Below are positions 1 through 64,000 of a DNA stretch of 64,000 nt, piece by piece. Below the pieces are notes generated by a model that did no database searches, had not been told where the DNA came from, and saw nothing but the letters and a program-made list of their open reading frames with translations. A program made the position numbers and the translations under genes. The stretch is from Thiothrix fructosivorans (GTDB lineage Bacteria > Pseudomonadota > Gammaproteobacteria > Thiotrichales > Thiotrichaceae), in the NCBI RefSeq assembly GCF_017349355.1, contig NZ_JAFMPM010000007.1, positions 124,001 to 188,000 of the forward strand. The letters are read 5' to 3'. Position 1 is the first letter of the stretch; each line of letters opens with the position of its first letter.

Positions 1-567
1 CGCCCGTAGGAATTGCACATCACGCCGCGCTGCTTCGCCGGTAATCCACACGCTTTCGCCGGATGCCATCGCAGTACGCCCGTCCAAACTCATCGCCATT
101 TTCACGCGGATGTAGGGGCGATTATGCTCCATACGCGAAATGAAACCGGGGTTGAGCGCACGCGCAGCGCTTTCGAGCAGACCGGATGCGGTGGCAATAC
201 CGGCTTGTTGCAAGATCTGCAAACCATTGCCAGCGACTAATGGATTGGGGTCAACCATTGCGGCAATGACACGCGCCACACCGGCTTGCACCAAGGCATT
301 CGCACACGGCGGCGTGCGTCCGTAATGGGAACAGGGTTCGAGGGTAACATAGACATCTGCGCCACAGGCAGCTTCGCCCGCCATGCGTAACGCATTCACT
401 TCGGCATGAGGTTCGCCTGCACGTTCGTGCCAACCTTCACCGACAATGTGTCCATCACGCACAATAACGCAGCCGACACGCGGATTAGGTTGGGTAGTGT
501 AAAGCCCACGTCGCGCCAGTTGTAGCGCACGCACCATGTAGCGGTGATCGTCTGGGGTAAAATTCAT
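1..567 (-). CDS. ribD: Riboflavin biosynthesis deaminase/reductase RibD (3' end outside window)
   Basis: This is the first 189 codons of a bifunctional pyrimidine deaminase/reductase that carries out two early steps from the GTP-derived pyrimidine towards riboflavin. The reverse-strand reading begins [19 protein letters not shown] and contains the cytidine-deaminase zinc motif HAEV followed by [12 protein letters not shown], the usual H-A-E and P-C-x8-C ligands. The reductase domain begins near the window edge with [15 protein letters not shown], so most of it is missing here. The start ATG at 567 overlaps the nrdR stop (ATGA). Together with glyA upstream this gives the glyA-nrdR-ribD order common in gammaproteobacteria, suggesting cotranscription. 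Confidence 0.93.
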
Positions 568-1073
568 GTTTTTGGGGGAAACGGTAGCAAATTGGGCTGG
601 CGCTGACGGTGTTCGGGGGAAGCATCGCTTTCCAAATGCTCAATCATGCTGCGGAATTCTTCAATGTCATCAAAACGGCGGTAGACTGAGGCAAAGCGAA
701 TGTAGGCGACTTCATCCAATTGGCGCAATTCATCCATGACCAGCTCGCCGATCATGGATGAGGGGACTTCACGTTCGCCGCTGATGAGAATTTTTTTGCG
801 AATGTGGCTGAGCGCCGCCTCGATACTTTCAATCGACACTGGACGCTTTTCCAAGGCACGCATAATGCCGCCGCGCAATTTGTCGTCGTTAAACGGTTCA
901 CGGGCGGCATTGGATTTGATCACACGCGGCAGTGTCAGCTCCGCCACTTCATAAGTGGTAAAACGTTCATCACACGCCACGCAACGACGCCGACGACGCA
1001 CTTGATCGCCTTCGTTCGCCAAGCGGGAATCGACTACCCGCGTGTCATCTGCGCCGCAAAAAGGGCATCGCAT
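564..1073 (-). CDS. nrdR: Ribonucleotide reductase transcriptional repressor NrdR
   Basis: NrdR is a zinc-finger plus ATP-cone repressor that senses ATP/dATP and controls ribonucleotide reductase genes. The 169-residue product opens with the zinc-ribbon pair MRCPFC and CVAC, the arginine-rich DNA-binding stretch between them (VRRRRRC), and the ATP-cone from about residue 47 ([15 protein letters not shown]). It is somewhat longer than many family members because of a proline-rich tail (NLLPFPPKT). It starts 6 nt after the glyA stop and its own stop overlaps the ribD start, so translational coupling is likely. No NrdR target genes are in the window. Confidence 0.95.
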
Positions 1074-1079
1074 CCCGTA

Positions 1080-2357
1080 TTACGCCGGATAATCGCCAAA
1101 GGATGTCGATTTGTACACGGGGAAACGTGCACAAATTTCCAAAACTTGACCTTTTACGCGTTCAATCGTGGCGGTATCTTCCACGTTATCCAGCACGTCA
1201 GCCATCCAATTCGCCAATTGCGCAGACTCCGCTTCTTTGAAACCACGCGTGGTAATCGCAGGCGTACCCACGCGGATACCGCTGGTTACAAAAGGCGATT
1301 GCGGATCATTTGGAACGGAGTTTTTGTTCACCGTAATGTTTGCCGCACCTAACGCTGCGTCCGCCGCTTTGCCGGTAATGCCTTTGGCAATTAGATCAAC
1401 CAACATCAGGTGGTTATCCGTGCCGCCGGACACGATTTTGTAACCACGGGAAATCAGCGTTTCTGCCATGACTTTAGCGTTTTTAGCGACTTGCTGCTGG
1501 TAGACGGTGAATTCAGGTTCAAGTGCTTCCTTGAAAGCTACCGCTTTTGCCGCGATAACGTGCATCAACGGACCACCTTGAATGCCGGGGAAGACCAGTG
1601 AGTTGAATTTCTTTTCCAGATCGGGGTTGGATTTGGCAAGAATGATCCCGCCACGCGGTCCACGCAAGGTTTTATGCGTAGTGGAGGTAGTCACATCAGC
1701 GATTTGCACAGGGCTTGGATAGACACCCGCTGCAACCAAACCAGCAACATGTGCCATATCGACCATGAGATATGCGCCAACTTTGTCGGCAATTTCACGG
1801 AATTTGCCCCAATCAATCACGCGGGAATAAGCCGAAAAGCCTGCCACGATCATTTTTGGCTTGTGCTCAACCGCTAAACGCTCGACTTCGGCGTAATCAA
1901 TGTAGCCGTCATCGGTAATCCCGTATTGCACCGCATTGTAGATTTTGCCGGAGAAGTTAACTTTCGCGCCGTGGGTCAAGTGACCACCGTGCGCCAAGCT
2001 CATGCCCAAGACGGTATCACCGGGGTTCAGCAATGCCATGTACACCGCAGCATTGGCTTGTGAGCCGGAATGCGGTTGTACGTTAGCGTAATCCGCGCCA
2101 AACAATTGTTTAACGCGGTCAATCGCAAGCTGCTCGGCTTTATCGACGTATTCGCAACCACCGTAATAACGTTTGGCAGGGTAGCCTTCCGCGTACTTGT
2201 TGGTCAGGACTGAACCTTGCGCCTCCATCACACGCGGGCTAGCGTAGTTTTCAGAGGCAATCAGTTCAATGTGTTCTTCTTGACGAAGTACCTCAGACTG
2301 CATCGCAGCCCACAGTTCATCATCGTAACCTTCAATTTTCATCTGGCTGGAAAACAT
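1080..2357 (-). CDS. glyA: Serine hydroxymethyltransferase
   Basis: GlyA is the PLP enzyme that interconverts serine and glycine while charging tetrahydrofolate with a one-carbon unit. The product has the family signature [13 protein letters not shown] with the PLP-binding lysine, the N-terminal [11 protein letters not shown] and GCEYVDKAE blocks, and normal length (425 aa). The start was placed at 2357 because AGGAG lies a few bases upstream of that ATG; the in-frame ATG at 2375 adds six residues and has no comparable ribosome site. It is the first gene of the glyA-nrdR-ribD cluster and supplies one-carbon units to the same folate pool used by MetH elsewhere in the window. Confidence 0.97.
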
Positions 2358-2398
2358 CCCGCTTTTCTCCTGCACGTTGGAAGCTAAAAAAGCGTTGT

Positions 2399-2407
2399 AT
2401 CATAACA
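2399..2407 (-). promoter_or_regulatory. Possible extended -10 element for glyA
   Basis: The minus strand reads TGTTATGAT about 40 bases upstream of the glyA start, resembling an extended -10 (TGnTATGAT). No good -35 hexamer is seen at the usual distance, so this is a weak call. Confidence 0.3.
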
Positions 2408-2438
2408 CCCTTTTCACCCTCAACCTACGGTGTTTTCA

Positions 2439-3092
2439 TCAGGAAGTCGGCGGCGGCAAAGGTGCTGGTGCTGCCTCAGGATTACTTTCAGGCGACAAAG
2501 GTGCTGGTGCTGCCTCAGGATTACTTTCAGGGGGTATTGTCTCAGGGGTTGCGGGGGTAGTTTCTTCAACCCCACCATCACCGTAGGACTTGGCAAACAC
2601 TACTGATGGCTCACCGTTCAAGTTAAAAAACTGTAACAACGAACCTTCTTGTTGCACACTGCCCGCCCGCCCTAAATTGCGCAGATAGCCGCCTTCTAAA
2701 CTACCCACATTAATCGTTGGCAAGCCATCACCCGACGACAATACAGGACAACCTTTATCCCCTTTTTCAATTTTGGTCATTTTGAAACCGGTATGCCCAA
2801 CCCGTTGAAAAACAGCGGTGTAATCATTACACCCCGCAAAACCTTTCAATGCATTGTCGCCCACCTCCATCGTGATGGTCACTTCCTTAGGCACTTCATT
2901 GCCATATACCGAAAATAAACGCCACTTTGAGCCTAGCAAGGATGGCCCCCCACTGTTTAATGGGCAAGCACCGGGAGGTAAGGCAGGCACGGGCGCAGCG
3001 ACTAAGCGCTCAGCGATAAACGCTAGCGGCAGCAATAGCAGGCTTCTGCGTGTCTGCATGAATGATTTGGATATTGGATGACGCATACTCAT
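2439..3092 (-). CDS. Exported META-domain-like protein with repetitive Pro/Glu-rich tail
   Basis: The product has an N-terminal arginine-containing signal sequence (SFMQTRRSLLLLPLAFIAERLVAA region). A META/HslJ-like core follows (LLGSKWRLFSVYGNEVP, then GFAGCNDYTAVF with the family's G-C-N motif). A low-complexity C-terminal tail holds a 13-residue unit (SPESNPEAAPAPL) repeated in tandem. The start at 3092 has GAGGGAG seven bases upstream; a longer reading from 3116 lacks this. META-domain proteins are periplasmic or surface proteins, some linked to heat shock or drug tolerance, but no specific role can be given. It stands alone between glyA and ampD on the same strand. Confidence 0.7.
   Translation of the reverse strand: MSMRHPISKSFMQTRRSLLLLPLAFIAERLVAAPVPALPPGACPLNSGGPSLLGSKWRLFSVYGNEVPKEVTITMEVGDNALKGFAGCNDYTAVFQRVGHTGFKMTKIEKGDKGCPVLSSGDGLPTINVGSLEGGYLRNLGRAGSVQQEGSLLQFFNLNGEPSVVFAKSYGDGGVEETTPATPETIPPESNPEAAPAPLSPESNPEAAPAPLPPPTS
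2461..2531. repeat. 39-bp tandem repeat in META-domain gene tail
   Basis: A complete 39-bp unit (2461-2499) is followed by an identical 32-bp partial unit (2500-2531). It encodes the 13-residue SPESNPEAAPAPL repeat in frame, so copy number can change without breaking the gene. Confidence 0.9.
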
Positions 3093-3201
3093 GAAAACAC
3101 TCCCTCGTTTGTGCATGATGATCTAAATTTGTGTTAACTGTATTATCGAAGCAACACTATGAGTATAGATTAGGATAGATACTTTGCCGATTGAATCTTT
3201 T

Positions 3202-3810
3202 TTATGCGGGCGGTGGTATTACTGCAACAAACGGACATTCGCCAGCATCAGCAGGTAAGTTTACCCCCAATACCTGACTTAAACGCTGCCAATCGAAAAA
3301 CGCGCCGGGGTCGGTTTTACGCCCCGGTGCAATGTGTTCATGCCCCGTAATGTGTTGCAGGCTCAAGGTCGGGTAAGCCGCCATCAAGGCAGGTAATAAG
3401 GCTTCAAGCTGTTGATATTGCGCTGCGGTGAAGGCTTCAAAGTCCGTCCCCTCGATTTCGATACCGATGGAAAAATCGTTGCAACGTTCGCGCCCACGGT
3501 AGTGGGAAACACCAGCATGGAAGGCACGCAAGTGAAACGGCACGTATTGCACGATTTCGCCTTCACGCCGAATCAGCACATGGCTCGCGACCCGCAAGTG
3601 ACAAATCTCCGCAAAAAACGGATGAGCGGTAGGATCAAGTTGGTTCATAAAGAGTTGATCAATCCAATTCCCCCCAAATTCGTAGGGTGGCAGGCTGATA
3701 TTGTGCAAGACGATTAGGTCGGGAGTGCAACCGTTGGGGCGTGCGTCGTGGTTGGGTGATGGGCATTGGCGGGCAACGTCTAATAGGCCGGTTTGTGGGT
3801 CAATCTTCAC
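3202..3810 (-). CDS. ampD: 1,6-anhydro-N-acetylmuramyl-L-alanine amidase AmpD
   Basis: AmpD is a cytoplasmic zinc amidase that removes the stem peptide from anhydro-muropeptides during cell-wall recycling and thereby lowers the AmpR inducer signal. The 202-aa product shows the amidase_2 zinc histidines: LIVLHNISLP near residue 36, ITGHEHIAPGRKTDPG near residue 155, and the final Asp in KTDPG. The conserved FHAGVSHYRGRERCND block is also present. The length is typical for the cytoplasmic AmpD rather than the longer AmpDh enzymes. Its ATG overlaps the stop of the thioredoxin-like gene upstream (ATGA), so the two are probably cotranscribed. Confidence 0.95.
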   Translation of the reverse strand: MKIDPQTGLLDVARQCPSPNHDARPNGCTPDLIVLHNISLPPYEFGGNWIDQLFMNQLDPTAHPFFAEICHLRVASHVLIRREGEIVQYVPFHLRAFHAGVSHYRGRERCNDFSIGIEIEGTDFEAFTAAQYQQLEALLPALMAAYPTLSLQHITGHEHIAPGRKTDPGAFFDWQRLSQVLGVNLPADAGECPFVAVIPPPA

Positions 3811-4151
3811 GGTTCATCCTCGGCGGGGAGTTGCAGAGCGGTTTGAATGGCGATGTGAATCCGTGCAGGCAGTGCTTCGGATTGAAGCTCGCAGTGGTAA
3901 TGACCATCCACGTACAAAAACAAGGCGGGTAGATGGAAAATGTCCAGCGCGTTGACTAACCCGCCGTTGTGGACAGCATCGACCTCAAACACGGGTAGCG
4001 GTGGGTAATCATGCAGCCATTTTCTCAGGGCAGTCTTCAGACTACGGCACGCGCCGCAGTTGGGTGCAGTGAAAAACACCAAGGCTGCGCCGGAGGTTTC
4101 TGCCAGCACATGATGAAAATTTAAGTCGGTAAGCGATGCGATACTTGTCAT
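3807..4151 (-). CDS. Thioredoxin-fold protein with CGAC active site
   Basis: This small thioredoxin-like protein (about 114 aa) has the sequence ALVFFTAPNCGACRSLK, giving a CxxC pair (CGAC) at the start of a helix, and a cis-proline segment in FHLPALFLYVDG. Thioredoxin-fold members of this size reduce or carry redox equivalents to a partner, which is not identifiable here. The start at 4151 (MTSIASL) was chosen because a TATAAT-like sequence (4164-4159, minus strand) overlaps the longer alternatives MCSMTS (4160) and MRRYRL (4202). The mRNA would then be nearly leaderless, so the true start is uncertain. The gene overlaps ampD by 4 nt. Confidence 0.75.
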   Translation of the reverse strand: MTSIASLTDLNFHHVLAETSGAALVFFTAPNCGACRSLKTALRKWLHDYPPLPVFEVDAVHNGGLVNALDIFHLPALFLYVDGHYHCELQSEALPARIHIAIQTALQLPAEDEP

Positions 4152-4250
4152 GCTGCACATTATACATGCACCCACCGCAGCCGACAGCCTGTACCGCCGC
4201 AAGCCGAAATTTGCTATAGTGCGGGGACTTATGGATGAAGGACGAACGCC

Positions 4251-5177
4251 ATGCTCGACAGCTTACACATCAAAAATTTCCGCTGCTTTGAAGATTTGAC
4301 CATCCCCTCGCTGGGGCGGGTGAATTTGATCGTGGGGAAGAATAATAGTGGGAAGAGTACGTTGTTGGAGGCCATTATGGTTTATGCACAACATGGAAAA
4401 GTATCTTCATTGCAAGCCATTTTAACGAGTCGCAATGAATTCTTTGGAAAAAATAACTTCCTAGAGAACATTTTCTTTGATGGAAAAATAACTGACTCTC
4501 CACTAAAAATTGGTGATAGCGAAAATAAAAATAATACGGAAGTATATTTCAACAATAACTTACTACTCAATGATTGGAAGAACAACGAAGAAGACCTACC
4601 ATTTTCAATCATCAATACTCAAATTGACAATGAAAATACCCTTGCAGACAAATGGGACATCATTTACTTGAACTCTGAAGAAGAAACTATCAAGGAAGCA
4701 CTTCAAATTCTAAATGCTGATATTACCAATATCGTTTTTGTTCAATCACCTGTAGTAAAAGGAAAACGCATTGCTGTCCTAAAAATCAAAGGAAAATCAA
4801 AAGCTACGCCACTCAAGGCAATGGGTGAAGGGATGAGTAGAGTTCTACAAATTTTCATTCATGCATTTCAAGCAAAAAATGGCTTTCTACTGATCGACGA
4901 ATTTGAGAATGGCCTGCACTACTCGATTCAAGAAGAAGTATGGAAGAAGTTGTTTAAATTGGCGAAGGAGCTTAATATTCAGGTATTTGCGACGACCCAT
5001 AGTGAAGATACTGTAAAAGCATTTTGCAAGGTATCATTGGCAGATGAGGAAGTTGACGGCAAACTCATTTCACTGGGACGCAGTGCCGCAATCGCTGATA
5101 ATGGAAAGATTCTTGCAGATGTTTATGATGAGAAAACCCTTGCATGGATTGTTCAATCCGGCATGGAGGTTCGTTAA
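4251..5177 (+). CDS. ABC-type ATPase of a split OLD/TOPRIM module (copy 1)
   Basis: The 308-aa protein is an AAA_15/AAA_21-type ATPase. It has FRCFEDL, Walker A GKNNSGKS at residues 29-36, a signature-like GEGMSRVLQI, Walker B FLLIDEFENG, and the H-loop FATTHSED. It ends where OLD-family nucleases would begin their TOPRIM domain; that function sits in the next gene, which overlaps it by one base (TAATG). The middle third (about 4430-4800) is clearly more AT-rich than neighbouring genes, suggesting transfer. A likely extended -10 (TGCTATAGT, 4212-4220) precedes it. It is paralogous in layout to the gene at 30984. A role in phage defence is inference from related ATPase/TOPRIM systems. Confidence 0.85.
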   Translation: MLDSLHIKNFRCFEDLTIPSLGRVNLIVGKNNSGKSTLLEAIMVYAQHGKVSSLQAILTSRNEFFGKNNFLENIFFDGKITDSPLKIGDSENKNNTEVYFNNNLLLNDWKNNEEDLPFSIINTQIDNENTLADKWDIIYLNSEEETIKEALQILNADITNIVFVQSPVVKGKRIAVLKIKGKSKATPLKAMGEGMSRVLQIFIHAFQAKNGFLLIDEFENGLHYSIQEEVWKKLFKLAKELNIQVFATTHSEDTVKAFCKVSLADEEVDGKLISLGRSAAIADNGKILADVYDEKTLAWIVQSGMEVR

Positions 5178-5878
5178 TGACAGATCAGCGTATCCTCTTA
5201 GTCGAAGGTGAAAGCGATAAGGATTTTTGCCAGCAACTAATCTGTACTCTTAAGCTAGATGTAACTATCGAACCCGAAACACCTAGAAGTTTATGTCAAC
5301 AAGCAGAAAGTGATGGCATTGATGTTTTACGCATTGATGTTTTACGCATTATTGCCTTACCTTTTGCTCTAACTCGCCTCAGCAAAAAACAAATAACACA
5401 TTTAGCCGTTATTGTAGATGCAGACTCATCTGCTCAGGGCTATGGTTTTCTCAAACGTCGTGCACAGATCACCGCATTATTAGAACAACATGGCTATATC
5501 ATTCCAGTATTACAGAATCCTTTAAACCAAGGCGAAATATTTTTACACACCAAAGCAGGTATCCCATCTGTTGGCTTATGGATTATGCCTACACATGGCA
5601 CAGATGGAATGCTAGAAGATTTACTGCTCGATAATCTAGGCAATCCCGCACAACAATCCTTACTAAACAAAGCCGACACAGCGATAAACGAATTAGGCGA
5701 CTTACGTACATTTAAAGATACGCACTTATCCAAAGCACGCTTATCCACCCTACTCGCATGGCAAAGGAAACCAGGCATGTCCGCTGGCAAAGCTTATCAG
5801 GCCAAAGTATTCGATACTAACCCTGACACCAGCACCATCATTCCTTTCACCACTTGGCTAACCCGCGTATTCCAATAA
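5177..5878 (+). CDS. TOPRIM-like (DUF3226-type) protein paired with ATPase (copy 1)
   Basis: The 233-aa product has a TOPRIM-style N-terminal motif ILLVEGESDKDF with Glu10 and a second acidic motif LAVIVDADSS with Asp81 and Asp83. A later conserved acidic stretch (TDGMLEDLLLDNL) resembles DUF3226 proteins. Such domains are metal-dependent nuclease or regulatory partners of ABC-type ATPases. The ATG at 5177 shares its first A with the stop of the ATPase gene. Residues 48-57 contain the pentapeptide IDVLR twice, from a perfect 15-bp tandem duplication. The gene ends one base before the rep start, so all three genes are likely on one transcript. Confidence 0.8.
   Translation: MTDQRILLVEGESDKDFCQQLICTLKLDVTIEPETPRSLCQQAESDGIDVLRIDVLRIIALPFALTRLSKKQITHLAVIVDADSSAQGYGFLKRRAQITALLEQHGYIIPVLQNPLNQGEIFLHTKAGIPSVGLWIMPTHGTDGMLEDLLLDNLGNPAQQSLLNKADTAINELGDLRTFKDTHLSKARLSTLLAWQRKPGMSAGKAYQAKVFDTNPDTSTIIPFTTWLTRVFQ
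5316..5345. repeat. Perfect 15-bp tandem duplication inside the TOPRIM gene
   Basis: The unit GCATTGATGTTTTAC occurs twice in direct succession (5316-5330 and 5331-5345) and is followed by GCATT, the start of a third copy. It keeps the frame and inserts an extra IDVLR. Confidence 0.95.
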
Positions 5879-5879
5879 C

Positions 5880-7880
5880 ATGAACGGACTCAACCCCCAA
5901 CAACAAGCCGCCGTTACCCACCTCGGCTCTCCCCTCCTCGTCCTCGCAGGCGCTGGCAGTGGCAAAACCCGCGTCATCACCCAGAAAATCGCGTGGATGA
6001 TCCGCAAAGGCGTGCATTCTGCCGACCAAATCGCCGCGATCACCTTCACCAACAAAGCCGCCCGTGAAATGCGCGAACGCGCCACGCAACTCTTGACTAA
6101 GGAAGAAGCCAAAGGACTCACCGTTTCCACCTTCCACACCCTTGGCTTGAATATCATCAAACGCGAAGCCAAACGCCTCGGCTACAAAAAGAATTTCAGC
6201 ATCCTCGACGCACAAGACAGCGAAGCCATCCTCAAAGAACTTGCCCACAAAGAGGACGTGGAAGAAGCCGACAACCTGCGCTGGATCATTTCCCGCTGGA
6301 AAAACGACTTCATCTCCGTCGAGCAAGCCGCATTACTGGCAAATACCACCGACGAGAAACTCGCCGCGATTTTATACGAAAAATACCAACGCCAGATCAA
6401 AGCCTACAACGCCGTCGATTTCGACGACCTCATCGTGTTGCCTGTGCAATTGTTCGAGCAACACCCTGACGCGCTGCAACATTGGCAAAACAAACTGCGC
6501 TACTTGTTGGTAGATGAATACCAAGACACTAACGCCTGCCAATACCGCCTGATTCGCTTGCTGGCAGGCATTCGTGGCGCACTCACCGCCGTAGGCGACG
6601 ACGACCAATCCATCTACGCATGGCGCGGCGCACGCCCGGAAAACATTGCACAATTGCAGCAAGATTACCCACTGCTCAAAGTGGTCAAGCTGGAACAAAA
6701 CTACCGTTCCACCAGCCGTATTCTACAAAGCGCCAATAAACTCATCGGCAACAACCCGCATTTATTTAAAAAAAATCTGTGGAGCACCCTCGGCGAAGGC
6801 GACCCGATCCGCATCATGCCCTGCCGTACCCCCGAACACGAAGTCGAAAAAGTGGTCAGTGAAATCCTCAAAGCCCGCTTCCGCGACCGTGCCGATTTCA
6901 AAGATTTTGCCATCCTCTACCGTGGCAACCACCAAAGCCGCTTGTTTGAAAAAGCCCTGCGCGAAAATAATATCGCCTACAAAATCAGCGGCGGCACGTC
7001 GTTTTTCTCACGGGCGGAGGTCAAAGACATCCTAGCCTACCTACGCCTAATCGCCAACCCCGACGATGATGCCGCTTTCTTGCGCATTATCAACACACCC
7101 AAACGCGAAATTGGCACATCCACGCTGGAAAAACTCGGCGAATACGCCTTTGAGCGTAAAACCAGTATGCTTACCGCTGCTCAAGAACTCGGCTTTGCCC
7201 AGCGCGTGTCCGCCAAAGCTACTCAGCGCATCGAAACGTTCTGCTTTTGGCTGCACGAAATCACCCGCGCCGCTGAAAATACCGACCCGACCAGCATTGT
7301 CAAACAAGTTATCAACGACGTCAGCTACGAAGACTGGCTCAAAAACACTTGCAACACGCCCAAACAAGCCGAATCACGCATGAAAAATGTCTGGGAAATT
7401 GTCGAATGGATCCGCAAACTCCACGACGATGGCGCAGGCAAAGAAACCTTGGGTGAAATTATTGCGCACATGAGCTTAGTCGATATGCTAGAGCGCAATA
7501 GCGAGGAAAAAGAACAAGATGCGGTTGCCTTAATGACCTTGCACGCCGCCAAAGGGCTAGAATTCCCCAGCGTGTTTCTGGTCGGCGTTGAAGAAGAATT
7601 GCTCCCGCACGCCAACAGCGTCGACGAACACAGCATTCAAGAAGAACGCCGTCTCGCCTACGTCGGCATTACCCGCGCTCAGAAAAACCTCACCATCAGC
7701 TACGCCAAAACCCGCTCACGCTACGGTGAAGCCTCCACGGTTGAACCGAGTCGTTTCCTTGAAGAATTGCCGCCCGAACATTTGGAATGGGAAGACAAAA
7801 AAGCCGCGATAACCCCCGAACAACGCCAAGAAACGGCACGCGCATACGTCGCCAATTTACAAGCGTTGCTAGGTGATTAG
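5880..7880 (+). CDS. rep: ATP-dependent DNA helicase Rep (UvrD/Rep superfamily 1)
   Basis: Rep is a 3'-5' SF1A helicase that helps replication forks pass bound proteins. The 666-aa product matches Rep in length. It has the Q-motif LNPQQQAAV, Walker A AGAGSGKT near residue 25, motif Ia FTNKAAREM, Walker B LLVDEYQDT, motif III GDDDQSIYAWRGA, motif IV QNYRSTSRIL, motif V MTLHAAKGLEF and motif VI RRLAYVGITRA. It begins one base after the TOPRIM gene stop, so it may be cotranscribed with the ATPase/TOPRIM pair. The call as housekeeping Rep rather than a Gabija GajB-like helicase rests on length and N-terminal similarity to enterobacterial Rep. Confidence 0.92.
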   Translation: MNGLNPQQQAAVTHLGSPLLVLAGAGSGKTRVITQKIAWMIRKGVHSADQIAAITFTNKAAREMRERATQLLTKEEAKGLTVSTFHTLGLNIIKREAKRLGYKKNFSILDAQDSEAILKELAHKEDVEEADNLRWIISRWKNDFISVEQAALLANTTDEKLAAILYEKYQRQIKAYNAVDFDDLIVLPVQLFEQHPDALQHWQNKLRYLLVDEYQDTNACQYRLIRLLAGIRGALTAVGDDDQSIYAWRGARPENIAQLQQDYPLLKVVKLEQNYRSTSRILQSANKLIGNNPHLFKKNLWSTLGEGDPIRIMPCRTPEHEVEKVVSEILKARFRDRADFKDFAILYRGNHQSRLFEKALRENNIAYKISGGTSFFSRAEVKDILAYLRLIANPDDDAAFLRIINTPKREIGTSTLEKLGEYAFERKTSMLTAAQELGFAQRVSAKATQRIETFCFWLHEITRAAENTDPTSIVKQVINDVSYEDWLKNTCNTPKQAESRMKNVWEIVEWIRKLHDDGAGKETLGEIIAHMSLVDMLERNSEEKEQDAVALMTLHAAKGLEFPSVFLVGVEEELLPHANSVDEHSIQEERRLAYVGITRAQKNLTISYAKTRSRYGEASTVEPSRFLEELPPEHLEWEDKKAAITPEQRQETARAYVANLQALLGD

Positions 7881-7888
7881 AGCCCCCC

Positions 7889-8032
7889 TCATACTGCGGG
7901 TTTCAAACGTACCACTTCTCCAAAGTGCATGTACTCCCCCGCTCCCAGCCACGCAATCGGGCGCGGTAAAATGGTTTGCGTCATTGCAAAATAAATATCA
8001 GAAGACGACATCTGTGAAAAATCGAGGTACAT
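7889..8032 (-). pseudogene. Remnant of a flavin-reductase-like gene
   Basis: The reading MYLDFSQMSSSDIYFAMTQ followed by TILPRPIAWL resembles the first 30-odd residues of flavin-reductase-domain (FMN-binding) proteins, where R-P-I-A is conserved. The next 18 residues (LGAGEYMHFGEVVRLKPAV) do not continue the domain, and the frame stops after 47 residues against about 200 expected. This looks like an N-terminal stub fused by deletion to a C-terminal scrap. It fills most of the 240-base gap between rep and the TrpB2 gene, on the opposite strand. It could instead be a spurious frame; the resemblance is short. Confidence 0.45.
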
Positions 8033-8121
8033 AACCATCCATCCTGTAGTTTTTTGCATTGCACACTTCTGGTGCAAGTGGGAATATAAAGCCTACTATT
8101 CACATGGAAAAAGAGGCGTGC

Positions 8122-9471
8122 ATGACCACCAAAATATACCTGCCCGAATCAGAAATGCCTACACATTGGTACAATGTCGTTGCTGACATGCCAAATCCAC
8201 CTTCGCCCTACTTGGGGCCGGATGGCAAGCCCGTTCCGCCCGAAGCCATGCTGGCGATTTTCCCCGAAGCCTTAGTGATGCAAGAAGTCAGTGCCGAACG
8301 CTGGATCAAAATCCCCGATCCCGTGCGCGAAGCCCTGACGATGTGGCGTCCATCGCCGTTATACCGCGCCCACCGACTGGAAAAGCTACTCAATACCCCC
8401 GCGAAAATCTACTACAAGAACGAATCCGTCAGCCCAGCCGGTTCACACAAACCCAATACAGCGGTTGCACAAGCGTATTACAACCAGCAAGCAGGCATTA
8501 AACGCCTCTCCACCGAAACGGGCGCGGGTCAATGGGGCTGTTCGTTGGCACTGGCAGGGCAAATATTTGGCATTGATGTACGCGTTTACATGGTAAAAGT
8601 AAGCTACCAACAAAAGCCTTACCGCCGTTCCATGATGCAAACGTGGGGTGCGGAAGTCTTCGCTAGCCCCACCGATATGACCGAATCCGGTCGCGCTATC
8701 CTTGCCGCACACCCTGATTCACAAGGCTCGTTAGGCATCGCCATTTCCGAGGCGGTGGAAGAAGCCGCCAGCCGCGACGATACCAACTACGCGCTCGGTT
8801 CAGTGCTTAACCACGTCTTGCTGCATCAAACGATCATTGGGTTGGAAGCCAAAAAGCAAATGGCACTGGCGGGTGATTACCCTGACATGATTTTTGCCCC
8901 ATGCGGTGGTGGTTCTAACTTTGGTGGGCTGGCCTTCCCGTTCCTTGCGGATAATGCGGCGGGCAAAAATGTCCGGCTTGTCGGGGTTGAACCGACCTCT
9001 TGCCCGACCTTAACCAAAGGCATCTACACCTACGACTACGGCGATACCGCTGGCTTAACCCCGATGATGAAGATGTACACATTAGGACACGACTTCATGC
9101 CACCAGGCATTCACGCAGGTGGCTTACGTTATCATGGCGAATCGGCACTGGTCAGCCAGTTGTATCACGAAGGTTTGATCGAAGCGGTTGCTGTCCCACA
9201 ACTGGAAACTTTTGCGGCGGGTGTGCTGTTCGCCAAAAGTGAAGGCATTATTGCTGCACCCGAATCGTGCCATGCGATTGCTGCCACGATTCGTGAAGCG
9301 CAAAACTGTGCGAAAACCGGCGAAGCCAAAACCTTGCTGTTTAACCTGTCAGGGCACGGGCATTTCGACATGACCTCCTATGACCGTTACTTACAAGGCG
9401 ACTTGACGGACTTCGACTATCCCGAAGAAGCCATCAAGGAATCACTTGCCAACCTGCCGAAATTTGGTTAA
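8122..9471 (+). CDS. TrpB2-type tryptophan synthase beta subunit
   Basis: This PLP enzyme of the TrpB2 class condenses indole and serine to tryptophan and usually works without TrpA. The 449-aa product is longer than TrpB1 (about 400). It has the TrpB2-type N-terminus (THWYNVVADMPNPPSPYLGP), the PLP lysine at residue 110 in SPAGSHKPNTA, the ETGAGQWG block and the phosphate-binding loop GGGSNFGG. The start at 8122 has AGAGG five bases upstream; an in-frame ATG at 8104 is possible. No trpA or other trp genes are adjacent, as is usual for TrpB2. Its stop overlaps the stop of the convergent gene at 9468 by three bases. Confidence 0.92.
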   Translation: MTTKIYLPESEMPTHWYNVVADMPNPPSPYLGPDGKPVPPEAMLAIFPEALVMQEVSAERWIKIPDPVREALTMWRPSPLYRAHRLEKLLNTPAKIYYKNESVSPAGSHKPNTAVAQAYYNQQAGIKRLSTETGAGQWGCSLALAGQIFGIDVRVYMVKVSYQQKPYRRSMMQTWGAEVFASPTDMTESGRAILAAHPDSQGSLGIAISEAVEEAASRDDTNYALGSVLNHVLLHQTIIGLEAKKQMALAGDYPDMIFAPCGGGSNFGGLAFPFLADNAAGKNVRLVGVEPTSCPTLTKGIYTYDYGDTAGLTPMMKMYTLGHDFMPPGIHAGGLRYHGESALVSQLYHEGLIEAVAVPQLETFAAGVLFAKSEGIIAAPESCHAIAATIREAQNCAKTGEAKTLLFNLSGHGHFDMTSYDRYLQGDLTDFDYPEEAIKESLANLPKFG

Positions 9472-10319
9472 TTGGCTGGGGCGCGGTTAATCGCGCCCCA
9501 CTCTACCCACTTCTCGACCACTTTTTTGCCCGTGAAGCGTACCAAAAACCATTCTGAACCATCGTCGTTTTCACGGTAATCCAGCAAGGTCACTGCATCG
9601 TCTTTGATCAAATATTGCTTGGTTTTGCTGGCAACGTTGGGTTTGTCATGCAGCACGGCTTTCTCAATGGCAATCGTGCGCGTGGCGGCAACGCTGTTAG
9701 CATCAACGTTAGAGGCATCTTGAGTATCCGCCACCACGTTCTTAATCACTTTACCTGCTGCATTGTGGATTTTGACGAAATACAAGTCGCCTTCCGTACC
9801 CACCATCATGCCTTCCGTCCACGCATAGGGCTTGCCCTTGTTGAAGCGGTAATCGGTGCTGTACCAACGCGGCCCTGAACGCTGCGCCGTGCTGAGGGTT
9901 TTGGTTTCGGGCATCAGGGTCGGATTGCTGATCGTTTCCTTGTATTCCTGAAATTTACCTGAGGCTTTGTTCCACAAATACAAGCGATAAAACAAGTTCA
10001 CGCCTCCATAGCCCACTCCGTCCAGCACTGCTATATCACCCTGCCCATCGAAGTTGAAGTCGGCTTGCAATAATAGTCCATCAATGGTTTGACTGCCCTC
10101 TGGCACATCGGGCATTTCCCCCAAAGCTTGGGTTTTAGCGCTGGGTAATTTGGCGCTAATCGCATTGCCTTGCTGGGAAATAACCACCTCCACGTTAGGA
10201 GCTGGGGCAAATGTCACGGGTAAGTGGGCATAGCCTTGCGGCGTGGTGAATGCCGCTGCATTCAGGGTTAGTAAACTCGTTCCCAACCCGACCAACCCGA
10301 CTTGGATAGGCATTCGCAT
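9468..10319 (-). CDS. Exported XAC2610-like protein with possible SH3-like C-terminus
   Basis: The 283-aa product carries a signal peptide (VGLVGLGTSLLTLNAAAF). A central FG-GAP/VCBS-like stretch follows (LLLQADFNFDGQGDIAVLDG then FYRLYLWNKASGKFQEY), typical of XAC2610-type exported proteins. The C-terminal segment from about residue 215 (AVLHDKPNVASKTKQYLIKDD then SEWFLVRFTGKK) resembles a bacterial SH3-like domain. The start at 10319 has GAGGTG five bases upstream. Function is unknown; proteins of this kind are periplasmic or surface-bound. It is on the same strand as the Bat operon, 62 bases downstream of batD, so it may be read from the same transcript, but nothing else links it to Bat. 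Confidence 0.7.
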   Translation of the reverse strand: MRMPIQVGLVGLGTSLLTLNAAAFTTPQGYAHLPVTFAPAPNVEVVISQQGNAISAKLPSAKTQALGEMPDVPEGSQTIDGLLLQADFNFDGQGDIAVLDGVGYGGVNLFYRLYLWNKASGKFQEYKETISNPTLMPETKTLSTAQRSGPRWYSTDYRFNKGKPYAWTEGMMVGTEGDLYFVKIHNAAGKVIKNVVADTQDASNVDANSVAATRTIAIEKAVLHDKPNVASKTKQYLIKDDAVTLLDYRENDDGSEWFLVRFTGKKVVEKWVEWGAINRAPAN

Positions 10320-10381
10320 ACGCTCACCTCATTGTATTATCAGCATCAGAGCTTAGACCCGATGTTGTGATTTCGTTCAGA

Positions 10382-12076
10382 TTAATCGGGGTAAAGTGTG
10401 GCAAGCCCTGCCTCTTGGGCGCGGGCAGTGCCAACAGGTTTGAACGCTTGCAAGGCTTGTAACAACGCCGCACCTTTCCAACCGCTACTGCTACGCCCGT
10501 ACAGCACCGCATTCAAGGCATCAATTTCTAGCCGCAAGCGCGGAGAAGCTTGTTCACGCAGGTTGGTAATTAACGCGGGACGAATGTTTAACCCGACATC
10601 CAACCATTGCACTAAAGCATCGTGCGTTACCTGTGGCTGGTTTTGTTGGCAGGCTTGTTCAAGGCACTTCCAGACGGCTTTCGCATCCAGCTTGCGCGGT
10701 GCGGCTACGGTCTGGCGCGGTGAACTGCTGCGTTTTTGCCACCAGAGCCATGCCAACCAAGCCAACGACAAGACTGCCCAGATCAATAACAACACGGCGG
10801 CGAGGCGACTCCACGAGAACCATGACGCATCCGCACCTGCCGCACTGACGGCTACTTTGTCAGCTTGGGCTGTCGATGCAGGCGAAGGCGTGGCGGATGC
10901 GGGTGGCATACCTACTGGCGGCGCTGCTCCACCTGTTACCACCATTTTGGTGGGTTCAACCCGTGCGGTTTCTTGCTTGCTAGTTGCGGTATTCCACCAA
11001 TCCACCGTAACACCGGGAAATTCATACTCACCGTTGTAAGGCGCGACCACCACCCATTTTTCCTGACGCACCCCGACTACACCGCTTTTACCAGCATCAT
11101 TACGCAATTCTGGCTGATCGGTGTATGCCTTGATGCCCGCCGGAACGGGGATGTCTAACTTGGGCAACTGCTCGGCAGCTAACCCATCCGCCACAATTGC
11201 CAAGGTCAGCGTCACGGGTTCACCCGCTTTCAATTTGTTCGCGGGGATTTGCCAATGGGCATTCAAAGTGAGGCTATTCGCGGGCAACCATTGCTTGCCT
11301 GTGTAACTGGCGGGTTGTTCTTGAATGTGGAGTGTTAAGGGTTCAGAAAAACGCCGAATCCGCTTGCCACTCAAACCAAACGGGTCAAAACCACGCGCCC
11401 CCGGCTCGGCTAAGATGCCTTCAAACGTAGTGCGCCCCAAGGTCAATACACCACTTTGTTGCGGAATCAACGCATAGCGCCGTTCAATCACCTGATAATT
11501 GCGCCCGTTACGTAACATCGTGGTGTTGTGAGTATTGCCTATTTGCTGGATATTGCCTTTGCCCGTTTCAATCGGCGGGTGGCTCAAACTGGCTTGTGCT
11601 TCCAATGGCGTTACGTGGAACATGCGCTGGGTGATAATGGTTTGTTGCTGCACAAACGGCTGTTGCGGTTCAGCGCTTAACTCAATGAAAATATCGGGTG
11701 CGCCTCCTGCTGCTGGAGCGGGCTGCTCTAATACTTGCACATCCAAAGCTTGGCTTTGATCCGTTCCAAATTGAATGGCGGGAATCGGTAACGTGCCAGT
11801 TCTACGCGGGTATAAGGTTACTTCCCACGTCGTGCGCAGGCTACTTGCGCCATTGATCATGACCATGCTGTTGCTTTGCGAACGCCCACGCACTTCAAAA
11901 TCTTGTTCTAAGGGGGTGAGGTCTGGCTCGCTGGACAGCATACTGTTCGTGGTAAACGTGAGTACCACGGGATCACCCATTGCCACTGGATTACGGTCAA
12001 GCTGCGCCATGATAACAGCGGCGTGCGCCCAAAACGGCAGACACCACAATAGGGCAATTAAGAACAACCTTACCAT
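10382..12076 (-). CDS. batD: BatD-family aerotolerance protein
   Basis: BatD proteins are membrane-anchored periplasmic components of the Bat (Bacteroides aerotolerance-type) system, working with VWA proteins and a MoxR ATPase. The 564-aa product has a signal peptide (LFLIALLWCLPFWAHA), immunoglobulin-like beta-rich segments (DRNPVAMGDPVVLTFTTN, GTLPIPAIQFG), a Pro/Ala linker near residue 390, one membrane segment (LAAVLLLIWAVLSLAWLAWL) and a cytoplasmic tail. Its start overlaps the end of the BatB/C gene by 7 bases. It is the last gene of the operon and looks intact even though moxR and the DUF58 gene upstream are damaged. Confidence 0.88.
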   Translation of the reverse strand: MVRLFLIALLWCLPFWAHAAVIMAQLDRNPVAMGDPVVLTFTTNSMLSSEPDLTPLEQDFEVRGRSQSNSMVMINGASSLRTTWEVTLYPRRTGTLPIPAIQFGTDQSQALDVQVLEQPAPAAGGAPDIFIELSAEPQQPFVQQQTIITQRMFHVTPLEAQASLSHPPIETGKGNIQQIGNTHNTTMLRNGRNYQVIERRYALIPQQSGVLTLGRTTFEGILAEPGARGFDPFGLSGKRIRRFSEPLTLHIQEQPASYTGKQWLPANSLTLNAHWQIPANKLKAGEPVTLTLAIVADGLAAEQLPKLDIPVPAGIKAYTDQPELRNDAGKSGVVGVRQEKWVVVAPYNGEYEFPGVTVDWWNTATSKQETARVEPTKMVVTGGAAPPVGMPPASATPSPASTAQADKVAVSAAGADASWFSWSRLAAVLLLIWAVLSLAWLAWLWWQKRSSSPRQTVAAPRKLDAKAVWKCLEQACQQNQPQVTHDALVQWLDVGLNIRPALITNLREQASPRLRLEIDALNAVLYGRSSSGWKGAALLQALQAFKPVGTARAQEAGLATLYPD

Positions 12077-13842
12077 TCTTCACCTCGCGTTTGCTCACCC
12101 CGTTGTTGATATTGGTACTGAAATTTGCGCCGCCACAAGCCTGAAGGGTCATCAGGAATGCGCCGTAACCATTGTTCGGTGGCTTGTTCCTGCTCGCGTT
12201 GCTGCGGGTTTTCCTGAGCCTGAGCCGCTTGTTCGCCGCTGTCACCCTTGTCTGGCGGCTCTGGCTTGCCTTGCTCACTTTGTTGCTCTGCCTGTTTCGC
12301 CTGCTCTTCGGCAGCTTTTTGGGCAGCATCCTGCTTGTGCTTTTCTTCAGCAGCTTGTTGTTTCTGGTCTTTATCGGCTTGACTGTTCTGTTGCTGGTTT
12401 TGCTGCGGGTCTTGCTCTGGTGATTGCTGGGGATCACTTTCCCCCTTGTCTCCCTTATCCTTATTTTGATCCTGCTTTTTCAACGCGTCTTCAATAACTT
12501 TTAAGTTATTTTGAGCATCGGCATGATTCGGATCAGCCGCTAAGACCTGCTGGTAAGCATCCATCGCCTCCTTGAATTTACCTGCCTTGGCTTGAGCATT
12601 GCCATAATTATACTTGGCATCAATACTGTTCTGGGCAGCATATTGTTGTGCAGCCGTAGCGTAATCCTTGTTTTTGTAAGCAGCCGCCCCTTTCCATTCA
12701 GGATTCTGGAACAAGGTGGCAGCACGTTCTACCTCACCATTATCCAGTGCGGCTTGTGCTTGTTGGTCGGGGGTTTGCCATAATTCGTCCCAACCGAAGG
12801 CATGAGCAGGTTGCTGTTGCGGCAACAAAATACACACCAACAACGCCCCCAGCCAACCGCGCCGAAACGCTAACACTGCCACAGGCAACAGCAGCAAAAC
12901 CAGCCAATAACCTTCGTTCACCCACGTATCGGTTTTGCGCCCTTGCGCAGTGCTCAAGGCACTGTTCGCCAGCGCTTGCCATTGCGCACTGAGTGCATTC
13001 AAATCAGCATCACCGAGCGCGGCTGGGGTAAATACACCGCCCCCCGCTGTCGCAATACGTTCCAACTCCTCCAGATTCACGGGAGCAATCACGGTTTTAC
13101 TGTCATTATCGAGCAAGAAACCACCTTGCGCACGCGGTACTGCCGCCCCCTCGGCTGTCCCCAGTGACAATACGGATACGCTATAGCCGAGATTACGGGC
13201 TGCCTCCGCCGCCGTAATAGAGGATTCAGCATCCGCCACCCCGTCGGTAATCAACAGGATATTGCCTTGCTTCATACCCGATTGTTGCAGCAACTCCACC
13301 GAGCGTTGGATGGCTGGCGTCAATAAACTCCCCGGTGCGGGCATGATTTCGGGGGAAAGGTTTTTAACCTGTTCCTCAATCGTGTCACTATCATCGGTCA
13401 GCGGTGTGACGGTAAACGCATCACCCGCAAAGACCACCAGCCCATTTTGCGCATCTTGACGCGCCTTGAGGATGTCGAGCAGCTTGAAACGTGCCAAGGT
13501 AATGCGATTGGGCTTTTCATCTTCAGCGTACATCGACGCGGAAAAATCCATTGCCACAACCAAGGCTTGCTGGTTGCGGAACACAGGTACTTCGCGCTTT
13601 TCCCACGCAGGCCCCGCCATTGCCAGCACCGCCGCCAATAACGCCAGCGACAACAAAACCAATGACAAAAAGCTCAGCCCACCCGCTTTGCCACTTAATA
13701 CAAACGGCATCAAATGTTTATCGACCACCTGCTCCCATCCACCCATACGGCGCGACCGCCAGACTTTCATGCCCCACACTGCAGGAATCACCACTAACAA
13801 CCACAGCCATTCGGGGTGCAGAAAATGTAAGTTATTCAACAT
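12070..13842 (-). CDS. BatB/BatC fusion: VWA domain plus TPR and charged tail
   Basis: The 590-aa protein fuses two usually named parts. The N-terminal half has two membrane helices (WLWLLVVIPAVWG; SLVLLSLALLAAVLAM) and a von Willebrand A domain with the MIDAS DFSAS at residues 99-103 and LLITDGVADAESS. Another membrane stretch follows near residue 310 (GYWLVLLLLPVAVLAF). A TPR block then spans about 355-460 (NYGNAQAKAGKFKEAMDAY, ADPNHADAQNNLKVI), and the tail is rich in Q, E, K and D to about residue 560. The tail DNA contains an A/G-biased low-complexity run. It starts 7 bases after the batA stop and overlaps batD. Such proteins form a membrane complex with BatA and BatD. Confidence 0.87.
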   Translation of the reverse strand: MLNNLHFLHPEWLWLLVVIPAVWGMKVWRSRRMGGWEQVVDKHLMPFVLSGKAGGLSFLSLVLLSLALLAAVLAMAGPAWEKREVPVFRNQQALVVAMDFSASMYAEDEKPNRITLARFKLLDILKARQDAQNGLVVFAGDAFTVTPLTDDSDTIEEQVKNLSPEIMPAPGSLLTPAIQRSVELLQQSGMKQGNILLITDGVADAESSITAAEAARNLGYSVSVLSLGTAEGAAVPRAQGGFLLDNDSKTVIAPVNLEELERIATAGGGVFTPAALGDADLNALSAQWQALANSALSTAQGRKTDTWVNEGYWLVLLLLPVAVLAFRRGWLGALLVCILLPQQQPAHAFGWDELWQTPDQQAQAALDNGEVERAATLFQNPEWKGAAAYKNKDYATAAQQYAAQNSIDAKYNYGNAQAKAGKFKEAMDAYQQVLAADPNHADAQNNLKVIEDALKKQDQNKDKGDKGESDPQQSPEQDPQQNQQQNSQADKDQKQQAAEEKHKQDAAQKAAEEQAKQAEQQSEQGKPEPPDKGDSGEQAAQAQENPQQREQEQATEQWLRRIPDDPSGLWRRKFQYQYQQRGEQTRGEEW

Positions 13843-13849
13843 GGCGTAC

Positions 13850-14830
13850 TCACTCCCGCTCTATCCGTAACACAGCGGCTAACAGTGTCAGCACCAATGC
13901 CGCCAACAACGGCCAACGGAACAATTCTTGCTGCGGTCGCCATTGTTGCGCCTCTTTTTCAGCCGGTTCTAAGCGATCAAGTTCAGCATAAATTTTCTGA
14001 AACTCCTCGGTATCACGGGCGCGAAAATAAGCACCACCTGTGCGTTCAGCAATCGACTTGAGGGTTTTTTCATCCAAATCTGCCGTAGGATTCATTAACT
14101 GAAAGCCAAAATTACTACGCATCTGGTCACTTTCCGAACCGATACCCACCGTATAAATTTTCAAACCTGCCGTTGCCGCCATATCGGCAGCTTCTAATGG
14201 GCTGACGCTGCCTGCGGTATTCGCACCATCGGTCATCAGAATCAGCACACGGTTTTTCTGGGGGCTATCTTGTAAGCGTTTGAGGGCAAGCCCAATCGCA
14301 TCCCCAATCGCCGTGCGTTCCCCCGCCAAACCAATTTGTGATTCATTCAGCAATTGCAGCACGGTTTGACGGTCAAACGTCAGCGGCACTTGCAAATACG
14401 CTTGATCACCGAACAACACCATGCCAATGCGGTCGCCGCCACGCTTGCTGACAAACTCGCCTGCTACCGCTTTAGTCGCTACCAGCCGATCCACCACTTG
14501 CCCGTTGAGGATGAAATCTTGCTCCTGCATACTGCCGGATAAATCCACTGCCAGCATTAGATCCCGCCCTGACACGGGCATCGCCACGGTATCACCCACC
14601 CACACCGGACGTGCCGCCGCCGCTAGCAACATCACCCATGCCACGCTAGCTAGCAATAACCCCAACATGCCTTGTGAACTGCCCAACAATTTATTGCCTT
14701 GCTGAAAATCATCCAAAAACGGCACTTTCAGCGCAACGCCTTCCGCTTGGACAGCGGGTTTTAGCAACCAGCGTGCCAGCAACGGCAGCGGTAACAGCAA
14801 AAACAGCCACCACCAGACAAATTCATACAT
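13850..14830 (-). CDS. batA: BatA-like VWA-domain membrane protein
   Basis: The 326-aa protein has the BatA architecture. Two N-terminal membrane helices (WWWLFLLLPLPLLARWLL; LGLLLASVAWVMLLAAA) precede a VWA domain with MIDAS DLSGS at residues 96-100, GDRIGMVLFGDQAY and LILMTDGANTAGS. A C-terminal membrane helix (WPLLAALVLTLLAAVLRI) ends the protein. The VWA metal site is complete. The start overlaps the DUF4381 gene by 8 bases. In related operons this protein is thought to be acted on by the MoxR ATPase, whose gene here is frameshifted. Confidence 0.9.
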   Translation of the reverse strand: MYEFVWWWLFLLLPLPLLARWLLKPAVQAEGVALKVPFLDDFQQGNKLLGSSQGMLGLLLASVAWVMLLAAAARPVWVGDTVAMPVSGRDLMLAVDLSGSMQEQDFILNGQVVDRLVATKAVAGEFVSKRGGDRIGMVLFGDQAYLQVPLTFDRQTVLQLLNESQIGLAGERTAIGDAIGLALKRLQDSPQKNRVLILMTDGANTAGSVSPLEAADMAATAGLKIYTVGIGSESDQMRSNFGFQLMNPTADLDEKTLKSIAERTGGAYFRARDTEEFQKIYAELDRLEPAEKEAQQWRPQQELFRWPLLAALVLTLLAAVLRIERE

Positions 14831-15299
14831 GGTTTTTTCCCCGTTGCAACTTGATCCACTGACGAATAGCGTGCAGCAATGCCGTGGTTTCTACCTGTGT
14901 TTCGGGGCGATAAGGGACTTCCGTGAGCAAATGCGCCAACTTGCCCGCAAATAACGGCTTACCCGCTTTAGCATCAAGGAATGTGACCCACGCCTCGCCC
15001 ATCAGACCCGACACCGCTTGCCGCCCGTATTGCGTCATAGCAACGCGACGTAACAACACGGAGAGTTCACGTAACAAATCTTTGGTATTGTTGCCATGCC
15101 TCCCTTGCAAACGTTCCAGCTCGGCTAACGCCAGTTCTAACGAGTGCTCCTCGCGTTGTTGCTGTTTCCAGCGCCAAAACAGCCATACAATCACCGCCAG
15201 CATCACACCAGCCAATAACCACCAACCAGGTGCGGGCGGCCACCAACCAACTGGATTGGGTAAATGAATATCGCGCAGTGGTAATTCTTCTGGGTTCAT
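14823..15299 (-). CDS. DUF4381-family membrane protein of the Bat operon
   Basis: This 158-aa protein has one N-terminal membrane helix after a Trp/Pro-rich lead (GWWPPAPGWWLLAGVMLAV then IVWLFWRWK), a cytoplasmic coiled segment, and the conserved RELSVLLRRVAMTQYG plus LMGEAWVTFLD blocks of DUF4381. The family sits between DUF58 and batA genes in proteobacterial Bat operons; its biochemical role is not established. Its ATG overlaps the original stop codon of the DUF58 gene (ATGA). Translational coupling to the DUF58 gene has therefore been broken by the IS66 insertion 96 bases upstream. Confidence 0.85.
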   Translation of the reverse strand: MNPEELPLRDIHLPNPVGWWPPAPGWWLLAGVMLAVIVWLFWRWKQQQREEHSLELALAELERLQGRHGNNTKDLLRELSVLLRRVAMTQYGRQAVSGLMGEAWVTFLDAKAGKPLFAGKLAHLLTEVPYRPETQVETTALLHAIRQWIKLQRGKNHV

Positions 15300-15395
15300 C
15301 GTAGCCCCCGCGATAGTTTCAGCAAGCGTTCGTTATCGCTATCAGCCGTGGAGAGTTGCACCAAAGGAATACGATGGCTGCGGGTGAATTCTTGC
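15296..15395 (-). pseudogene. Severed 3' end of the DUF58 gene
   Basis: Reading the minus strand from the target duplication gives QEFTRSHRIPLVQLSTAD then SDNERLLKLSRGLR and a stop that overlaps the DUF4381 start. The frame continues exactly from the last native codons (CAA GAA) of the truncated gene on the other side of the IS. Rejoining the two pieces restores a 307-residue DUF58 protein of normal length. Confidence 0.88.
15388..15395. repeat. Target-site duplication, left copy (ATTCTTGC)
   Basis: The 8-bp word ATTCTTGC flanks the IS here and at 17038-17045. Eight bases is the usual IS66-family duplication. Confidence 0.9.
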
Positions 15396-17037
15396 GTAAC
15401 TGAACAGTCCCCCCTTACCCAAACGCACTAAATTTGCGACACTCCCCCGATGACCCAACAACTGAAAGACCACAGCCTCAAACAGCTTAACAGCCAGTAC
15501 CTTGCCAAGCTCACGCCGGAGGAACTGCTGCACCTGTCGACCAAGTTGTTGCATGACCTGAAAGAAGCGCGGGAACAGATCAACCAAAACTCCAACAACT
15601 CCTCCAAACCACCCAGCAGCGGTTTCCCGTGGGAAACGTCACCCAAAACGGTGGCTTTGCCCGAAACAGAAGGGGTGGGTGCAGCCAGAGGAAAGCCAAC
15701 CCCGGAACCCAGAAGCTGTGGCGGGCACAAAGCCAGCCCAACCAGCCAAACGCAAAAGCGGGTAAACAACCCGGCGCACCGGGTTATGGTCGGGTATGGC
15801 ATCCGCCCATCAATGCAGACGAACACCATTACCCCAGCCGATGTGAAGCCTGTGGCAGGTCCCTGGATGCGGCTGTCTCCCGTATTTATACCGCCTATGA
15901 CAGTGTGGACATCCAGTTTGGCACGGATGGGAACCCCGGACTGACCGTCATCACCACCCGCCACCACCTTCACGATAGCGTATGCACCTGCGGTCATGTG
16001 AGCCGCCATATCCCGCATCGCCAAGCTCCCGACCCGTTATACCCGGAGGTTGATGTGGGCGAGTGGCGGCTGATTGGGGGCAATCTGGCGGCACTTATTG
16101 TCCACCTACGGCTGCGCTCACGCTTGTCACTGCGTGGCACACAAGAACTGTTGCGGGAGGTGTTGGGCATTCCCCTAAGTGTCGGGGTGTTGCAGCAATG
16201 TTTTGAGGAAGCAGCCGCGAGTGCTTCTCCATTGGAAGATGCCTTGGTGGAAGGGCTGTTGGCAGAAGCCACCGCTGACGGCGGGGTGCTGTATATTGAT
16301 GAAACCTCTTGGAAAGAGCGTGGCGAAGCCCTGTGGCTATGGACATTCGTCACCACCCTCAGCGTTTGTTTCTACGTAGGGCAGCGCACCATTGAAATGC
16401 TCGACAACGTGATTAGCCCCCACTTTGGGGGCTGGCTGATGAGTGATGGCTATGCCGCTTACCGCCACCACCCCAAACGCTTGCGTTGCTGGGCGCACCT
16501 GATCCGCAAAGCCCGTGGGCTGGCAGAATCACTGGACAAAGACGGGCGGACGTTTGGCAACTTCACCCTCGCTTGGCTGAGGGTATTACAGGACGACATT
16601 TACGCTTGGCGGGCAGCAGGCGGCACGGTGGGGACGCAAACCGACGTGATCCGTCAACGCCATCAGGCAAAACTCCTGGAATTCAGGGCATTATGCTTGA
16701 TCCATGCCGTATCTGCCCATGACAAGACGGCGGCACTGGCGAAAGAGTTCATCAATGATTGGGATGCCATTTTCCGAATCCTTGACCACCCGTGGCTTCC
16801 CTTGACCAATAATGAGGCTGAGCGGGCGTTGCGCCATTGGGTGATCCTGCGCAAAACCAACCATGGCACAAAGAGTGCTACGGGGAGCCGTGCGTTTGCC
16901 ATGCTGGCCAGCATCATCGGTACTTGCCGCAAACGTGGACAGTCTGCCTTGGCTTATCTTGCCAGTGTTATTACCGCTGCCCGCGCTGGCTTTGCCCTGC
17001 CCGCTTTACCGCAAGGGGTGGGGATGTGATCAATTAC
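15396..17037 (+). mobile_element. IS66-family insertion sequence in the DUF58 gene
   Basis: The element is 1642 bp, bounded by 8-bp direct repeats. Its left end reads GTAACTGAACAGTCCCCCC. The right end, read inward on the minus strand, is GTAATTGATCACATCCCC. These are imperfect inverted repeats beginning with GTAA, as in IS66 elements. It contains only the large transposase gene; there are no tnpA or tnpB accessory frames, which matches the ISBst12-like subgroup. The clean duplication and intact ends suggest recent insertion. The right end supplies the codons and stop that now terminate the DUF58 product. Confidence 0.92.
15450..17029 (+). pseudogene. IS66-family transposase (TnpC), frameshifted
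   Basis: The first frame from 15450 encodes the N-terminal coiled region and the family motif NSSKPPSS (residues 50-57), then runs into unrelated sequence. The body continues in the -1 frame: GKQPGAPGYGR, a zinc-finger-like CEACGRSLDA, DDE motifs around YIDETSWKERGE, WLMSDGYAAY and NNEAERALRHW, and a C-terminal end at 17029. The switch must occur between roughly 15640 and 15770. No canonical X-XXY-YYZ slippery heptamer is seen in the zero frame, so a disabling indel or sequencing error is more likely than programmed frameshifting. Confidence 0.82.
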
Positions 17038-17869
17038 ATTCTTGCAACGCTTTAGCGGCTTGAGCAACACGGTTGGCATAACGATCCCGCCACAAGCGTT
17101 GTCCAATATTCAGTAACAAGTGACGCTTGCCATCGGTTAAGCGCAGGCTACCGGTATTCGGTAAACGTTCTTCAAACGGGTCTTGAATCGCAATCAGGGT
17201 GACTTGTGAATGCTGGGCAAGCATGGCTAACTGGCGCAAAGCAGCCGTATTCGCTTGGCGAAAATCGCTTAACACAAAAATCTGGCTACCCGGTTGCGCA
17301 ACACGGCGTAAGCGTGTCCAACTCGCCTGCAAATCCGCACTCTTACGACTCACGCTAGCATTACGGGTCATATCACTTAACTGACGCAGGAAATGCAGCG
17401 CGGCGGAACGGCTACGCGAGGGTTTCAACTCAATGTGTTCACCGTTTTGCAGTAAACCACCGATACGGTCGCCATCTTGCAGCGTTTTCCACAACAGCAA
17501 TGCCGCAACGTCAGCAGCCACCACCGATTTAAAACGCCCTCGCGTCGCAAAAAACATCGATGGACGTAAATCGACCCACAGCAGCACCGGCTTTTCGCGC
17601 TCTTCTTCAAATACTTTGGTGTGAACCCGCCCACTCCGCGCCGTTACCCGCCAGTCAATGGTGCGGATGTCATCACCCGGTTGATACATACGCGACTCGG
17701 CAAAATCCATCCCGCGCCCTTTGTGTACTGAGCGGTGTAAGCCCGCGTGATGGGCGCGGATGTGTTTTTTCGCTAGCGCCAAGGTACGCACTTGCCCCTG
17801 CAACTGTAACAGGGCAGGCAAAGAGCGAAAGACAATGCCTTCACCCGCGTTAGTACGGTTGACCGCCAT
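17030..17869 (-). pseudogene. DUF58 protein gene, truncated by IS66
   Basis: DUF58 proteins are VWA-like partners of MoxR ATPases in Bat operons. The remaining frame encodes 277 native residues plus Cys-Asn and a stop contributed by the IS end. The hallmark motif YQPGDDIRTIDWRVTARSG lies near residue 62, and the VWA-like core with PVLLWVDLRPSMFF follows. Thirty C-terminal residues are cut off and lie at 15296-15395. The truncated product keeps the core and could retain some activity, but transcription into the downstream bat genes must now pass the IS. The start overlaps the moxR stop by one base (TGATG). Confidence 0.88.
17038..17045. repeat. Target-site duplication, right copy (ATTCTTGC)
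   Basis: This matches 15388-15395 exactly and marks the other edge of the IS66 element inside the DUF58 reading frame. Confidence 0.9.
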
Positions 17870-18908
17870 CAGGGAACAGCCACCAGCGCGAGCAATTCAT
17901 CGATAATGTGGTTGGCGGTCATGCCATCGGCTTCCGCTTCAAACGTCAGCAACAGACGATGACGCAACACATCGTGCGCCACCGCTTGCACGTCTTCAGG
18001 GCTGACGAAATCACGCCCTGCTAGCCATGCGTGCGCACGGGCGCAACGATCCAGTGACAACGTAGCACGCGGACTTGCGCCGTAAGCAATGCTACCGGTT
18101 AAGGATTTCCCATAGCGTTCTGGGTTGCGGGTTGCCAACACCAGTTGCAGCAAGTAGGTTTCAACTTTTTCCGCCATGTAAATATTCAGCACATCCTGAC
18201 GCGCCATCGTCACGTCTTCGCGGCTGACCAGTGGGGCAACCACTTCTTTTTCGTGACGAACATTCTGCATGGCTTCTTGCGCCCTAGATGCAGGATGACT
18301 TTTTCTTCGGCAGGGGTCGGGTAATCGACAATAACGTGCATCAAGAAACGGTCGAGTTGCGCTTCCGGCAGGTGATACGTGCCTTCTTGCTCAATCGGGT
18401 TTTGGGTCGCCATGACCATGAAGGGTTCGGGCAATGGCCACGTTGTGCCTGCGACAGTAATTTGGCGTTCTGCCATCGCTTCCAGCAAGGCCGATTGCAC
18501 TTTAGCTGGAGCACGGTTGATTTCATCCGCCAGAATCAAATTGTGGAACAATGGCCCTTTCTGGAAATGGAACGAACCATCATTCGGGTGGAACACTTCC
18601 GTCCCCGTGATGTCCGCTGGCAATAAATCCGGCGTGAACTGCACACGGTGAAAGTCCCCTTCGATCCCCTGCCCTAACATTTGAATAGCGCGGGTTTTCG
18701 CCAAACCGGGCGCACCCTCTACCAGCAAATGCCCCTCTGCCAACAAAGCGATCATCAGGCGATTGATCAGGGATTTTTGTCCAATGATTTTGCTTTGCAA
18801 ATACTGGGACAACTTGTCAAAGTTTTCTTTTGGTTCATGTTCGCAGGTCGTTATGTGGATGTAGGGCGGAATATACGCGCCCCATTCCCGTGGTTTCAAG
18901 TTAATCAT
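17869..18908 (-). pseudogene. MoxR-family AAA+ ATPase, frameshifted
   Basis: The upstream frame has Walker [13 protein letters not shown], Walker [14 protein letters not shown] and sensor 1 [19 protein letters not shown]. It leaves the family sequence after [13 protein letters not shown], running on as GRKKPCRMF. The expected continuation ([14 protein letters not shown], then AYGASPRATLSLDR with sensor 2) is in another frame from 18270. One base missing near 18280 explains the break. The N-terminus is also doubtful: the frame runs 25 residues upstream of the usual MoxR start, and an ATG at 18838 in another frame reads MNQK, as expected of MoxR, before losing the frame. MoxR would energise the Bat complex. 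Confidence 0.85.
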
Positions 18909-18930
18909 CGTTAATTCAAGTGCAAATGCT

Positions 18931-19245
18931 ATGACTATACAGACTCAAATCGAACAGAAAATCCAACAAGCCATGCAGCCTGACTTCCTACAAGTCGTCA
19001 ATGAAAGCCACCTGCACAATGTCCCACCCGGTTCGGAATCGCACTTCAAGGTGACGGTTGTGAGCGCACAGTTCAATGGAAAAATGCTGATTGCACGCCA
19101 TCGGCAGATTAATGGCATTTTGGCAGAAGAACTAAACGGCAAAATTCACGCGCTAGCGTTGCATACGCTGACACCGGAAGAGCATTTTGCCAAAGGTGGG
19201 AAGGTGGCCGAATCGCCCTTGTGCATGGGGGGTGGGAAAGCATAA
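18931..19245 (+). CDS. BolA-family protein
   Basis: This 104-aa protein has the class II KH-like BolA fold signature: [21 protein letters not shown] followed by [23 protein letters not shown]. BolA proteins pair with monothiol glutaredoxins in iron-sulfur trafficking and affect cell shape; the invariant histidine (ARHR) is present. No glutaredoxin gene is adjacent. It is divergent from moxR with only 22 bases between the annotated starts, so one or both promoters must lie within coding sequence or the moxR start is further downstream. Confidence 0.9.
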
Positions 19246-19280
19246 AAAAAGCGAGGTTGCTGGCTCAAGGCAACCCCGCT
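19243..19280 (-). terminator. Rho-independent terminator for the IscR-like gene
   Basis: On the minus strand AGCGGGGTTGC pairs with GCAACCTCGCT (11 bp including one G-U) around a 9-base loop and is followed by seven U residues. It lies 75 bases beyond the IscR-like gene stop and touches the end of the convergent bolA-like gene. Confidence 0.8.
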
Positions 19281-19354
19281 GGAGAGGCTGCTTGATTCGG
19301 AGGAGAGTAGCGGCAGCCTTGCGAAAAGTTTTTTACATTATTGGTGTATACGTT

Positions 19355-19858
19355 TTACATAGCCATTTGATGCATCATGTTGGTTCTTAGTTCCCGTGCG
19401 GGGAACATATGGGCAATCAAACTGGCAGTTTCGCCCATTTGGTACGATTTGCGTGGCAATTTATGCCCATCCATTAAGCTTTCCAACGTAATGTCTTCCA
19501 TAAAGCGTTGGAATTGACCACTCAAGTCTGCCCACATTTGTTGTACCAAATGTTGACCAAGCGCATCGGTATTGTGACGCGGACGACGCTCCAACGCTGG
19601 CTCATCTTCAGCCGCTAAAATAATGTCTGCCAAAGTAATTTCATCGGCATGGCGACTTAAACGGTAGCCACCACCAGGGCCGCGAATCCCTTCGACTAAA
19701 CCTTCGCTACGTAAGCGGGCGAATATCTGCTCCAGATAAGACAACGAAATGCCTTGTTGCGTCGCAAGATCACCCAAGCGCACAGCACCCTCATCATCGT
19801 GGATAGCCAATGCCAGCATCGCCATAATCGCGTGTTGACCTTGCGTGGATAGTTTCAT
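19355..19858 (-). CDS. Rrf2/IscR-family regulator without cysteines
   Basis: The 167-aa product is an Rrf2 winged-helix protein closest to IscR. It opens MKLSTQGQHAIMAMLALA, has the recognition segment QQGISLSYLEQIFARLRSEG and wing GIRGPGGGYRL, and the IscR-like MWADLSGQFQRFMEDITLESL dimer helix. IscR binds a [2Fe-2S] cluster through three cysteines in the loop before that helix. Here the loop reads EDEPALERRPRHNTDALGQH, and the whole protein has no cysteine at all; only the ligand-like histidine (His103) remains. It is not linked to isc or suf genes. It may be a cluster-independent regulator with apo-IscR-type DNA recognition, which is inference. Confidence 0.85.
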   Translation of the reverse strand: MKLSTQGQHAIMAMLALAIHDDEGAVRLGDLATQQGISLSYLEQIFARLRSEGLVEGIRGPGGGYRLSRHADEITLADIILAAEDEPALERRPRHNTDALGQHLVQQMWADLSGQFQRFMEDITLESLMDGHKLPRKSYQMGETASLIAHMFPARELRTNMMHQMAM

Positions 19859-19969
19859 GTCAGTCTCCTATGAATGCTTGTCCTTGATCCATGAGAAGCA
19901 CTATACGATGCCGCAAACATAAGGAAAAGTCGAATTTTTCACAAAAATACATCGAAAAAAACGAAACAT

Positions 19970-21154
19970 TTAACCTTTGTTAAGCATCTCTAAATTGCGT
20001 TTTGCATCCGCATTGCCACGGCTCGCGGCATCCGTAAACAGCTTTGCCGCTTTTTTACCGTCTTTCTTAACGCCATTGCCCAAGACGTACAAAACACCAA
20101 GATTATTCTGCGCTTCGGTGAAACCCGCTTTGGCGGCTTGATCGTACCAATAGGCGGCTTGATTGTAATTTTGATTCACGCCCCGTCCATCTTCATACAA
20201 CAAACCAAGGTTGTACTGTGCTTTTGGGTAATTCTGCTTAGCTGCTTGTTCGTACCAGTAGGCGGCTTCACGCAAATCAGCAGGCAAACCGCCCAGACCA
20301 TCTTCGTACATCGTTCCCAACATCAACTGAGCTTGTTTATCACCATCTTCAGCCGATTGGCGCAATACTACTGGTTCAATACCCGTCAAATCCAAACTCG
20401 CCGCCGCATTGTCGCCGTCACTATTGGTGTTATCGAATGCCGCGTCAGGCGCATCAGCAGGCATCGACAGGGCAACTTTGGTCGCCACCGGTGGTGGATA
20501 GCTGGAAGTATCCACCACCGAAATGTCGGCTTTAGGCGCTTCTTCAATCGCAGGTGCAGTCGCCACCGCTTGAGCAGATGCGCCATTGTTCATGGAAAGC
20601 AGGGCTAAACGAGCAGCGACATGCCCTTGATCGGCCGCTTTCTGAAACCATGCGCGAGCTTGGGATTCGCTTGCCGTCACGTACTGACCGTTGGCGTAAA
20701 GCAAACCAAGACCGTATTGGGCTTCAACATGACCGGCTTGTGCCGCTTTTTGCTGCCAATCCAAGGATTGAGTGATATTGGCTGGCGTGCTGTCATCGTT
20801 ACGGTACATCAATGCCAGCTTGTATTGCGCTTTGATATCGCCATTCCCTGCCGTTGCTTTCAACGTTGCCAATTCATTGTCTGTGCTGCCAGCAGCTTTG
20901 CGGCGGTTACGATACCAGTTTTCCACACTAGAACCACTCGCTGTAGTCGCTGTGGGCTGCTGATCAACCTGAGCATTTTTTGCATTGGCTACTTGCCACG
21001 GTGGTGGGGCTTCGTTGATGTTTACGGGTGCTGCGGGTGCAACCACGGGATTGGCAACCGTCAAGTTAGGTGCAAAAGCACAGAGAAAACTCAGTAATAG
21101 AGCGGGGGAAACAAACAGGGAAAGTGTCCGAGAGGGTGCTGTAGCGATTGTCAT
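19970..21154 (-). CDS. Exported Sel1-repeat protein
   Basis: The 394-aa protein has a signal peptide (FVSPALLLSFLCAFAPNLTVA). Sel1-type helical repeats occur in two groups: about residues 95-205 (AQYKLALMYRNDD, AQYGLGLLYANGQYV, AARLALLSM) and 265-390 (AQLMLGTMYEDGLGGL, AQYNLGLLYEDGRGV, AQNNLGVLYVLGNGV, AKRNLEML). An Ala/Asp-rich linker joins them. Sel1 arrays mediate protein contacts in the periplasm or envelope; the partner cannot be guessed. It is transcribed toward the IscR-like gene but 110 bases away. Confidence 0.85.
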   Translation of the reverse strand: MTIATAPSRTLSLFVSPALLLSFLCAFAPNLTVANPVVAPAAPVNINEAPPPWQVANAKNAQVDQQPTATTASGSSVENWYRNRRKAAGSTDNELATLKATAGNGDIKAQYKLALMYRNDDSTPANITQSLDWQQKAAQAGHVEAQYGLGLLYANGQYVTASESQARAWFQKAADQGHVAARLALLSMNNGASAQAVATAPAIEEAPKADISVVDTSSYPPPVATKVALSMPADAPDAAFDNTNSDGDNAAASLDLTGIEPVVLRQSAEDGDKQAQLMLGTMYEDGLGGLPADLREAAYWYEQAAKQNYPKAQYNLGLLYEDGRGVNQNYNQAAYWYDQAAKAGFTEAQNNLGVLYVLGNGVKKDGKKAAKLFTDAASRGNADAKRNLEMLNKG

Positions 21155-21286
21155 GGTAGCCCCGAAGCATGATTAAAGTATTCTATATTATTACTCAGAT
21201 AAAACTATCTGCATTATGTATGCCTTATAAGAGCATACGGTTAAACCACAGATGAATACAGGCGCTCTTTCCGATAAAATGCCGGA

Positions 21287-22030
21287 ATGAATGATGAACA
21301 CTTGCTTCGCTACAGTCGCCAACTCTTACTGCCTGAGGTCGATATTCAAGGTCAGGAGCGTTTACTTGCCGCAAAAGTGCTGATTATTGGCATGGGGGGT
21401 CTGGGTGCGCCCGTCACCCTGTACCTTGCGGCGGCAGGCGTTGGGCAGCTCACGCTGGTCGATTTCGATACGGTGGATTTAACCAATTTGCAACGCCAAG
21501 TGATTCATACCACGGCAAGCATCGGGCAACTGAAAGTCACCTCTGCCGCACATGCCGCACACGCGATCAACCCCGACATTCACATTAATACCGTATCACA
21601 CCAACTGGATGCCACAGCATTGCTGGCAGCCGTGGCGGCACACGATGCCGTGGTCGATTGCAGTGATAACTTTCCGACGCGCTTTAGCCTGAATCTAGCG
21701 TGTAAAACGGCGGGGAAACCACTGGTGTCAGGGGCAGCGATTCGCATGGAAGGGCAAATCACCACGTTTGATTTTCGTGAACCGCATGTCGCCTGTTACC
21801 GCTGTTTGTATGAAGAAGACGGCGAGGATGAAAATACATGCAGTACCACTGGCGTACTTGCACCCGTGGTCGGCATTATCGGCAGTATGCAGGCAACCGA
21901 AACGCTGAAAGTGTTGCTGGGCTTACCGACCCTCAGCGGACGCCTGCTGTTACTGAATGCCAAACAGATGACGTGGCGGGAAATGCGTCTGAAGCAGGAC
22001 AAAACCTGCCCCGTCTGCAACCCTCCTTAA
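21287..22030 (+). CDS. moeB: HesA/MoeB/ThiF-family sulfur-carrier adenylyltransferase
   Basis: This E1-like enzyme adenylates the C-terminal glycine of a ubiquitin-like sulfur carrier (MoaD or ThiS). The 247-aa product has the nucleotide loop IIGMGGLGAPV near residue 35, the LVDFDTVDLTNLQRQ acidic and Arg block, CSDNFPTR, and two CxxC zinc pairs (CYRC and CPVC). Length and sequence suit MoeB; a ThiF role cannot be excluded without the carrier gene. It lacks a C-terminal rhodanese domain. Its stop overlaps that of the convergent hemerythrin-like gene by three bases. Confidence 0.88.
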   Translation: MNDEHLLRYSRQLLLPEVDIQGQERLLAAKVLIIGMGGLGAPVTLYLAAAGVGQLTLVDFDTVDLTNLQRQVIHTTASIGQLKVTSAAHAAHAINPDIHINTVSHQLDATALLAAVAAHDAVVDCSDNFPTRFSLNLACKTAGKPLVSGAAIRMEGQITTFDFREPHVACYRCLYEEDGEDENTCSTTGVLAPVVGIIGSMQATETLKVLLGLPTLSGRLLLLNAKQMTWREMRLKQDKTCPVCNPP

Positions 22031-22467
22031 GCGGCGGCAGCCCAACCCACGTTAACCGCCCGTACTGTCGGGTAAAGATGCTCGACTTCATCTTCAATGC
22101 GACGTAACACCAACTCAAACATCTCGGCGGTTTCTTTAACAAATTGCTCATGATCTTTGATATGCAAGGTTCTGTTTTTAGTCCAGCGTCTCAGGTATTG
22201 ACTAAAAACGCGTTTGATTTCGCCAGAGCCCGACAAAAACATCTTGGCGGTGTTGCACACCTTGCTGTCGTTATGAGTCAACAAATTTTGATACAACTCA
22301 CGATCCTCACTGTCCAAATGGTGCTGCACATTATCGACGTACTCAAAAAACAGCGCCCATGTCACACTCGTATCACAAATTGCACGGTCATGGATGAGAT
22401 AAGCCAACACATTCGACAGCTCGGTAATCTTGTCGGTTTGAGTACTTAAGGTTGCAAATGAAATCAT
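22027..22467 (-). CDS. Hemerythrin-like HHE-domain protein
   Basis: The 146-aa, mostly helical protein carries spaced His/Glu residues that fit a four-helix di-iron hemerythrin-like domain: LIHDRAICD, YVDNVQHHLDSEDRELY, HIKDHEQFVKETAEMFELV and EDEVEHLYPTV. Such domains bind oxygen or nitric oxide, or serve as iron stores or sensors. There is no fused signalling domain. The call is based on pattern, since the ligand spacing is not the textbook bacteriohemerythrin spacing. It is monocistronic, convergent with moeB. Confidence 0.65.
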   Translation of the reverse strand: MISFATLSTQTDKITELSNVLAYLIHDRAICDTSVTWALFFEYVDNVQHHLDSEDRELYQNLLTHNDSKVCNTAKMFLSGSGEIKRVFSQYLRRWTKNRTLHIKDHEQFVKETAEMFELVLRRIEDEVEHLYPTVRAVNVGWAAAA

Positions 22468-22704
22468 TATTTTTTTACCTGTGGTGTAAAGGAAATTCGG
22501 TATTCAGGATACCTACCTCACGTCCATTTCTGTTTGATATTTATCAACCATCCCACTTCAGTGCGCACTCATACCCAAAAAATCAGGGATTGTCTGGAAA
22601 AATTGGCTTAATCACTGTCAAAAATATAACCTCCTTACAGTGAACCAAAATCACTACCATTTCGTCATAATGAACGGTTTTATCTAAATAAAGTGGAGAT
22701 ATGT

Positions 22705-23124
22705 ATGAGTTTCATCAGTGAGTTTAAAGAGTTTGCCATGAAGGGTAACGTGGTCGATCTCGCCGTCGGGGTGATTATCGGTACAGCATTCGGCAAAATC
22801 GTATCCTCGTTCGTCGGGGATGTCGTGATGCCACTGATCGGGATGCTGACGGGTGGCGTCAACTTTAGCGACATGGCTTTCAAATTGAAAGATGCTGTCG
22901 GGGTCGAGGGTGCACCAGACTTTGTACCCGCACTGGTGCTCAAATACGGCGCATTTGCACAAACTGTTTTTGACTTCACCGTGATTGCTTTAGCCGTATT
23001 CCTCGCGATTAAAGCCATGAACAAAATGAAGCGTAAGGAAGAAGCCGTGCCAGAAGCACCCGCTGCATTAACCAACCAAGAAGTCTTGCTGGGCGAAATC
23101 CGCGATCTGTTAAAACAGAAATAA
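22705..23124 (+). CDS. mscL: Large-conductance mechanosensitive channel MscL
   Basis: MscL is the pentameric inner-membrane valve that opens on hypo-osmotic shock. The 139-aa product has the amphipathic N-terminus [22 protein letters not shown]1 with the gate glycines ([18 protein letters not shown]), the periplasmic loop, TM2 ([15 protein letters not shown]) and the charged C-terminal helix ([14 protein letters not shown]). The ATG at 22705 follows GGAG by six bases; an in-frame GTG at 22693 is less likely. It stands alone, with a 225-base upstream gap in which no other gene was seen. Confidence 0.96.
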
Positions 23125-23150
23125 GCGGGGCATTCGCCCTATCGAACGCC

Positions 23151-23183
23151 AGCCTGACCTACGCCATTAGAGTAGGTTGGGCT
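23151..23183 (+). other. Stem-loop downstream of mscL
   Basis: AGCCTGACCTAC and GTAGGTTGGGCT pair over 12 positions with two mismatches around a 9-base loop. There is no U-run, so it is an RNA hairpin or weak terminator rather than a classical one. Confidence 0.45.
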
Positions 23184-23272
23184 TCAAGCTGACATCTTGC
23201 CGTGACAAACCCTGCCAAGCGTTGCACAATGTCTCCCGACTAAAAATTCAGTCTGGTAGATAAACGAACGAA

Positions 23273-26200
23273 ATGCACTTAAAGACCCAACACCTCGATC
23301 TGCTTGCCGACAATCACCTCCCCCAGACAGTCCTGTTCAATGTCTTCGATAGCGCGACCCTAGCACGTGGCGTAGATTATTATGAAACTGGCAAAGTCAC
23401 CCATTTTCGCTCTGAAAAAAGCGGGAATGGCAACGTCTCCATCACCGCCAAAGTCCAAGGGGAAGCGGAAGAACCTTATGTCACCGTGGTCAACTACAAC
23501 GAACATTCCCCGCGCTGGATCACGGGTGTCTGCACCTGCCCCGTCACGATGGCGTGCAAACACACCGTTGCCGCGTTGTTTGCCTACCTCGACTATGCCC
23601 GCAAGCAAAAAGCCAAAGAGCCGCAACGTAGAACTGTTCCCGCCTTCATGGCAGCGACCATGCCCACCGCCAAGGCATTAACGCGCTCCCCCGTTGATCT
23701 GTGGTTGCAAGCCTTAAGCAATGCCGACAAGCCCAGCACTTCACCGTTTGAAGGCGATGCCGATGCCGTGCAAGCACACCTGCTCTACTTGCTGGATACC
23801 GACGTTTACGAACACCCCACACTTAGCCTATACAAAGCCAATGTGCTCAAAAAAGGCGGTTACGGCAAGCCTTCCCACGTCCAACTCGAAGCCATGCTCA
23901 CCCCCTACCGCGCCCGCAATTTCAGCTACGAACCGCACGACTTGATGATTGCGCAATTGCTGGCAACCCCCGGAATGCGCTTTTTGCACCATTGGAACAA
24001 AGGCAATCTGAGCGGCAAAACCGGCGAACAAGCCCTGTTAGAGGTGCTAAAAACGGGACGCGCATTTTGGGCAACCATCGATACTTGGCAACGTGATATA
24101 CAAGCCCTGCACTTAAGCAACCCCCTCGATTTCCAGTTTGAATGGCAACAAAACGATCAACACGAATACACCGTTGCCATGATTCCCGCCCGTACCATCA
24201 CCCAGCACTTTTGGCTGAATAACAAGCTCTGGTACATCGACACGCAAACCCTGACATGCGGCTTATTGCAACACCCTGATCTCAGTGCTGCCCAAGTCGA
24301 AAAATTCCTGAATGCACCGCCGATTCCTGCCGCACAAGCCGAAAGCGTCAGTGAACGCCTATTGGAAGCCTTGCCGGATGCGGAAGTGCCTGCCCCCTCC
24401 CCCAACGTGCACCAACAAATTGAAGACATTCACGCCACACCCGCACCCGATCTTTATTTGCGTAGCGTCACCTTGCCGGAAACAGGTCTTAACACCCACA
24501 TTGCCAGCTTGCGCTTTCAATACGCGGATAAATTGTTACAACCCGCGCAACACAAACCCAGTGCCTTGTTAAAAACCGGCAAGCAACGCTACCGTATTCA
24601 CCGCGACCTTGACCTTGAACAACAAGCGCTCGACACGCTCGCCGACTACGGCTTTGAAAGCGCGAACGAACATTACCCCGACCTGCACCGCCTCGAATTG
24701 CTGATGCACCCCGATTCCCCCGCGCTGACCGCGTTACGCTGGAACGATTTCCTCGACCACGGTGTTGATGCACTGCGCAACGACGGCTGGAATGTCACGC
24801 TGGATGCCGCCTTCGATCTGCATTTCGACGTGGTAGGCAACCTCGATGCGGCATGGGAAGAAAGTGCCAACGGCAACGATTGGTTTGAAATCAGCTTAGG
24901 CTTTGAGGTGGAAGGTCAACGCGTCAACCTGCTGCCGATTCTGGTCGATATGCTGGGGCAAATGGACAGCCCACAAGCCTTGCGCGAACTCTTGCAACGC
25001 CAGCAATATATGTTCGTCCCCCTTGCTGGCAATCGCTGGGCCAAGCTCGAATCGCAACGCCTCGAAGGTATCCTCGAAACGTTGGTCGAACTCTACGATC
25101 ACCAACCGCTCAACGCCAACGGCAATCTGGAACTCAGCAAATACCAAGGCACAGCGCTGGGCGCACTCCTCAACGCCCCCGGCATGAAGTGGAAAGGCGC
25201 GGAAGAACTGCTCGCCCTCACCCAAAAGTTGCGTGATTTCCAAGGCATCCAGCCCGTAGCACTACCGGACGGCTTGAATGCCGAACTGCGCCATTACCAG
25301 CACGAAGGCTTGAACTGGCTGCAATTCCTGCGTGAATACCAGTTCAACGGCATCCTTGCCGATGACATGGGCTTAGGCAAAACCCTGCAAACCCTCGCGC
25401 ACCTCCTCATCGAAAAACAGGCAGGACGGCTCACTCAACCGGCAATGGTTGTCGCCCCCACCAGCTTGATGGGCAACTGGCGGCGCGAAGCAGCTCGGTT
25501 CACCCCCGATTTGCGCGTGCAAGTGATTCACGGCAACGACCGCCACAAGCATTTCGACAACCTTGGCAACTATGACCTGATTCTCACCACTTACCCGCTG
25601 ATTGTGCGCGATGAAGAACAGTATTCGCGCCACACCTTCCACTACTTGATTTTGGATGAAGCGCAGGCGATTAAGAATGCCGCATCGCGCACCACTCAAG
25701 TCATTTACACCCTCAAAGCGCGGCATCGCGTGTGCCTGACGGGGACACCGCTGGAAAATCACCTCGGCGAATTGTGGTCGATGTACCATTTCCTCATGCC
25801 CGGTTTCCTTGGCGCACACGACAAATTCACGCGTTTGTTCCGCACCCCAATTGAGAAGCAAGGCGATGTCGGGCGGCAACAACAATTACGCCATCGCGTA
25901 TTACCGTTCATGTTGCGGCGTACCAAGGAATTGGTTGCCAGCGAATTGCCGCCGAAAACCGAAATCATCCGCAGCGTCGCGCTCGAAGGTAAACAGCGCG
26001 ATTTGTACGAAACCGTGCGGCTGGCGATGGATACCAAGTTGCAGGAAGAGATCAACCGAAAAGGTTTCGCCCGCAGCCACATTATGATTCTCGATGCGCT
26101 GCTGAAATTGCGCCAAGTGTGTTGTGACCCACGTCTGGTTAAGCTCGACAAAGCCAAGAAAGTCGAGCAATCCGCCAAGCTCGAATTGCTGATGACCTTG

Positions 26201-26689
26201 TTACCAGAAATGCTCGAAGAAGGGCGCAAAGTGCTGCTGTTCTCGCAATTCACCTCGATGCTGGCGTTGATCGAAGAAGAGCTGGTTGCCAACCAAATCG
26301 TGTACGCCAAACTGACCGGACAAACCAAAAACCGCGATGAAGTGATTGCGCATTTTCAGGAGGGCGACGCGAAAGTCTTCCTGATCAGCCTCAAAGCAGG
26401 CGGCACGGGATTGAATCTGACGGCAGCGGATACCGTGATTCATTACGACCCTTGGTGGAATCCGGCGGCAGAACAACAGGCCACTGACCGCGCTTACCGC
26501 ATCGGTCAGGACAAACCCGTGTTCGTTTACAAACTCATCACCGAAGACACGGTGGAAGAAAAAATCCTCAAGCTGCAAGAGAAAAAGCAGATGTTGGCAA
26601 ATGGCTTGTATTCAGACGCGGGCGCACAAGAAGGCGTGCGCTTCAGCTCAGAAGACTTAATGGATTTATTGAAACCGCTGGAACAGTGA
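23273..26689 (+). CDS. SWIM zinc-finger SNF2/Rad54-family helicase
   Basis: The 1138-aa protein has an N-terminal SWIM zinc finger (CTCPVTMACKHTVAALF, CxCx7CxH, around residue 87). A long middle region of bacterial SNF2_N type follows. The C-terminal SF2 ATPase spans from residue about 660: Q-like LRHYQHEGLNWLQFL, Walker A DDMGLGKT near 697, LDEAQAIKN near 793, LTGTPLENHLGELWS, SQFTSMLALIEEEL, LISLKAGGTGLNLTAAD and WWNPAAEQQATDRAYRIGQ. These bacterial HepA-like proteins translocate on dsDNA; the cellular role is unknown and some relatives occur in defence loci. It overlaps the SGNH gene on the opposite strand by 24 bases. Confidence 0.9.
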   Translation: MHLKTQHLDLLADNHLPQTVLFNVFDSATLARGVDYYETGKVTHFRSEKSGNGNVSITAKVQGEAEEPYVTVVNYNEHSPRWITGVCTCPVTMACKHTVAALFAYLDYARKQKAKEPQRRTVPAFMAATMPTAKALTRSPVDLWLQALSNADKPSTSPFEGDADAVQAHLLYLLDTDVYEHPTLSLYKANVLKKGGYGKPSHVQLEAMLTPYRARNFSYEPHDLMIAQLLATPGMRFLHHWNKGNLSGKTGEQALLEVLKTGRAFWATIDTWQRDIQALHLSNPLDFQFEWQQNDQHEYTVAMIPARTITQHFWLNNKLWYIDTQTLTCGLLQHPDLSAAQVEKFLNAPPIPAAQAESVSERLLEALPDAEVPAPSPNVHQQIEDIHATPAPDLYLRSVTLPETGLNTHIASLRFQYADKLLQPAQHKPSALLKTGKQRYRIHRDLDLEQQALDTLADYGFESANEHYPDLHRLELLMHPDSPALTALRWNDFLDHGVDALRNDGWNVTLDAAFDLHFDVVGNLDAAWEESANGNDWFEISLGFEVEGQRVNLLPILVDMLGQMDSPQALRELLQRQQYMFVPLAGNRWAKLESQRLEGILETLVELYDHQPLNANGNLELSKYQGTALGALLNAPGMKWKGAEELLALTQKLRDFQGIQPVALPDGLNAELRHYQHEGLNWLQFLREYQFNGILADDMGLGKTLQTLAHLLIEKQAGRLTQPAMVVAPTSLMGNWRREAARFTPDLRVQVIHGNDRHKHFDNLGNYDLILTTYPLIVRDEEQYSRHTFHYLILDEAQAIKNAASRTTQVIYTLKARHRVCLTGTPLENHLGELWSMYHFLMPGFLGAHDKFTRLFRTPIEKQGDVGRQQQLRHRVLPFMLRRTKELVASELPPKTEIIRSVALEGKQRDLYETVRLAMDTKLQEEINRKGFARSHIMILDALLKLRQVCCDPRLVKLDKAKKVEQSAKLELLMTLLPEMLEEGRKVLLFSQFTSMLALIEEELVANQIVYAKLTGQTKNRDEVIAHFQEGDAKVFLISLKAGGTGLNLTAADTVIHYDPWWNPAAEQQATDRAYRIGQDKPVFVYKLITEDTVEEKILKLQEKKQMLANGLYSDAGAQEGVRFSSEDLMDLLKPLEQ

Positions 26690-27478
26690 GTCGGTAAACA
26701 ACCGCTTACCCACGTATTTTGCCCCGGCGGGTGTCAAATGCCCGCCGTCATACGAAATCAGTTCCAGCTCATCGGTGAACAAGCGACAGCTTGCACCTTC
26801 GCCGCAAATCAGGCGTTGCTGATCCACAAACACCGCAGTGCCCAAGCTATCACGCAAGAGCTGATTTGTTGCCAACGGCTTAGGGTCAACCTTATTGCTG
26901 AAGGCACGTAATTCATCATCGGATAGCTTCAGGTAATTCCTGATCGACACTTTGCCGAAATCCTTTGCACCCACCACGACCAATGACTGATCAGCGCGTA
27001 GATTCATGCTTTTGATGGTTTCCGGCAACAACTTTGCCGCCCATTCCTGCCAACGTGCCACTAGAATCACGACATCAGCCTCGGCAATCTGCGTTGCCGC
27101 CTGCGTCAGATTATCGGATTCCGCACACAATGCCGCATCTTTAGGTTCGATATTAGCTGCGGCTGCCTCATCCAAAAACATCTGGCAGCGGGTGGGAATG
27201 TAGCGGGTGCTAAGTTGGTAATTCGCCAAATAACCATTTTCCAGCACGCCGTTGAAAAAATCTTGGGCGTGGCTATCACCGATAATTAACGCCTTTTTAC
27301 GATTATCGGCGCTATCAAACGGCTTTTTTTGTACGGCGAGAAAACGCTGGCGAGTGTATTCACCGCTGACTTCAGTATCCGCCGCTTTGAGCAAAGCCTC
27401 GCGGTTTACATCGGCGGCGACGGGCAGCAGAGTGCCGAGACACAATAGCCCAACGCATAACGTTACATACATTTTCAT
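26666..27478 (-). CDS. Exported SGNH-hydrolase-like protein, partner of acyltransferase
   Basis: The 270-aa protein has a signal peptide (YVTLCVGLLCLGTLLPVAA). An SGNH-type core follows, with block I ALIIGDSHAQDF (catalytic Ser) and the C-terminal SYDGGHLTPAGAKYVG supplying the Asp-x-x-His pair. This is the domain usually fused to the C-terminus of OafA/PatB-like acyltransferases, where it completes O-acetyl transfer to a glycan. Here it is a separate gene beginning 4 bases after the acyltransferase stop, with the ribosome site inside that gene's last codons. The glycan target (lipopolysaccharide, peptidoglycan or exopolysaccharide) is not shown by the sequence. Confidence 0.82.
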   Translation of the reverse strand: MKMYVTLCVGLLCLGTLLPVAADVNREALLKAADTEVSGEYTRQRFLAVQKKPFDSADNRKKALIIGDSHAQDFFNGVLENGYLANYQLSTRYIPTRCQMFLDEAAAANIEPKDAALCAESDNLTQAATQIAEADVVILVARWQEWAAKLLPETIKSMNLRADQSLVVVGAKDFGKVSIRNYLKLSDDELRAFSNKVDPKPLATNQLLRDSLGTAVFVDQQRLICGEGASCRLFTDELELISYDGGHLTPAGAKYVGKRLFTDSLFQRFQ

Positions 27479-27482
27479 CTTA

Positions 27483-28610
27483 TTACTCCGCAAAACGACC
27501 CGCAAAGCCATCGGTCAATACCAATGTTGCCCCCACGGCAATAAACAGCAAACTACTGATCACCGCCCCACTAAAAATCTGCGTGCGCGTAAAACGGCTG
27601 CGATCACGGAACGGCTTTTCCACAAAACGCCAGCTAAACCACGCCAATACCAAGGTCATAACGCACAAGCCTGCCATAAAGCTGACACTGGGTTCTTCAA
27701 GCGCTTGCAAGCGTGCAAACACAAATAACGGCTGATGCCACAAATATGCACTGTAAGAAATCAGCCCAACCCAGACCAATGGCGGACTAGCCAGCAACTT
27801 GCCCACCCACGTCGCCGAGGTTGCAAATAGAATCAGTAACACCGCGCCCAGCGTCGGCACCAGCGCATACACGCTGGGAAACGGAATACCGTCATCGAAG
27901 AAAAACACCGCATAGCCCAGCAACACCAGCCCCAACACACTTGCCGCCTGCGCCATCACACCCTGTGCTGCTTGGTTTTTCTGAAGGTAAAACGCTGCCA
28001 ACGCCCCCACCATCAGCTCCCACGCACGGCTCGGAATCAGGTAAAAATTCGCTTCCACTGAATTACGCCACAGCCATTCCGACCAGCCGAGGCTCAACAA
28101 CGCCACCAAAGCAATCAGCCCCGCCAACCAGCGCTTCCCCAAACCCCATGCGGCTAGCATAAACAGCGGGAACACGAGGTAATACTGCTCCTCAACCGCC
28201 AAGCTCCACGTATGCAACAACGGAATCTGTTCTGCGGTCGCCGCAAAATAATCGGTTTGCAACCAGAACAGGATATTGGAGGCAAACACCGCCACGGCTG
28301 ACACGCTTTTACCGAAATCCACCAATTCAGTGGGCAAAAGCAACCACCACGCCAACGGTAAACAAGCAAGTAACACGAAAAATAAGGCGGGAAGAATGCG
28401 CCGCGCACGACGCTCATAGAAACTAGCGACGGTAAAACTCCCCGCCGCCAGTTCCTCCAGAATAATCACTGTAATCAAGTAACCGCTGATGACAAAAAAG
28501 ACATCCACACCCACAAAACCGCCACTCACCACGGAGAATCCGGCATGGAACAAAATAACCGGCAGTACCGCCAAGGCACGTAGCCCATCAATTTCGCGTC
28601 TGTAAATCAC
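27483..28610 (-). CDS. OafA/YrhL-family membrane acyltransferase
   Basis: The 375-aa acyltransferase_3 protein spans the inner membrane about ten times and moves acyl groups outward for glycan modification. It opens with the family block RREIDGLRALAVLPVILFHAG (catalytic His near residue 22), then GGFVGVDVFFVISGYLIT, FYERRARRILPALF, LLHTWSLAVEEQYYLVFPL and the closing RFVEKPFRDR. It ends without the SGNH domain that many relatives carry; that activity is encoded by the next gene. The two genes form a compact unit on the minus strand, 22 bases upstream of the phosphoribulokinase-like gene end. Confidence 0.92.
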   Translation of the reverse strand: MIYRREIDGLRALAVLPVILFHAGFSVVSGGFVGVDVFFVISGYLITVIILEELAAGSFTVASFYERRARRILPALFFVLLACLPLAWWLLLPTELVDFGKSVSAVAVFASNILFWLQTDYFAATAEQIPLLHTWSLAVEEQYYLVFPLFMLAAWGLGKRWLAGLIALVALLSLGWSEWLWRNSVEANFYLIPSRAWELMVGALAAFYLQKNQAAQGVMAQAASVLGLVLLGYAVFFFDDGIPFPSVYALVPTLGAVLLILFATSATWVGKLLASPPLVWVGLISYSAYLWHQPLFVFARLQALEEPSVSFMAGLCVMTLVLAWFSWRFVEKPFRDRSRFTRTQIFSGAVISSLLFIAVGATLVLTDGFAGRFAE

Positions 28611-28632
28611 GTTAGCGTTTACCCAAAAGCGC

Positions 28633-29559
28633 TTATTCTACCAAACCTAGCACGCCCGCGCCCCTGTCTTCTGGCACATCGGTAATCCCACGTAACTGAC
28701 GGCTATGATCAATCAAGCTGTGAATAATCGGCATCAACACCAATTCAATCGCCATCAACATTTTGCTACTGGGTACGACCATCGTATTGCGGCGCGACAT
28801 AAACGACCCCGGAATATCCGCCAGCAATGGGACGAAATTAGGCCAAAACTTGTCAACAAAATGGATAACCAAATAACATTCATCCGCTACTGGCACCGCT
28901 TCTGCACCAAACGGATCAGAGGTATCCACCAACGGAATAAGTTGGAAATTAATATGCGTGCGCATGAATTGCGGGGTAATATGATGCACATAATCGTCTA
29001 AGCGCTTCAACAAGCCTTCTTTTGCATCTTCCAGCGGTACGCCACGGTTGTGGACTTCATGCTGGATTTTAGCCATCCACTCCAGATTCGCATTCGGCGC
29101 AATGCCAATCGACAAGTCGGGGTATTGGGATAAATCAATATCATCTGCCACCGCAGCACCATGCAAGCCGCGATACAGCAATAAATCGCTGTCAGCGTCC
29201 ATGCGTTCCCACGGCGTAAACGTGCCAACTTCTTGCCCAAATTTGCGGGCTTGCGTGGCAGTATGCAGGTAGTGCCGATACAAGCCACCGCCCGTTGCGG
29301 CGTATTCAAAAAACAGGCTTTCCAACTTTTCCAAATGATTGCCTTCCGGGCCAAAATGCCCCAAGGTTTTGCCTTGTGCCTTGGCTTCGCGCACGGCTTC
29401 GCGCATGGTGGTGCGGTCATAACGGCGGAAAGCACTGCCGTCAATGTAGGACGCTTTGACGCGCTCACGGTAAAAAATCCGCTCTAATGCCGTGATGACC
29501 GACACTGAACCTGACTCCATCGCTCCGGTAATGGCGACAATAGGATGTTCTGCTGACAT
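28633..29559 (-). CDS. Phosphoribulokinase homologue with altered catalytic residues
   Basis: The 308-aa protein aligns end to end with proteobacterial/PrkB-type phosphoribulokinase (HFGPEGNHLEKLESLFFEY, GTFTPW, LHG, NLEWMAKI, TPQFMRTHINFQ, VDTSDPFGAEAVP, GSFMSRRNTMVVP). Active-site positions are changed. The ATP loop reads GAMESGSVS instead of the family GSSGAGTTT. The catalytic Asp42 position is Ser (DGSAFRRYDR), His45 is Arg, the Glu131 equivalent is Arg130 (LYRGLHG), and Arg168-Asp169 are His-Glu. Arg49, Lys164 and Arg172 are kept. An AGGAGGA site fixes the start at 29559. No Rubisco gene is nearby. It is probably a pseudoenzyme or a kinase with another substrate, not the Calvin-cycle enzyme. 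Confidence 0.88.
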   Translation of the reverse strand: MSAEHPIVAITGAMESGSVSVITALERIFYRERVKASYIDGSAFRRYDRTTMREAVREAKAQGKTLGHFGPEGNHLEKLESLFFEYAATGGGLYRHYLHTATQARKFGQEVGTFTPWERMDADSDLLLYRGLHGAAVADDIDLSQYPDLSIGIAPNANLEWMAKIQHEVHNRGVPLEDAKEGLLKRLDDYVHHITPQFMRTHINFQLIPLVDTSDPFGAEAVPVADECYLVIHFVDKFWPNFVPLLADIPGSFMSRRNTMVVPSSKMLMAIELVLMPIIHSLIDHSRQLRGITDVPEDRGAGVLGLVE

Positions 29560-29628
29560 GAATCCTCCTCCTAAAAAACGTGGTGAAGTGGAGCATACCA
29601 CCAGCCTATTCTGTTACGATACCCACCC

Positions 29629-30835
29629 TTATTGAGTGTCTTCTTCCCACTCAAACCCAACAATATTGCGCACCTGCGCGGCGTAATCTTTCGCCTTAAA
29701 CCGAGCCGCGTTCTTGCCTGTCGTCTGTCAGGTAGTTTTCCAGCAAGTAGCTCATCAGGCTGTAACGCACTTCGTTGTTGGGATAGCTCAGGATGTATTC
29801 CGGCAAACCACCCACAAACGGTAGCCGTTCTTCTTTAACGGTCAAATAGCCGGTCTGGAACAGCAGTGTTTCCAGATGAATTCTGTCCACATCAAAATCG
29901 CCCAATGCTTTGTAATCCATGCTCAGGGCTTCGAGATCAGGCAGGTAGAATTGGCGTTTACGCAAAATATCCACCAAAAACGACGGGGTGGCGGTTTCAA
30001 ACCAATAAGGCAGGAATCTCTTGCCTTTGGAAATAAATAGCAGCACATCAAACGGATTGTAGACGCTTTCACCCAACCAGTTGTAACCGTTGTACCACGC
30101 CCGTACCAGCGGCATATCTGCGCCTTGCAGGTGTTCGGAAAAGTGCTGTTCTAGCTCGGTTTGGGTGTAGCCGCACAAGGCACTGTAACGCGGGTCGAGG
30201 GTAATATCCTCCAGATTATTCAAGCCGCTGAATAGCGATACTTTGGAAAACTTGCTTACCCCGGTCAGGAAGGCAAAGCGGATATGGGCATCGTTATCCT
30301 TGATCACCGAATACAGGTTACGCAAACCGTCACGCATTTCAGCAGCAACGTCCGGCTTGGTAATGTTATCGAGGATCGGCTTGTCGTATTCATCCACCAA
30401 CACCACCACATTGCGCCCGTACTTGGCTTGGGTATGGCGGATGAGGTCGCTAAAACAACTGGTGACATCTTCATGATCTTCGCACTGGACACCCAGCCGT
30501 TCCTGATTGACGCGGAGAATATGGCGGATGCGCCGCTCCAGTTCTGCACGGTTAGCAAGCTGCCCTGAGCCAAAACTGAGGGAAATCACCGGGTATTGCA
30601 CCGTCCAATCCCAATGCGGGTGAATGTGCAAGCCACGAAACAGCCGCTCATTTCCAGCAAACAATTGGTGCAGCGTGTCTACCAGCAGGGATTTACCGAA
30701 GCGGCGTGGGCGAGAGAGGAAGTAGTAGCTGCCGTTATTCACAAGCTCTTGTATATAGGGTGTTTTATCCACATAAACACAATCATCTGCAATGATTTTT
30801 TGTAGGGTGCTGATGCCGATGGGGAGTTTTTTCAT
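29629..30835 (-). pseudogene. AAA / PD-(D/E)XK (DUF1703-type) protein gene with C-terminal deletion
   Basis: The frame from 30835 encodes 379 residues closely matching the intact 517-aa protein at 53763: MKKLPIGIS, YVDKTPYIQELV, FLSRPRRFGKSLLVDTL, VVLVDEYDKPILDNI and YNGYNWLGESVYNPFD. It stops after YLTDDRQERGSV. Immediately downstream in another frame (29697-29629) lies AKDYAAQ followed by VRNIVGFEWEEDTQ and a stop, the extreme C-terminus of the same family. So roughly 110-130 residues, including the nuclease motif (IDM...EFK in the intact copy), have been removed by deletion that also broke the frame. The ATPase half could still be made. Confidence 0.85.
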
Positions 30836-30983
30836 GGGTTGCCGTGCCTTCTGAGGATACAGGGCAAGTATAGCGGAAGCGCACAACCCGACTCCAGCAA
30901 GCCCTTCGCTCTTTCACCTTGGCTCTGCTAACATAGGGCACGTTGACGCTACTATAGCTAGAGCTACATAAGGAATCTCAAAC

Positions 30984-31979
30984 ATGACTGAACATTTCAT
31001 CCAATATATCGACATTGAGCGATACAAGTGCTTTAGTGATTTTTCAGCGCATGGCTTCCAACGCGTCAACCTCATTGCCGGAAAAAACAACGTCGGTAAA
31101 ACCGCACTGATGGAAGCGATATTCATCAATGTATGCAGTTCCACTATTAGTGATCTATTTGACTCATTACTTTTCTTTTACAAACAGCGTAAAGCAACTG
31201 ATTACGCTTACAAAACACTCAATAAAAAAGATGCTACTGATACCATTCTAAAGCAAGCGAGTTCATTAAAAAGTAAAACAAATATTCAAGCCATTGAGTT
31301 TAAATTAAATGACTCTGAAATTTCAAGAAAATATGAAATAAATATAAATAACTCAAATAACAGCATTGCAGAAGAAAATATGGATATTTTCTCCATCGCA
31401 AACAAAGCAATAATCAAAGACGTTTGCTGGATTGGAAGCTCTCGTGATTCACAAGAAGGAATAATAGATTCATTCACTAGCATTCAGAAAAAAGACCGTG
31501 AAGATGATTTAAACCACCTCATCAACAGTTTCGATAATGAAATTGAAAAAATAAAAGTTATTGGCAATTCTATTCAATGTCGGGTTACTGCATCTGATGG
31601 CAGTTTTTCTTATCGTGGTATTGGTGAGTACGGTGATGGATTACGTCTTTATGTTTCAGTCATTGCTGATATGTTTACGGCGGAAAATCATTACATATTT
31701 ATTGACGAAATCGACAATGGTGTTCATTACACATTACTGGATAAGCTGTGGGACATTATTCTGAAATTATCTAAAGAATTGAATGTGCAGGTATTTGCAA
31801 CCACCCACTCGCGTGAGTGCATTGAATCCTACTGCCGTATAGTCGAAAAGCACAAAGAACGGAATATTAGTTTTATTACGTTAGTTAAAAACAAAGAAAA
31901 GCAAATTAAAGCCATTATCAGGGATTACGATACATTTACTGATAGCATCCATGATTCTCGTGAGGTGCGCGGATGGTAA
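30984..31979 (+). CDS. ABC-type ATPase of a split OLD/TOPRIM module (copy 2)
   Basis: The 331-aa product has the same design as the gene at 4251: YKCFSDFSAHGF, Walker A GKNNVGKT at residues 33-40, a signature-like RGIGEYGDGLRLY, Walker B YIFIDEIDNGVHYT and H-loop FATTHSREC. The C-terminal motor half is similar between the copies (KELNVQVFATTHS against KELNIQVFATTHS), while the central segment is dissimilar and strongly AT-rich (about 31130-31560). It overlaps the following TOPRIM gene by 7 bases. The two-gene unit sits between the damaged AAA/nuclease gene and the AlbA_2/HATPase-type gene. A defence role is inferred, not shown. Confidence 0.84.
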   Translation: MTEHFIQYIDIERYKCFSDFSAHGFQRVNLIAGKNNVGKTALMEAIFINVCSSTISDLFDSLLFFYKQRKATDYAYKTLNKKDATDTILKQASSLKSKTNIQAIEFKLNDSEISRKYEININNSNNSIAEENMDIFSIANKAIIKDVCWIGSSRDSQEGIIDSFTSIQKKDREDDLNHLINSFDNEIEKIKVIGNSIQCRVTASDGSFSYRGIGEYGDGLRLYVSVIADMFTAENHYIFIDEIDNGVHYTLLDKLWDIILKLSKELNVQVFATTHSRECIESYCRIVEKHKERNISFITLVKNKEKQIKAIIRDYDTFTDSIHDSREVRGW

Positions 31980-32563
31980 AGGTAGCTATCTTACACGAAG
32001 GTCATGCAGATAAATCATTAGATAACTGGTTGTTAAAAGAACTAACAGCAGAATTGGCAAAAGAAAATCCGGTGGTTTTTAATTGGAATCGTGTGCAATG
32101 TTACGGAATGCAAGGAAAAAGTACATTTTTTGATATTACCAATGTCAAATATAGCGATCTTTTACCTCAAATTATAGAAGATCAAATCACAAAAGTGTTA
32201 TTCGTCATTGATGCTGACTGCCACGAAAATGATGCCGTTTATGGTGGTTATCATAATACCTTAAATCAATGGCAAACATTGGTGATGAATCAGCTAAATA
32301 TTGCAGAGATTAGCGATATTTTCATTAGCTGTGACCCAATAACACAAACCGGTTACGTTGAATCGCTACTGTTATCAACCTTGGATGATGATAAAAAAAC
32401 ATGTATTGAAACCTTTCTGGCTTGTTCAGATTTTCAACAAAAAGACAATGCCAAAGCTATTTTGCGTCAAATTTACAAAACTGCTTACCCCAAAGCCCCC
32501 TACGATCTGCAACACGCGCATTTCGATGAACTCAAGCAAAAACTAAGAGCACTGTTCAGTTAA
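31973..32563 (+). CDS. TOPRIM-like (DUF3226-type) protein paired with ATPase (copy 2)
   Basis: The 196-aa protein shows a TOPRIM-like pattern: VAILHEGHADKSL with Glu9, then VLFVIDADCHEND with Asp80 and Asp82, and a distal acidic patch around GYVESLLLSTLDDD. It is shorter than and diverged from copy 1 (233 aa), but gene order, overlap with the ATPase gene and motif spacing correspond. The family assignment is by motif and context, and overall similarity to copy 1 is low. Confidence 0.72.
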   Translation: MVKVAILHEGHADKSLDNWLLKELTAELAKENPVVFNWNRVQCYGMQGKSTFFDITNVKYSDLLPQIIEDQITKVLFVIDADCHENDAVYGGYHNTLNQWQTLVMNQLNIAEISDIFISCDPITQTGYVESLLLSTLDDDKKTCIETFLACSDFQQKDNAKAILRQIYKTAYPKAPYDLQHAHFDELKQKLRALFS

Positions 32564-32619
32564 GCGATGAACCGTAGATTACTATAATCAAAGCACCACC
32601 CCACCACCGGACACGAACC

Positions 32620-33474
32620 ATGCTGGACTCGCCAGACAACCTACTCAAACAAATTGCCCTCGGTGAAGACTCGACGCTGGAACTGAAAGCCATCGAGTAC
32701 GACGAACAAGCCGTCCCCCAAGCCTCCCTCGACGACCTCAAAACCCCGTTATGGCAACGTTTCCGCTCGCCCCTCTCGCCCAAAGATGACCGCGAGTTTC
32801 TATCCAAGCTCAAACTGATTACCCGTGACGAAGACGGCAACCTTTACCCCACCGTCAGCGGCATTTTGATGGCGACCGAACACCCCGCCGAATTCATCAC
32901 CAACGCCTACATTCAAGCCGTGGTCTACCGTGGCACAGAGCGCAACGCCGCCTACCAACTGGATGCCAAAGACATTCACGGCTCACTCGATGAACAAATT
33001 CGCCAAGCCTGTTTATTTGTCGAACGCAATATGCGCGTGTACGCCATCAAAAACCCCAACCGCATCGACACCCCGCAATTTTCCTTGAATGCCGTGTTTG
33101 AAGCCATCGTGAATGCCGTGGCACATCGTGACTATTCTATTTACGGCTCAAAAATCCGCTTGCATGTGTTCGCTGATCGGCTGGAACTGTATTCACCCGG
33201 CGCAATCCCCAACACCATGACCGTGGATAGCCTGCCCGAACGCCAATCGGCACGTAACGAATTGCTGTGTTCTTTGCTGGCAAAATGCCCGATGAATGTC
33301 GATGCCTACGGCTCACAACGCAATTTCATCATGGACAAGCGTGGCGAAGGCGTACCCATTATCCTCACCGAAAGCGAACACTTATCTGGCAAACGCCCGA
33401 TCTATCGCCTAATTGATGATGCCGAACTGTTACTGACCTTATTTGCCGCCCCGTCACCCCACGGCGACACCTGA
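32620..33474 (+). CDS. AlbA_2/HATPase-type protein with apparent internal deletion of AlbA_2 core
   Basis: The 284-aa product begins like Schlafen AlbA_2-domain transcriptional regulators (LLKQIALGEDSTLELKAIEY). It then passes directly to the segment normally found after that domain (QASLDDLKTPLWQRFRSP, then TVSGILMATEHPAEF and NAYIQAVVYRGTE). The GHKL-like ATP-binding part follows with NAVFEAIVNAVAHRDYS (N-box), LELYSPGAIPNTMTVDSL and KRGEGVP. Usual relatives are longer, because about 100 residues of AlbA_2 core separate the first two blocks. The junction is in frame, so a shortened protein is still made. It lies 57 bases after the ATPase/TOPRIM pair on the same strand and may belong to the same island. 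Confidence 0.7.
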   Translation: MLDSPDNLLKQIALGEDSTLELKAIEYDEQAVPQASLDDLKTPLWQRFRSPLSPKDDREFLSKLKLITRDEDGNLYPTVSGILMATEHPAEFITNAYIQAVVYRGTERNAAYQLDAKDIHGSLDEQIRQACLFVERNMRVYAIKNPNRIDTPQFSLNAVFEAIVNAVAHRDYSIYGSKIRLHVFADRLELYSPGAIPNTMTVDSLPERQSARNELLCSLLAKCPMNVDAYGSQRNFIMDKRGEGVPIILTESEHLSGKRPIYRLIDDAELLLTLFAAPSPHGDT

Positions 33475-33552
33475 AAACACCGTGCGGTTTATGTTCTCCC
33501 CAGCAAATTCTGGTACGATACACGCCTTATTTAAACTGCTGATGATGTAACC

Positions 33553-36500
33553 ATGAACCGCACAACCCAACTCCAGCAAGCCCTAGCGAGCCGCATCCTC
33601 ATCCTTGACGGCGCGATGGGCACGATGATCCAACGCCACAAACTGGAAGAAGCCGATTATCGCGGCGAACGCTTTGCGGCATGGCATACCGATGTCAAAG
33701 GCAATAACGACTTGCTGGTATTGAGCCAACCGCAGATTATCCGTGGCATCCACGCGCAATACCTCGAAGTTGGGGCGGACATTCTCGAAACCTGCACCTT
33801 CAACGCCACCACGATTTCGATGCACGACTACGACATGCAAGAACTGTCGTATGAAATCAATGTGGAGGCGGCAAAACTGGCACGTTCCGTCGCCGACGAA
33901 TACAGCACACCCGACAAACCGCGTTTCGTCGCTGGCGTACTCGGCCCCACCAGCCGCACTTGCAGCATTTCCCCCGATGTCAACGACCCCGGTTTCCGCA
34001 ACGTCACCTTCGATGCGCTGGTCACCGCCTACATGGAATCCACCCGTGGTCTGATTGAAGGCGGCGCAGACATTATCCTGATCGAAACCATTTTCGACAC
34101 CCTCAACGCCAAAGCCGCCGTGTTTGCGGTCAAACAAGTATTCGACGAAGACAATATCGAACTGCCGATCATGATTTCCGGCACGATTACCGATGCGTCC
34201 GGGCGCACCTTGTCCGGGCAAACCACCGAAGCGTTCTACAATGCGCTGGCACACGCTGACGCAATTTCGTTTGGTTTGAACTGCGCACTCGGTCCCGATT
34301 TGTTACGTCAGTATGTCGAAGAAATGTCCCGCGTGTGCGCAACAGGCGTTTCTGCCCACCCCAATGCCGGTTTGCCGAATGAAATGGGCGAATACGACAT
34401 GGACGGCGCGGAAATGGCGGTGCACATCCGTGAATGGGCGCAAAGTGGCTTCCTGAATATCGTCGGCGGTTGTTGCGGCACATCGCCTGCACACATCAAA
34501 TCCATTGCTGACGCGGTTGCTGGGATTGCCCCACGCAAAGCACCACAACTGGCGAAAGAATGCCGCCTTTCCGGTCTTGAACCGTTCAATATCGGTGCAA
34601 ACAGCCTGTTTGTGAACGTCGGCGAACGTACCAACGTCACCGGCTCGCTCAAATTCAAGCGCCTGATCAAAGAAGGCAATTACACCGAAGCCTTGCAAGT
34701 CGCGCTGGAGCAGGTCGAAAGCGGCGCACCCGTGATCGACATCAATATGGACGAAGGCTTGCTGGATGCGGAAAAAGAAATGACCCGCTTCCTCAACCTG
34801 ATCGCCTCCGAACCCGACATTGCGCGTGTACCCATCATGGTGGATTCCTCCAAATGGGACGTGATCGAAGCGGGATTGAAGTGCATCCAAGGCAAAGGCA
34901 TCGTCAACTCGATTTCGATGAAGGAAGGCGAAGAAAAGTTCATCCATCAAGCCAAACTGGTACGCCGTTACGGGGCGGCGGTGATCGTGATGGCGTTCGA
35001 CGAACAGGGACAAGCGGATACCCAAGCGCGGAAAATTGAAATCTGTTCACGCGCTTACAAGATTCTCACCGAACAAGTCGGCTTCCCGCCCGAAGACATC
35101 ATTTTCGACCCGAACATTTTCGCGGTGGCGACGGGGATCGACGAACACAATAATTACGCGGTGGACTTTATCGAAGCCACGCGCTGGATTCGCCAGAACC
35201 TGCCTCACGCGCACATTTCCGGCGGGGTTTCCAACGTGTCGTTCTCGTTCCGGGGCAATAATCCGGTACGCGAAGCCATCCACAGCGTGTTCCTCTACCA
35301 TGCGATCAAAGCGGGCATGGATATGGGGATTGTGAACGCGGCGCAAATGGCGGTTTACGACGATATTCCGGTGGAATTGCGTGATGCGGTCGAAGATGTG
35401 ATCCAGAACAAGGATGCGGGTGCGACCGAACGTTTGCTGGATATTGCCGCGAAATACAAAGGCGACGGTTCGACCGAAGTTAAGAAAGAAGACCTCGAAT
35501 GGCGTTCATGGCCGGTCGAAAAACGCCTCGAACACGCGCTGGTGAAAGGGATTGATGCCTTCGTCAACGAAGACACTGAAGAGGCACGGGTGAAACTCGG
35601 TCGTCCGCTGCTGGTCATCGAAGGGCCATTGATGGACGGCATGAACGTGGTCGGCGACTTGTTCGGCGCTGGCAAAATGTTCCTGCCGCAAGTGGTTAAG
35701 TCCGCCCGCGTGATGAAAAAATCGGTGGCTTACCTTGACCCGTTCATGGAATTGGAAAAGGCCGGTTGCGAAGTGCAAGCCAACGGCAAAATCCTCATGG
35801 CAACCGTCAAAGGTGACGTGCATGACATCGGCAAGAACATCGTCGGCGTGGTGTTGCAGTGCAATAGCTACGAAGTGATCGACCTTGGGGTGATGGTTTC
35901 TGCGGAAAAAATCCTGCAAGTGGCGCGGGAGCAGAAAGTGGACATTATCGGCTTGTCCGGTCTGATTACGCCGTCGCTGGATGAAATGGTACATGTTGCG
36001 AAGGAAATGCAGCGCCAGGATTTCCATGTGCCGTTGCTGATTGGCGGGGCTACCACGTCCAAGATTCATACGGCGGTGAAGATCGAGCCGCAGTTTAAGA
36101 ACGACATCGTGGTGTATGTGCCGGATGCGTCGCGGGCAGTGGGTGTGGCGAGTGCGTTGCTGTCCAAAGAGCAAAAGCCGGATTACGTGGCGAGCATTCG
36201 GGCGGAATATGAGCAGGTGCGCGTGAAGCGAGCGGCGAATCAGACGGAACGGAAGTTGGTGAGTATTGCGGCGGCGCGGGCGAATAAGTTTCAGGTGGAT
36301 TGGGCGGGGTATACGCCGCCTAAGCCGAACACCCTCACCCCGCTGGTCTTCAACGATTATCCGTTGAATGAACTGGTGGAACGGATTGACTGGACACCGT
36401 TTTTCCGTAGTTGGGAATTGGCGGGCAAGTTCCCTGCCATTTTGACGGATGAAATCGTTGGCGAGGAATGCACCAAGTTGTATGCGGATGCACAAGCCAT

Positions 36501-37236
36501 GCTGAAAAAAGCTGTGGATGAAAAGTGGGTGCAAGCCAAAGCGGTGGTTGGGTTCTTCCCGGCAAATGCGCAAGGCGATGACGTGGTGTTGTATACCGAT
36601 GAGAGCCGCACGCAAACCTTGAGCGTGTTGCACAATTTGCGGATGCAGATGGAGCGTAACGGGCAACAGCCAAACTTCTGTTTGGGTGATTTTGTTGCAC
36701 CTGTGGAATCCGGCAAGGCGGACTGGATGGGCGTGTTTGCGGTGAGTACAGGCTTTGGGATTGAGCCGCATTTGAAAGCCTTCCGCGAAAAGCACGACGA
36801 TTACAGCGCGATCATGCTGGAAGCCTTGTGTGACCGTCTGGCAGAAGCCTTGGCAGAGCGGATGCACGAGCGCGTGCGCAAGGAATTCTGGGGTTATGCG
36901 GCGGATGAAACGCTGGATAATAACGCGATGATTGCCGAGAAATATCAGGGGATTCGCCCTGCCCCCGGCTATCCGGCTTGCCCTGATCACACCGAAAAAG
37001 GCACGTTGTGGACGTTGCTAGATGTGGAAGCGAATACCGGGATGATCATTACGGAATCGTTTGCGATGTATCCGGCGGCTTCGGTATCGGGCTGGTATTT
37101 CAGTCACCCGGATTCGCGGTATTTCGGGATTGGGCGGATTGCACGGGATCAGGTTGAGGATTATGCCAAGCGTAAGGGCATGACGATGGCGGAAGCGGAG
37201 CGGTGGTTGTCGCCGGTGTTGGGGTATGAGGCGTAG
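33553..37236 (+). CDS. metH: Cobalamin-dependent methionine synthase MetH
   Basis: MetH transfers the methyl group of 5-methyltetrahydrofolate to homocysteine through cobalamin. The product is 1227 aa, the same length as the E. coli enzyme, with modules in order. The homocysteine domain has the zinc site [11 protein letters not shown]. The pterin domain follows ([14 protein letters not shown]). The cap and B12 domain have the cobalt-ligand motif [14 protein letters not shown] with [13 protein letters not shown]. The reactivation domain ends the protein ([26 protein letters not shown]). No cobalamin or SAH riboswitch was recognised in the 78-base gap upstream. It is monocistronic; metA and metG elsewhere in the window serve related methionine steps. 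Confidence 0.98.
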
Positions 37237-37256
37237 CCAACCCAATCAGTACTTTT

Positions 37257-37283
37257 GGTGAAGAGTGCTAGGCGCTCTTCACC
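37257..37283 (+). terminator. Stem-loop between metH and a convergent gene
   Basis: GGTGAAGAGTG and CGCTCTTCACC form an 11-bp stem (one G-T wobble) with a 5-base loop CTAGG, 20 bases past the metH stop. No U-run follows on either strand, so termination efficiency is uncertain; it could be a 3'-end stabilising hairpin. Confidence 0.55.
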
Positions 37284-37325
37284 TCCCTATGCAAAATATC
37301 TTGCACAGTTTATTTGATCGAATAC

Positions 37326-37952
37326 TTATTCAGCCAGCTTGGCAAGCATAATCATTCCAGGATTCAGATAATCGTTATCACTAGCTACTCGTCTCATACT
37401 ATCTGGGAAGCACCATGCCCATGCATCAGCTTCGGTTATCTTGATCTGACTTATGGCTTCTTCTACCAAAGCATCTATCTCGTGTTCATGTTTAGAGTGA
37501 GCATAGAAAGGAATAAACGCTACACCAACGGCATTAATATCTTGACGACATTTTGAGTCATGGGCATCAGAAACAGCGTCAGCAAGCACTTTGTCGAGGT
37601 TTTCTACCAAATTTTTTGAGTTAAGAGATAACTGTTTATATTTTGCCTCAATAAAATCAGACCTATTTTCCGAGCAAATAAATAAATCACATCTACCTTT
37701 CCATGCTTTATATCGACCTTTCGGTTTTCGTTTTTCTGTTTCAAATTCCTGCATAGCTACCCAACCACATTGCCATGCAGCAGCAGCTAGAAAACTCACA
37801 CTCGCCCTTTCCTTATAAAAGTAAGGTACATCCCCATCTGTTACATCAATATAGAGATCAATTCCTTGTGACCACTTTTCAAACAGAACAGACCAATGAC
37901 GTAACTTTCCTTTACTTTTACCCTTAATTGAGTAACCCCGATTAATTTCCAT
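37326..37952 (-). CDS. Orphan protein with a PD-(D/E)XK-like motif
   Basis: The 208-aa protein is not a family I recognise. Residues 87-104 (GRCDLFICSENRSDFIEAK) give Asp89, then Glu102-Ala-Lys104, the D...ExK pattern of PD-(D/E)XK nucleases, preceded by a conserved-looking Glu48 helix (ERASVSFLAAAAWQCGW). There is no partner methylase. Base composition is AT-richer than metH next to it, and it is divergent from a toxin-antitoxin pair, consistent with a mobile accessory patch. It may be a restriction-type or repair nuclease; the motif alone is weak evidence. Confidence 0.6.
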   Translation of the reverse strand: MEINRGYSIKGKSKGKLRHWSVLFEKWSQGIDLYIDVTDGDVPYFYKERASVSFLAAAAWQCGWVAMQEFETEKRKPKGRYKAWKGRCDLFICSENRSDFIEAKYKQLSLNSKNLVENLDKVLADAVSDAHDSKCRQDINAVGVAFIPFYAHSKHEHEIDALVEEAISQIKITEADAWAWCFPDSMRRVASDNDYLNPGMIMLAKLAE

Positions 37953-37993
37953 TATTTGACCGCATGGATAAAAAATATATTGTATAATTTACA

Positions 37994-38007
37994 GACAAGA
38001 ACTTGTC
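37994..38007. promoter_or_regulatory. Palindromic operator candidate between nuclease-like gene and TA pair
   Basis: GACAAG and CTTGTC form inverted 6-bp arms separated by AA. A TATAAT at 37983-37988 lies six bases upstream on the plus strand, so the palindrome would cover the likely start of transcription of the antitoxin gene, as in autorepressed toxin-antitoxin operons. Confidence 0.45.
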
Positions 38008-38060
38008 AATACATGACATCTACTTCATTATAAAAATACATCCTAAAAGCAGTACAACTC

Positions 38061-38390
38061 ATGCAAGTCATCGGCATCAAAGAACTCCAAACCAACCCCG
38101 GCAAGCTGACCAAAGCTTTTCAGGATAACGACTACCTGTTGATCACCAAACACGGTCAGCCGTTAGGTCTTGCGCTACCCTTCGCTGAAGGCATCATGGA
38201 GCAAGGTTTACTGCCGTGGTTTGCCATCAAAGGCTTCCAAAGCGGGGATTTGAGCTTGGGGCAACTCAGCAAAGCACTCGGTAAAAACCAACACGAAACC
38301 ATCAAGTTGCTGGGGCTGCTCGGCGTTCCGGTAGCCGATTATGATTTTGCCGAAGATTTGGCAGCGATTGAGAAGATGCTGGCAGCATGA
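38061..38390 (+). CDS. Antitoxin with Phd-like N-terminus and UPF0175-like C-terminus
   Basis: The 109-aa product begins with a Phd/YefM-type DNA-binding segment (VIGIKELQTNPGKLTKAF, then YLLITKHGQPLGLALPF). It continues with a UPF0175-like region (LSLGQLSKALGKNQHETIKLLGLLGVPVADYD). UPF0175 proteins accompany DUF3368 PIN toxins, and the next gene is one. The stop overlaps the toxin start (ATGA), giving coupled translation. It probably binds the toxin and represses the operon at the palindrome 54 bases upstream. Confidence 0.82.
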   Translation: MQVIGIKELQTNPGKLTKAFQDNDYLLITKHGQPLGLALPFAEGIMEQGLLPWFAIKGFQSGDLSLGQLSKALGKNQHETIKLLGLLGVPVADYDFAEDLAAIEKMLAA

Positions 38391-38878
38391 AAGTTATTGT
38401 CAGTGATACCACCAGCTTGATTGCGCTGGAAGGTTTGCAATCCATCAAATTGTTATGTGCAGTGTTTGAAAGCATCCTGATTCCGCAGGCAGTTTTGAAG
38501 GAACTGTCCGCTGGATCACCCGACATTATCAAAACAATCAACGCTGTAGGTTGCATAGAAATCATTAGATTGGAACCTTCTGAACAGCTTGCCAGCTTGC
38601 AATTGGTATTGGATCCCGGTGAAGCGGAAGCCATCACCTTGGCATTGGAACGCCAGCTTCCGATCCTAATTGATGAGCGCAAAGGCAGAAACATCGCCCT
38701 GCAAAAACAACTGATCGTCACAGGTTTTGCGGGTTTATTGATGTTAGCGGTCAAAACCAAGAAGTTATCGTCCGACCGCGCCCAATCCATGCTGGATCAA
38801 GCAATCACCAACGGTTTCAGAATATCCAATCCACTCTACCAACAAGTGAGAGCAGCGATTGCTTCTTATAAATCCTAA
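38387..38878 (+). CDS. DUF3368-type PIN-domain toxin
   Basis: The 163-aa protein has the PIN acidic residues in VIVSDTTSLIALEGL (Asp near residue 6), VLKELSAGS (Glu near 39), LDPGEAEAITLALE (Glu near 82) and ILIDERKGRNIA (Asp near 95), in the order of the DUF3368 family. PIN toxins are metal-dependent RNases. It overlaps its antitoxin gene by 4 bases and is followed by a strong terminator, so the pair is a self-contained transcription unit. Confidence 0.85.
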   Translation: MKVIVSDTTSLIALEGLQSIKLLCAVFESILIPQAVLKELSAGSPDIIKTINAVGCIEIIRLEPSEQLASLQLVLDPGEAEAITLALERQLPILIDERKGRNIALQKQLIVTGFAGLLMLAVKTKKLSSDRAQSMLDQAITNGFRISNPLYQQVRAAIASYKS

Positions 38879-38884
38879 ACACTC

Positions 38885-38919
38885 AAAAAGGCGGCACGTT
38901 ACCAAACGCACCGCCTTTT
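38885..38919. terminator. Bidirectional terminator after the toxin gene
   Basis: AAAAGGCGG and CCGCCTTTT are perfectly complementary around a 16-base interval; each strand ends the stem in a short T-run. It separates the toxin gene from the convergent lipoprotein gene. Confidence 0.8.
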
Positions 38920-38941
38920 GCCATTCAAGCTATCACCGAAC

Positions 38942-40237
38942 TTAGCGACTTACCAAACGGGTATAGCAAATCCAGTTAGACGCTTGCCCCGGATTGTTGA
39001 TTAAACCATCCGCAATTTCCCCGTAAAACCGCAACGGTACGAGGATGCTCACGCCCAACACATTCGCAGGCGATTCATTCGGAAATGCGCTGTAGAGAAT
39101 CGGCAAACCAAAATCAATCCCTTGGTAGTTGTGTTCAGCACCATCCACGTTTTCCGTGCAATATGCCCCTTTCGTTGGGATATTGGCCGTTTCTGGGAAG
39201 AAGTTCGTATCAACATGGGGAGGCTGCGAACCGGGGTTAATTTGCGCAATCGTGCCAAGTTCTTTCGGCAATGGCACGCGCCAGTTATTCCGACCACACA
39301 AGCTGTTACCATTGACCGCATACATATAAGAATAAGCATCACAAGTGCCTAAACCTTGGCACAAGGTCTGACCATTGGTATCTCTCACACCACCATAACC
39401 GCCAGAATTGTGCATGTGGCGATAGCGCCAATCTTTATCGCGCAACCCACCGTCATTGGTTTTTTCTTCCCAGATAAAACCAGTATTCTTGTCTTTGACA
39501 CATGACCACGATGAAGCAAGAACGGACAACTCATTGCCATTGCCGTCCAACTTCGTATAACGTTTGGACGCTTCGGCAATCTTAACTTCATCTGCCACTT
39601 TTTGAGCGGCGGTGCGGGTTGATACAAGGGCGGCTTCCGCCGCTTGACGTGCTTCGCTAGCAACCTTTGCATACGCCTGCACTTGTGTAACAAGGCTATT
39701 TAAAGCATCCAACGTTAGCGTGCTTTCGGCTTGTGTGCCTGCGGTTTCTGCCAGTGTTTTTTGGGCAATGGCTTTTGCAGCTTCTGTATCCGCTGTCGAT
39801 GCGAAAGCCTTGGTAGCCGCTAGCGATGTCGTGACTTCTGCATAAGCAGCGGCTTGCTGATTCGCTTGCAGAGCTACATAACCGGCGCTCAAACTCGCGC
39901 TTTGTGCCTCTTTTGCTTCGCTGGTAACAGATAAAACCGCCTCAGTCACTTCTTTACGAGCGGCTACGATGGCTGCGTCATACTCTGCTGCGGCTTGTGC
40001 AGCTAGCGCAGCAGCTTTATCTGCGGCAGCTTTGTCTGCGGCGACTTTATCAGCCGCTGCTTGTGCTGCCGCCGCTGCTTTAGCAGCTTGTGCAGCTAAT
40101 TCTTCGGCAGAAGGACCGCTACTGCCACCACAAGCGGTTAACAGCGATGACATCACCAAGCCAGCCAAGAATAAATGGCTTGGTTTAGATAGAAAGGTTT
40201 TATTGGGGGTATGAACGTTAGCCGTGTTCATATTCAT
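38942..40237 (-). CDS. Lipoprotein with Ala-rich coiled coil and DUF1566 domain (copy A)
   Basis: The 431-aa protein has a lipoprotein signal (LFLAGLVMSSLLTACGG, lipobox LTAC). A long alanine-rich helical segment runs from residues 45 to 215 (repeats of AADKAAADKAA type), likely coiled coil. The C-terminal domain is DUF1566/Lcl-like (SWSCVKDKNTGFIWEEKTND, GRNNWRVPLPKELGTIAQIN, NWICYTRLVSR). DUF1566 has a C-type-lectin-like fold in secreted or surface adhesion proteins. The gene is a tandem paralogue of copy B just upstream, with near-identical first 15 residues. It lies downstream of the terminator of the TA unit, on the other strand. Confidence 0.85.
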   Translation of the reverse strand: MNMNTANVHTPNKTFLSKPSHLFLAGLVMSSLLTACGGSSGPSAEELAAQAAKAAAAAQAAADKVAADKAAADKAAALAAQAAAEYDAAIVAARKEVTEAVLSVTSEAKEAQSASLSAGYVALQANQQAAAYAEVTTSLAATKAFASTADTEAAKAIAQKTLAETAGTQAESTLTLDALNSLVTQVQAYAKVASEARQAAEAALVSTRTAAQKVADEVKIAEASKRYTKLDGNGNELSVLASSWSCVKDKNTGFIWEEKTNDGGLRDKDWRYRHMHNSGGYGGVRDTNGQTLCQGLGTCDAYSYMYAVNGNSLCGRNNWRVPLPKELGTIAQINPGSQPPHVDTNFFPETANIPTKGAYCTENVDGAEHNYQGIDFGLPILYSAFPNESPANVLGVSILVPLRFYGEIADGLINNPGQASNWICYTRLVSR

Positions 40238-40286
40238 GATTTATTACCTAATGTATTATTTAGAGGGGGTTTGTGTAAAACATTCA

Positions 40287-41588
40287 TTAACGATTGCTGA
40301 TCAAACGTGTGTAACAAATCCAGTTATTGGTTGGATAAGTTGATAGCCCATCTTGCACTTCACCGTAGTGACGTAACGCTGCCATGCTACCACCGCGTGG
40401 GTTATCAGCGCTTATCGGCAAGCCATAATCGACACCTTGGTAATTGCACTCAATACGCCCATCTGGCTGATAATGTGGGTTTGTGTAATTGGGTCCACAA
40501 TCGGTCGCTGTCTTGGCCAAGTTCTCGGAACAATAAGCGGCTTGATTGGGTTTATTGACCGTATCGGGGAAAAACTTCAGGTCAATATTAGGACGCTGCC
40601 CATTGTCATTGATTTGCACCAAACTCAATAACTCTTCCATCGTCGGCAAACGCCATTGAGAACGTCCACAGACACCCGTGTTATTGACCGCATTCACATA
40701 GCTGTAGGCATCGCAATTGCCAAGGCTCTGACACAAGATTGCACCCGTGCTATCCCTCGTGCTGGCATAACCAGCAGAGTTGTGCATGTGACGGTAGCGC
40801 CAATCGCGGTCGCGCAGCCCGTTATCATTCGTTTTGGACTCCCAAACCTTCCCCGTCGCATTTTCTTGGACACACGCCCATGAAGTGGCGGAAGCAGGCA
40901 GAATATTGCCCGCGCTATCCAGCTTGGAGTAACGTTTGGAAGACTCCGCCAGTTGAATTTCAGCGCTGACTTGTGCAGCTGATTCTAGCGTTGCATCCTG
41001 TGCCTGTTCCGCAGCAGTACGGGCTTCTTTCGCACTAAGGGCTGCCTTGTTAGCTTGTTGGGCAAAGGCTGTCACTGCGTCAAGGGTTTGGGCACTGTCG
41101 GCATTGCTTGCCGCCGTCGTCGCTAAGGCTTTCTGTGCAAGTGCTTGGTCGGCGGCTTGTTTAGCTTGATCAGCAAAGGCCTGCGTTTTGACTAATGTTT
41201 CAGCCACTTCTGGATAATTCGCTGCTTGCTGTTTCGCTTGCAGTAGTGAATAGCCTGCAATCGCACTAGCGCTCTGCGCTGCTTTGGTATCAGCATCAAC
41301 CGTAGTAACCGTATCACTGACTTGCTTACGGACAGCGGCAAGTGCAGCTTCACGATCGGCGGCGGCTTGCGCTGCTTTATCAGCAGCCGCTTTGTCGGCG
41401 GCAGCCTTATCAGCTGCGGCTTGTGCAGTAGCAGCAGCTTGCGCAGCTAATTCTTCTGCGGAGGGGCCATTGCTGCCACCACAAGCGGTTAATAGCGATG
41501 ACATGACCAAGCCAGCCAACAGTAAATGGCTTGGTTTAGGCATGAAGGTTTTATTGGGGGTATGAACGTTAGCCGTGTTCATATTCAT
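40287..41588 (-). CDS. Lipoprotein with Ala-rich coiled coil and DUF1566 domain (copy B)
   Basis: The 433-aa protein shares the start MNMNTANVHTPNKTF, the lipobox LTAC, an Ala-rich coil (residues 45-215) and a DUF1566 domain (SWACVQENATGKVWESKTND, GRSQWRLPTMEELLSLVQIN, NWICYTRLISNR) with copy A. It differs by an insert with extra cysteines near residue 355 (CSENLAKTATDCGPNYTNP). The coil region has drifted most; the signal and the DUF1566 motif ends are best kept. Only 49 bases separate the copies, so they may share a transcript. Tandem duplication followed by divergence is the simplest explanation. Confidence 0.85.
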   Translation of the reverse strand: MNMNTANVHTPNKTFMPKPSHLLLAGLVMSSLLTACGGSNGPSAEELAAQAAATAQAAADKAAADKAAADKAAQAAADREAALAAVRKQVSDTVTTVDADTKAAQSASAIAGYSLLQAKQQAANYPEVAETLVKTQAFADQAKQAADQALAQKALATTAASNADSAQTLDAVTAFAQQANKAALSAKEARTAAEQAQDATLESAAQVSAEIQLAESSKRYSKLDSAGNILPASATSWACVQENATGKVWESKTNDNGLRDRDWRYRHMHNSAGYASTRDSTGAILCQSLGNCDAYSYVNAVNNTGVCGRSQWRLPTMEELLSLVQINDNGQRPNIDLKFFPDTVNKPNQAAYCSENLAKTATDCGPNYTNPHYQPDGRIECNYQGVDYGLPISADNPRGGSMAALRHYGEVQDGLSTYPTNNWICYTRLISNR

Positions 41589-41808
41589 AACTTATTACCT
41601 ATAAGACACTAAAGGGGGTTTATCTTTTCGATAAGTGATTATATATTACTAATCCATAAAAAATTCATTGAATTTACTAATGGTAGTGTTAGCACGCTAT
41701 ACGTGCAACCTCAACACGCAGTCACCCCGCATTCTACTTCTGACAGTGGCAGAAACCCCCACAACCTGTTACTTTATTACGTCCAAATCAGGACGACTAA
41801 AGACAGCC

Positions 41809-43842
41809 ATGCAGCCAAGAAAAATCCTCATTACTAGCGCCCTTCCATACGCCAATGGCCCCATTCATATCGGGCACATGGTCGAATACATTCAAACGGA
41901 CATCTGGGCACGTTTTCAACGTTTACGCGGTAACGAATGCCATTATGTGTGCGCGGATGATACGCACGGCACACCGATCATGTTGCGGGCGCAGCAGGAA
42001 GGCATTACGCCAGAGCAATTGATTGCTCGCAGTAGTGAGGAACATCAGCGCGATTTTGCAGGCTTTAACGTTGCTTTCGACAATTATTACACCACCCATT
42101 CGGATGAAAACCGCCATTTTGCCGAATTCATCTACAAAGCAGCGCGGGATAATGGGCATATTGAAAAACGCACCATCCGCCAAGCGTATGACGCACAAGC
42201 CAAGATGTTCTTGCCGGATCGCTTCATTAGAGGAGAATGCCCTCGCTGTGGTGCAGCCGATCAATACGGTGATAACTGCGAAGCATGTGGGGCGACCTAC
42301 GCACCGACCGATTTAAAAAATGCGGTATCAGCGATTTCCGGCACAAAACCCATTGAAAAAGAAACTGATCATTATTTCTTCAAATTGGGGCATTTTGAGA
42401 CTTTTTTGCGCGAATTCTTAGCCAGTGGCGCAGTACAAAAGGAAATTGCCAACAAGCAAATGGAGTGGTTCGAGTCCGATCAAGGCTTGAGCGATTGGGA
42501 TGTCTCGCGGGATGCGCCGTACTGGGGTTTCAAAATCCCCGATACCGATGACAAGTATTTCTACGTGTGGTTGGATGCGCCCATCGGCTATCTGGCAAGC
42601 TTCAAAAACTTATGTGAACGCACGGGTTTGGATTTCGACAGCTACTGGAAACCCGATTCCACTCACGAGGTGTACCACTTTATTGGTAAAGACATCGCCT
42701 ATTTCCACACGCTGTTCTGGCCTGCCTTGCTGCATGGAGCGGGTTTCCGCACCCCCACTGCCGTTTTGTGCCACGGTTTCCTGACCGTCAATGGCGCAAA
42801 AATGTCCAAATCACGCGGCACATTCATTCAAGCGGAAAGCTACCTTAAGCACTTGAACCCCGAATGGTTGCGTTACTATTTCGCCAGCAAGCTCAGCAAT
42901 GGCGTGGATGACATCGACCTGAATCTGGAAGATTTCACCGCACGGGTTAACAGCGATTTGGTCGGCAAAGTGGTGAATATTGCGTCACGCTGCGCAGGCT
43001 TCATCAATAAACGCTTTGCAAACCAGCTTGCCGCGCGTTTGCCGGATGCTGCGTTGTATCAAATCTTTATCGACGCATCCGAACGGATTGCTGAACTCTA
43101 TGAAAGCCGTCGTTATAACCAAGCCATGCGCGAAATCATGGCATTAGCCGACAAAGCCAATCAATACGTTGACGAACAAAAACCGTGGGTATTAGCCAAA
43201 GATCCTGAACGCCTGCATGAGGTACAAGCCGTTTGCACGCAAGGCATTAATATGTTCCGGGCGATTGTCAGCTACCTGAAGCCGGTGTTGCCTAGCTTAG
43301 CGGCGGATACCGAAACCTTCCTGAAGGCGGGCGAATTGACTTGGGATAGCGTTGCCAAGCCTTTGTTAACTCAAGAAGTCAATACTTTCCAAGCACTCAT
43401 GACGCGTATTGACCCTGCGATGATTGCAGCCATGCTCGAAGACAATAAACAAGCAATGGCAGCACCCGCTGCTACTCCCGTTGCCAGTGGCGCATTAGCC
43501 GCCGACCCGATCAGCCCCACCATCGAATACGATGATTTTGCGAAAATTGATCTGCGAATTGCCAAAATCATTAAAGCAGAACACGTCAAAGGTGCGGATA
43601 AACTGGTACAATTAACGCTTGATCTAGGTGGCGAAACCCGCAATGTCTTTGCTGGCATCAAGTCCGCCTATGATCCTGCCGATCTGGAAGGTCGTTTAAC
43701 GGTCATGGTCGCTAACCTCGCACCTCGCAAAATGCGCTTTGGCGTATCCGAAGGCATGGTGCTGGCAGCAGGCCCCGGTGGCAAAGATCTATTCATCCTG
43801 ACCCCCGATGAGGGTGCAGAACCCGGAATGCGTGTCAAATAA
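41809..43842 (+). CDS. metG: Methionyl-tRNA synthetase
   Basis: MetG charges both initiator and elongator tRNA-Met. The 677-aa product equals the E. coli length. It has the HIGH motif (PIHIGHM, residues 18-24), a zinc-knuckle domain ([18 protein letters not shown]), the KMSKS loop ([10 protein letters not shown]) and the C-terminal tRNA-binding fold ([30 protein letters not shown]). The start at 41809 was chosen because [18 protein letters not shown] begins like known MetG; the longer open frame to 41668 is not conserved. The 220 bases upstream to the lipoprotein gene show no clear feature. Confidence 0.98.
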
Positions 43843-43871
43843 AGCGCACAACACGACGATAATAAAAGACA

Positions 43872-46118
43872 ATGTTAGGGAAATTTTTCAAACCAAAATG
43901 GCAGAGTAATGATGCCAGCGTCCGCCTCAAAGCCCTGTCTACCCTTGCGAGTGACAGCGTTGAACTGATCAAAATCGCCCAAAGCGATCCCGACAGTGAT
44001 GTGCGTATGGAAGCCATCACGCGCTTGTCCCATTTGCCCACCTTGGTGCAATTGGGGCATACGTCTGGTTCAATCGGCGAACGGTCGCGGCAACGCGTGA
44101 TTGGCTTGGCGGCAACTGACCACCACCATGACCATGTGTTGGCAGACGTGTTTCACTGGCTGCAAAACCCAGCGCTATTGCGCAGTATCTCCCGCGATAC
44201 CCTGCGTGGGGTGAAATTGCGCCACCAAGCCATTGCCAAACTGGACGATCAAGAGCTGTTGTTCAACATTGCCAGCAGCGATGCGTCCAAAGAAATCCAG
44301 TACATTGCGGCAAAGCAAATTCACTCGTTGGAAACGCTGCAACGGCTGGAAAAACTGCATGGCAAAAACAATAAACGCTTACGCCAACTGCTGAAAGAAC
44401 GTCTTGATACCCAACAACAGCAGCAACAGCAGCAAGACCTAATTAACGGGCTGTGCGCGGATGCAGAAACCCTCGGCAAAGCCGCAACATGGGAACAAGA
44501 AAAGACCCGTGCCAAAGTGCTGGAACAACGCTGGCAGAAACTCACCACGCCCCCTAACGCAGCACAACAGCAACGTTTCCAACAAGCACACACGCAATTC
44601 CAACAGCAATTAACGGCATGGGAAAGCGCACAGCAACAACGTGCGCAACAACTGGCAGCGCAAGCGCAAGAACAAGCGCAGTTGCAAAGTGCCGCCGCCG
44701 CCCAAGCCGAAGCCGCCGCCCAAACGGCGCGTGAACAGCAAGAGCGTGAACAACAAGCCCAAGCCGAAGAGCGTAAACGTCGCCAGCAACAACAAGCCCA
44801 GCAAGCCGAAATCTTGCAAAGCCTGCACGATTCCCAGCAACAGCTCGAAGCGCAACTGGAAGCCGAACAATACGGCGAAGCCATCGAAACGCACAAAACC
44901 CTGACGGCGCAATTGAAAAATGCAGCATTTTTACCCAGCCGCGACCTAGCATTTTTCCAACGCCGCCTCCAAGCCCTCGCTCCCGTGTTGCGTGAATTAC
45001 AAGATTGGCGACGCTGGGGTACGGATCAAGTCCGCAAGCAATTGATCGAAACCGCCGAAAACTTGCGCACGGATGCCGACCTTGACCCGCAAGAACGTGC
45101 CAAAAAAATTCACTCGCTGCGGGAAGAATGGCGCAAGCTGTCCACCATAGAACCGGGGCAACAACGCGCTCTCTGGAAAGCCTTTGACGAAAATGCCACC
45201 GCTGCTTACGAACCGAGCAAGCAATACTTTGTTGAACAAGCCCAGCAACGTGAAGCCCATTTAGCGCAACGCCAAGCCATTTGCAGTCAATTAGAAGCCC
45301 TGAATACGGATACCGACTGGCAAAATGCCGAGTGGCGCGGCGTACAAGCCGACATTAATCAGTGTCGCAAGCAATGGAAAGAAGCCGGAACAGTCGGACA
45401 TAAAGACTGGAAAAGCATCAACGAACGCTTCAATGCCGCGATGGATGCCCTCGAAACGCACCTCAAAGCCGAGCGCACCCGCAACTGGCAAGCCCGCACG
45501 CAACTGGTCGAACAAGCGCAAGCCTTATTGGCATTAAGCGATACTGCCCACGCCATCGAACAAGCTAAAGCCCTGCAAACCGAGTGGCACATTACCCTGA
45601 CCTCGCGCCCTTCTGATGAACAACGCTTGTGGAAACAATTCCGCGAACCGATGGATGCCTTGTTTGCGCGAGCGCGTGACGAACGCCAGCAACAACACCA
45701 GGAACGCAACGCACAAGCCGCAGAAGAAGCTCGTCAAGCCGACGAGCAACGCCAACGTCAGGTGGAACAAGCGCAGCAACGTATCGCTGCCATGAATGCG
45801 CTTGCCGAGCAATCCACGCTTAACAAACAAAGCGATACTCCTGCGGATGAGCAAATTGCCAATCGCACGCAAGGCGAATTGCTCTGCCTGCAATTGGAAA
45901 TCTTGTTAGGGTTGGAAACACCGGCTGAATTTCAGGCAACACGCCTCAAATACCAAGTGGCACAACTCTCCGAAACCATGCGCAGCCGTAAGGATACGTA
46001 CAACCCCGCCGAACATGCGCTACCGATGCTGAAACAATGGTATGCCATAGGGGGAATGCCCGCCACCGCGCTGGCAAGCCAGACAGCACGGATCGAGAAG
46101 ATTCGCGCAGCCCTGTAA
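43872..46118 (+). CDS. DUF349-repeat protein with HEAT-like N-terminus and Gln-rich coil
   Basis: The 748-aa protein begins with HEAT-like repeats (SVRLKALSTLASDSVELIKIAQ, DSDVRMEAITRLSHL). It then has a polyglutamine tract (QQQQQQQQ near residue 180) and long coiled coils rich in Q, A and E (about 230-330). DUF349 blocks follow from about 370 (LREEWRKLSTIEPGQQRALWKAFDENATAAYEPSKQYF, given here only as its span to about residue 455, and QCRKQWKEAGTVGHKDWKSI). DUF349 proteins are poorly characterised cytoplasmic helical proteins in proteobacteria. It follows metG by 29 bases on the same strand and its stop nearly meets the rdgC stop. Confidence 0.82.
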   Translation: MLGKFFKPKWQSNDASVRLKALSTLASDSVELIKIAQSDPDSDVRMEAITRLSHLPTLVQLGHTSGSIGERSRQRVIGLAATDHHHDHVLADVFHWLQNPALLRSISRDTLRGVKLRHQAIAKLDDQELLFNIASSDASKEIQYIAAKQIHSLETLQRLEKLHGKNNKRLRQLLKERLDTQQQQQQQQDLINGLCADAETLGKAATWEQEKTRAKVLEQRWQKLTTPPNAAQQQRFQQAHTQFQQQLTAWESAQQQRAQQLAAQAQEQAQLQSAAAAQAEAAAQTAREQQEREQQAQAEERKRRQQQQAQQAEILQSLHDSQQQLEAQLEAEQYGEAIETHKTLTAQLKNAAFLPSRDLAFFQRRLQALAPVLRELQDWRRWGTDQVRKQLIETAENLRTDADLDPQERAKKIHSLREEWRKLSTIEPGQQRALWKAFDENATAAYEPSKQYFVEQAQQREAHLAQRQAICSQLEALNTDTDWQNAEWRGVQADINQCRKQWKEAGTVGHKDWKSINERFNAAMDALETHLKAERTRNWQARTQLVEQAQALLALSDTAHAIEQAKALQTEWHITLTSRPSDEQRLWKQFREPMDALFARARDERQQQHQERNAQAAEEARQADEQRQRQVEQAQQRIAAMNALAEQSTLNKQSDTPADEQIANRTQGELLCLQLEILLGLETPAEFQATRLKYQVAQLSETMRSRKDTYNPAEHALPMLKQWYAIGGMPATALASQTARIEKIRAAL

Positions 46119-46119
46119 C

Positions 46120-47040
46120 CTACGCGCTGGGTTCAGCCGCAGCGGCACTAAAGCAGCCGAGCAAATCGTTTAACAGCTTATTGACTTCACCCGTCATCAG
46201 GGTGAATTCAATGTCGAGCTTTTCAGCGTGGGATTGCGGGTCGACATCTTTCAGATTATCCGCCAACACATCCAAGAAACGCACGCGGCGAATCCCCAAT
46301 TCGTCGGTCAAAATGAAGCTGATTTTATCATCCCAAATCAGCCCTAGCTTCGAGACCGTTTTACCCGCAGCAAGATTGGCTTGCACTTCATCTGCCGCGA
46401 GTTCATGCCGCTTAAAGACTGCCACACTTTTCTCTTCGCCCTGCCCTTTTAATTCGCAATCTTCACCGAGGGTAAACGGAGCAGGCAAGGTATGATCATC
46501 CGCCAGCCATTGCGTCATGAGCATCGCAGGGCTGACTTCGGTTTTGGGTGGGGTGACGGGCAAGCTGCCGAGGGTATTGCGCAGCAAATGCGTCAAACGC
46601 TCGCCTTGCGTATTCGATGAGCTGTTGACAATCATCCAACCGTTTGCCTGATCCAGCCACGCATCCATTTTCTTGGTGCGGGTGAAAGCTTTGGGTAATA
46701 ACTGGAATTCGATGTCGTCACGCAAGTCTTGTTTTTCGCGCTTGCTGACTTTGCGAGCTTCTTTTTCTTCAATGTCGGCAACCACAGTATCCAATTCTTC
46801 ACGGATCACCGAGGCAGGTAACATTTTTTCTTGATGCGCCAAGGTCACGAGCAAGCAACCGTTGGTAGCGAGGACTAACTGTTCATTATTGCGCCCAAAT
46901 GGGGATACCCAGCCGCTGGCTTCACGCAATTCATTGCCACAGCCCAGAAATGGTTTGCTTTCAAGGGCTTCGTGCAGTTCTTCGGGGGTGATAGTGAAGT
47001 CGCTGCTTAAGCGGAGCAGGTAAAGATTCTTGAACCACAT
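46120..47040 (-). CDS. rdgC: Recombination-associated protein RdgC
   Basis: RdgC is a ring-shaped dsDNA-binding protein that limits RecA loading. The 306-aa product has the family N-terminus MWFKNLYLLRL, the conserved SGWVSPFGR and LPASVIREELD blocks, KREKQDLRDDIEFQLLPKAFTR, and ELGIRRVRFLDVLADNL near the C-terminus. Length is as in E. coli (about 303). It is convergent with the DUF349 gene with one base between stops. Confidence 0.96.
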   Translation of the reverse strand: MWFKNLYLLRLSSDFTITPEELHEALESKPFLGCGNELREASGWVSPFGRNNEQLVLATNGCLLVTLAHQEKMLPASVIREELDTVVADIEEKEARKVSKREKQDLRDDIEFQLLPKAFTRTKKMDAWLDQANGWMIVNSSSNTQGERLTHLLRNTLGSLPVTPPKTEVSPAMLMTQWLADDHTLPAPFTLGEDCELKGQGEEKSVAVFKRHELAADEVQANLAAGKTVSKLGLIWDDKISFILTDELGIRRVRFLDVLADNLKDVDPQSHAEKLDIEFTLMTGEVNKLLNDLLGCFSAAAAEPSA

Positions 47041-47105
47041 AGGGAGAAAGCCTTGCTGTTATGACAGGAAGGCGGATTATGCCGGAAAGCGCTAGCCCTG
47101 CAAAC

Positions 47106-48266
47106 TTAAACAAACGGCAGCGTTCCAAATTGCCCCCACGGATTGGGTTGCCCCAGCCAGCGTTGCGCCACCGTGCCATAGACAGCGCGGAAGTCGGTGG
47201 TATGCTGCAAATTGCCGTCTGCATCCAGATGGGCGAGATCGGGTTTGTCGCCGTAAATACCACCCCGTACCTTGCCACCCATCACCAGTTGCACCGACGC
47301 TGCACCGTGGTCAGTGCCTTTGGCGTGATTTTCTTGAACGCGCCGCCCGAATTCGGAATAGGTCATCAACATAACATCATTCCAACGCCCGCCGCGCTGC
47401 ATGGCTTGCGCAAACGAATCTAGCGCCCCCGCGAGTTGATGCAGCAAATTGCTTTGCACGCCATTCTGACTGCTATGCGTATCAAACCCGCCCAGCGTGA
47501 CCATGTACACGGTGGCATCCACACCGCTGAGGATCATTTTAGCAACCGATTCCAAATCACGTCCTACTTCGCTGGTGGAAAAATTAACCCCCAAAGGCGT
47601 GGGACGTTGCAATTTTTCACTCAGTTGTGCGCCGGTCGCGTAGAGTTGCTGATACACATTGCCCAGATGCGCCAAGACTGCATTACCGCCTCGCAGTGCA
47701 CCACCTGCCCCCATCTCTTCCAGCATGTTGATCTGGCTTAAAAAAGTCTGTGGGCTTTGCATCGCAATGGTATTGCAGTCTTTGCCGGTCATCGGCCCCG
47801 TGCTGTCGCCGATGCTAATTCCGTGCAAACCCGGCTTGCACCCCGGCAATAAACCACCCAACCAGCCCCTATCGGAATAACTAGTGGCATCAACAGCGGT
47901 TTCCCAAATGTCACTGGAACGAAAATGGGACAAGCTCTCGTGCGGGTAGCCAACCCCTTGTACCCAAGCCATATTGCCTTTCGCCCACCACGGTTGCAGT
48001 GCCTTTAGGTAAGGATTCATCCCCGTATTCTGCCCAATATCGACGATTTGATGCTTTTGAATCGCAATCGTGGGGCGGTGTTGGTAATACAACGGGTCAG
48101 TGTAAGGGATCAGAGTGTTAAGACCATCATTGCCACCCGCCAGTTTGACCAGCACCAAAATGCGCTGATGCGAGCGTGGCGTTGCCGCTGCTGCTAGTGC
48201 TTCCGCAGAAAACGTGCCAAGCCAAGGCAGTAGGGCTGCCATTCCCAGAAATTCACGACGGTTCAT
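47106..48266 (-). CDS. DUF1501 Tat-exported protein
   Basis: The 386-aa protein begins MNRREFLGMAALLPWLGT, a twin-arginine signal (RREFL). It continues with the DUF1501/sulfatase-like core (VLVKLAGGNDGLNTLIPY; LGGFDTHSSQNG; MLMTYSEFGRRVQENHAKGTDHG) containing likely metal-binding Asp and His residues. Start 48266 was chosen because the Tat motif follows at once; the ribosome site is weak. It lies 25 bases after the DUF1800 gene, its usual partner. The substrates of these secreted pairs are not established. Confidence 0.9.
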   Translation of the reverse strand: MNRREFLGMAALLPWLGTFSAEALAAAATPRSHQRILVLVKLAGGNDGLNTLIPYTDPLYYQHRPTIAIQKHQIVDIGQNTGMNPYLKALQPWWAKGNMAWVQGVGYPHESLSHFRSSDIWETAVDATSYSDRGWLGGLLPGCKPGLHGISIGDSTGPMTGKDCNTIAMQSPQTFLSQINMLEEMGAGGALRGGNAVLAHLGNVYQQLYATGAQLSEKLQRPTPLGVNFSTSEVGRDLESVAKMILSGVDATVYMVTLGGFDTHSSQNGVQSNLLHQLAGALDSFAQAMQRGGRWNDVMLMTYSEFGRRVQENHAKGTDHGAASVQLVMGGKVRGGIYGDKPDLAHLDADGNLQHTTDFRAVYGTVAQRWLGQPNPWGQFGTLPFV

Positions 48267-48291
48267 TGCATTACTATCCACATAAACGTTG

Positions 48292-49581
48292 TCAGGACAC
48301 CTGAAAAGCAGGGTCAAGCAATAAGGCCCGCACCAGCCGCCGCGCACCGGGCGTGACTGGTAACGGTTTGAGGGGCTTCACCGGCAAGAGCCATTCGATC
48401 AATTGTTCATCAGGAACACGCGGCAGCTTCAACGGTGAAGCCACGCTATCATCCAGATTGCCGCGAGACAATTTCGCCAGATAGGCATTGCGTACCAGCA
48501 AGGTTTGCGTGCTGATCCAATATTCGCCGCCCGTCCAGCCTTTGACATTGGGCGGATCAAATAACTCCTGCCCCAGCAAACGGCACAGATTGAGCATTTC
48601 TTCCGTGGATTCACGCGGGTAAGACAACATACGTGCCGTACCGATCACCAGTTCCACCGGTGATTTCACCACCGTGCCGCGATTATGCAACGCCCAGAAG
48701 GGTTCACTGTTGAACACCGTCTCCAGCAATTTCTGAATATCGTAGCCCGAACCACGCAATTGTTGCGCCCAAACACTTGTCACGGCAGGGTCAGGACGGT
48801 TGCTGACAAACGCCAACCAAATTTTGTCGACCAAACGTTCAGCAGTACGCGGATGTGCCAGCAAGATATTCAGAATATCATCACCAGAAAAGTCACCCGT
48901 TTTACCCAAGAATGTGCTTTGCCCCGCAACATGCTGATCGGCGCGGATAATGAACTTGCCGGTATCGTTATCCACACCCCAACCGGTAAAGGCTTTGGCG
49001 GCAGCCTTCACATCCGACTCACGGTAATGCCCACGCCCGATGGTAAACAGCTCCAGCAATTCGCGGGCAAAATTTTCGTTGGGTTGCTCTTTGGTATTCT
49101 GGTAGCCATCCAAATACACCAACATGGCAGGATCGCGAGCCATCCCGCGCAATAATTCCGCAAAATTGCCCACAGCATGGCGGCGTAACAGCAAGTTTTG
49201 CTGGTACAACAAGCTCGGTTGCAAGGTTTTTTGGATGGATGAGGTGAAGTGATTATGCCAAAATAGCGTCATGCGTTCGACAAACGGTGTACGGGTTGTC
49301 AGCATCTGTTCCACCCACCACGCTTGCAGTAACTTGCCTTCACGTTGTGAAATTGACCACGCCGAATTACGGCTTTTCATGTCATTCAAACGCATTGGCT
49401 CTAGTTTTAACCAAGGTGTCAGGCGGGGTACGGGCTTCAAGGCAGAAGCAGCAGGATGCAATACCCACGCAACGGCTGCTTGCTGAGTACGTCCTTCCAA
49501 TTGTTTGACAGCCGCCCACTCCGCACCCAAGCCAGTACGGGCGACGAGGTGAACAGCATCCTTAAAAGCAAGTAATCCCAT
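48292..49581 (-). CDS. DUF1800 family protein
   Basis: The 429-aa protein carries the DUF1800 blocks: MTLFWHNHFTSSIQ, YLDGYQNTKEQPNENFARELLELFTIG (span near residues 155-180), YRESDVKAAAKAFTGWGV, and LCRLLGQELFDPPNVKGWTGG. Such proteins occur next to DUF1501 in many bacteria and are presumably exported with it, although no obvious signal peptide is visible here. Function is unknown. It is the upstream member of the pair, starting after a 90-base gap from the orphan membrane protein. Confidence 0.9.
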   Translation of the reverse strand: MGLLAFKDAVHLVARTGLGAEWAAVKQLEGRTQQAAVAWVLHPAASALKPVPRLTPWLKLEPMRLNDMKSRNSAWSISQREGKLLQAWWVEQMLTTRTPFVERMTLFWHNHFTSSIQKTLQPSLLYQQNLLLRRHAVGNFAELLRGMARDPAMLVYLDGYQNTKEQPNENFARELLELFTIGRGHYRESDVKAAAKAFTGWGVDNDTGKFIIRADQHVAGQSTFLGKTGDFSGDDILNILLAHPRTAERLVDKIWLAFVSNRPDPAVTSVWAQQLRGSGYDIQKLLETVFNSEPFWALHNRGTVVKSPVELVIGTARMLSYPRESTEEMLNLCRLLGQELFDPPNVKGWTGGEYWISTQTLLVRNAYLAKLSRGNLDDSVASPLKLPRVPDEQLIEWLLPVKPLKPLPVTPGARRLVRALLLDPAFQVS

Positions 49582-49671
49582 AACCTTACTGCGCTAGAAA
49601 TAATATTAATAGTAACGTAACTGGGTGTTAAGTTTAGCTTAAGTTTTGCACTTATCAGCAGATTTAAAAGA

Positions 49672-50691
49672 TTATTTTTTCAATCTTATACTGCCAAACG
49701 AAACCAAAGAGGCGACGAACGAGACAAACGAAGCAAGCAGACTAATCAACCATTCCGTTGACTTGCGCAATATTCGCACTGTCCCAATCGCGCCTTTTCC
49801 CAGCAACTTCATAATTGCTTTGGTTTGCGTGCCGTATTTAAGACTGAGTTTTTCCAGTCTCACTAAATCATCAGCGTTTTCCACATACTGAAGCAAATGC
49901 ACCACATCCGCCGTCGAACTGACCTTGCGGATATTATTAACTTGTTCAGCAGTGCGCTGAATCGCCTGCGTCGCGTTCGGATTATAGGCCCGTACAGCGG
50001 CTTTACTGATGCCATCTAAACTTTTCTCGGCACGCGCTGCCAATAGAAATGATTTATAATCGAAGACCTCTGAACCCTGCCTGAGCAAGAATGTCTGAAA
50101 ACGCGGTGTCAACCGCCCGCCGCGTGCTGCCAACTTCGTGGTGGAAACCCCAGCCTTCGCAGGCGTTGCTGCCCCCGCACTCGCCACGCTAGCCGCTGTC
50201 AAGCCCACTCCCACCCCTGCCAACGTCACCAGCAACTCATTGACCGGCTCACCTTTGGCATACAATTGGTATTGCTCCCACAGATCCCGCGCATCGCCAA
50301 TCACCGTAAAATCGGAGGTAAACGCCCCCGCCACACCCGCGCTGCTGGTCGCATTACCGTCGATAAAACCGCTAGCAAAATCGTTCACATTGCGCCTTGC
50401 CGTATTCAATGGTGATTCCAACCGCTGCAATTCCGACTCAAATTCGGCAGGTTGCAGCGCGTAACCAAAGGTCGTTGCCAGGCTCAAATACATCCGCGCT
50501 TCCGCCGGATTATTGTTGGCAATCGCATCCTGCACCTGCTGGCGCACTTGTTCTGCACTGACTTGATGCAACATCATTTGCCCGACATCTGCCGCCAATT
50601 CATCGTATTGCCAATAATCCAGCAACGCTTTAAGGCTTCCTACCAACAGCATCGCAGAAACCAGCAACATCGTCCAATTCCAAAATTTCAT
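49672..50691 (-). CDS. Uncharacterised membrane protein with C-terminal hydrophobic hairpin
   Basis: I do not recognise this 339-aa protein. It has an N-terminal signal-anchor (WTMLLVSAMLLVGSLKALL), a mixed helical region, a small-residue hydrophobic stretch at about 160-180 (LLVTLAGVGVGLTAASVASAGA) and a C-terminal hydrophobic end (WLISLLASFVSFVASLVSFG) closed by IRLKK. The central hydrophobic stretch with Gly/Ala followed by a soluble domain resembles toxin- or colicin-like delivery proteins only in general shape. It lies 4 bases after the metA stop on the same strand and could be cotranscribed. Confidence 0.6.
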   Translation of the reverse strand: MKFWNWTMLLVSAMLLVGSLKALLDYWQYDELAADVGQMMLHQVSAEQVRQQVQDAIANNNPAEARMYLSLATTFGYALQPAEFESELQRLESPLNTARRNVNDFASGFIDGNATSSAGVAGAFTSDFTVIGDARDLWEQYQLYAKGEPVNELLVTLAGVGVGLTAASVASAGAATPAKAGVSTTKLAARGGRLTPRFQTFLLRQGSEVFDYKSFLLAARAEKSLDGISKAAVRAYNPNATQAIQRTAEQVNNIRKVSSTADVVHLLQYVENADDLVRLEKLSLKYGTQTKAIMKLLGKGAIGTVRILRKSTEWLISLLASFVSFVASLVSFGSIRLKK

Positions 50692-50695
50692 GATG

Positions 50696-51778
50696 TTACA
50701 TCCTCATCTGTTTACGCAACCCCAACGGATCGTTAGGGTCAACGCCTTCCATAAACGGCTTACGGCGGTCGTTATTGGTGATCTGATAAACCTTACCGAT
50801 CCAATTGCTATAGAACACTTTCGCCGTATCGCGCCACGTATTGTGCAACATTGGTAACAGCAAGGTTTCGGGGAAATCCGGCAAAGGCTTGCCTTGACGT
50901 TTTGCTATTTCCTGCGCCAAGCGGTATTCGGTAAGAATCGCCTTGGCTTTCGGGCGCAAATAATTTTCAGGAAACGGCGGATAATCGTTGCGCACGCCCG
51001 TGAACCAGCGCAGGGTTTCGCGGCGGTATTCCTTCAGCAAACTCACCTGATCGTATTCGGGATGCCCTTGCATAAAAATCATACGGAACATGTCAGGGCT
51101 GACCGCCATGTGGACACCCGCTTCGTCACTTTCCACCAATACGTGGACACCGACCGCTTTCAGTTCAGCGCGATCCATTTGATTGAAGCGCGAATGCGGC
51201 ACATCAAAGCGGGTATTGAGGTCGTTGACCAACGGGTGTTCCGGCAGGGTCACGGCATGGCTGTACACGCCCCAACGCTTGAAACCCAGTGGGCGACGGC
51301 GGACACCCCACAAATGTTGCACCAGTGCATGACTTGCCAGACACGAACACAAAGTCGAGGTCACGTTTTCCTTTGCCCACGCGACCACTTCACACAAGCC
51401 ATCCCAAAACGGTTCGTCTTCCAGATGCTGTGCGGCAGGGTTTGCGCCGGTAATAATCAGCGCATCCAACCCCTGCTTTTTCAAATTCTCGAACGTGTCG
51501 TAATACTGGTCGATGTAGGCTTGCGCCTTCTCACCACGCGGCAAACCATCCAAGGTAAAGGGGTGGATGTGAAATTGCGCAATCAGATTCGACTCGCCCA
51601 CCAACCGGAAAAACTGCCGTTCGGTTGCAGCCAGCGCCGCATCCGGCATCATATTGAGGAAACCGATATGCAGCTCGCGAATATCCTGATTGAAGGCGTA
51701 ATCTTCACTCAGGATCGTTTGACCTTCTTGGCGCAGGCGCTCGAAGGTTGGTAACGCAGTGTGGGCGACTAATGGCAT
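50696..51778 (-). CDS. metA: Homoserine O-acyltransferase MetA
   Basis: MetA activates homoserine with a succinyl or acetyl group at the first step of methionine synthesis. The 360-aa product has the family N-terminus MPLVAHTALPTFERLRQEG, LHIGFLNMMPDAALAATERQF, the nucleophile segment TSTLCSCLASHAL (Cys146 by alignment with E. coli Cys142) and MQGHPEYD with the catalytic His and Glu. The C-terminal extension (about 50 residues beyond E. coli) is shared by a subgroup. Whether it uses succinyl- or acetyl-CoA cannot be read here. It sits just upstream of the orphan membrane gene. Confidence 0.93.
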   Translation of the reverse strand: MPLVAHTALPTFERLRQEGQTILSEDYAFNQDIRELHIGFLNMMPDAALAATERQFFRLVGESNLIAQFHIHPFTLDGLPRGEKAQAYIDQYYDTFENLKKQGLDALIITGANPAAQHLEDEPFWDGLCEVVAWAKENVTSTLCSCLASHALVQHLWGVRRRPLGFKRWGVYSHAVTLPEHPLVNDLNTRFDVPHSRFNQMDRAELKAVGVHVLVESDEAGVHMAVSPDMFRMIFMQGHPEYDQVSLLKEYRRETLRWFTGVRNDYPPFPENYLRPKAKAILTEYRLAQEIAKRQGKPLPDFPETLLLPMLHNTWRDTAKVFYSNWIGKVYQITNNDRRKPFMEGVDPNDPLGLRKQMRM

Positions 51779-51799
51779 GGATTCCCTTCACCTCCAACA

Positions 51800-52648
51800 T
51801 TAAGCATGGCGGGCAATCGCCATTTCGATCAGTGCATTGAAATCGTCTTCGGTACGGACTTGCGCGGCTTCCTCAGACGTAACCGTGTAGCCGTAGTCAT
51901 GCGCAATCGCTTCGTAACGCGGCAAACGCGAATGGAACAAGCGCGGGAATACCCAGCGCGTGAAATCATCCGGGATCATTTCGGCGGCATATTGCAGCCC
52001 TTGTTCTTGCAAGTACACCGCTAAATGTTCGCGCAGGAAATTAGGGCGGTAATACAATGGTTTCGGGTCACTACGCGCACGGTCAATGAGCTTTTGCTCT
52101 TCGTCTTTGGTGGTGACTTTGATATACAAAATCAGGGTATTTTCTGCTAATACATCAAACACCGATGGCTCTTCCAATTCGCACAAGCTGCCGCCTGCGT
52201 CATTGACGAAGTGCGAATAGCCGTAAATCGTTTGCGCTTTGCGGATGAATTCGGGTACGTCACGCATCGCCGCAATTTCGGCTTCACGGTATTGCGCTTG
52301 GCGTTGAATGAACGCATCCAGCGGTACGCCGCCGAGTTCTGGATTACCTAATTTACCGACGAATGACAGCACCGGGCCGAGATCATCCACGCGGATATTG
52401 TTGCGAATGTAGATCCAATCATTGCGCAATAATTCACGCAAAAACGGCACTTTCATCGCCTGTTCTTTGATTAAATCGAGAATATCTTCATCCAGATAGC
52501 ACGTACCAATGCGGTAGTCACCGGAATAATGAAACCAGTCATGCTCACGTAACATGCTGGAAATATGGGTTTTACCAACACCAGACATGCCCAGCAGCGT
52601 GACTTTTTTGTGTTCCCATTGGCGGTATTCTTCTACGGTTAAACGCAC
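51800..52648 (-). CDS. P-loop ATPase, uncharacterised (probable GTG start)
   Basis: The 282-aa protein has a Walker A (TLLGMSGVGKTHISSML, GMSGVGKT) and otherwise no domain I can name; it is predicted soluble. The start is proposed at the GTG at 52648 because GGAG lies upstream and the sequence VRLTVEEYRQWEHKKV looks like a natural N-terminus. A longer frame to 52750 would run through the region needed for the divergent dusB start. It precedes metA by 21 bases on the minus strand. Kinase-like folds with this loop include nucleotide and shikimate kinases, but the following LREHDWFHYSGDYRIG does not fit them clearly. Confidence 0.72.
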   Translation of the reverse strand: MRLTVEEYRQWEHKKVTLLGMSGVGKTHISSMLREHDWFHYSGDYRIGTCYLDEDILDLIKEQAMKVPFLRELLRNDWIYIRNNIRVDDLGPVLSFVGKLGNPELGGVPLDAFIQRQAQYREAEIAAMRDVPEFIRKAQTIYGYSHFVNDAGGSLCELEEPSVFDVLAENTLILYIKVTTKDEEQKLIDRARSDPKPLYYRPNFLREHLAVYLQEQGLQYAAEMIPDDFTRWVFPRLFHSRLPRYEAIAHDYGYTVTSEEAAQVRTEDDFNALIEMAIARHA

Positions 52649-52751
52649 ACTCAATCTCCGTACAGGTAGTTTCTTATAGGGCGGATACTTTACCACAACC
52701 GGACTGTTTTGCCGTGCTAAACTGCACGCCCGCGATACGTTTCTGAACACG

Positions 52752-53744
52752 ATGAAGATTGGCTCTTACACACTCGATAACAACCTGATTGTTGCCCCAA
52801 TGGCAGGCGTGACCGATCGCCCGTTCCGTACCTTATGCAAACATTTTGGCGCAGGTCATGCCGTCAGCGAAATGATGTCAGTGGATGCGACCTTGTATGC
52901 CCAGAAAAAATCCTTGTACCGCGCCGATTTCGACGGGGAACTTACACCGATTTCAGCACAAATTGCAGGTTCTGAACCGGAGATGTTGGCGGAAGCGGCG
53001 CGTTATCAGGTCGCGAATGGGGCGCAGATTGTGGACATTAATATGGGCTGCCCTGCCCGCAAGGTTTGCCGCAAGCTGGCGGGTTCGGCGTTGTTGCAAG
53101 ATGAGGATTTGGTCAAGCGGATTCTGGAGGCGGTGGTGTCTGCGGTGGATGTGCCAGTGACGTTGAAAACCCGTTTGGGGTATGTCAATGGCGAGGAGAA
53201 TATTTTGCGGGTTGCGGACATGGCGCAACAGGCAGGCATTGCGGCACTGGCGATTCATGGGCGCACTCGCGAGCAAATGTACACGGGCGAGGCGCGTTAT
53301 GAGCTGATCCGCGAAGTGAAACGTCATGTCACGATTCCCATCATTGCCAATGGCGATATTGATAGCCCGCAAAAAGCCAAAGCGGTGTTGGAAGCAACTG
53401 GCGCAGATGCGATTATGATCGGGAGGGCGGCACAGGGGCGACCGTGGATTTTTCGGGAAATCGCGCATTATTTGCAAACGGGCGAGTTGTTACCGCCGCC
53501 GAGCGTTGCCGAAATCCACGCGGTATTGCTGGGGCATTTGGATGATCTGTATCAGTTTTACGGGGAATATTCGGGGTGTCGCATCGCCCGCAAGCATATT
53601 GCTTGGTATACCAATGGGCTGCATGACAGTAATGCGTTTCGGCAGGCGATGTATGCGCAGGATAGTACGGCGGGACAGGAGCGGGCGGTAGATGCTTATT
53701 TCCAGATGCTGTTGGCGCGTGACGAGCGCTTGAGTTATGAATAG
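52752..53744 (+). CDS. dusB: tRNA-dihydrouridine synthase DusB
   Basis: DusB is the FMN enzyme that reduces U17 in the D-loop of tRNA. The 330-aa product has VAPMAGVTDRPFR, the catalytic Cys100 in INMGCPARKV, NGDIDSPQKA and IGRAAQGRPWIF, and its length matches E. coli DusB. It is not followed by fis as in enterobacteria; an AAA/PD-(D/E)XK gene on the opposite strand comes next after 18 bases. Confidence 0.95.
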   Translation: MKIGSYTLDNNLIVAPMAGVTDRPFRTLCKHFGAGHAVSEMMSVDATLYAQKKSLYRADFDGELTPISAQIAGSEPEMLAEAARYQVANGAQIVDINMGCPARKVCRKLAGSALLQDEDLVKRILEAVVSAVDVPVTLKTRLGYVNGEENILRVADMAQQAGIAALAIHGRTREQMYTGEARYELIREVKRHVTIPIIANGDIDSPQKAKAVLEATGADAIMIGRAAQGRPWIFREIAHYLQTGELLPPPSVAEIHAVLLGHLDDLYQFYGEYSGCRIARKHIAWYTNGLHDSNAFRQAMYAQDSTAGQERAVDAYFQMLLARDERLSYE

Positions 53745-53762
53745 GCAACATGAGCAGAATCG

Positions 53763-55316
53763 CTATGCCTGTTCCCATTCAAACCCAACAATGTTACGAG
53801 TCATTTTGCTGAATTCAATGCCAATCAAGAAGATACGGTTTTGCCCGTCGCGGTATTTTGCAGCGTAATCTTTGTCCTTAATCTGCTGCATCGCTCTGCC
53901 ATCAGGTTGGTCGCCATTTAATACCTTGAACTCGAAGATATAAACTTGCCGCTGCCCATCAGGGAGCTTGAAACGCAAGGTCATATCAATCCGCCCCTTG
54001 TTGTGGCTATCTTCCACCACCGTATCAATCCCCAAAGCACAGATGAACGCATACATCACCGCTGCATAGTACCCTTCGTAGTGAGCAATGGTATTTTGGG
54101 TGTAATTCTGGTGTGCGATGCCATCAAACAGCACCGTGAACCGCTGTTGCATGGCAGCAAAATCATTCTTCAACAATGCCCGCAGAAACGGCAAACGCTC
54201 CGGTGCTTGGTCGCTCAAATAACGTTCCAGCACCATCTGGTTGAAGCTGGAACGCACTTCACGGTTGGGGTAACTGAGCAGGAAAATCGGCTCGTCAAAC
54301 AAGGTTTCGGTGCGTTTGATGGTCAGGTAGCCCGTCTGGAACAGCAGCGTTTCCAGCCGGATATGGTCAAGGTCAAAATCGCCTAACTGGGCTTCACTGG
54401 CCTCCAGTTCCTCAAAGTCCGGCAGGTGGTAATAGCGGGTTTTCAACAATTCCACCAAGAAACCCGGCGTACCCGTGTCAAACCAATAGTTACGGAACTG
54501 CTTGCCTTTGGCGATAAACAGCAGGATGTCGAACGGGTTGTAGACACTCTCCCCCAACCAGTTGTAGCCGTTATACCATTCCTTCACTTCCTGCCTGTCC
54601 GCACCGTGCAGGTGTTCGTTGAAATGCAGCTCTAACTCGGTTTGGGTATAGCCGCACAATGCGGAGTAACGCGCATCCAGCGTGATGTCCTCCAGATTGT
54701 TCAGGCCGCTGAAGATCGACACTTTGGAGAATTTGCTCACCCCAGTCAGCAGTGCGAAACGGAGATGGGCATCTTGCCCCTTGATCACGGAATACAGGTT
54801 CTTCAACCCATCCCGCATTTCATCCACCACCGCTTGCTCGGTGATGTTATCGAGGATCGGCTTATCGTATTCGTCGATCAGGATCACCACGCCCTGCCCG
54901 TACTTTTCCTTCGCGGCACGAATTAGCTCGGAAAAACAACTTGCCACATCATTCATGTCCGTACAGGTAATCCCCAGTTGCTGCTGGTTAAAGGCCAGAA
55001 TGTGCCGGATACGCCGATCCAGTTCCGCACGGCTTTTCAGCGTACCTTCTGCAAAGCTGATGTTAATGACCGGGTATTGCACTGACCAATCCCAATGCGG
55101 GTGGATGTGGAGGCCACGGAACAGCGACTCATTCCCGGCGAACAGTTGGTGCAGCGTATCCACCAGCAACGACTTACCGAAGCGGCGCGGACGCGAGAGG
55201 AAATAGTACTTGCCGGATTCAGCCAACTGCCGGACGTGGGCGGTTTTGTCCACGTAAACATAACCGCCGTCGATGATGTTGGATAATACACTGATGCCAA
55301 TGGGGAGTTTTTTCAT
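53763..55316 (-). CDS. AAA / PD-(D/E)XK (DUF1703-type) protein, intact copy
   Basis: The 517-aa protein has an N-terminal ATPase-like region. It opens MKKLPIGIS, continues VYVDKTAHVRQL and FLSRPRRFGKSLLVDTL (an atypical Walker A, RFGKS), then VILIDEYDKPILDNI, FALLTGVSKFSKVS and WYNGYNWLGESVYNPFD. The C-terminal PD-(D/E)XK nuclease-like domain has Asp444 in GRIDMTLRF and Glu462-Phe-Lys464 in IFEFKV. Families of this type occur in many copies in some bacteria and archaea; the role is unknown. It is a close paralogue of the damaged gene at 29629, with long identical stretches in the first 330 residues. Confidence 0.88.
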   Translation of the reverse strand: MKKLPIGISVLSNIIDGGYVYVDKTAHVRQLAESGKYYFLSRPRRFGKSLLVDTLHQLFAGNESLFRGLHIHPHWDWSVQYPVINISFAEGTLKSRAELDRRIRHILAFNQQQLGITCTDMNDVASCFSELIRAAKEKYGQGVVILIDEYDKPILDNITEQAVVDEMRDGLKNLYSVIKGQDAHLRFALLTGVSKFSKVSIFSGLNNLEDITLDARYSALCGYTQTELELHFNEHLHGADRQEVKEWYNGYNWLGESVYNPFDILLFIAKGKQFRNYWFDTGTPGFLVELLKTRYYHLPDFEELEASEAQLGDFDLDHIRLETLLFQTGYLTIKRTETLFDEPIFLLSYPNREVRSSFNQMVLERYLSDQAPERLPFLRALLKNDFAAMQQRFTVLFDGIAHQNYTQNTIAHYEGYYAAVMYAFICALGIDTVVEDSHNKGRIDMTLRFKLPDGQRQVYIFEFKVLNGDQPDGRAMQQIKDKDYAAKYRDGQNRIFLIGIEFSKMTRNIVGFEWEQA

Positions 55317-55367
55317 CGCCTGTTATTCCGCGCCTGCAATGGCTTGAGTATACCCCAAAAGTTAAGA

Positions 55368-56489
55368 TCACTGACCGGAACGGACTAACCTCACATGAGC
55401 GGGAGAATCGGAGTGATCCCAGTCGTCTTCGCCTGTACTGAAGTCAACACTCCACGCATAGCGTTTATCCTCCAGGCTAGATGACAAATAAGGCCAGTCA
55501 CGTGTATTCGGAAAAACATTCAAATCAATTGTCGGTTGTTGGTATTCACCACTCTTGCCACAGCTATCGCGCCACGCCTTCTCTTGCGGTGTACCATTGC
55601 TACAGTATACCAAGGTTCTTAATTCCTCATGAGTGGGCATCCTCCAATCAGAAAAACCCGCAAAATTGGTGTTAATGTCGTTTGGCTTAGAAAAATTACC
55701 ATCCTTCTCAGTCGCAGTCTTGTATAGAGCCACTTCACCAATCAGTGGCCAAACAGTGCAGTTTTTTCCACTTTGACCTTCGCTGCATTGCTTCCACACT
55801 AGGTTGGTTTTGGTATCGGTGACAGTGCCATCACCGTTGATATGGTAGCGACCCGACACTGTGGCAATAGGTTGAACGTTCGGCTGAGTTGCTGTAGGAG
55901 CTTGCCCTGCAAGCGATTCTTTCTGCACAAGGTTGATTTGTTGTACGGAAGAATCGCCAGCAAGGCTGGCTCCTACAGAAAATTTTCCCGAAACCTGCCA
56001 ATAATAACCGCCCTCACCAAGGACTCCGGTGGATAGGAATAGTACTGGAAGCCAAGGAAATTTTTTGGGCGGAGGCTGCGGGGGTGGCTGCATCCCTCGC
56101 CCCAGCAGTCCGTAAATTTGTGCTGCCAGTTCAATAAAAGCTGGATGGTCGCCTTTACCATTCCAGCCGGTGAAATCGCCCGCCTGCCGCATTCCGAAAC
56201 CAAACGGCGGCTCCACAGCATCAATCCTGATCGGCAACAACACGTTACGGCTTTTACCCTTGCTCGCTTCCTCCAGCACCCACTCGGAATCAACCGAACT
56301 TTTAGACCACACCACCACGACACAACGGCTTTCACGAATGGCTTGATCAATCTTGCGATGCCAATTCTCCCCCGTGTGGATAGACTGATGATCCCAAAAT
56401 ACTGACCAGCCTTGCTGTGCCAGTGCTTGAAACAATGGTTTTAAACGTTCACGATCTTTGGTCGAATAACTGAGAAAAATGTCGTGCAT
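55368..56489 (-). CDS. TIR-transmembrane-DUF1566 fusion protein
   Basis: The 373-aa protein has an N-terminal TIR domain (MHDIFLSYSTKDRERL, WSVFWDHQSIHTGENW, VVVVWSKSSVDSEWVLEEA, with Glu73/Glu74 near the catalytic position). A Pro-rich hinge (QPPPQPPPKK) precedes a hydrophobic segment (FPWLPVLFLSTGVLG), a linker of about 30 residues and a C-terminal DUF1566 domain from residue 215 (VTDTKTNLVWKQC, GFSDWRMPTHEELRTLVYC, HVRLVRS). The linker DNA consists of two inverted REP-like elements. If the helix spans the membrane, DUF1566 would face the periplasm and TIR the cytoplasm. A role in sensing followed by NAD-linked or scaffold signalling is inference. A TTG at 56543 could add 18 residues. Confidence 0.82.
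   Translation of the reverse strand: MHDIFLSYSTKDRERLKPLFQALAQQGWSVFWDHQSIHTGENWHRKIDQAIRESRCVVVVWSKSSVDSEWVLEEASKGKSRNVLLPIRIDAVEPPFGFGMRQAGDFTGWNGKGDHPAFIELAAQIYGLLGRGMQPPPQPPPKKFPWLPVLFLSTGVLGEGGYYWQVSGKFSVGASLAGDSSVQQINLVQKESLAGQAPTATQPNVQPIATVSGRYHINGDGTVTDTKTNLVWKQCSEGQSGKNCTVWPLIGEVALYKTATEKDGNFSKPNDINTNFAGFSDWRMPTHEELRTLVYCSNGTPQEKAWRDSCGKSGEYQQPTIDLNVFPNTRDWPYLSSSLEDKRYAWSVDFSTGEDDWDHSDSPAHVRLVRSGQ
55892..55919 (+). repeat. REP-like element, left copy
   Basis: The 28-bp sequence CTGTAGGAGCTTGCCCTGC then AAGCGATTC has the GTAGGAG...GCGATTC layout of Pseudomonas-type REP sequences, with a short internal palindrome. It faces its partner at 55951-55978 and is fully inside the TIR-DUF1566 reading frame. 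Confidence 0.78.
55951..55978 (-). repeat. REP-like element, right copy (inverted)
   Basis: Read on the minus strand it is CTGTAGGAGCCAGCCTTGC then TGGCGATTC, matching the left copy at 22 or more of 28 positions. The pair in inverted orientation forms a REPIN-like unit of about 87 bp whose arms are complementary. Confidence 0.78.
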
Positions 56490-56578
56490 ACCGATAACTG
56501 ATAATGAATCCCCGATAAACGGATAGTAAACGATATTAGGCAACGTAACTCATACAAAATTGGGTGAACAACCGAAAA

Positions 56579-59350
56579 CTAACCCTCGTTCAACCCCAAC
56601 GCCTCACGCACCAACGCCTGCTGCTGCCGCTGGTGCATATACAACGACCCCACCGCTGGTGCCGCCATCGCGGGGCGGCTCACGCACACGACTTCAAGGC
56701 AAGGCATCGGCTCAAAACGGTGTTTGATACCGTTCCACGCACCTTGATTCACTGGCTCTTCCTGACACCACACCACGCGCTTGGCATTCGGGTAACGCGC
56801 AATCAATTCCACCAATTCTTCAGCAGGGAACGGGTACAATTGCTCAAGCCGCACAATCGCCACGTCGGTTAACGCCTGCTTGCGACGCTCATCCAACAGA
56901 TCGTAGTAAACCTTGCCGCTGCACATAATCAGCCGCTTAACTTGTTGTTTGGCGCTAGTCTCCAAAATATCCACGTCATCCAACACCACTTCAAACTTGC
57001 CGTGCGTGAAATCGTCAAGCGGACTGACTGCGAGCGGATGGCGCAACAAGCTTTTCGGCGTGAACACAATCAACGGCTTGCGATACTTACGCATCATCTG
57101 CCGCCGCAGCATGTGGAATACCTGCGCGGGGTTGGATGGGATGCAGATGTGCATATTTTCCTGCGCCGCCAACTGCACGAAGCGTTCCAACCGCGCCGAG
57201 GAATGTTCGGGGCCTTGCCCTTCCAAGCCATGCGGCAAAAACATCACCAGCCCGCACAACCGCTGCCATTTCTGTTCGCCAGAACTGATGAACTGGTCAA
57301 TCACCACCTGCGCCCCGTTCACGAAGTCGCCGAACTGCGCCTCCCAAATCACCAACGTTTCCGGCTCGGCCGTCGCATAACCGTATTCAAACGCCAGCAC
57401 TGCCTCTTCCGAGAGCACTGAGTCGATCACAGTAAATTTAGCCTGAAAATCAGCGGTATGTTGCAGCGGAATCCACTGCTCGCGCCGCCCCTGATGATGC
57501 AGCACCGCATGACGGTGTGAAAACGTGCCGCGTCCGCAATCCTGCCCCGACAAACGCACATCAAAACCTTCTTCCACCAAGGTCGCATACGCCAGCGTTT
57601 CACCGAAACCCCAATCCGCAGGCTGTTCGCCGCGCCCCATCGCCGCCCGTGTTTCTAACACCTTCATGACACGCGGATGCACCACGAAATCGGCAGGAAT
57701 ATTACTGATCCAACGTTCGCTGATGCTGCGTACCCGTTCAGCGGGACAAGCAGTATCAATCGCTTGCCGCCACGGTTTGCCGATAAAGGCTTTCCAATGC
57801 GTCTCCAATTCAGCGGGTAAACCCGAACGGGTTTGGCTATTGCAACAGGTAATGCCACCGTTCGACAATTTAGTGCGGTAAGCATCCACCAAACCTTTCG
57901 CGCCACCCTCACTCACCACGCCCGCTTCCGCTAAACGCCGCGCATACTTGGCACGGGTAGACGGCAGGCTACGGATAATCCCGTACATGACGGGCTGGGT
58001 CATATTGGGTTCGTCGGCTTCGTTATGCCCCAAACGGCGGTAACACACCAAATCAATCACCACATCTTTCTGGAACACTTGGCGGTATTCGAGCGCCACT
58101 TGCGTGGCATACACCACCGCTTCGGGGTCGTCGCCATTGACGTGGAAAATCGGCGCATTGATCATTTTCGCCACGTCCGTCGGGTAATAGGTCGAACGGC
58201 TATCCGACACCGTGCTGGTGGTAAACCCAATCTGGTTATTGATAACGATGTGAATCGTGCCACGCGTGCGGTAGCCACGGGTTTGCGCCATATTGAAGGT
58301 TTCCATGACCACGCCCTGCCCTGCAAACGCCGCATCACCGTGGATGGAAATGCCGAGCACTTGGTCGCCATCTTTGTCTTCACGACGGTCTTGACGGGCA
58401 CGGACTGAACCTTCCATCACCGGGCTGACGATTTCCAGATGCGACGGGTTGAACGCCAGCACCAAGTGCATCGGGCCACCTTCGGTGCTGACATCGCAGG
58501 AAAAACCTTTGTGGTATTTCACATCACCCGTGTACAGCTCATCGAATTTGCCCTCAAACTCGCTGAACAAATCGCCAGCCGGTTTACACAGCACATTGGT
58601 GAGCACGTTAAGACGCCCGCGATGTGCCATGCCGATGACCATTTCCTGCAAGCCTTGTTTGCCGCCCTCGTGGATCAGGGTTTGCAAGAGTGGAATCAGG
58701 CTTTCGCCACCTTCTAGCCCGAAGCGTTTTTGCCCAACGTAGCGGCGATGCAAATATTGCTCAAAACCTTCCGCTGCGGTGAGTTGTTCCAGAATCTTGC
58801 GGCGTTCGGGGTGGGTGAGTTTCGCCCTGCCCATGTCCAGCTCGATGCGTTTTTGAAGCCAGCGTTTTTCCTGTATATCCAAGATGTGCATGTACTCGAA
58901 ACCGATAGTACGCACATAGGTTTCACGTAAGGCATGTACAATATTCCCCAGCGTCGGTTTCGCGGTGATATTGAAAGAACCAGGGTCAAACACGGTATCA
59001 AGATCAATATTTTCCAACCCGTGATGTTCCAGCATCAATTGCGGCACACCGAGGGTACTCGCGTAATCACCCAGTGGATTGGTGTTGGCTTCCAAATGCC
59101 CTAAGTAACGGTAGGCATTGATTAAGCGTGAAACATGCAATTGTTCACTGCGTTGTGCCAACACTTTACCGTTACCATTGGTGGGCAGCGGCGCAGCAGG
59201 AGGAATAGTCGCATCCAGCCGTTGGAAATACATTTGCCACTGCGTATCAAGGCTGTACGGATCATGTTGATATTGTGCGTAGAGTTGCTCAAGAAACGCG
59301 GCGTGTTCGCCATCGAGGAAGGATTCGTCCGTCATACCCTGATTCTGCAT
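56579..59350 (-). CDS. sucA: 2-oxoglutarate dehydrogenase E1 component
   Basis: SucA decarboxylates 2-oxoglutarate with thiamine diphosphate in the TCA cycle. The 923-aa product has the E1o N-terminal block (EQLYAQYQHDPYSLDTQW), AHRGRLNVLTNVL, the ThDP-binding GDAAFAGQGVVMET, then HVNGDDPEAVVYATQ, and the C-terminal YAELVIWEAQFGDF-like block (TLVIWEAQFGDFVNGAQVV). The start MQNQGMTDES at 59350 resembles E. coli SucA; MTDESF at 59335 is an alternative. sucB and lpd are not downstream; the next gene is the TIR fusion, 90 bases away. There is little room for its own promoter: a hairpin and U-run end only 11 bases upstream. Confidence 0.95.
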   Translation of the reverse strand: MQNQGMTDESFLDGEHAAFLEQLYAQYQHDPYSLDTQWQMYFQRLDATIPPAAPLPTNGNGKVLAQRSEQLHVSRLINAYRYLGHLEANTNPLGDYASTLGVPQLMLEHHGLENIDLDTVFDPGSFNITAKPTLGNIVHALRETYVRTIGFEYMHILDIQEKRWLQKRIELDMGRAKLTHPERRKILEQLTAAEGFEQYLHRRYVGQKRFGLEGGESLIPLLQTLIHEGGKQGLQEMVIGMAHRGRLNVLTNVLCKPAGDLFSEFEGKFDELYTGDVKYHKGFSCDVSTEGGPMHLVLAFNPSHLEIVSPVMEGSVRARQDRREDKDGDQVLGISIHGDAAFAGQGVVMETFNMAQTRGYRTRGTIHIVINNQIGFTTSTVSDSRSTYYPTDVAKMINAPIFHVNGDDPEAVVYATQVALEYRQVFQKDVVIDLVCYRRLGHNEADEPNMTQPVMYGIIRSLPSTRAKYARRLAEAGVVSEGGAKGLVDAYRTKLSNGGITCCNSQTRSGLPAELETHWKAFIGKPWRQAIDTACPAERVRSISERWISNIPADFVVHPRVMKVLETRAAMGRGEQPADWGFGETLAYATLVEEGFDVRLSGQDCGRGTFSHRHAVLHHQGRREQWIPLQHTADFQAKFTVIDSVLSEEAVLAFEYGYATAEPETLVIWEAQFGDFVNGAQVVIDQFISSGEQKWQRLCGLVMFLPHGLEGQGPEHSSARLERFVQLAAQENMHICIPSNPAQVFHMLRRQMMRKYRKPLIVFTPKSLLRHPLAVSPLDDFTHGKFEVVLDDVDILETSAKQQVKRLIMCSGKVYYDLLDERRKQALTDVAIVRLEQLYPFPAEELVELIARYPNAKRVVWCQEEPVNQGAWNGIKHRFEPMPCLEVVCVSRPAMAAPAVGSLYMHQRQQQALVREALGLNEG

Positions 59351-59360
59351 AGGTTTTCCC

Positions 59361-59392
59361 AAAAAAATGGGCTAGATGAAACACCTAGCCCA
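59361..59392 (-). terminator. Terminator or attenuator between the CAU tRNA and sucA
   Basis: On the minus strand TGGGCTAG pairs perfectly with CTAGCCCA around a 9-base loop and is followed by seven U residues. It is a good intrinsic terminator for the rpoD-tRNA transcript. It also lies inside the short leader of sucA, so it could act as an attenuator if sucA is read from upstream. Confidence 0.82.
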
Positions 59393-59411
59393 CTGTGATC
59401 GTAGAATAAAT

Positions 59412-59487
59412 TGGTGGGCCCACTAGGACTCGAACCTAGAACCAAAGGATTATGAGTCCTCTGCGCTAACCATTGCGCCATAGGCCC
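59412..59487 (-). tRNA. tRNA with CAU anticodon, probably tRNA-Ile2 (lysidine type)
   Basis: The 76-nt gene folds as a full cloverleaf: acceptor GGGCCTA with TGGGCCC, D-stem GCGC, anticodon stem GAGGA/TCCTT, loop CTCATAA (anticodon CAU), T-stem CTAGG/CCTAG with loop TTCGAGT, A73 and an encoded CCA. CAU elongators are either tRNA-Met or tRNA-Ile2 modified by TilS; the GGACTCATAATCC anticodon arm favours Ile2, but this is not decisive. It starts 21 bases beyond the rpoD stop and is probably cotranscribed with it, ending at the terminator. Confidence 0.9.
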
Positions 59488-59508
59488 TAAACACTAAAAG
59501 CCGAACTA

Positions 59509-61383
59509 TCAGTTGGTTGGCAACACGCCCGGTTCGTATTCAAGGAAGCTGCGAAGCATATCTGAACGGCTCGGATGACGCAACTTGCGCAACGCTTTCG
59601 CTTCGATCTGACGAATACGTTCGCGGGTAACGTCGAACTGTTTACCCACTTCTTCCAGTGTATGGTCGGTGTTCATGTCGATACCGAAACGCATCCGCAA
59701 TACTTTCGCTTCACGCGAGGTTAAGCTCGACAGCACTTCACGGGTGATTTCCGACAAGCTCGACGTGGTTGCTGATTCAATCGGCGACAAAATGTTGCCA
59801 TCTTCGATGAAATCACCCAAGTGCGAATCTTCGTCATCACCAATCGGTGTTTCCATTGAAATCGGCTCTTTAGCGATTTTCAGCACTTTGCGGATTTTGT
59901 CTTCCGGCATATCCATTGCTTCAGCCAATTCTTCTGGCGTGGCTTCACGACCTTTTTCCTGCAACAACTTGCGCGAAATGCGATTGAGCTTGTTGATGGT
60001 TTCGATCATGTGTACTGGAATACGGATGGTACGTGCCTGATCCGCAATCGAACGCGTAATCGCCTGACGAATCCACCACGTCGCATACGTTGAAAATTTG
60101 TAGCCACGGCGATATTCAAACTTATCCACCGCTTTCATCAAACCGATATTGCCTTCCTGAATCAAATCAAGGAATTGCAAGCCACGATTGGTGTACTTCT
60201 TAGCAATGGAAATCACCAAACGTAAGTTAGCTTCGACCATTTCCTTTTTCGCACGCCGTGCTTTGGCTTCACCGACCGACATGCTGCGGTTAATGTCTTT
60301 GATTTGCGAAATGGACAAGTTGCACTCACGTTCAATATCCAGCAATTCGCGCTGCGCTTCGTTAATTTTAGGCAGGAACGTTTGCAAACGGGTGTGATCG
60401 CCGCGTTTGTCTTTGCAATAACGGTTCAACCATTCCAGATCGGTTTCATTTTGCGGGAAGCTATCAATGAAATCCTGACGACCCATCCCACCTTTTTGGA
60501 CGCACAACTTCATAATGTGGCGTTCGTTCTGGCGAATACGGTCAACAATTTCGTTCAATTGCACCGTCAACTGCTCAATAATCGGCTGGGCTAAACGAAA
60601 TTCCATGAATTTGATCGCGACCGCATCACGCGTTGCCGTGTATGCCGAGGCATTAGTCCCTAAACTCGCGGTTTTTGATGCTTCATACAATTCACGTAAT
60701 TCGGCAAATTTGATGCGTGCTTCTTCAGGATCAGGCCCAGTATCCACCGGATCGGCGACTTCATCGTCGTCTTCCTCTTCGGCAACGGCAACTTCTTCTT
60801 CCGCCGCATCAGCAGCTAATTCGCTGTCATCCACCACCGCAACGGGGAAGGCTGTCAAATCTTCGTCTGGATTCACAAAACCATTGATGATGTCGGTGAG
60901 ACGAATCTCTTCGGAATCAATCAACGAAGCTTTTTCCAGTAACAGTTCGGTAGACGCAGGGTATTGCGCTAACGCCCGTAAAATTTCGTTTAAGCCTTCT
61001 TCGATGCGGATCGCAATCTGGATTTCGCCTTCACGCGTCAACAACTCGACTGTACCCATTTCACGCATGTACATACGTACAGGGTCAGTCGTCCGCCCGA
61101 AGTCGCCGTCAACGTTAGCCAATGCCGCTGCTGCTTCTTCAGCCGCTTCGTCATCTGCCTGCGGCGCATCATCATTCAGCAACAGGGAATCTGCATCAGG
61201 GGCATGTTCAAATACCGTGATGCCCATATCGTTGATCATGGCAACGATGTCTTCAATCTGCTCCGGGTCAACGATGGTATCGGGAAGGTGGTCGTTGACC
61301 TCAGCATAGGTGAGGTAGCCCTGCTCCTTACCTTTGGCAATTAACTCTTTCAAGCTGGACTGCTGCTGCTCTTCTTGACTCAT
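59509..61383 (-). CDS. rpoD: RNA polymerase housekeeping sigma factor (sigma-70)
   Basis: RpoD directs RNA polymerase to housekeeping promoters. The 624-aa product has region 1.1 ([21 protein letters not shown] span near residue 12), region 1.2 ([11 protein letters not shown]), an acidic non-conserved insert ([18 protein letters not shown]), region 2 ([32 protein letters not shown]), region 3, and region 4 ([40 protein letters not shown]). It follows dnaG by 71 bases, the conserved dnaG-rpoD order, and is followed by the CAU tRNA. Confidence 0.98.
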
Positions 61384-61454
61384 GCCCTAAAACTCTCTGG
61401 AAAAAAGGTCGGTAAGTATATCACATTTTTATAAAATGCAACCACGGCGGGTTA

Positions 61455-63218
61455 TCACGCCCCCGGACTTTTATAGTCTTGGAGCAGTAAATAAGCCAAA
61501 TCACTACGTTCTTGCTCACTTAACACCTGAGTTTGACCACGGTGCAGCAGCACTTCTAACTGTTTTTGACGCGATTGACGCCTGATTTGTTGCAGGCAGT
61601 CGGAAAATTCGCGCCGTATAACATCTTCATCATCGGTTTCAGGTCGCCAATTCGCCAAACGCTGCACAACACTGTCATGCTCTGTTTGGCGAAAACGCTC
61701 CAACAACCCAGCCAAATGTATATGGGGATTCTCTTCTATGTTTTCAATGATCGTTGCGAGCAAACTTGTACCCGGCAAATCATAGCCCAAGATACGCTCT
61801 GGGCTATCCGCCAACGCCACCAAAATCGGGTTATGCAATAGCAAAGCTATCGCGTGCCTGATCGGAGTACGCCGCACATCTTGATCGCCGATGCGCACCT
61901 GATTATAGATCGGCACAACCTCAACTGCTGAATTTTTTTTCAGGTGACGCTGCACGACTTCTAACGGCGTGTCAGTGAGTGTAGACAATTCCCCGAGAAT
62001 TTGCTCCCGCAACAAAATAACTGGCATGGTTGCCAATAATTTTAAGCCATCATTGAGCAAACGCGACTTACCCTCTTTGGTACTGAGGTTAAAACGCTCC
62101 TTTAACCCCGCTACCAAATAGCCGCTCAAGGTCAATGCTGACGCGACCTGCGCCTCAAAAGCGTCTTTACCAATGCTACGCACTTGCGTATCGGGGTCTT
62201 CGCCTTGCGGCAAAAACAGGAAACGGATTTCTTTGTCATCCCGCAATTCGGGCAAGGCATTTTCTAACGCCCGCCATGCCGCCTCACGCCCTGCTCGGTC
62301 GCCATCGAAACAAAACACCACTTCTGGCACTAATCGTAATAATTGGCGAATGTGTTCTGGCGTGGTTGCTGTGCCGAGGGTCGCGACCACGTAAGTGATG
62401 CCGTATTGTGCCAGCGCGATGACATCCATGTAGCCTTCAACGACCATTAGTCGCTCTAGCTTACGGGTATCGCTACGCGCCTCGAACAACCCGTAAAGTT
62501 CCGCCCCCTTATGAAACACTTCGGTTTCTGGCGAATTCAAATACTTCGGCGCACCCTCACCTATAATGCGCCCTCCAAAGCCAATGACGCGCCCACGTTT
62601 ATCACGGATCGGAAACATCACGCGTTCCCGAAAACGGTCATATACCCGCCCAGTATCATTGCGGATCGACATGCCGCTGGCGACCAATTTGTCTTCGCTG
62701 TACTGCCGCAACTCACGCCCCAAGTTACCCTTAGCGGGCGCATAGCCCAACCCAAAGCGGGCAGAAATTTCGCCACTCAGACCGCGTTGCTGTAAATACG
62801 CAATGGCACTAGGGTTTTGTTGCAATTGTGCCTGAAACCACGTCGCCGCTTCTTCCAGTAAGTCATACAGATTCGGGTCTTTACGCTTGCGTTTTGGTGC
62901 ATCCTCTGCACCTTCGCGCGGCACTTGCACTCCAACCGTGCGTGCTAACGCCTCAATCGCCTCTGGATATTCAAGATGTTCATATTCCATCAAAAAAGAG
63001 ATGGCTGAACCGTGTACCCCACAACCAAAACAATGGTAGAACTGCTTGGTCGGACTCACGGTAAACGAAGGAGTTTTTTCGTTATGGAAAGGACAACACG
63101 CCATGTACTCACGCCCTGCCTTTTTCAACGGCACACGCCCTCCAATCACGTCGATAATGTCGACGCGTGCCAGAAGCTGATCAATAAATTCTCTAGGGAT
63201 GCGACCGGATGTACTCAT
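61455..63218 (-). CDS. dnaG: DNA primase DnaG
   Basis: DnaG makes RNA primers for replication. The 587-aa product has the N-terminal zinc-binding domain (Cys42, His45, Cys63, Cys66 in CCPFHNEKTPSF and YHCFGCGVHG), the catalytic TOPRIM core (LMVVEGYMDVIALAQYG, CFDGDRAGREAAW) and a C-terminal DnaB-interacting helical domain. Length is normal for the family. Upstream rpsU was not found; the gene is divergent from gltB across 156 bases. Confidence 0.97.
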   Translation of the reverse strand: MSTSGRIPREFIDQLLARVDIIDVIGGRVPLKKAGREYMACCPFHNEKTPSFTVSPTKQFYHCFGCGVHGSAISFLMEYEHLEYPEAIEALARTVGVQVPREGAEDAPKRKRKDPNLYDLLEEAATWFQAQLQQNPSAIAYLQQRGLSGEISARFGLGYAPAKGNLGRELRQYSEDKLVASGMSIRNDTGRVYDRFRERVMFPIRDKRGRVIGFGGRIIGEGAPKYLNSPETEVFHKGAELYGLFEARSDTRKLERLMVVEGYMDVIALAQYGITYVVATLGTATTPEHIRQLLRLVPEVVFCFDGDRAGREAAWRALENALPELRDDKEIRFLFLPQGEDPDTQVRSIGKDAFEAQVASALTLSGYLVAGLKERFNLSTKEGKSRLLNDGLKLLATMPVILLREQILGELSTLTDTPLEVVQRHLKKNSAVEVVPIYNQVRIGDQDVRRTPIRHAIALLLHNPILVALADSPERILGYDLPGTSLLATIIENIEENPHIHLAGLLERFRQTEHDSVVQRLANWRPETDDEDVIRREFSDCLQQIRRQSRQKQLEVLLHRGQTQVLSEQERSDLAYLLLQDYKSPGA

Positions 63219-63374
63219 AACACGTCAAGACTAGGGTTTCGTTGGGTTGGCAACGTAGTATACGCCATATCATCATAAAGCCTTCTGTTCATATCGACAA
63301 AAACGCGCTAAGGTTCTAGCCCTAAACTGGCATTTTAGTCCATAATACTCACCCCTTTATCGCCTGAGACTACG

Positions 63375-64000
63375 ATGAGATACACTGAACTACCCCCATC
63401 GCAAGGGCTTTACGACCCTGGCTTTGAACACGATGCTTGCGGCATGGGCTTTGTTGCTCACCTGAAAGGTGTTAAGTCACACCAGATCGTCCAACAGGCA
63501 TTAAAAGTACTGACACACATGGAACACCGTGGCGCGTGCGGCTGCGAGGAGAATACCGGCGATGGCGCGGGCATTTTACTTCAGCTCCCGCACACGTTCC
63601 TTGCGGCAGAATGTAAGTCACTCAATATCAAATTGCCTGAACCCGGTCATTATGCCGTGGGCATGGTCTTCTTGCCACAAGATGCCGACGCACGCGCAGA
63701 TGTTGCCACTCTGTTTGCCCGTATCGTGGAAGAAGAAGGTCAAACCCTGCTTGGCTGGCGCGATGTGCCCACCAATCCGACCCCGATTGGCAAAACCGCT
63801 CTCAAAGCCATGCCGTTCATCCGCATGGCTTTTGTCGCCAAATCCGATGATGTCGCCGCTGGTATTGCCTTTGAGCGCAAGCTGTACGTCATCCGTAAGC
63901 GCACCGAAAACGCAGTAGCGGCACTGCCGACAGGGCATGTTTACTTCCCTAGCCTGTCCTCGCGCACCCTTGTCTACAAAGGCATGTTGACGACTGAACA
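63375..64000 (+). CDS. gltB: Glutamate synthase large subunit (5' part)
   Basis: The partial frame encodes the first 208 codons of NADPH-type glutamate synthase alpha. A short propeptide (MRYTELPPSQGLYDPGFEHDA) precedes Cys22, which becomes the N-terminal nucleophile of the glutaminase domain (CGMGFVAHLKGVKSHQIV, then HMEHRGACGCEENTGDGAG). The gene runs off the window edge, so the central FMN and Fe-S domains are not visible. The 156-base gap from dnaG should hold both promoters; a CATAAT at about 63341 is a possible -10 but is not convincing. Confidence 0.95.
   Translation, partial: MRYTELPPSQGLYDPGFEHDACGMGFVAHLKGVKSHQIVQQALKVLTHMEHRGACGCEENTGDGAGILLQLPHTFLAAECKSLNIKLPEPGHYAVGMVFLPQDADARADVATLFARIVEEEGQTLLGWRDVPTNPTPIGKTALKAMPFIRMAFVAKSDDVAAGIAFERKLYVIRKRTENAVAALPTGHVYFPSLSSRTLVYKGMLTTE

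Follow-up and report, generated by a model that had tools for sequence, protein, structure and literature searches.

A conserved phosphoribulokinase paralogue of Thiothrix and related gammaproteobacteria, probably a pseudoenzyme, retains ribulose-5-phosphate residues

CP12 is a small protein regulator that acts on PRK/GAPDH and is not a phosphoribulokinase (PRK) paralogue. HisZ, the partner of HisG, is a regulatory pseudoenzyme paralogue. The protein described here may resemble CP12 in being another protein regulator, and HisZ in being an inactive paralogue kept beside an active enzyme; co-assembly of the PRK pair is a proposal only.

Two phylogenetically different prk copies have been reported in Thiothrix, the second of which falls below the 70% core-gene identity threshold relative to the first (PMC9455678); the copies are also described as phylogenetically distant (PMC7767063). 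Both prk1 and prk2 are found in Thiothrix and Thiolinea, and only prk1 in Thiofilum, which is devoid of RuBisCO (PMC10532065). A second Thiothrix prk is therefore already in print, and in the parts of these three papers available to us it is treated as a phosphoribulokinase, with no mention of active-site loss. The part of PMC8570282 available to us does not mention prk. Literature searches of open-licence papers returned no title or abstract start describing an inactive bacterial PRK paralogue. As judged from identity and distribution, the published prk2 is very probably the gene analysed below.

The paralogous gene and its protein

The window is a 64,000-nucleotide stretch of the Thiothrix fructosivorans genome (contig NZ_JAFMPM010000007.1, positions 124,001 to 188,000). 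Features of the gene are listed in Table 1. The open reading frame starts with ATG and has no internal stop codons. The Shine-Dalgarno-like sequence upstream of the ATG is identical in L004 and L005 and similar in L006 and L007. A reading made from the letters of the window alone (hereafter, the sequence-only reading) had described a full-length PRK homologue with multiple active-site replacements, encoded by an open frame with a strong ribosome site. Translation, and alignment to the PRK of R. sphaeroides (Rs; PDB 1a7j), bear out this description.

Table 1 Features of the PRK-paralogue gene. Coordinates refer to the window; residues are numbered on the window protein, with Rs equivalents in brackets.
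Feature	Coordinates	Strand	Remarks
PRK-paralogue gene	28633..29559	minus	308 aa plus stop; read here as a pseudoenzyme
Shine-Dalgarno-like AGGAGGAGG	29564..29572	minus	4 bases 5' of ATG
Former P-loop, residues 12-19 GAMESGSV (Rs GSSGAGTS)	29503..29526	minus	Position 15 is acidic
Residues 42-45: S42 in place of the catalytic base D42, R45 in place of H45	29425..29436	minus	From alignment
R49, Ru5P-phosphate residue	29413..29415	minus	Retained; role from PMC5241800, available part
Y97 and H99 (Rs Y98, H100), Ru5P-phosphate residues	29263..29271	minus	Retained; role from PMC5241800, available part
R130 (Rs E131), clade-marking replacement	29170..29172	minus	From alignment; single change on 63-row tree
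H167-E168 (Rs R168-D169)	29056..29061	minus	From alignment; replaced in inner Thiothrix clade only
Conserved C-terminal tail, residues 286-308 (SRQLRGITDVPEDRGAGVLGLVE)	28636..28704	minus	Absent as such from 66/66 true PRKs

The window protein matches the Pfam PRK profile PF00485 with 132.4 bits (curated cut-off, 22). With the NCBIfam PRK equivalog NF011997 it scores 356.3 bits, below the cut-off of 362. Since six of the seven other paralogues tried pass, this cut-off does not divide the paralogue clade from PRK.

By sequence, the closest solved structure is 1a7j (E 1.9e-70; query residues 1-286 of 308 against chain residues 1-287). Compared with the best of five fold models of the window protein (pLDDT 86, pTM 0.86; the remaining four are poor, with pLDDT 52-71), 1a7j again ranks first among solved structures, with TM 0.84/0.92, Z 32.4 and an rmsd of 2.0 across 275 residues. 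The two proteins have in common the fold, homology over residues 1-286 and the residues that contact the phosphate of ribulose-5-phosphate (Ru5P). In contrast, the window protein has replaced Glu131 and the catalytic base, carries an altered P-loop and has an extra tail.

This tail, which was missed by the sequence-only reading, is a shared character. Beyond the Pro278 anchor, the 34 paralogues compared extend for 28-36 residues and 65 of the 66 true PRKs for 9-15; the remaining one, L068, has 26 residues in a tail that reads differently. Within the tail, R287 and G302 are found in all 34 paralogues, G305 in 33 and R290 in 32, and the region may represent an interaction motif; a targeting peptide for an encapsulin or a microcompartment was considered as well.

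A canonical prk is present in the same genome (contig 6, 143176-144087), as the sequence-only reading had thought worth looking for, so the objection that it might be absent does not apply. Its product reads GSSGAGTT, GDSFH and YEGLHG at the altered sites, and is 45% identical to the window paralogue.

Active-site residues lost and retained

Residues of 34 complete paralogues were compared with those of 66 true PRKs, using the Rs numbering. Duplicate loci within one genome were counted once. The partial paralogue L071 (Asp42, Arg131) is left out of the 34 but included in the trees, and neither set contains L069, L070, L119, L121, L151-L153 or L181-L189.

Glu131, which we take to be a Mg ligand of PRK, is present in all 66 true PRKs and is replaced by Arg in all 34 paralogues. 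Position 42 is Asp in every true PRK and Ser (30), Asn (3) or Gly (1) in the paralogues. The window protein lacks both residues. Its P-loop keeps G12 and G17 but not G15 and T18, and does not fit the canonical GSSGAGT[ST] pattern. Other catalytic positions vary among the 34 paralogues: Gly15 (G in 18, E in 11, D in 5), Thr18 (S in 30, T in 3, N in 1), His45 (H in 22, R in 11, L in 1), Lys165 (K in 28, R in 6), Arg168 (R in 23, H in 11) and Asp169 (D in 24, E in 10). Among positions invariant in true PRKs, only two are fixed differently in the paralogues, i.e., E131R and a Val-to-Pro change at 148. At 44 others, several of which lie between 176 and 209, in a helix and a strand, the true-PRK residue is kept. 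The replacements are not an artefact, since the motifs GA[ML]ESGS, GSAFRR and YRGLHG are common to 11 of the 16 genomes of the genus.

We take R31, R187, R221, R234 and R257 to be the effector-site arginines of PRK. R31, R187 and R257 are kept in 33, 33 and 32 of the 34 paralogues, respectively, and R221 and R234 are mostly lost. Because the set is kept only in part, the mechanism proposed below is not built on NADH.

Residues matching Arg49, Tyr98 and His100 bind the phosphate of Ru5P, His45 and Lys165 contact Ru5P and Arg168 contacts ATP, according to the part of PMC5241800 available to us. Arg49, Tyr98 and His100 are retained in the window protein and in 34/34 paralogues, with no changes on the 63-row tree. 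The window protein also keeps K164 (Rs K165) and R172 (Rs R173). Consequently, although all replacements listed in the sequence-only reading are right, its statement that nearly every catalytic residue is replaced goes too far. Plant-type PRK features a catalytic Asp-His dyad (PMC9978339, available part); we take the Asp as Asp42 and the His as His100, and the equivalent of the latter is present in the window protein. In terms of sequence, what the paralogue clade has kept of the active site is the sugar-phosphate end; the base is lost, together with the nucleotide/metal end (Mg binding by Glu131 being presumed).

The canonical PRKs examined from the family have HGVT, HSVT, HSLS or similar after Asp42-Ser-Phe, as seen in L001:1483-2397. 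Most other PRKs compared have HRYD at this site, and most paralogues keep HRY.

Phylogeny, distribution and selective constraint

In a 63-row tree, 25 paralogues form one clade (support 100/100), and the PRKs of their hosts form a separate one (100/99). A 79-row tree agrees, with 26 paralogues at 100/99 and 23 host-type PRKs at 100/99. Derivation of the paralogue from the present PRK of its host is unsupported by either tree, and the separate, well-supported clades indicate that it did not arise by recent duplication of the resident PRK.

The E131R replacement is a single change in the 63-row tree. The acidic residue at position 15 occurs in two groups, as Glu in the inner Thiothrix clade and as Asp in g8 (Thiolinea and kin), and needs three changes on the same tree. 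Losses other than those of Glu131 and Asp42 are lineage-specific, and the seemingly total loss in the window lineage is thus the outcome of stepwise change. The partial paralogue L071 (L071:5112-5618) combines Arg131 with an intact Asp42 and is placed beside an Asn42 member; it is either an early-branching intermediate or a reversion.

Four proteins with Gln at position 131 (L152, L153, L181 and L182) are the probable sister group of the paralogue clade (98/96 in the 79-row tree). Both stems are long, and the position may therefore be an artefact. Like the window clade, they have Asp42 replaced, by Ser or Gly, and keep Arg49, Tyr98 and His100; in contrast, they have an intact-looking GSSGSGS loop and no such tail. 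Their genomes contain three PRK-like matches each. If the sister position is true, the loss of Asp42 and Glu131 predates the Arg-type clade. The two groups would represent different stages of catalytic loss, and may be useful to study the passage from kinase to pseudoenzyme.

The same or related genomes encode PRK-like proteins with Asp42, Glu131 and a lysine-rich C-terminal tail (L183-L187, in G508, G540, G451, G578 and G561). Together with L188 and L189, these form a clade of their own. In L069:6883-7815 and L070:8001-8948, Asp42 is replaced by Asn or Ser and His45 by Arg, Glu131 is kept and an insertion occurs near position 140. The two pieces found in the L070 genome (G449) are its sole A2 profile matches.

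The paralogue is present in 24 of 63 family genomes, always as an open frame: all 16 genomes of the genus, 2/12 of g2, 6/9 of g8 and 0/26 of g3-g7. A true-PRK-level match accompanies it in 24/24 family genomes; residues were read in 21 of these, and all have Glu131. Scanning genome contigs yielded 28 paralogue-like loci, 25 of which are members (L068-L070 are not). Members within the family come from Thiothrix, Thiolinea and Cocleimonas records, T. caldifontis DSM 21228 and T. lacustris DSM 21227 being among the carriers. Beyond the family, they were identified in the Solemya velum gill symbiont, in a MAG labelled Chromatiales and in nine other gammaproteobacterial MAGs. Of the 11 genomes that have a member but do not belong to the family set, ten have a true-PRK-level match, the exception being the MAG G432. 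In L151, Ser42, Arg131 and the tail are present. In a sample of 369 genomes drawn evenly from the class, only the window genome (G000) and G045 reach paralogue-level scores, and the remaining 28 of the 30 fetched loci have Glu131.

In the group around the Solemya symbiont, 7/146 genomes carry the paralogue, and in 129/146 the host-PRK profile finds a match with an E-value no higher than 1e-120. Thirty of these PRK genomes were fetched: seven have the paralogue, and a quick tree places the PRKs of all 23 others in the host-PRK clade. Strict dependence of host-type PRK on the paralogue is thus rejected. As host-type PRK occurs without the paralogue in 23/23 sampled genomes, the latter is not a required PRK subunit.

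RuBisCO is found in 22/24 paralogue genomes versus 24/39 others (Fisher p 0.0096, kinship ignored; one of the 24, G023, is counted on a fragment scoring under the family cut-off). The two paralogue genomes without a RuBisCO match are G046 (96% complete) and G047 (81%). G038, which has a true PRK but neither the paralogue nor RuBisCO, is consistent with the Thiofilum pattern reported in the available part of PMC10532065. Five family genomes (G006, G008, G013, G019 and G037) have RuBisCO and no PRK-like match, and nine (G028, G029 and G038 among them) have a PRK-like match and no RuBisCO; some of these are incomplete MAGs.

Sixteen genomes give 120 pairs, of which the 22 closest were used to estimate omega (Nei-Gojobori, NG86). 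Values range from 0.039 to 0.198 (median about 0.08) for the paralogue and from 0 to 0.085 (median about 0.046) for the true PRKs that these genomes encode, many synonymous distances being above 1. In the three closest pairs (paralogue dS < 0.2), omega is 0.040-0.056. Together with the 24 open family copies, the paralogue values support the view of the sequence-only reading that the gene is not undergoing simple decay.

In the 11 inner-clade genes, residues 7-50 show a mean pN of 0.040 versus 0.087-0.144 elsewhere. Since the pattern recurs in true PRKs (0.027 versus 0.032-0.077), the altered P-loop is constrained about as before, and not uniquely. When the 34 paralogues are taken together, similarity is slightly higher in region 127-170 than in residues 7-50 (0.70 versus 0.67).

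Proposed role, alternatives and genomic neighbourhood

The gene combines loss of catalytic residues with purifying selection, as a pseudoenzyme should. The pseudoenzyme proposed by the sequence-only reading is hence well supported by sequence: the conserved paralogue is real, and its product probably lacks activity. The reading that we prefer, to which we give an even chance as a whole, is that of a conserved PRK pseudoenzyme that would bind pentose phosphates and tune the Calvin cycle, perhaps together with true PRK. As the sequences show, an old duplicate swapped Glu131 for Arg and lost the base Asp42, the fold and the Ru5P-phosphate residues having stayed. The protein would no longer transfer phosphate, but could still bind Ru5P or a similar pentose phosphate. 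Protein contacts would then read out ligand binding and adjust Calvin-cycle flux, most likely in a complex formed with the cell's own canonical PRK via the shared dimer surface, the tail or both. Further remodelling of the nucleotide site (Glu15, Arg45, His-Glu for Arg168-Asp169) then took place in the inner Thiothrix clade, in a region that is constrained. R. sphaeroides PRK is activated by NADH, and ribulose-1,5-bisphosphate (RuBP) is an effector of CbbR (PMC4806589, available part), which makes a regulator of PRK, or one responding to RuBP, plausible. Points against the proposal are the paralogue genomes lacking a match to RuBisCO (G046, G047) or to true PRK (G432), the want of a conserved gene neighbour, Arg at Lys165 in 6/34 paralogues, Asp42 in the partial L071 and the loss of most R221 and R234.

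A regulatory partner of true PRK had been suggested by the sequence-only reading. This part is plausible, given the canonical PRK in the genome and the true-PRK-level match in every paralogue genome of the family, although no gene linkage was seen by neighbour clustering. In contrast, the CP12-like system suggested as an alternative is unsupported, as searches of the window genome for CP12 (PF02672) gave no matches and the S. elongatus control did.

In a more specific and doubtful form of this proposal, the clade would be a dedicated RuBP or Ru5P receptor, in which Arg131, now that Asp42 is lost, makes the former phosphoryl-transfer site an anion site that could take the C1 phosphate of the product RuBP, and Arg49, Tyr98 and His100 hold the C5 phosphate, with the tail reporting the bound state. 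If so, a kinase has turned into a metabolite sensor that informs PRK, or some other target, about intermediates of the Calvin cycle. Literature searches found no report of a Calvin-cycle regulator of this PRK-derived sensor kind.

Among other explanations, the one that fares best, though on the whole unlikely, is a purely structural partner that co-assembles with true PRK and sets its stability or effector response, the pocket being incidental. The retention of R31, R187, R257 and the 44 true-PRK-invariant positions, several at 176-209, is in line with it. The dimer contact of bacterial PRK consists of strands 5, 6 and 9 and helix 6 (PMC5241800, available part), elements that may correspond to the conserved stretch in the model. 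However, the absence of any tree change at Arg49, Tyr98 and His100 is hard to explain with an unused pocket.

These residues and the purifying selection are also compatible with an enzyme performing a different, ATP-independent reaction on a pentose phosphate. We regard this as improbable, because only E131R and the Val-to-Pro change are fixed anew, and a non-systematic look revealed no new set of catalytic-type residues. A kinase with new chemistry, the other option of the sequence-only reading, likewise looks unlikely: Glu131 is gone throughout, as is Asp42 in all but the partial L071, and the acidic P-loop residue in two groups argues further against it.

The prk2 annotation implies that the protein is a functional PRK isoform whose kinetics differ. 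The second prk reported in the available parts of PMC9455678, PMC7767063 and PMC10532065 and the acceptance by the NCBI equivalog of 6/7 other paralogues, though not of the window protein, speak for this option. It is nonetheless quite improbable, as the base and Glu131 are replaced and the window clade has also changed the P-loop, H45, R168 and D169. Finally, a decaying relic, to which the variable catalytic positions (resembling relaxed sites) and an omega on average somewhat above that of true PRK could be ascribed, is hardly credible in view of the 24 family copies without internal stops and the omega range of 0.039-0.198. If, as the pseudoenzyme reading holds, the clade is inactive, the PRK annotations in print and by the equivalog model are wrong; if its members bind pentose phosphates, they represent a new type of Calvin-cycle control.

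Clustering of ORFs of at least 90 aa from the flanking regions (up to 8 kb) of 26 paralogue loci (25 on named contigs and the window) revealed no conserved gene neighbour. In this analysis, the L063 copy did not join the cluster of its family, probably because an overlapping ORF took its place. Clusters spanning distant lineages include a TRAP transporter set (five loci), an ABC ATPase (four) and a nucleotidyltransferase-like protein (five). The TRAP set and the ABC ATPase were considered as operon partners and rejected: they are only 24-33% identical between lineages, and are therefore superfamily matches rather than kept neighbours.

Two other loci lie close to the paralogue in the window. 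At 26666-28610, Acyltransferase-3 and SGNH are encoded by two overlapping ORFs, as in L044, L045 and L048; these domains are often fused, according to the Pfam SGNH entry. At 30984-32563, an AAA ATPase gene, whose best PADLOC match is AbiLi (E 2.8e-51) and which also matches PDC-M38A and AriA, is paired with a small partner weakly matching PDC-M38B (E 0.00014). The two genes are possibly an anti-phage defence system.
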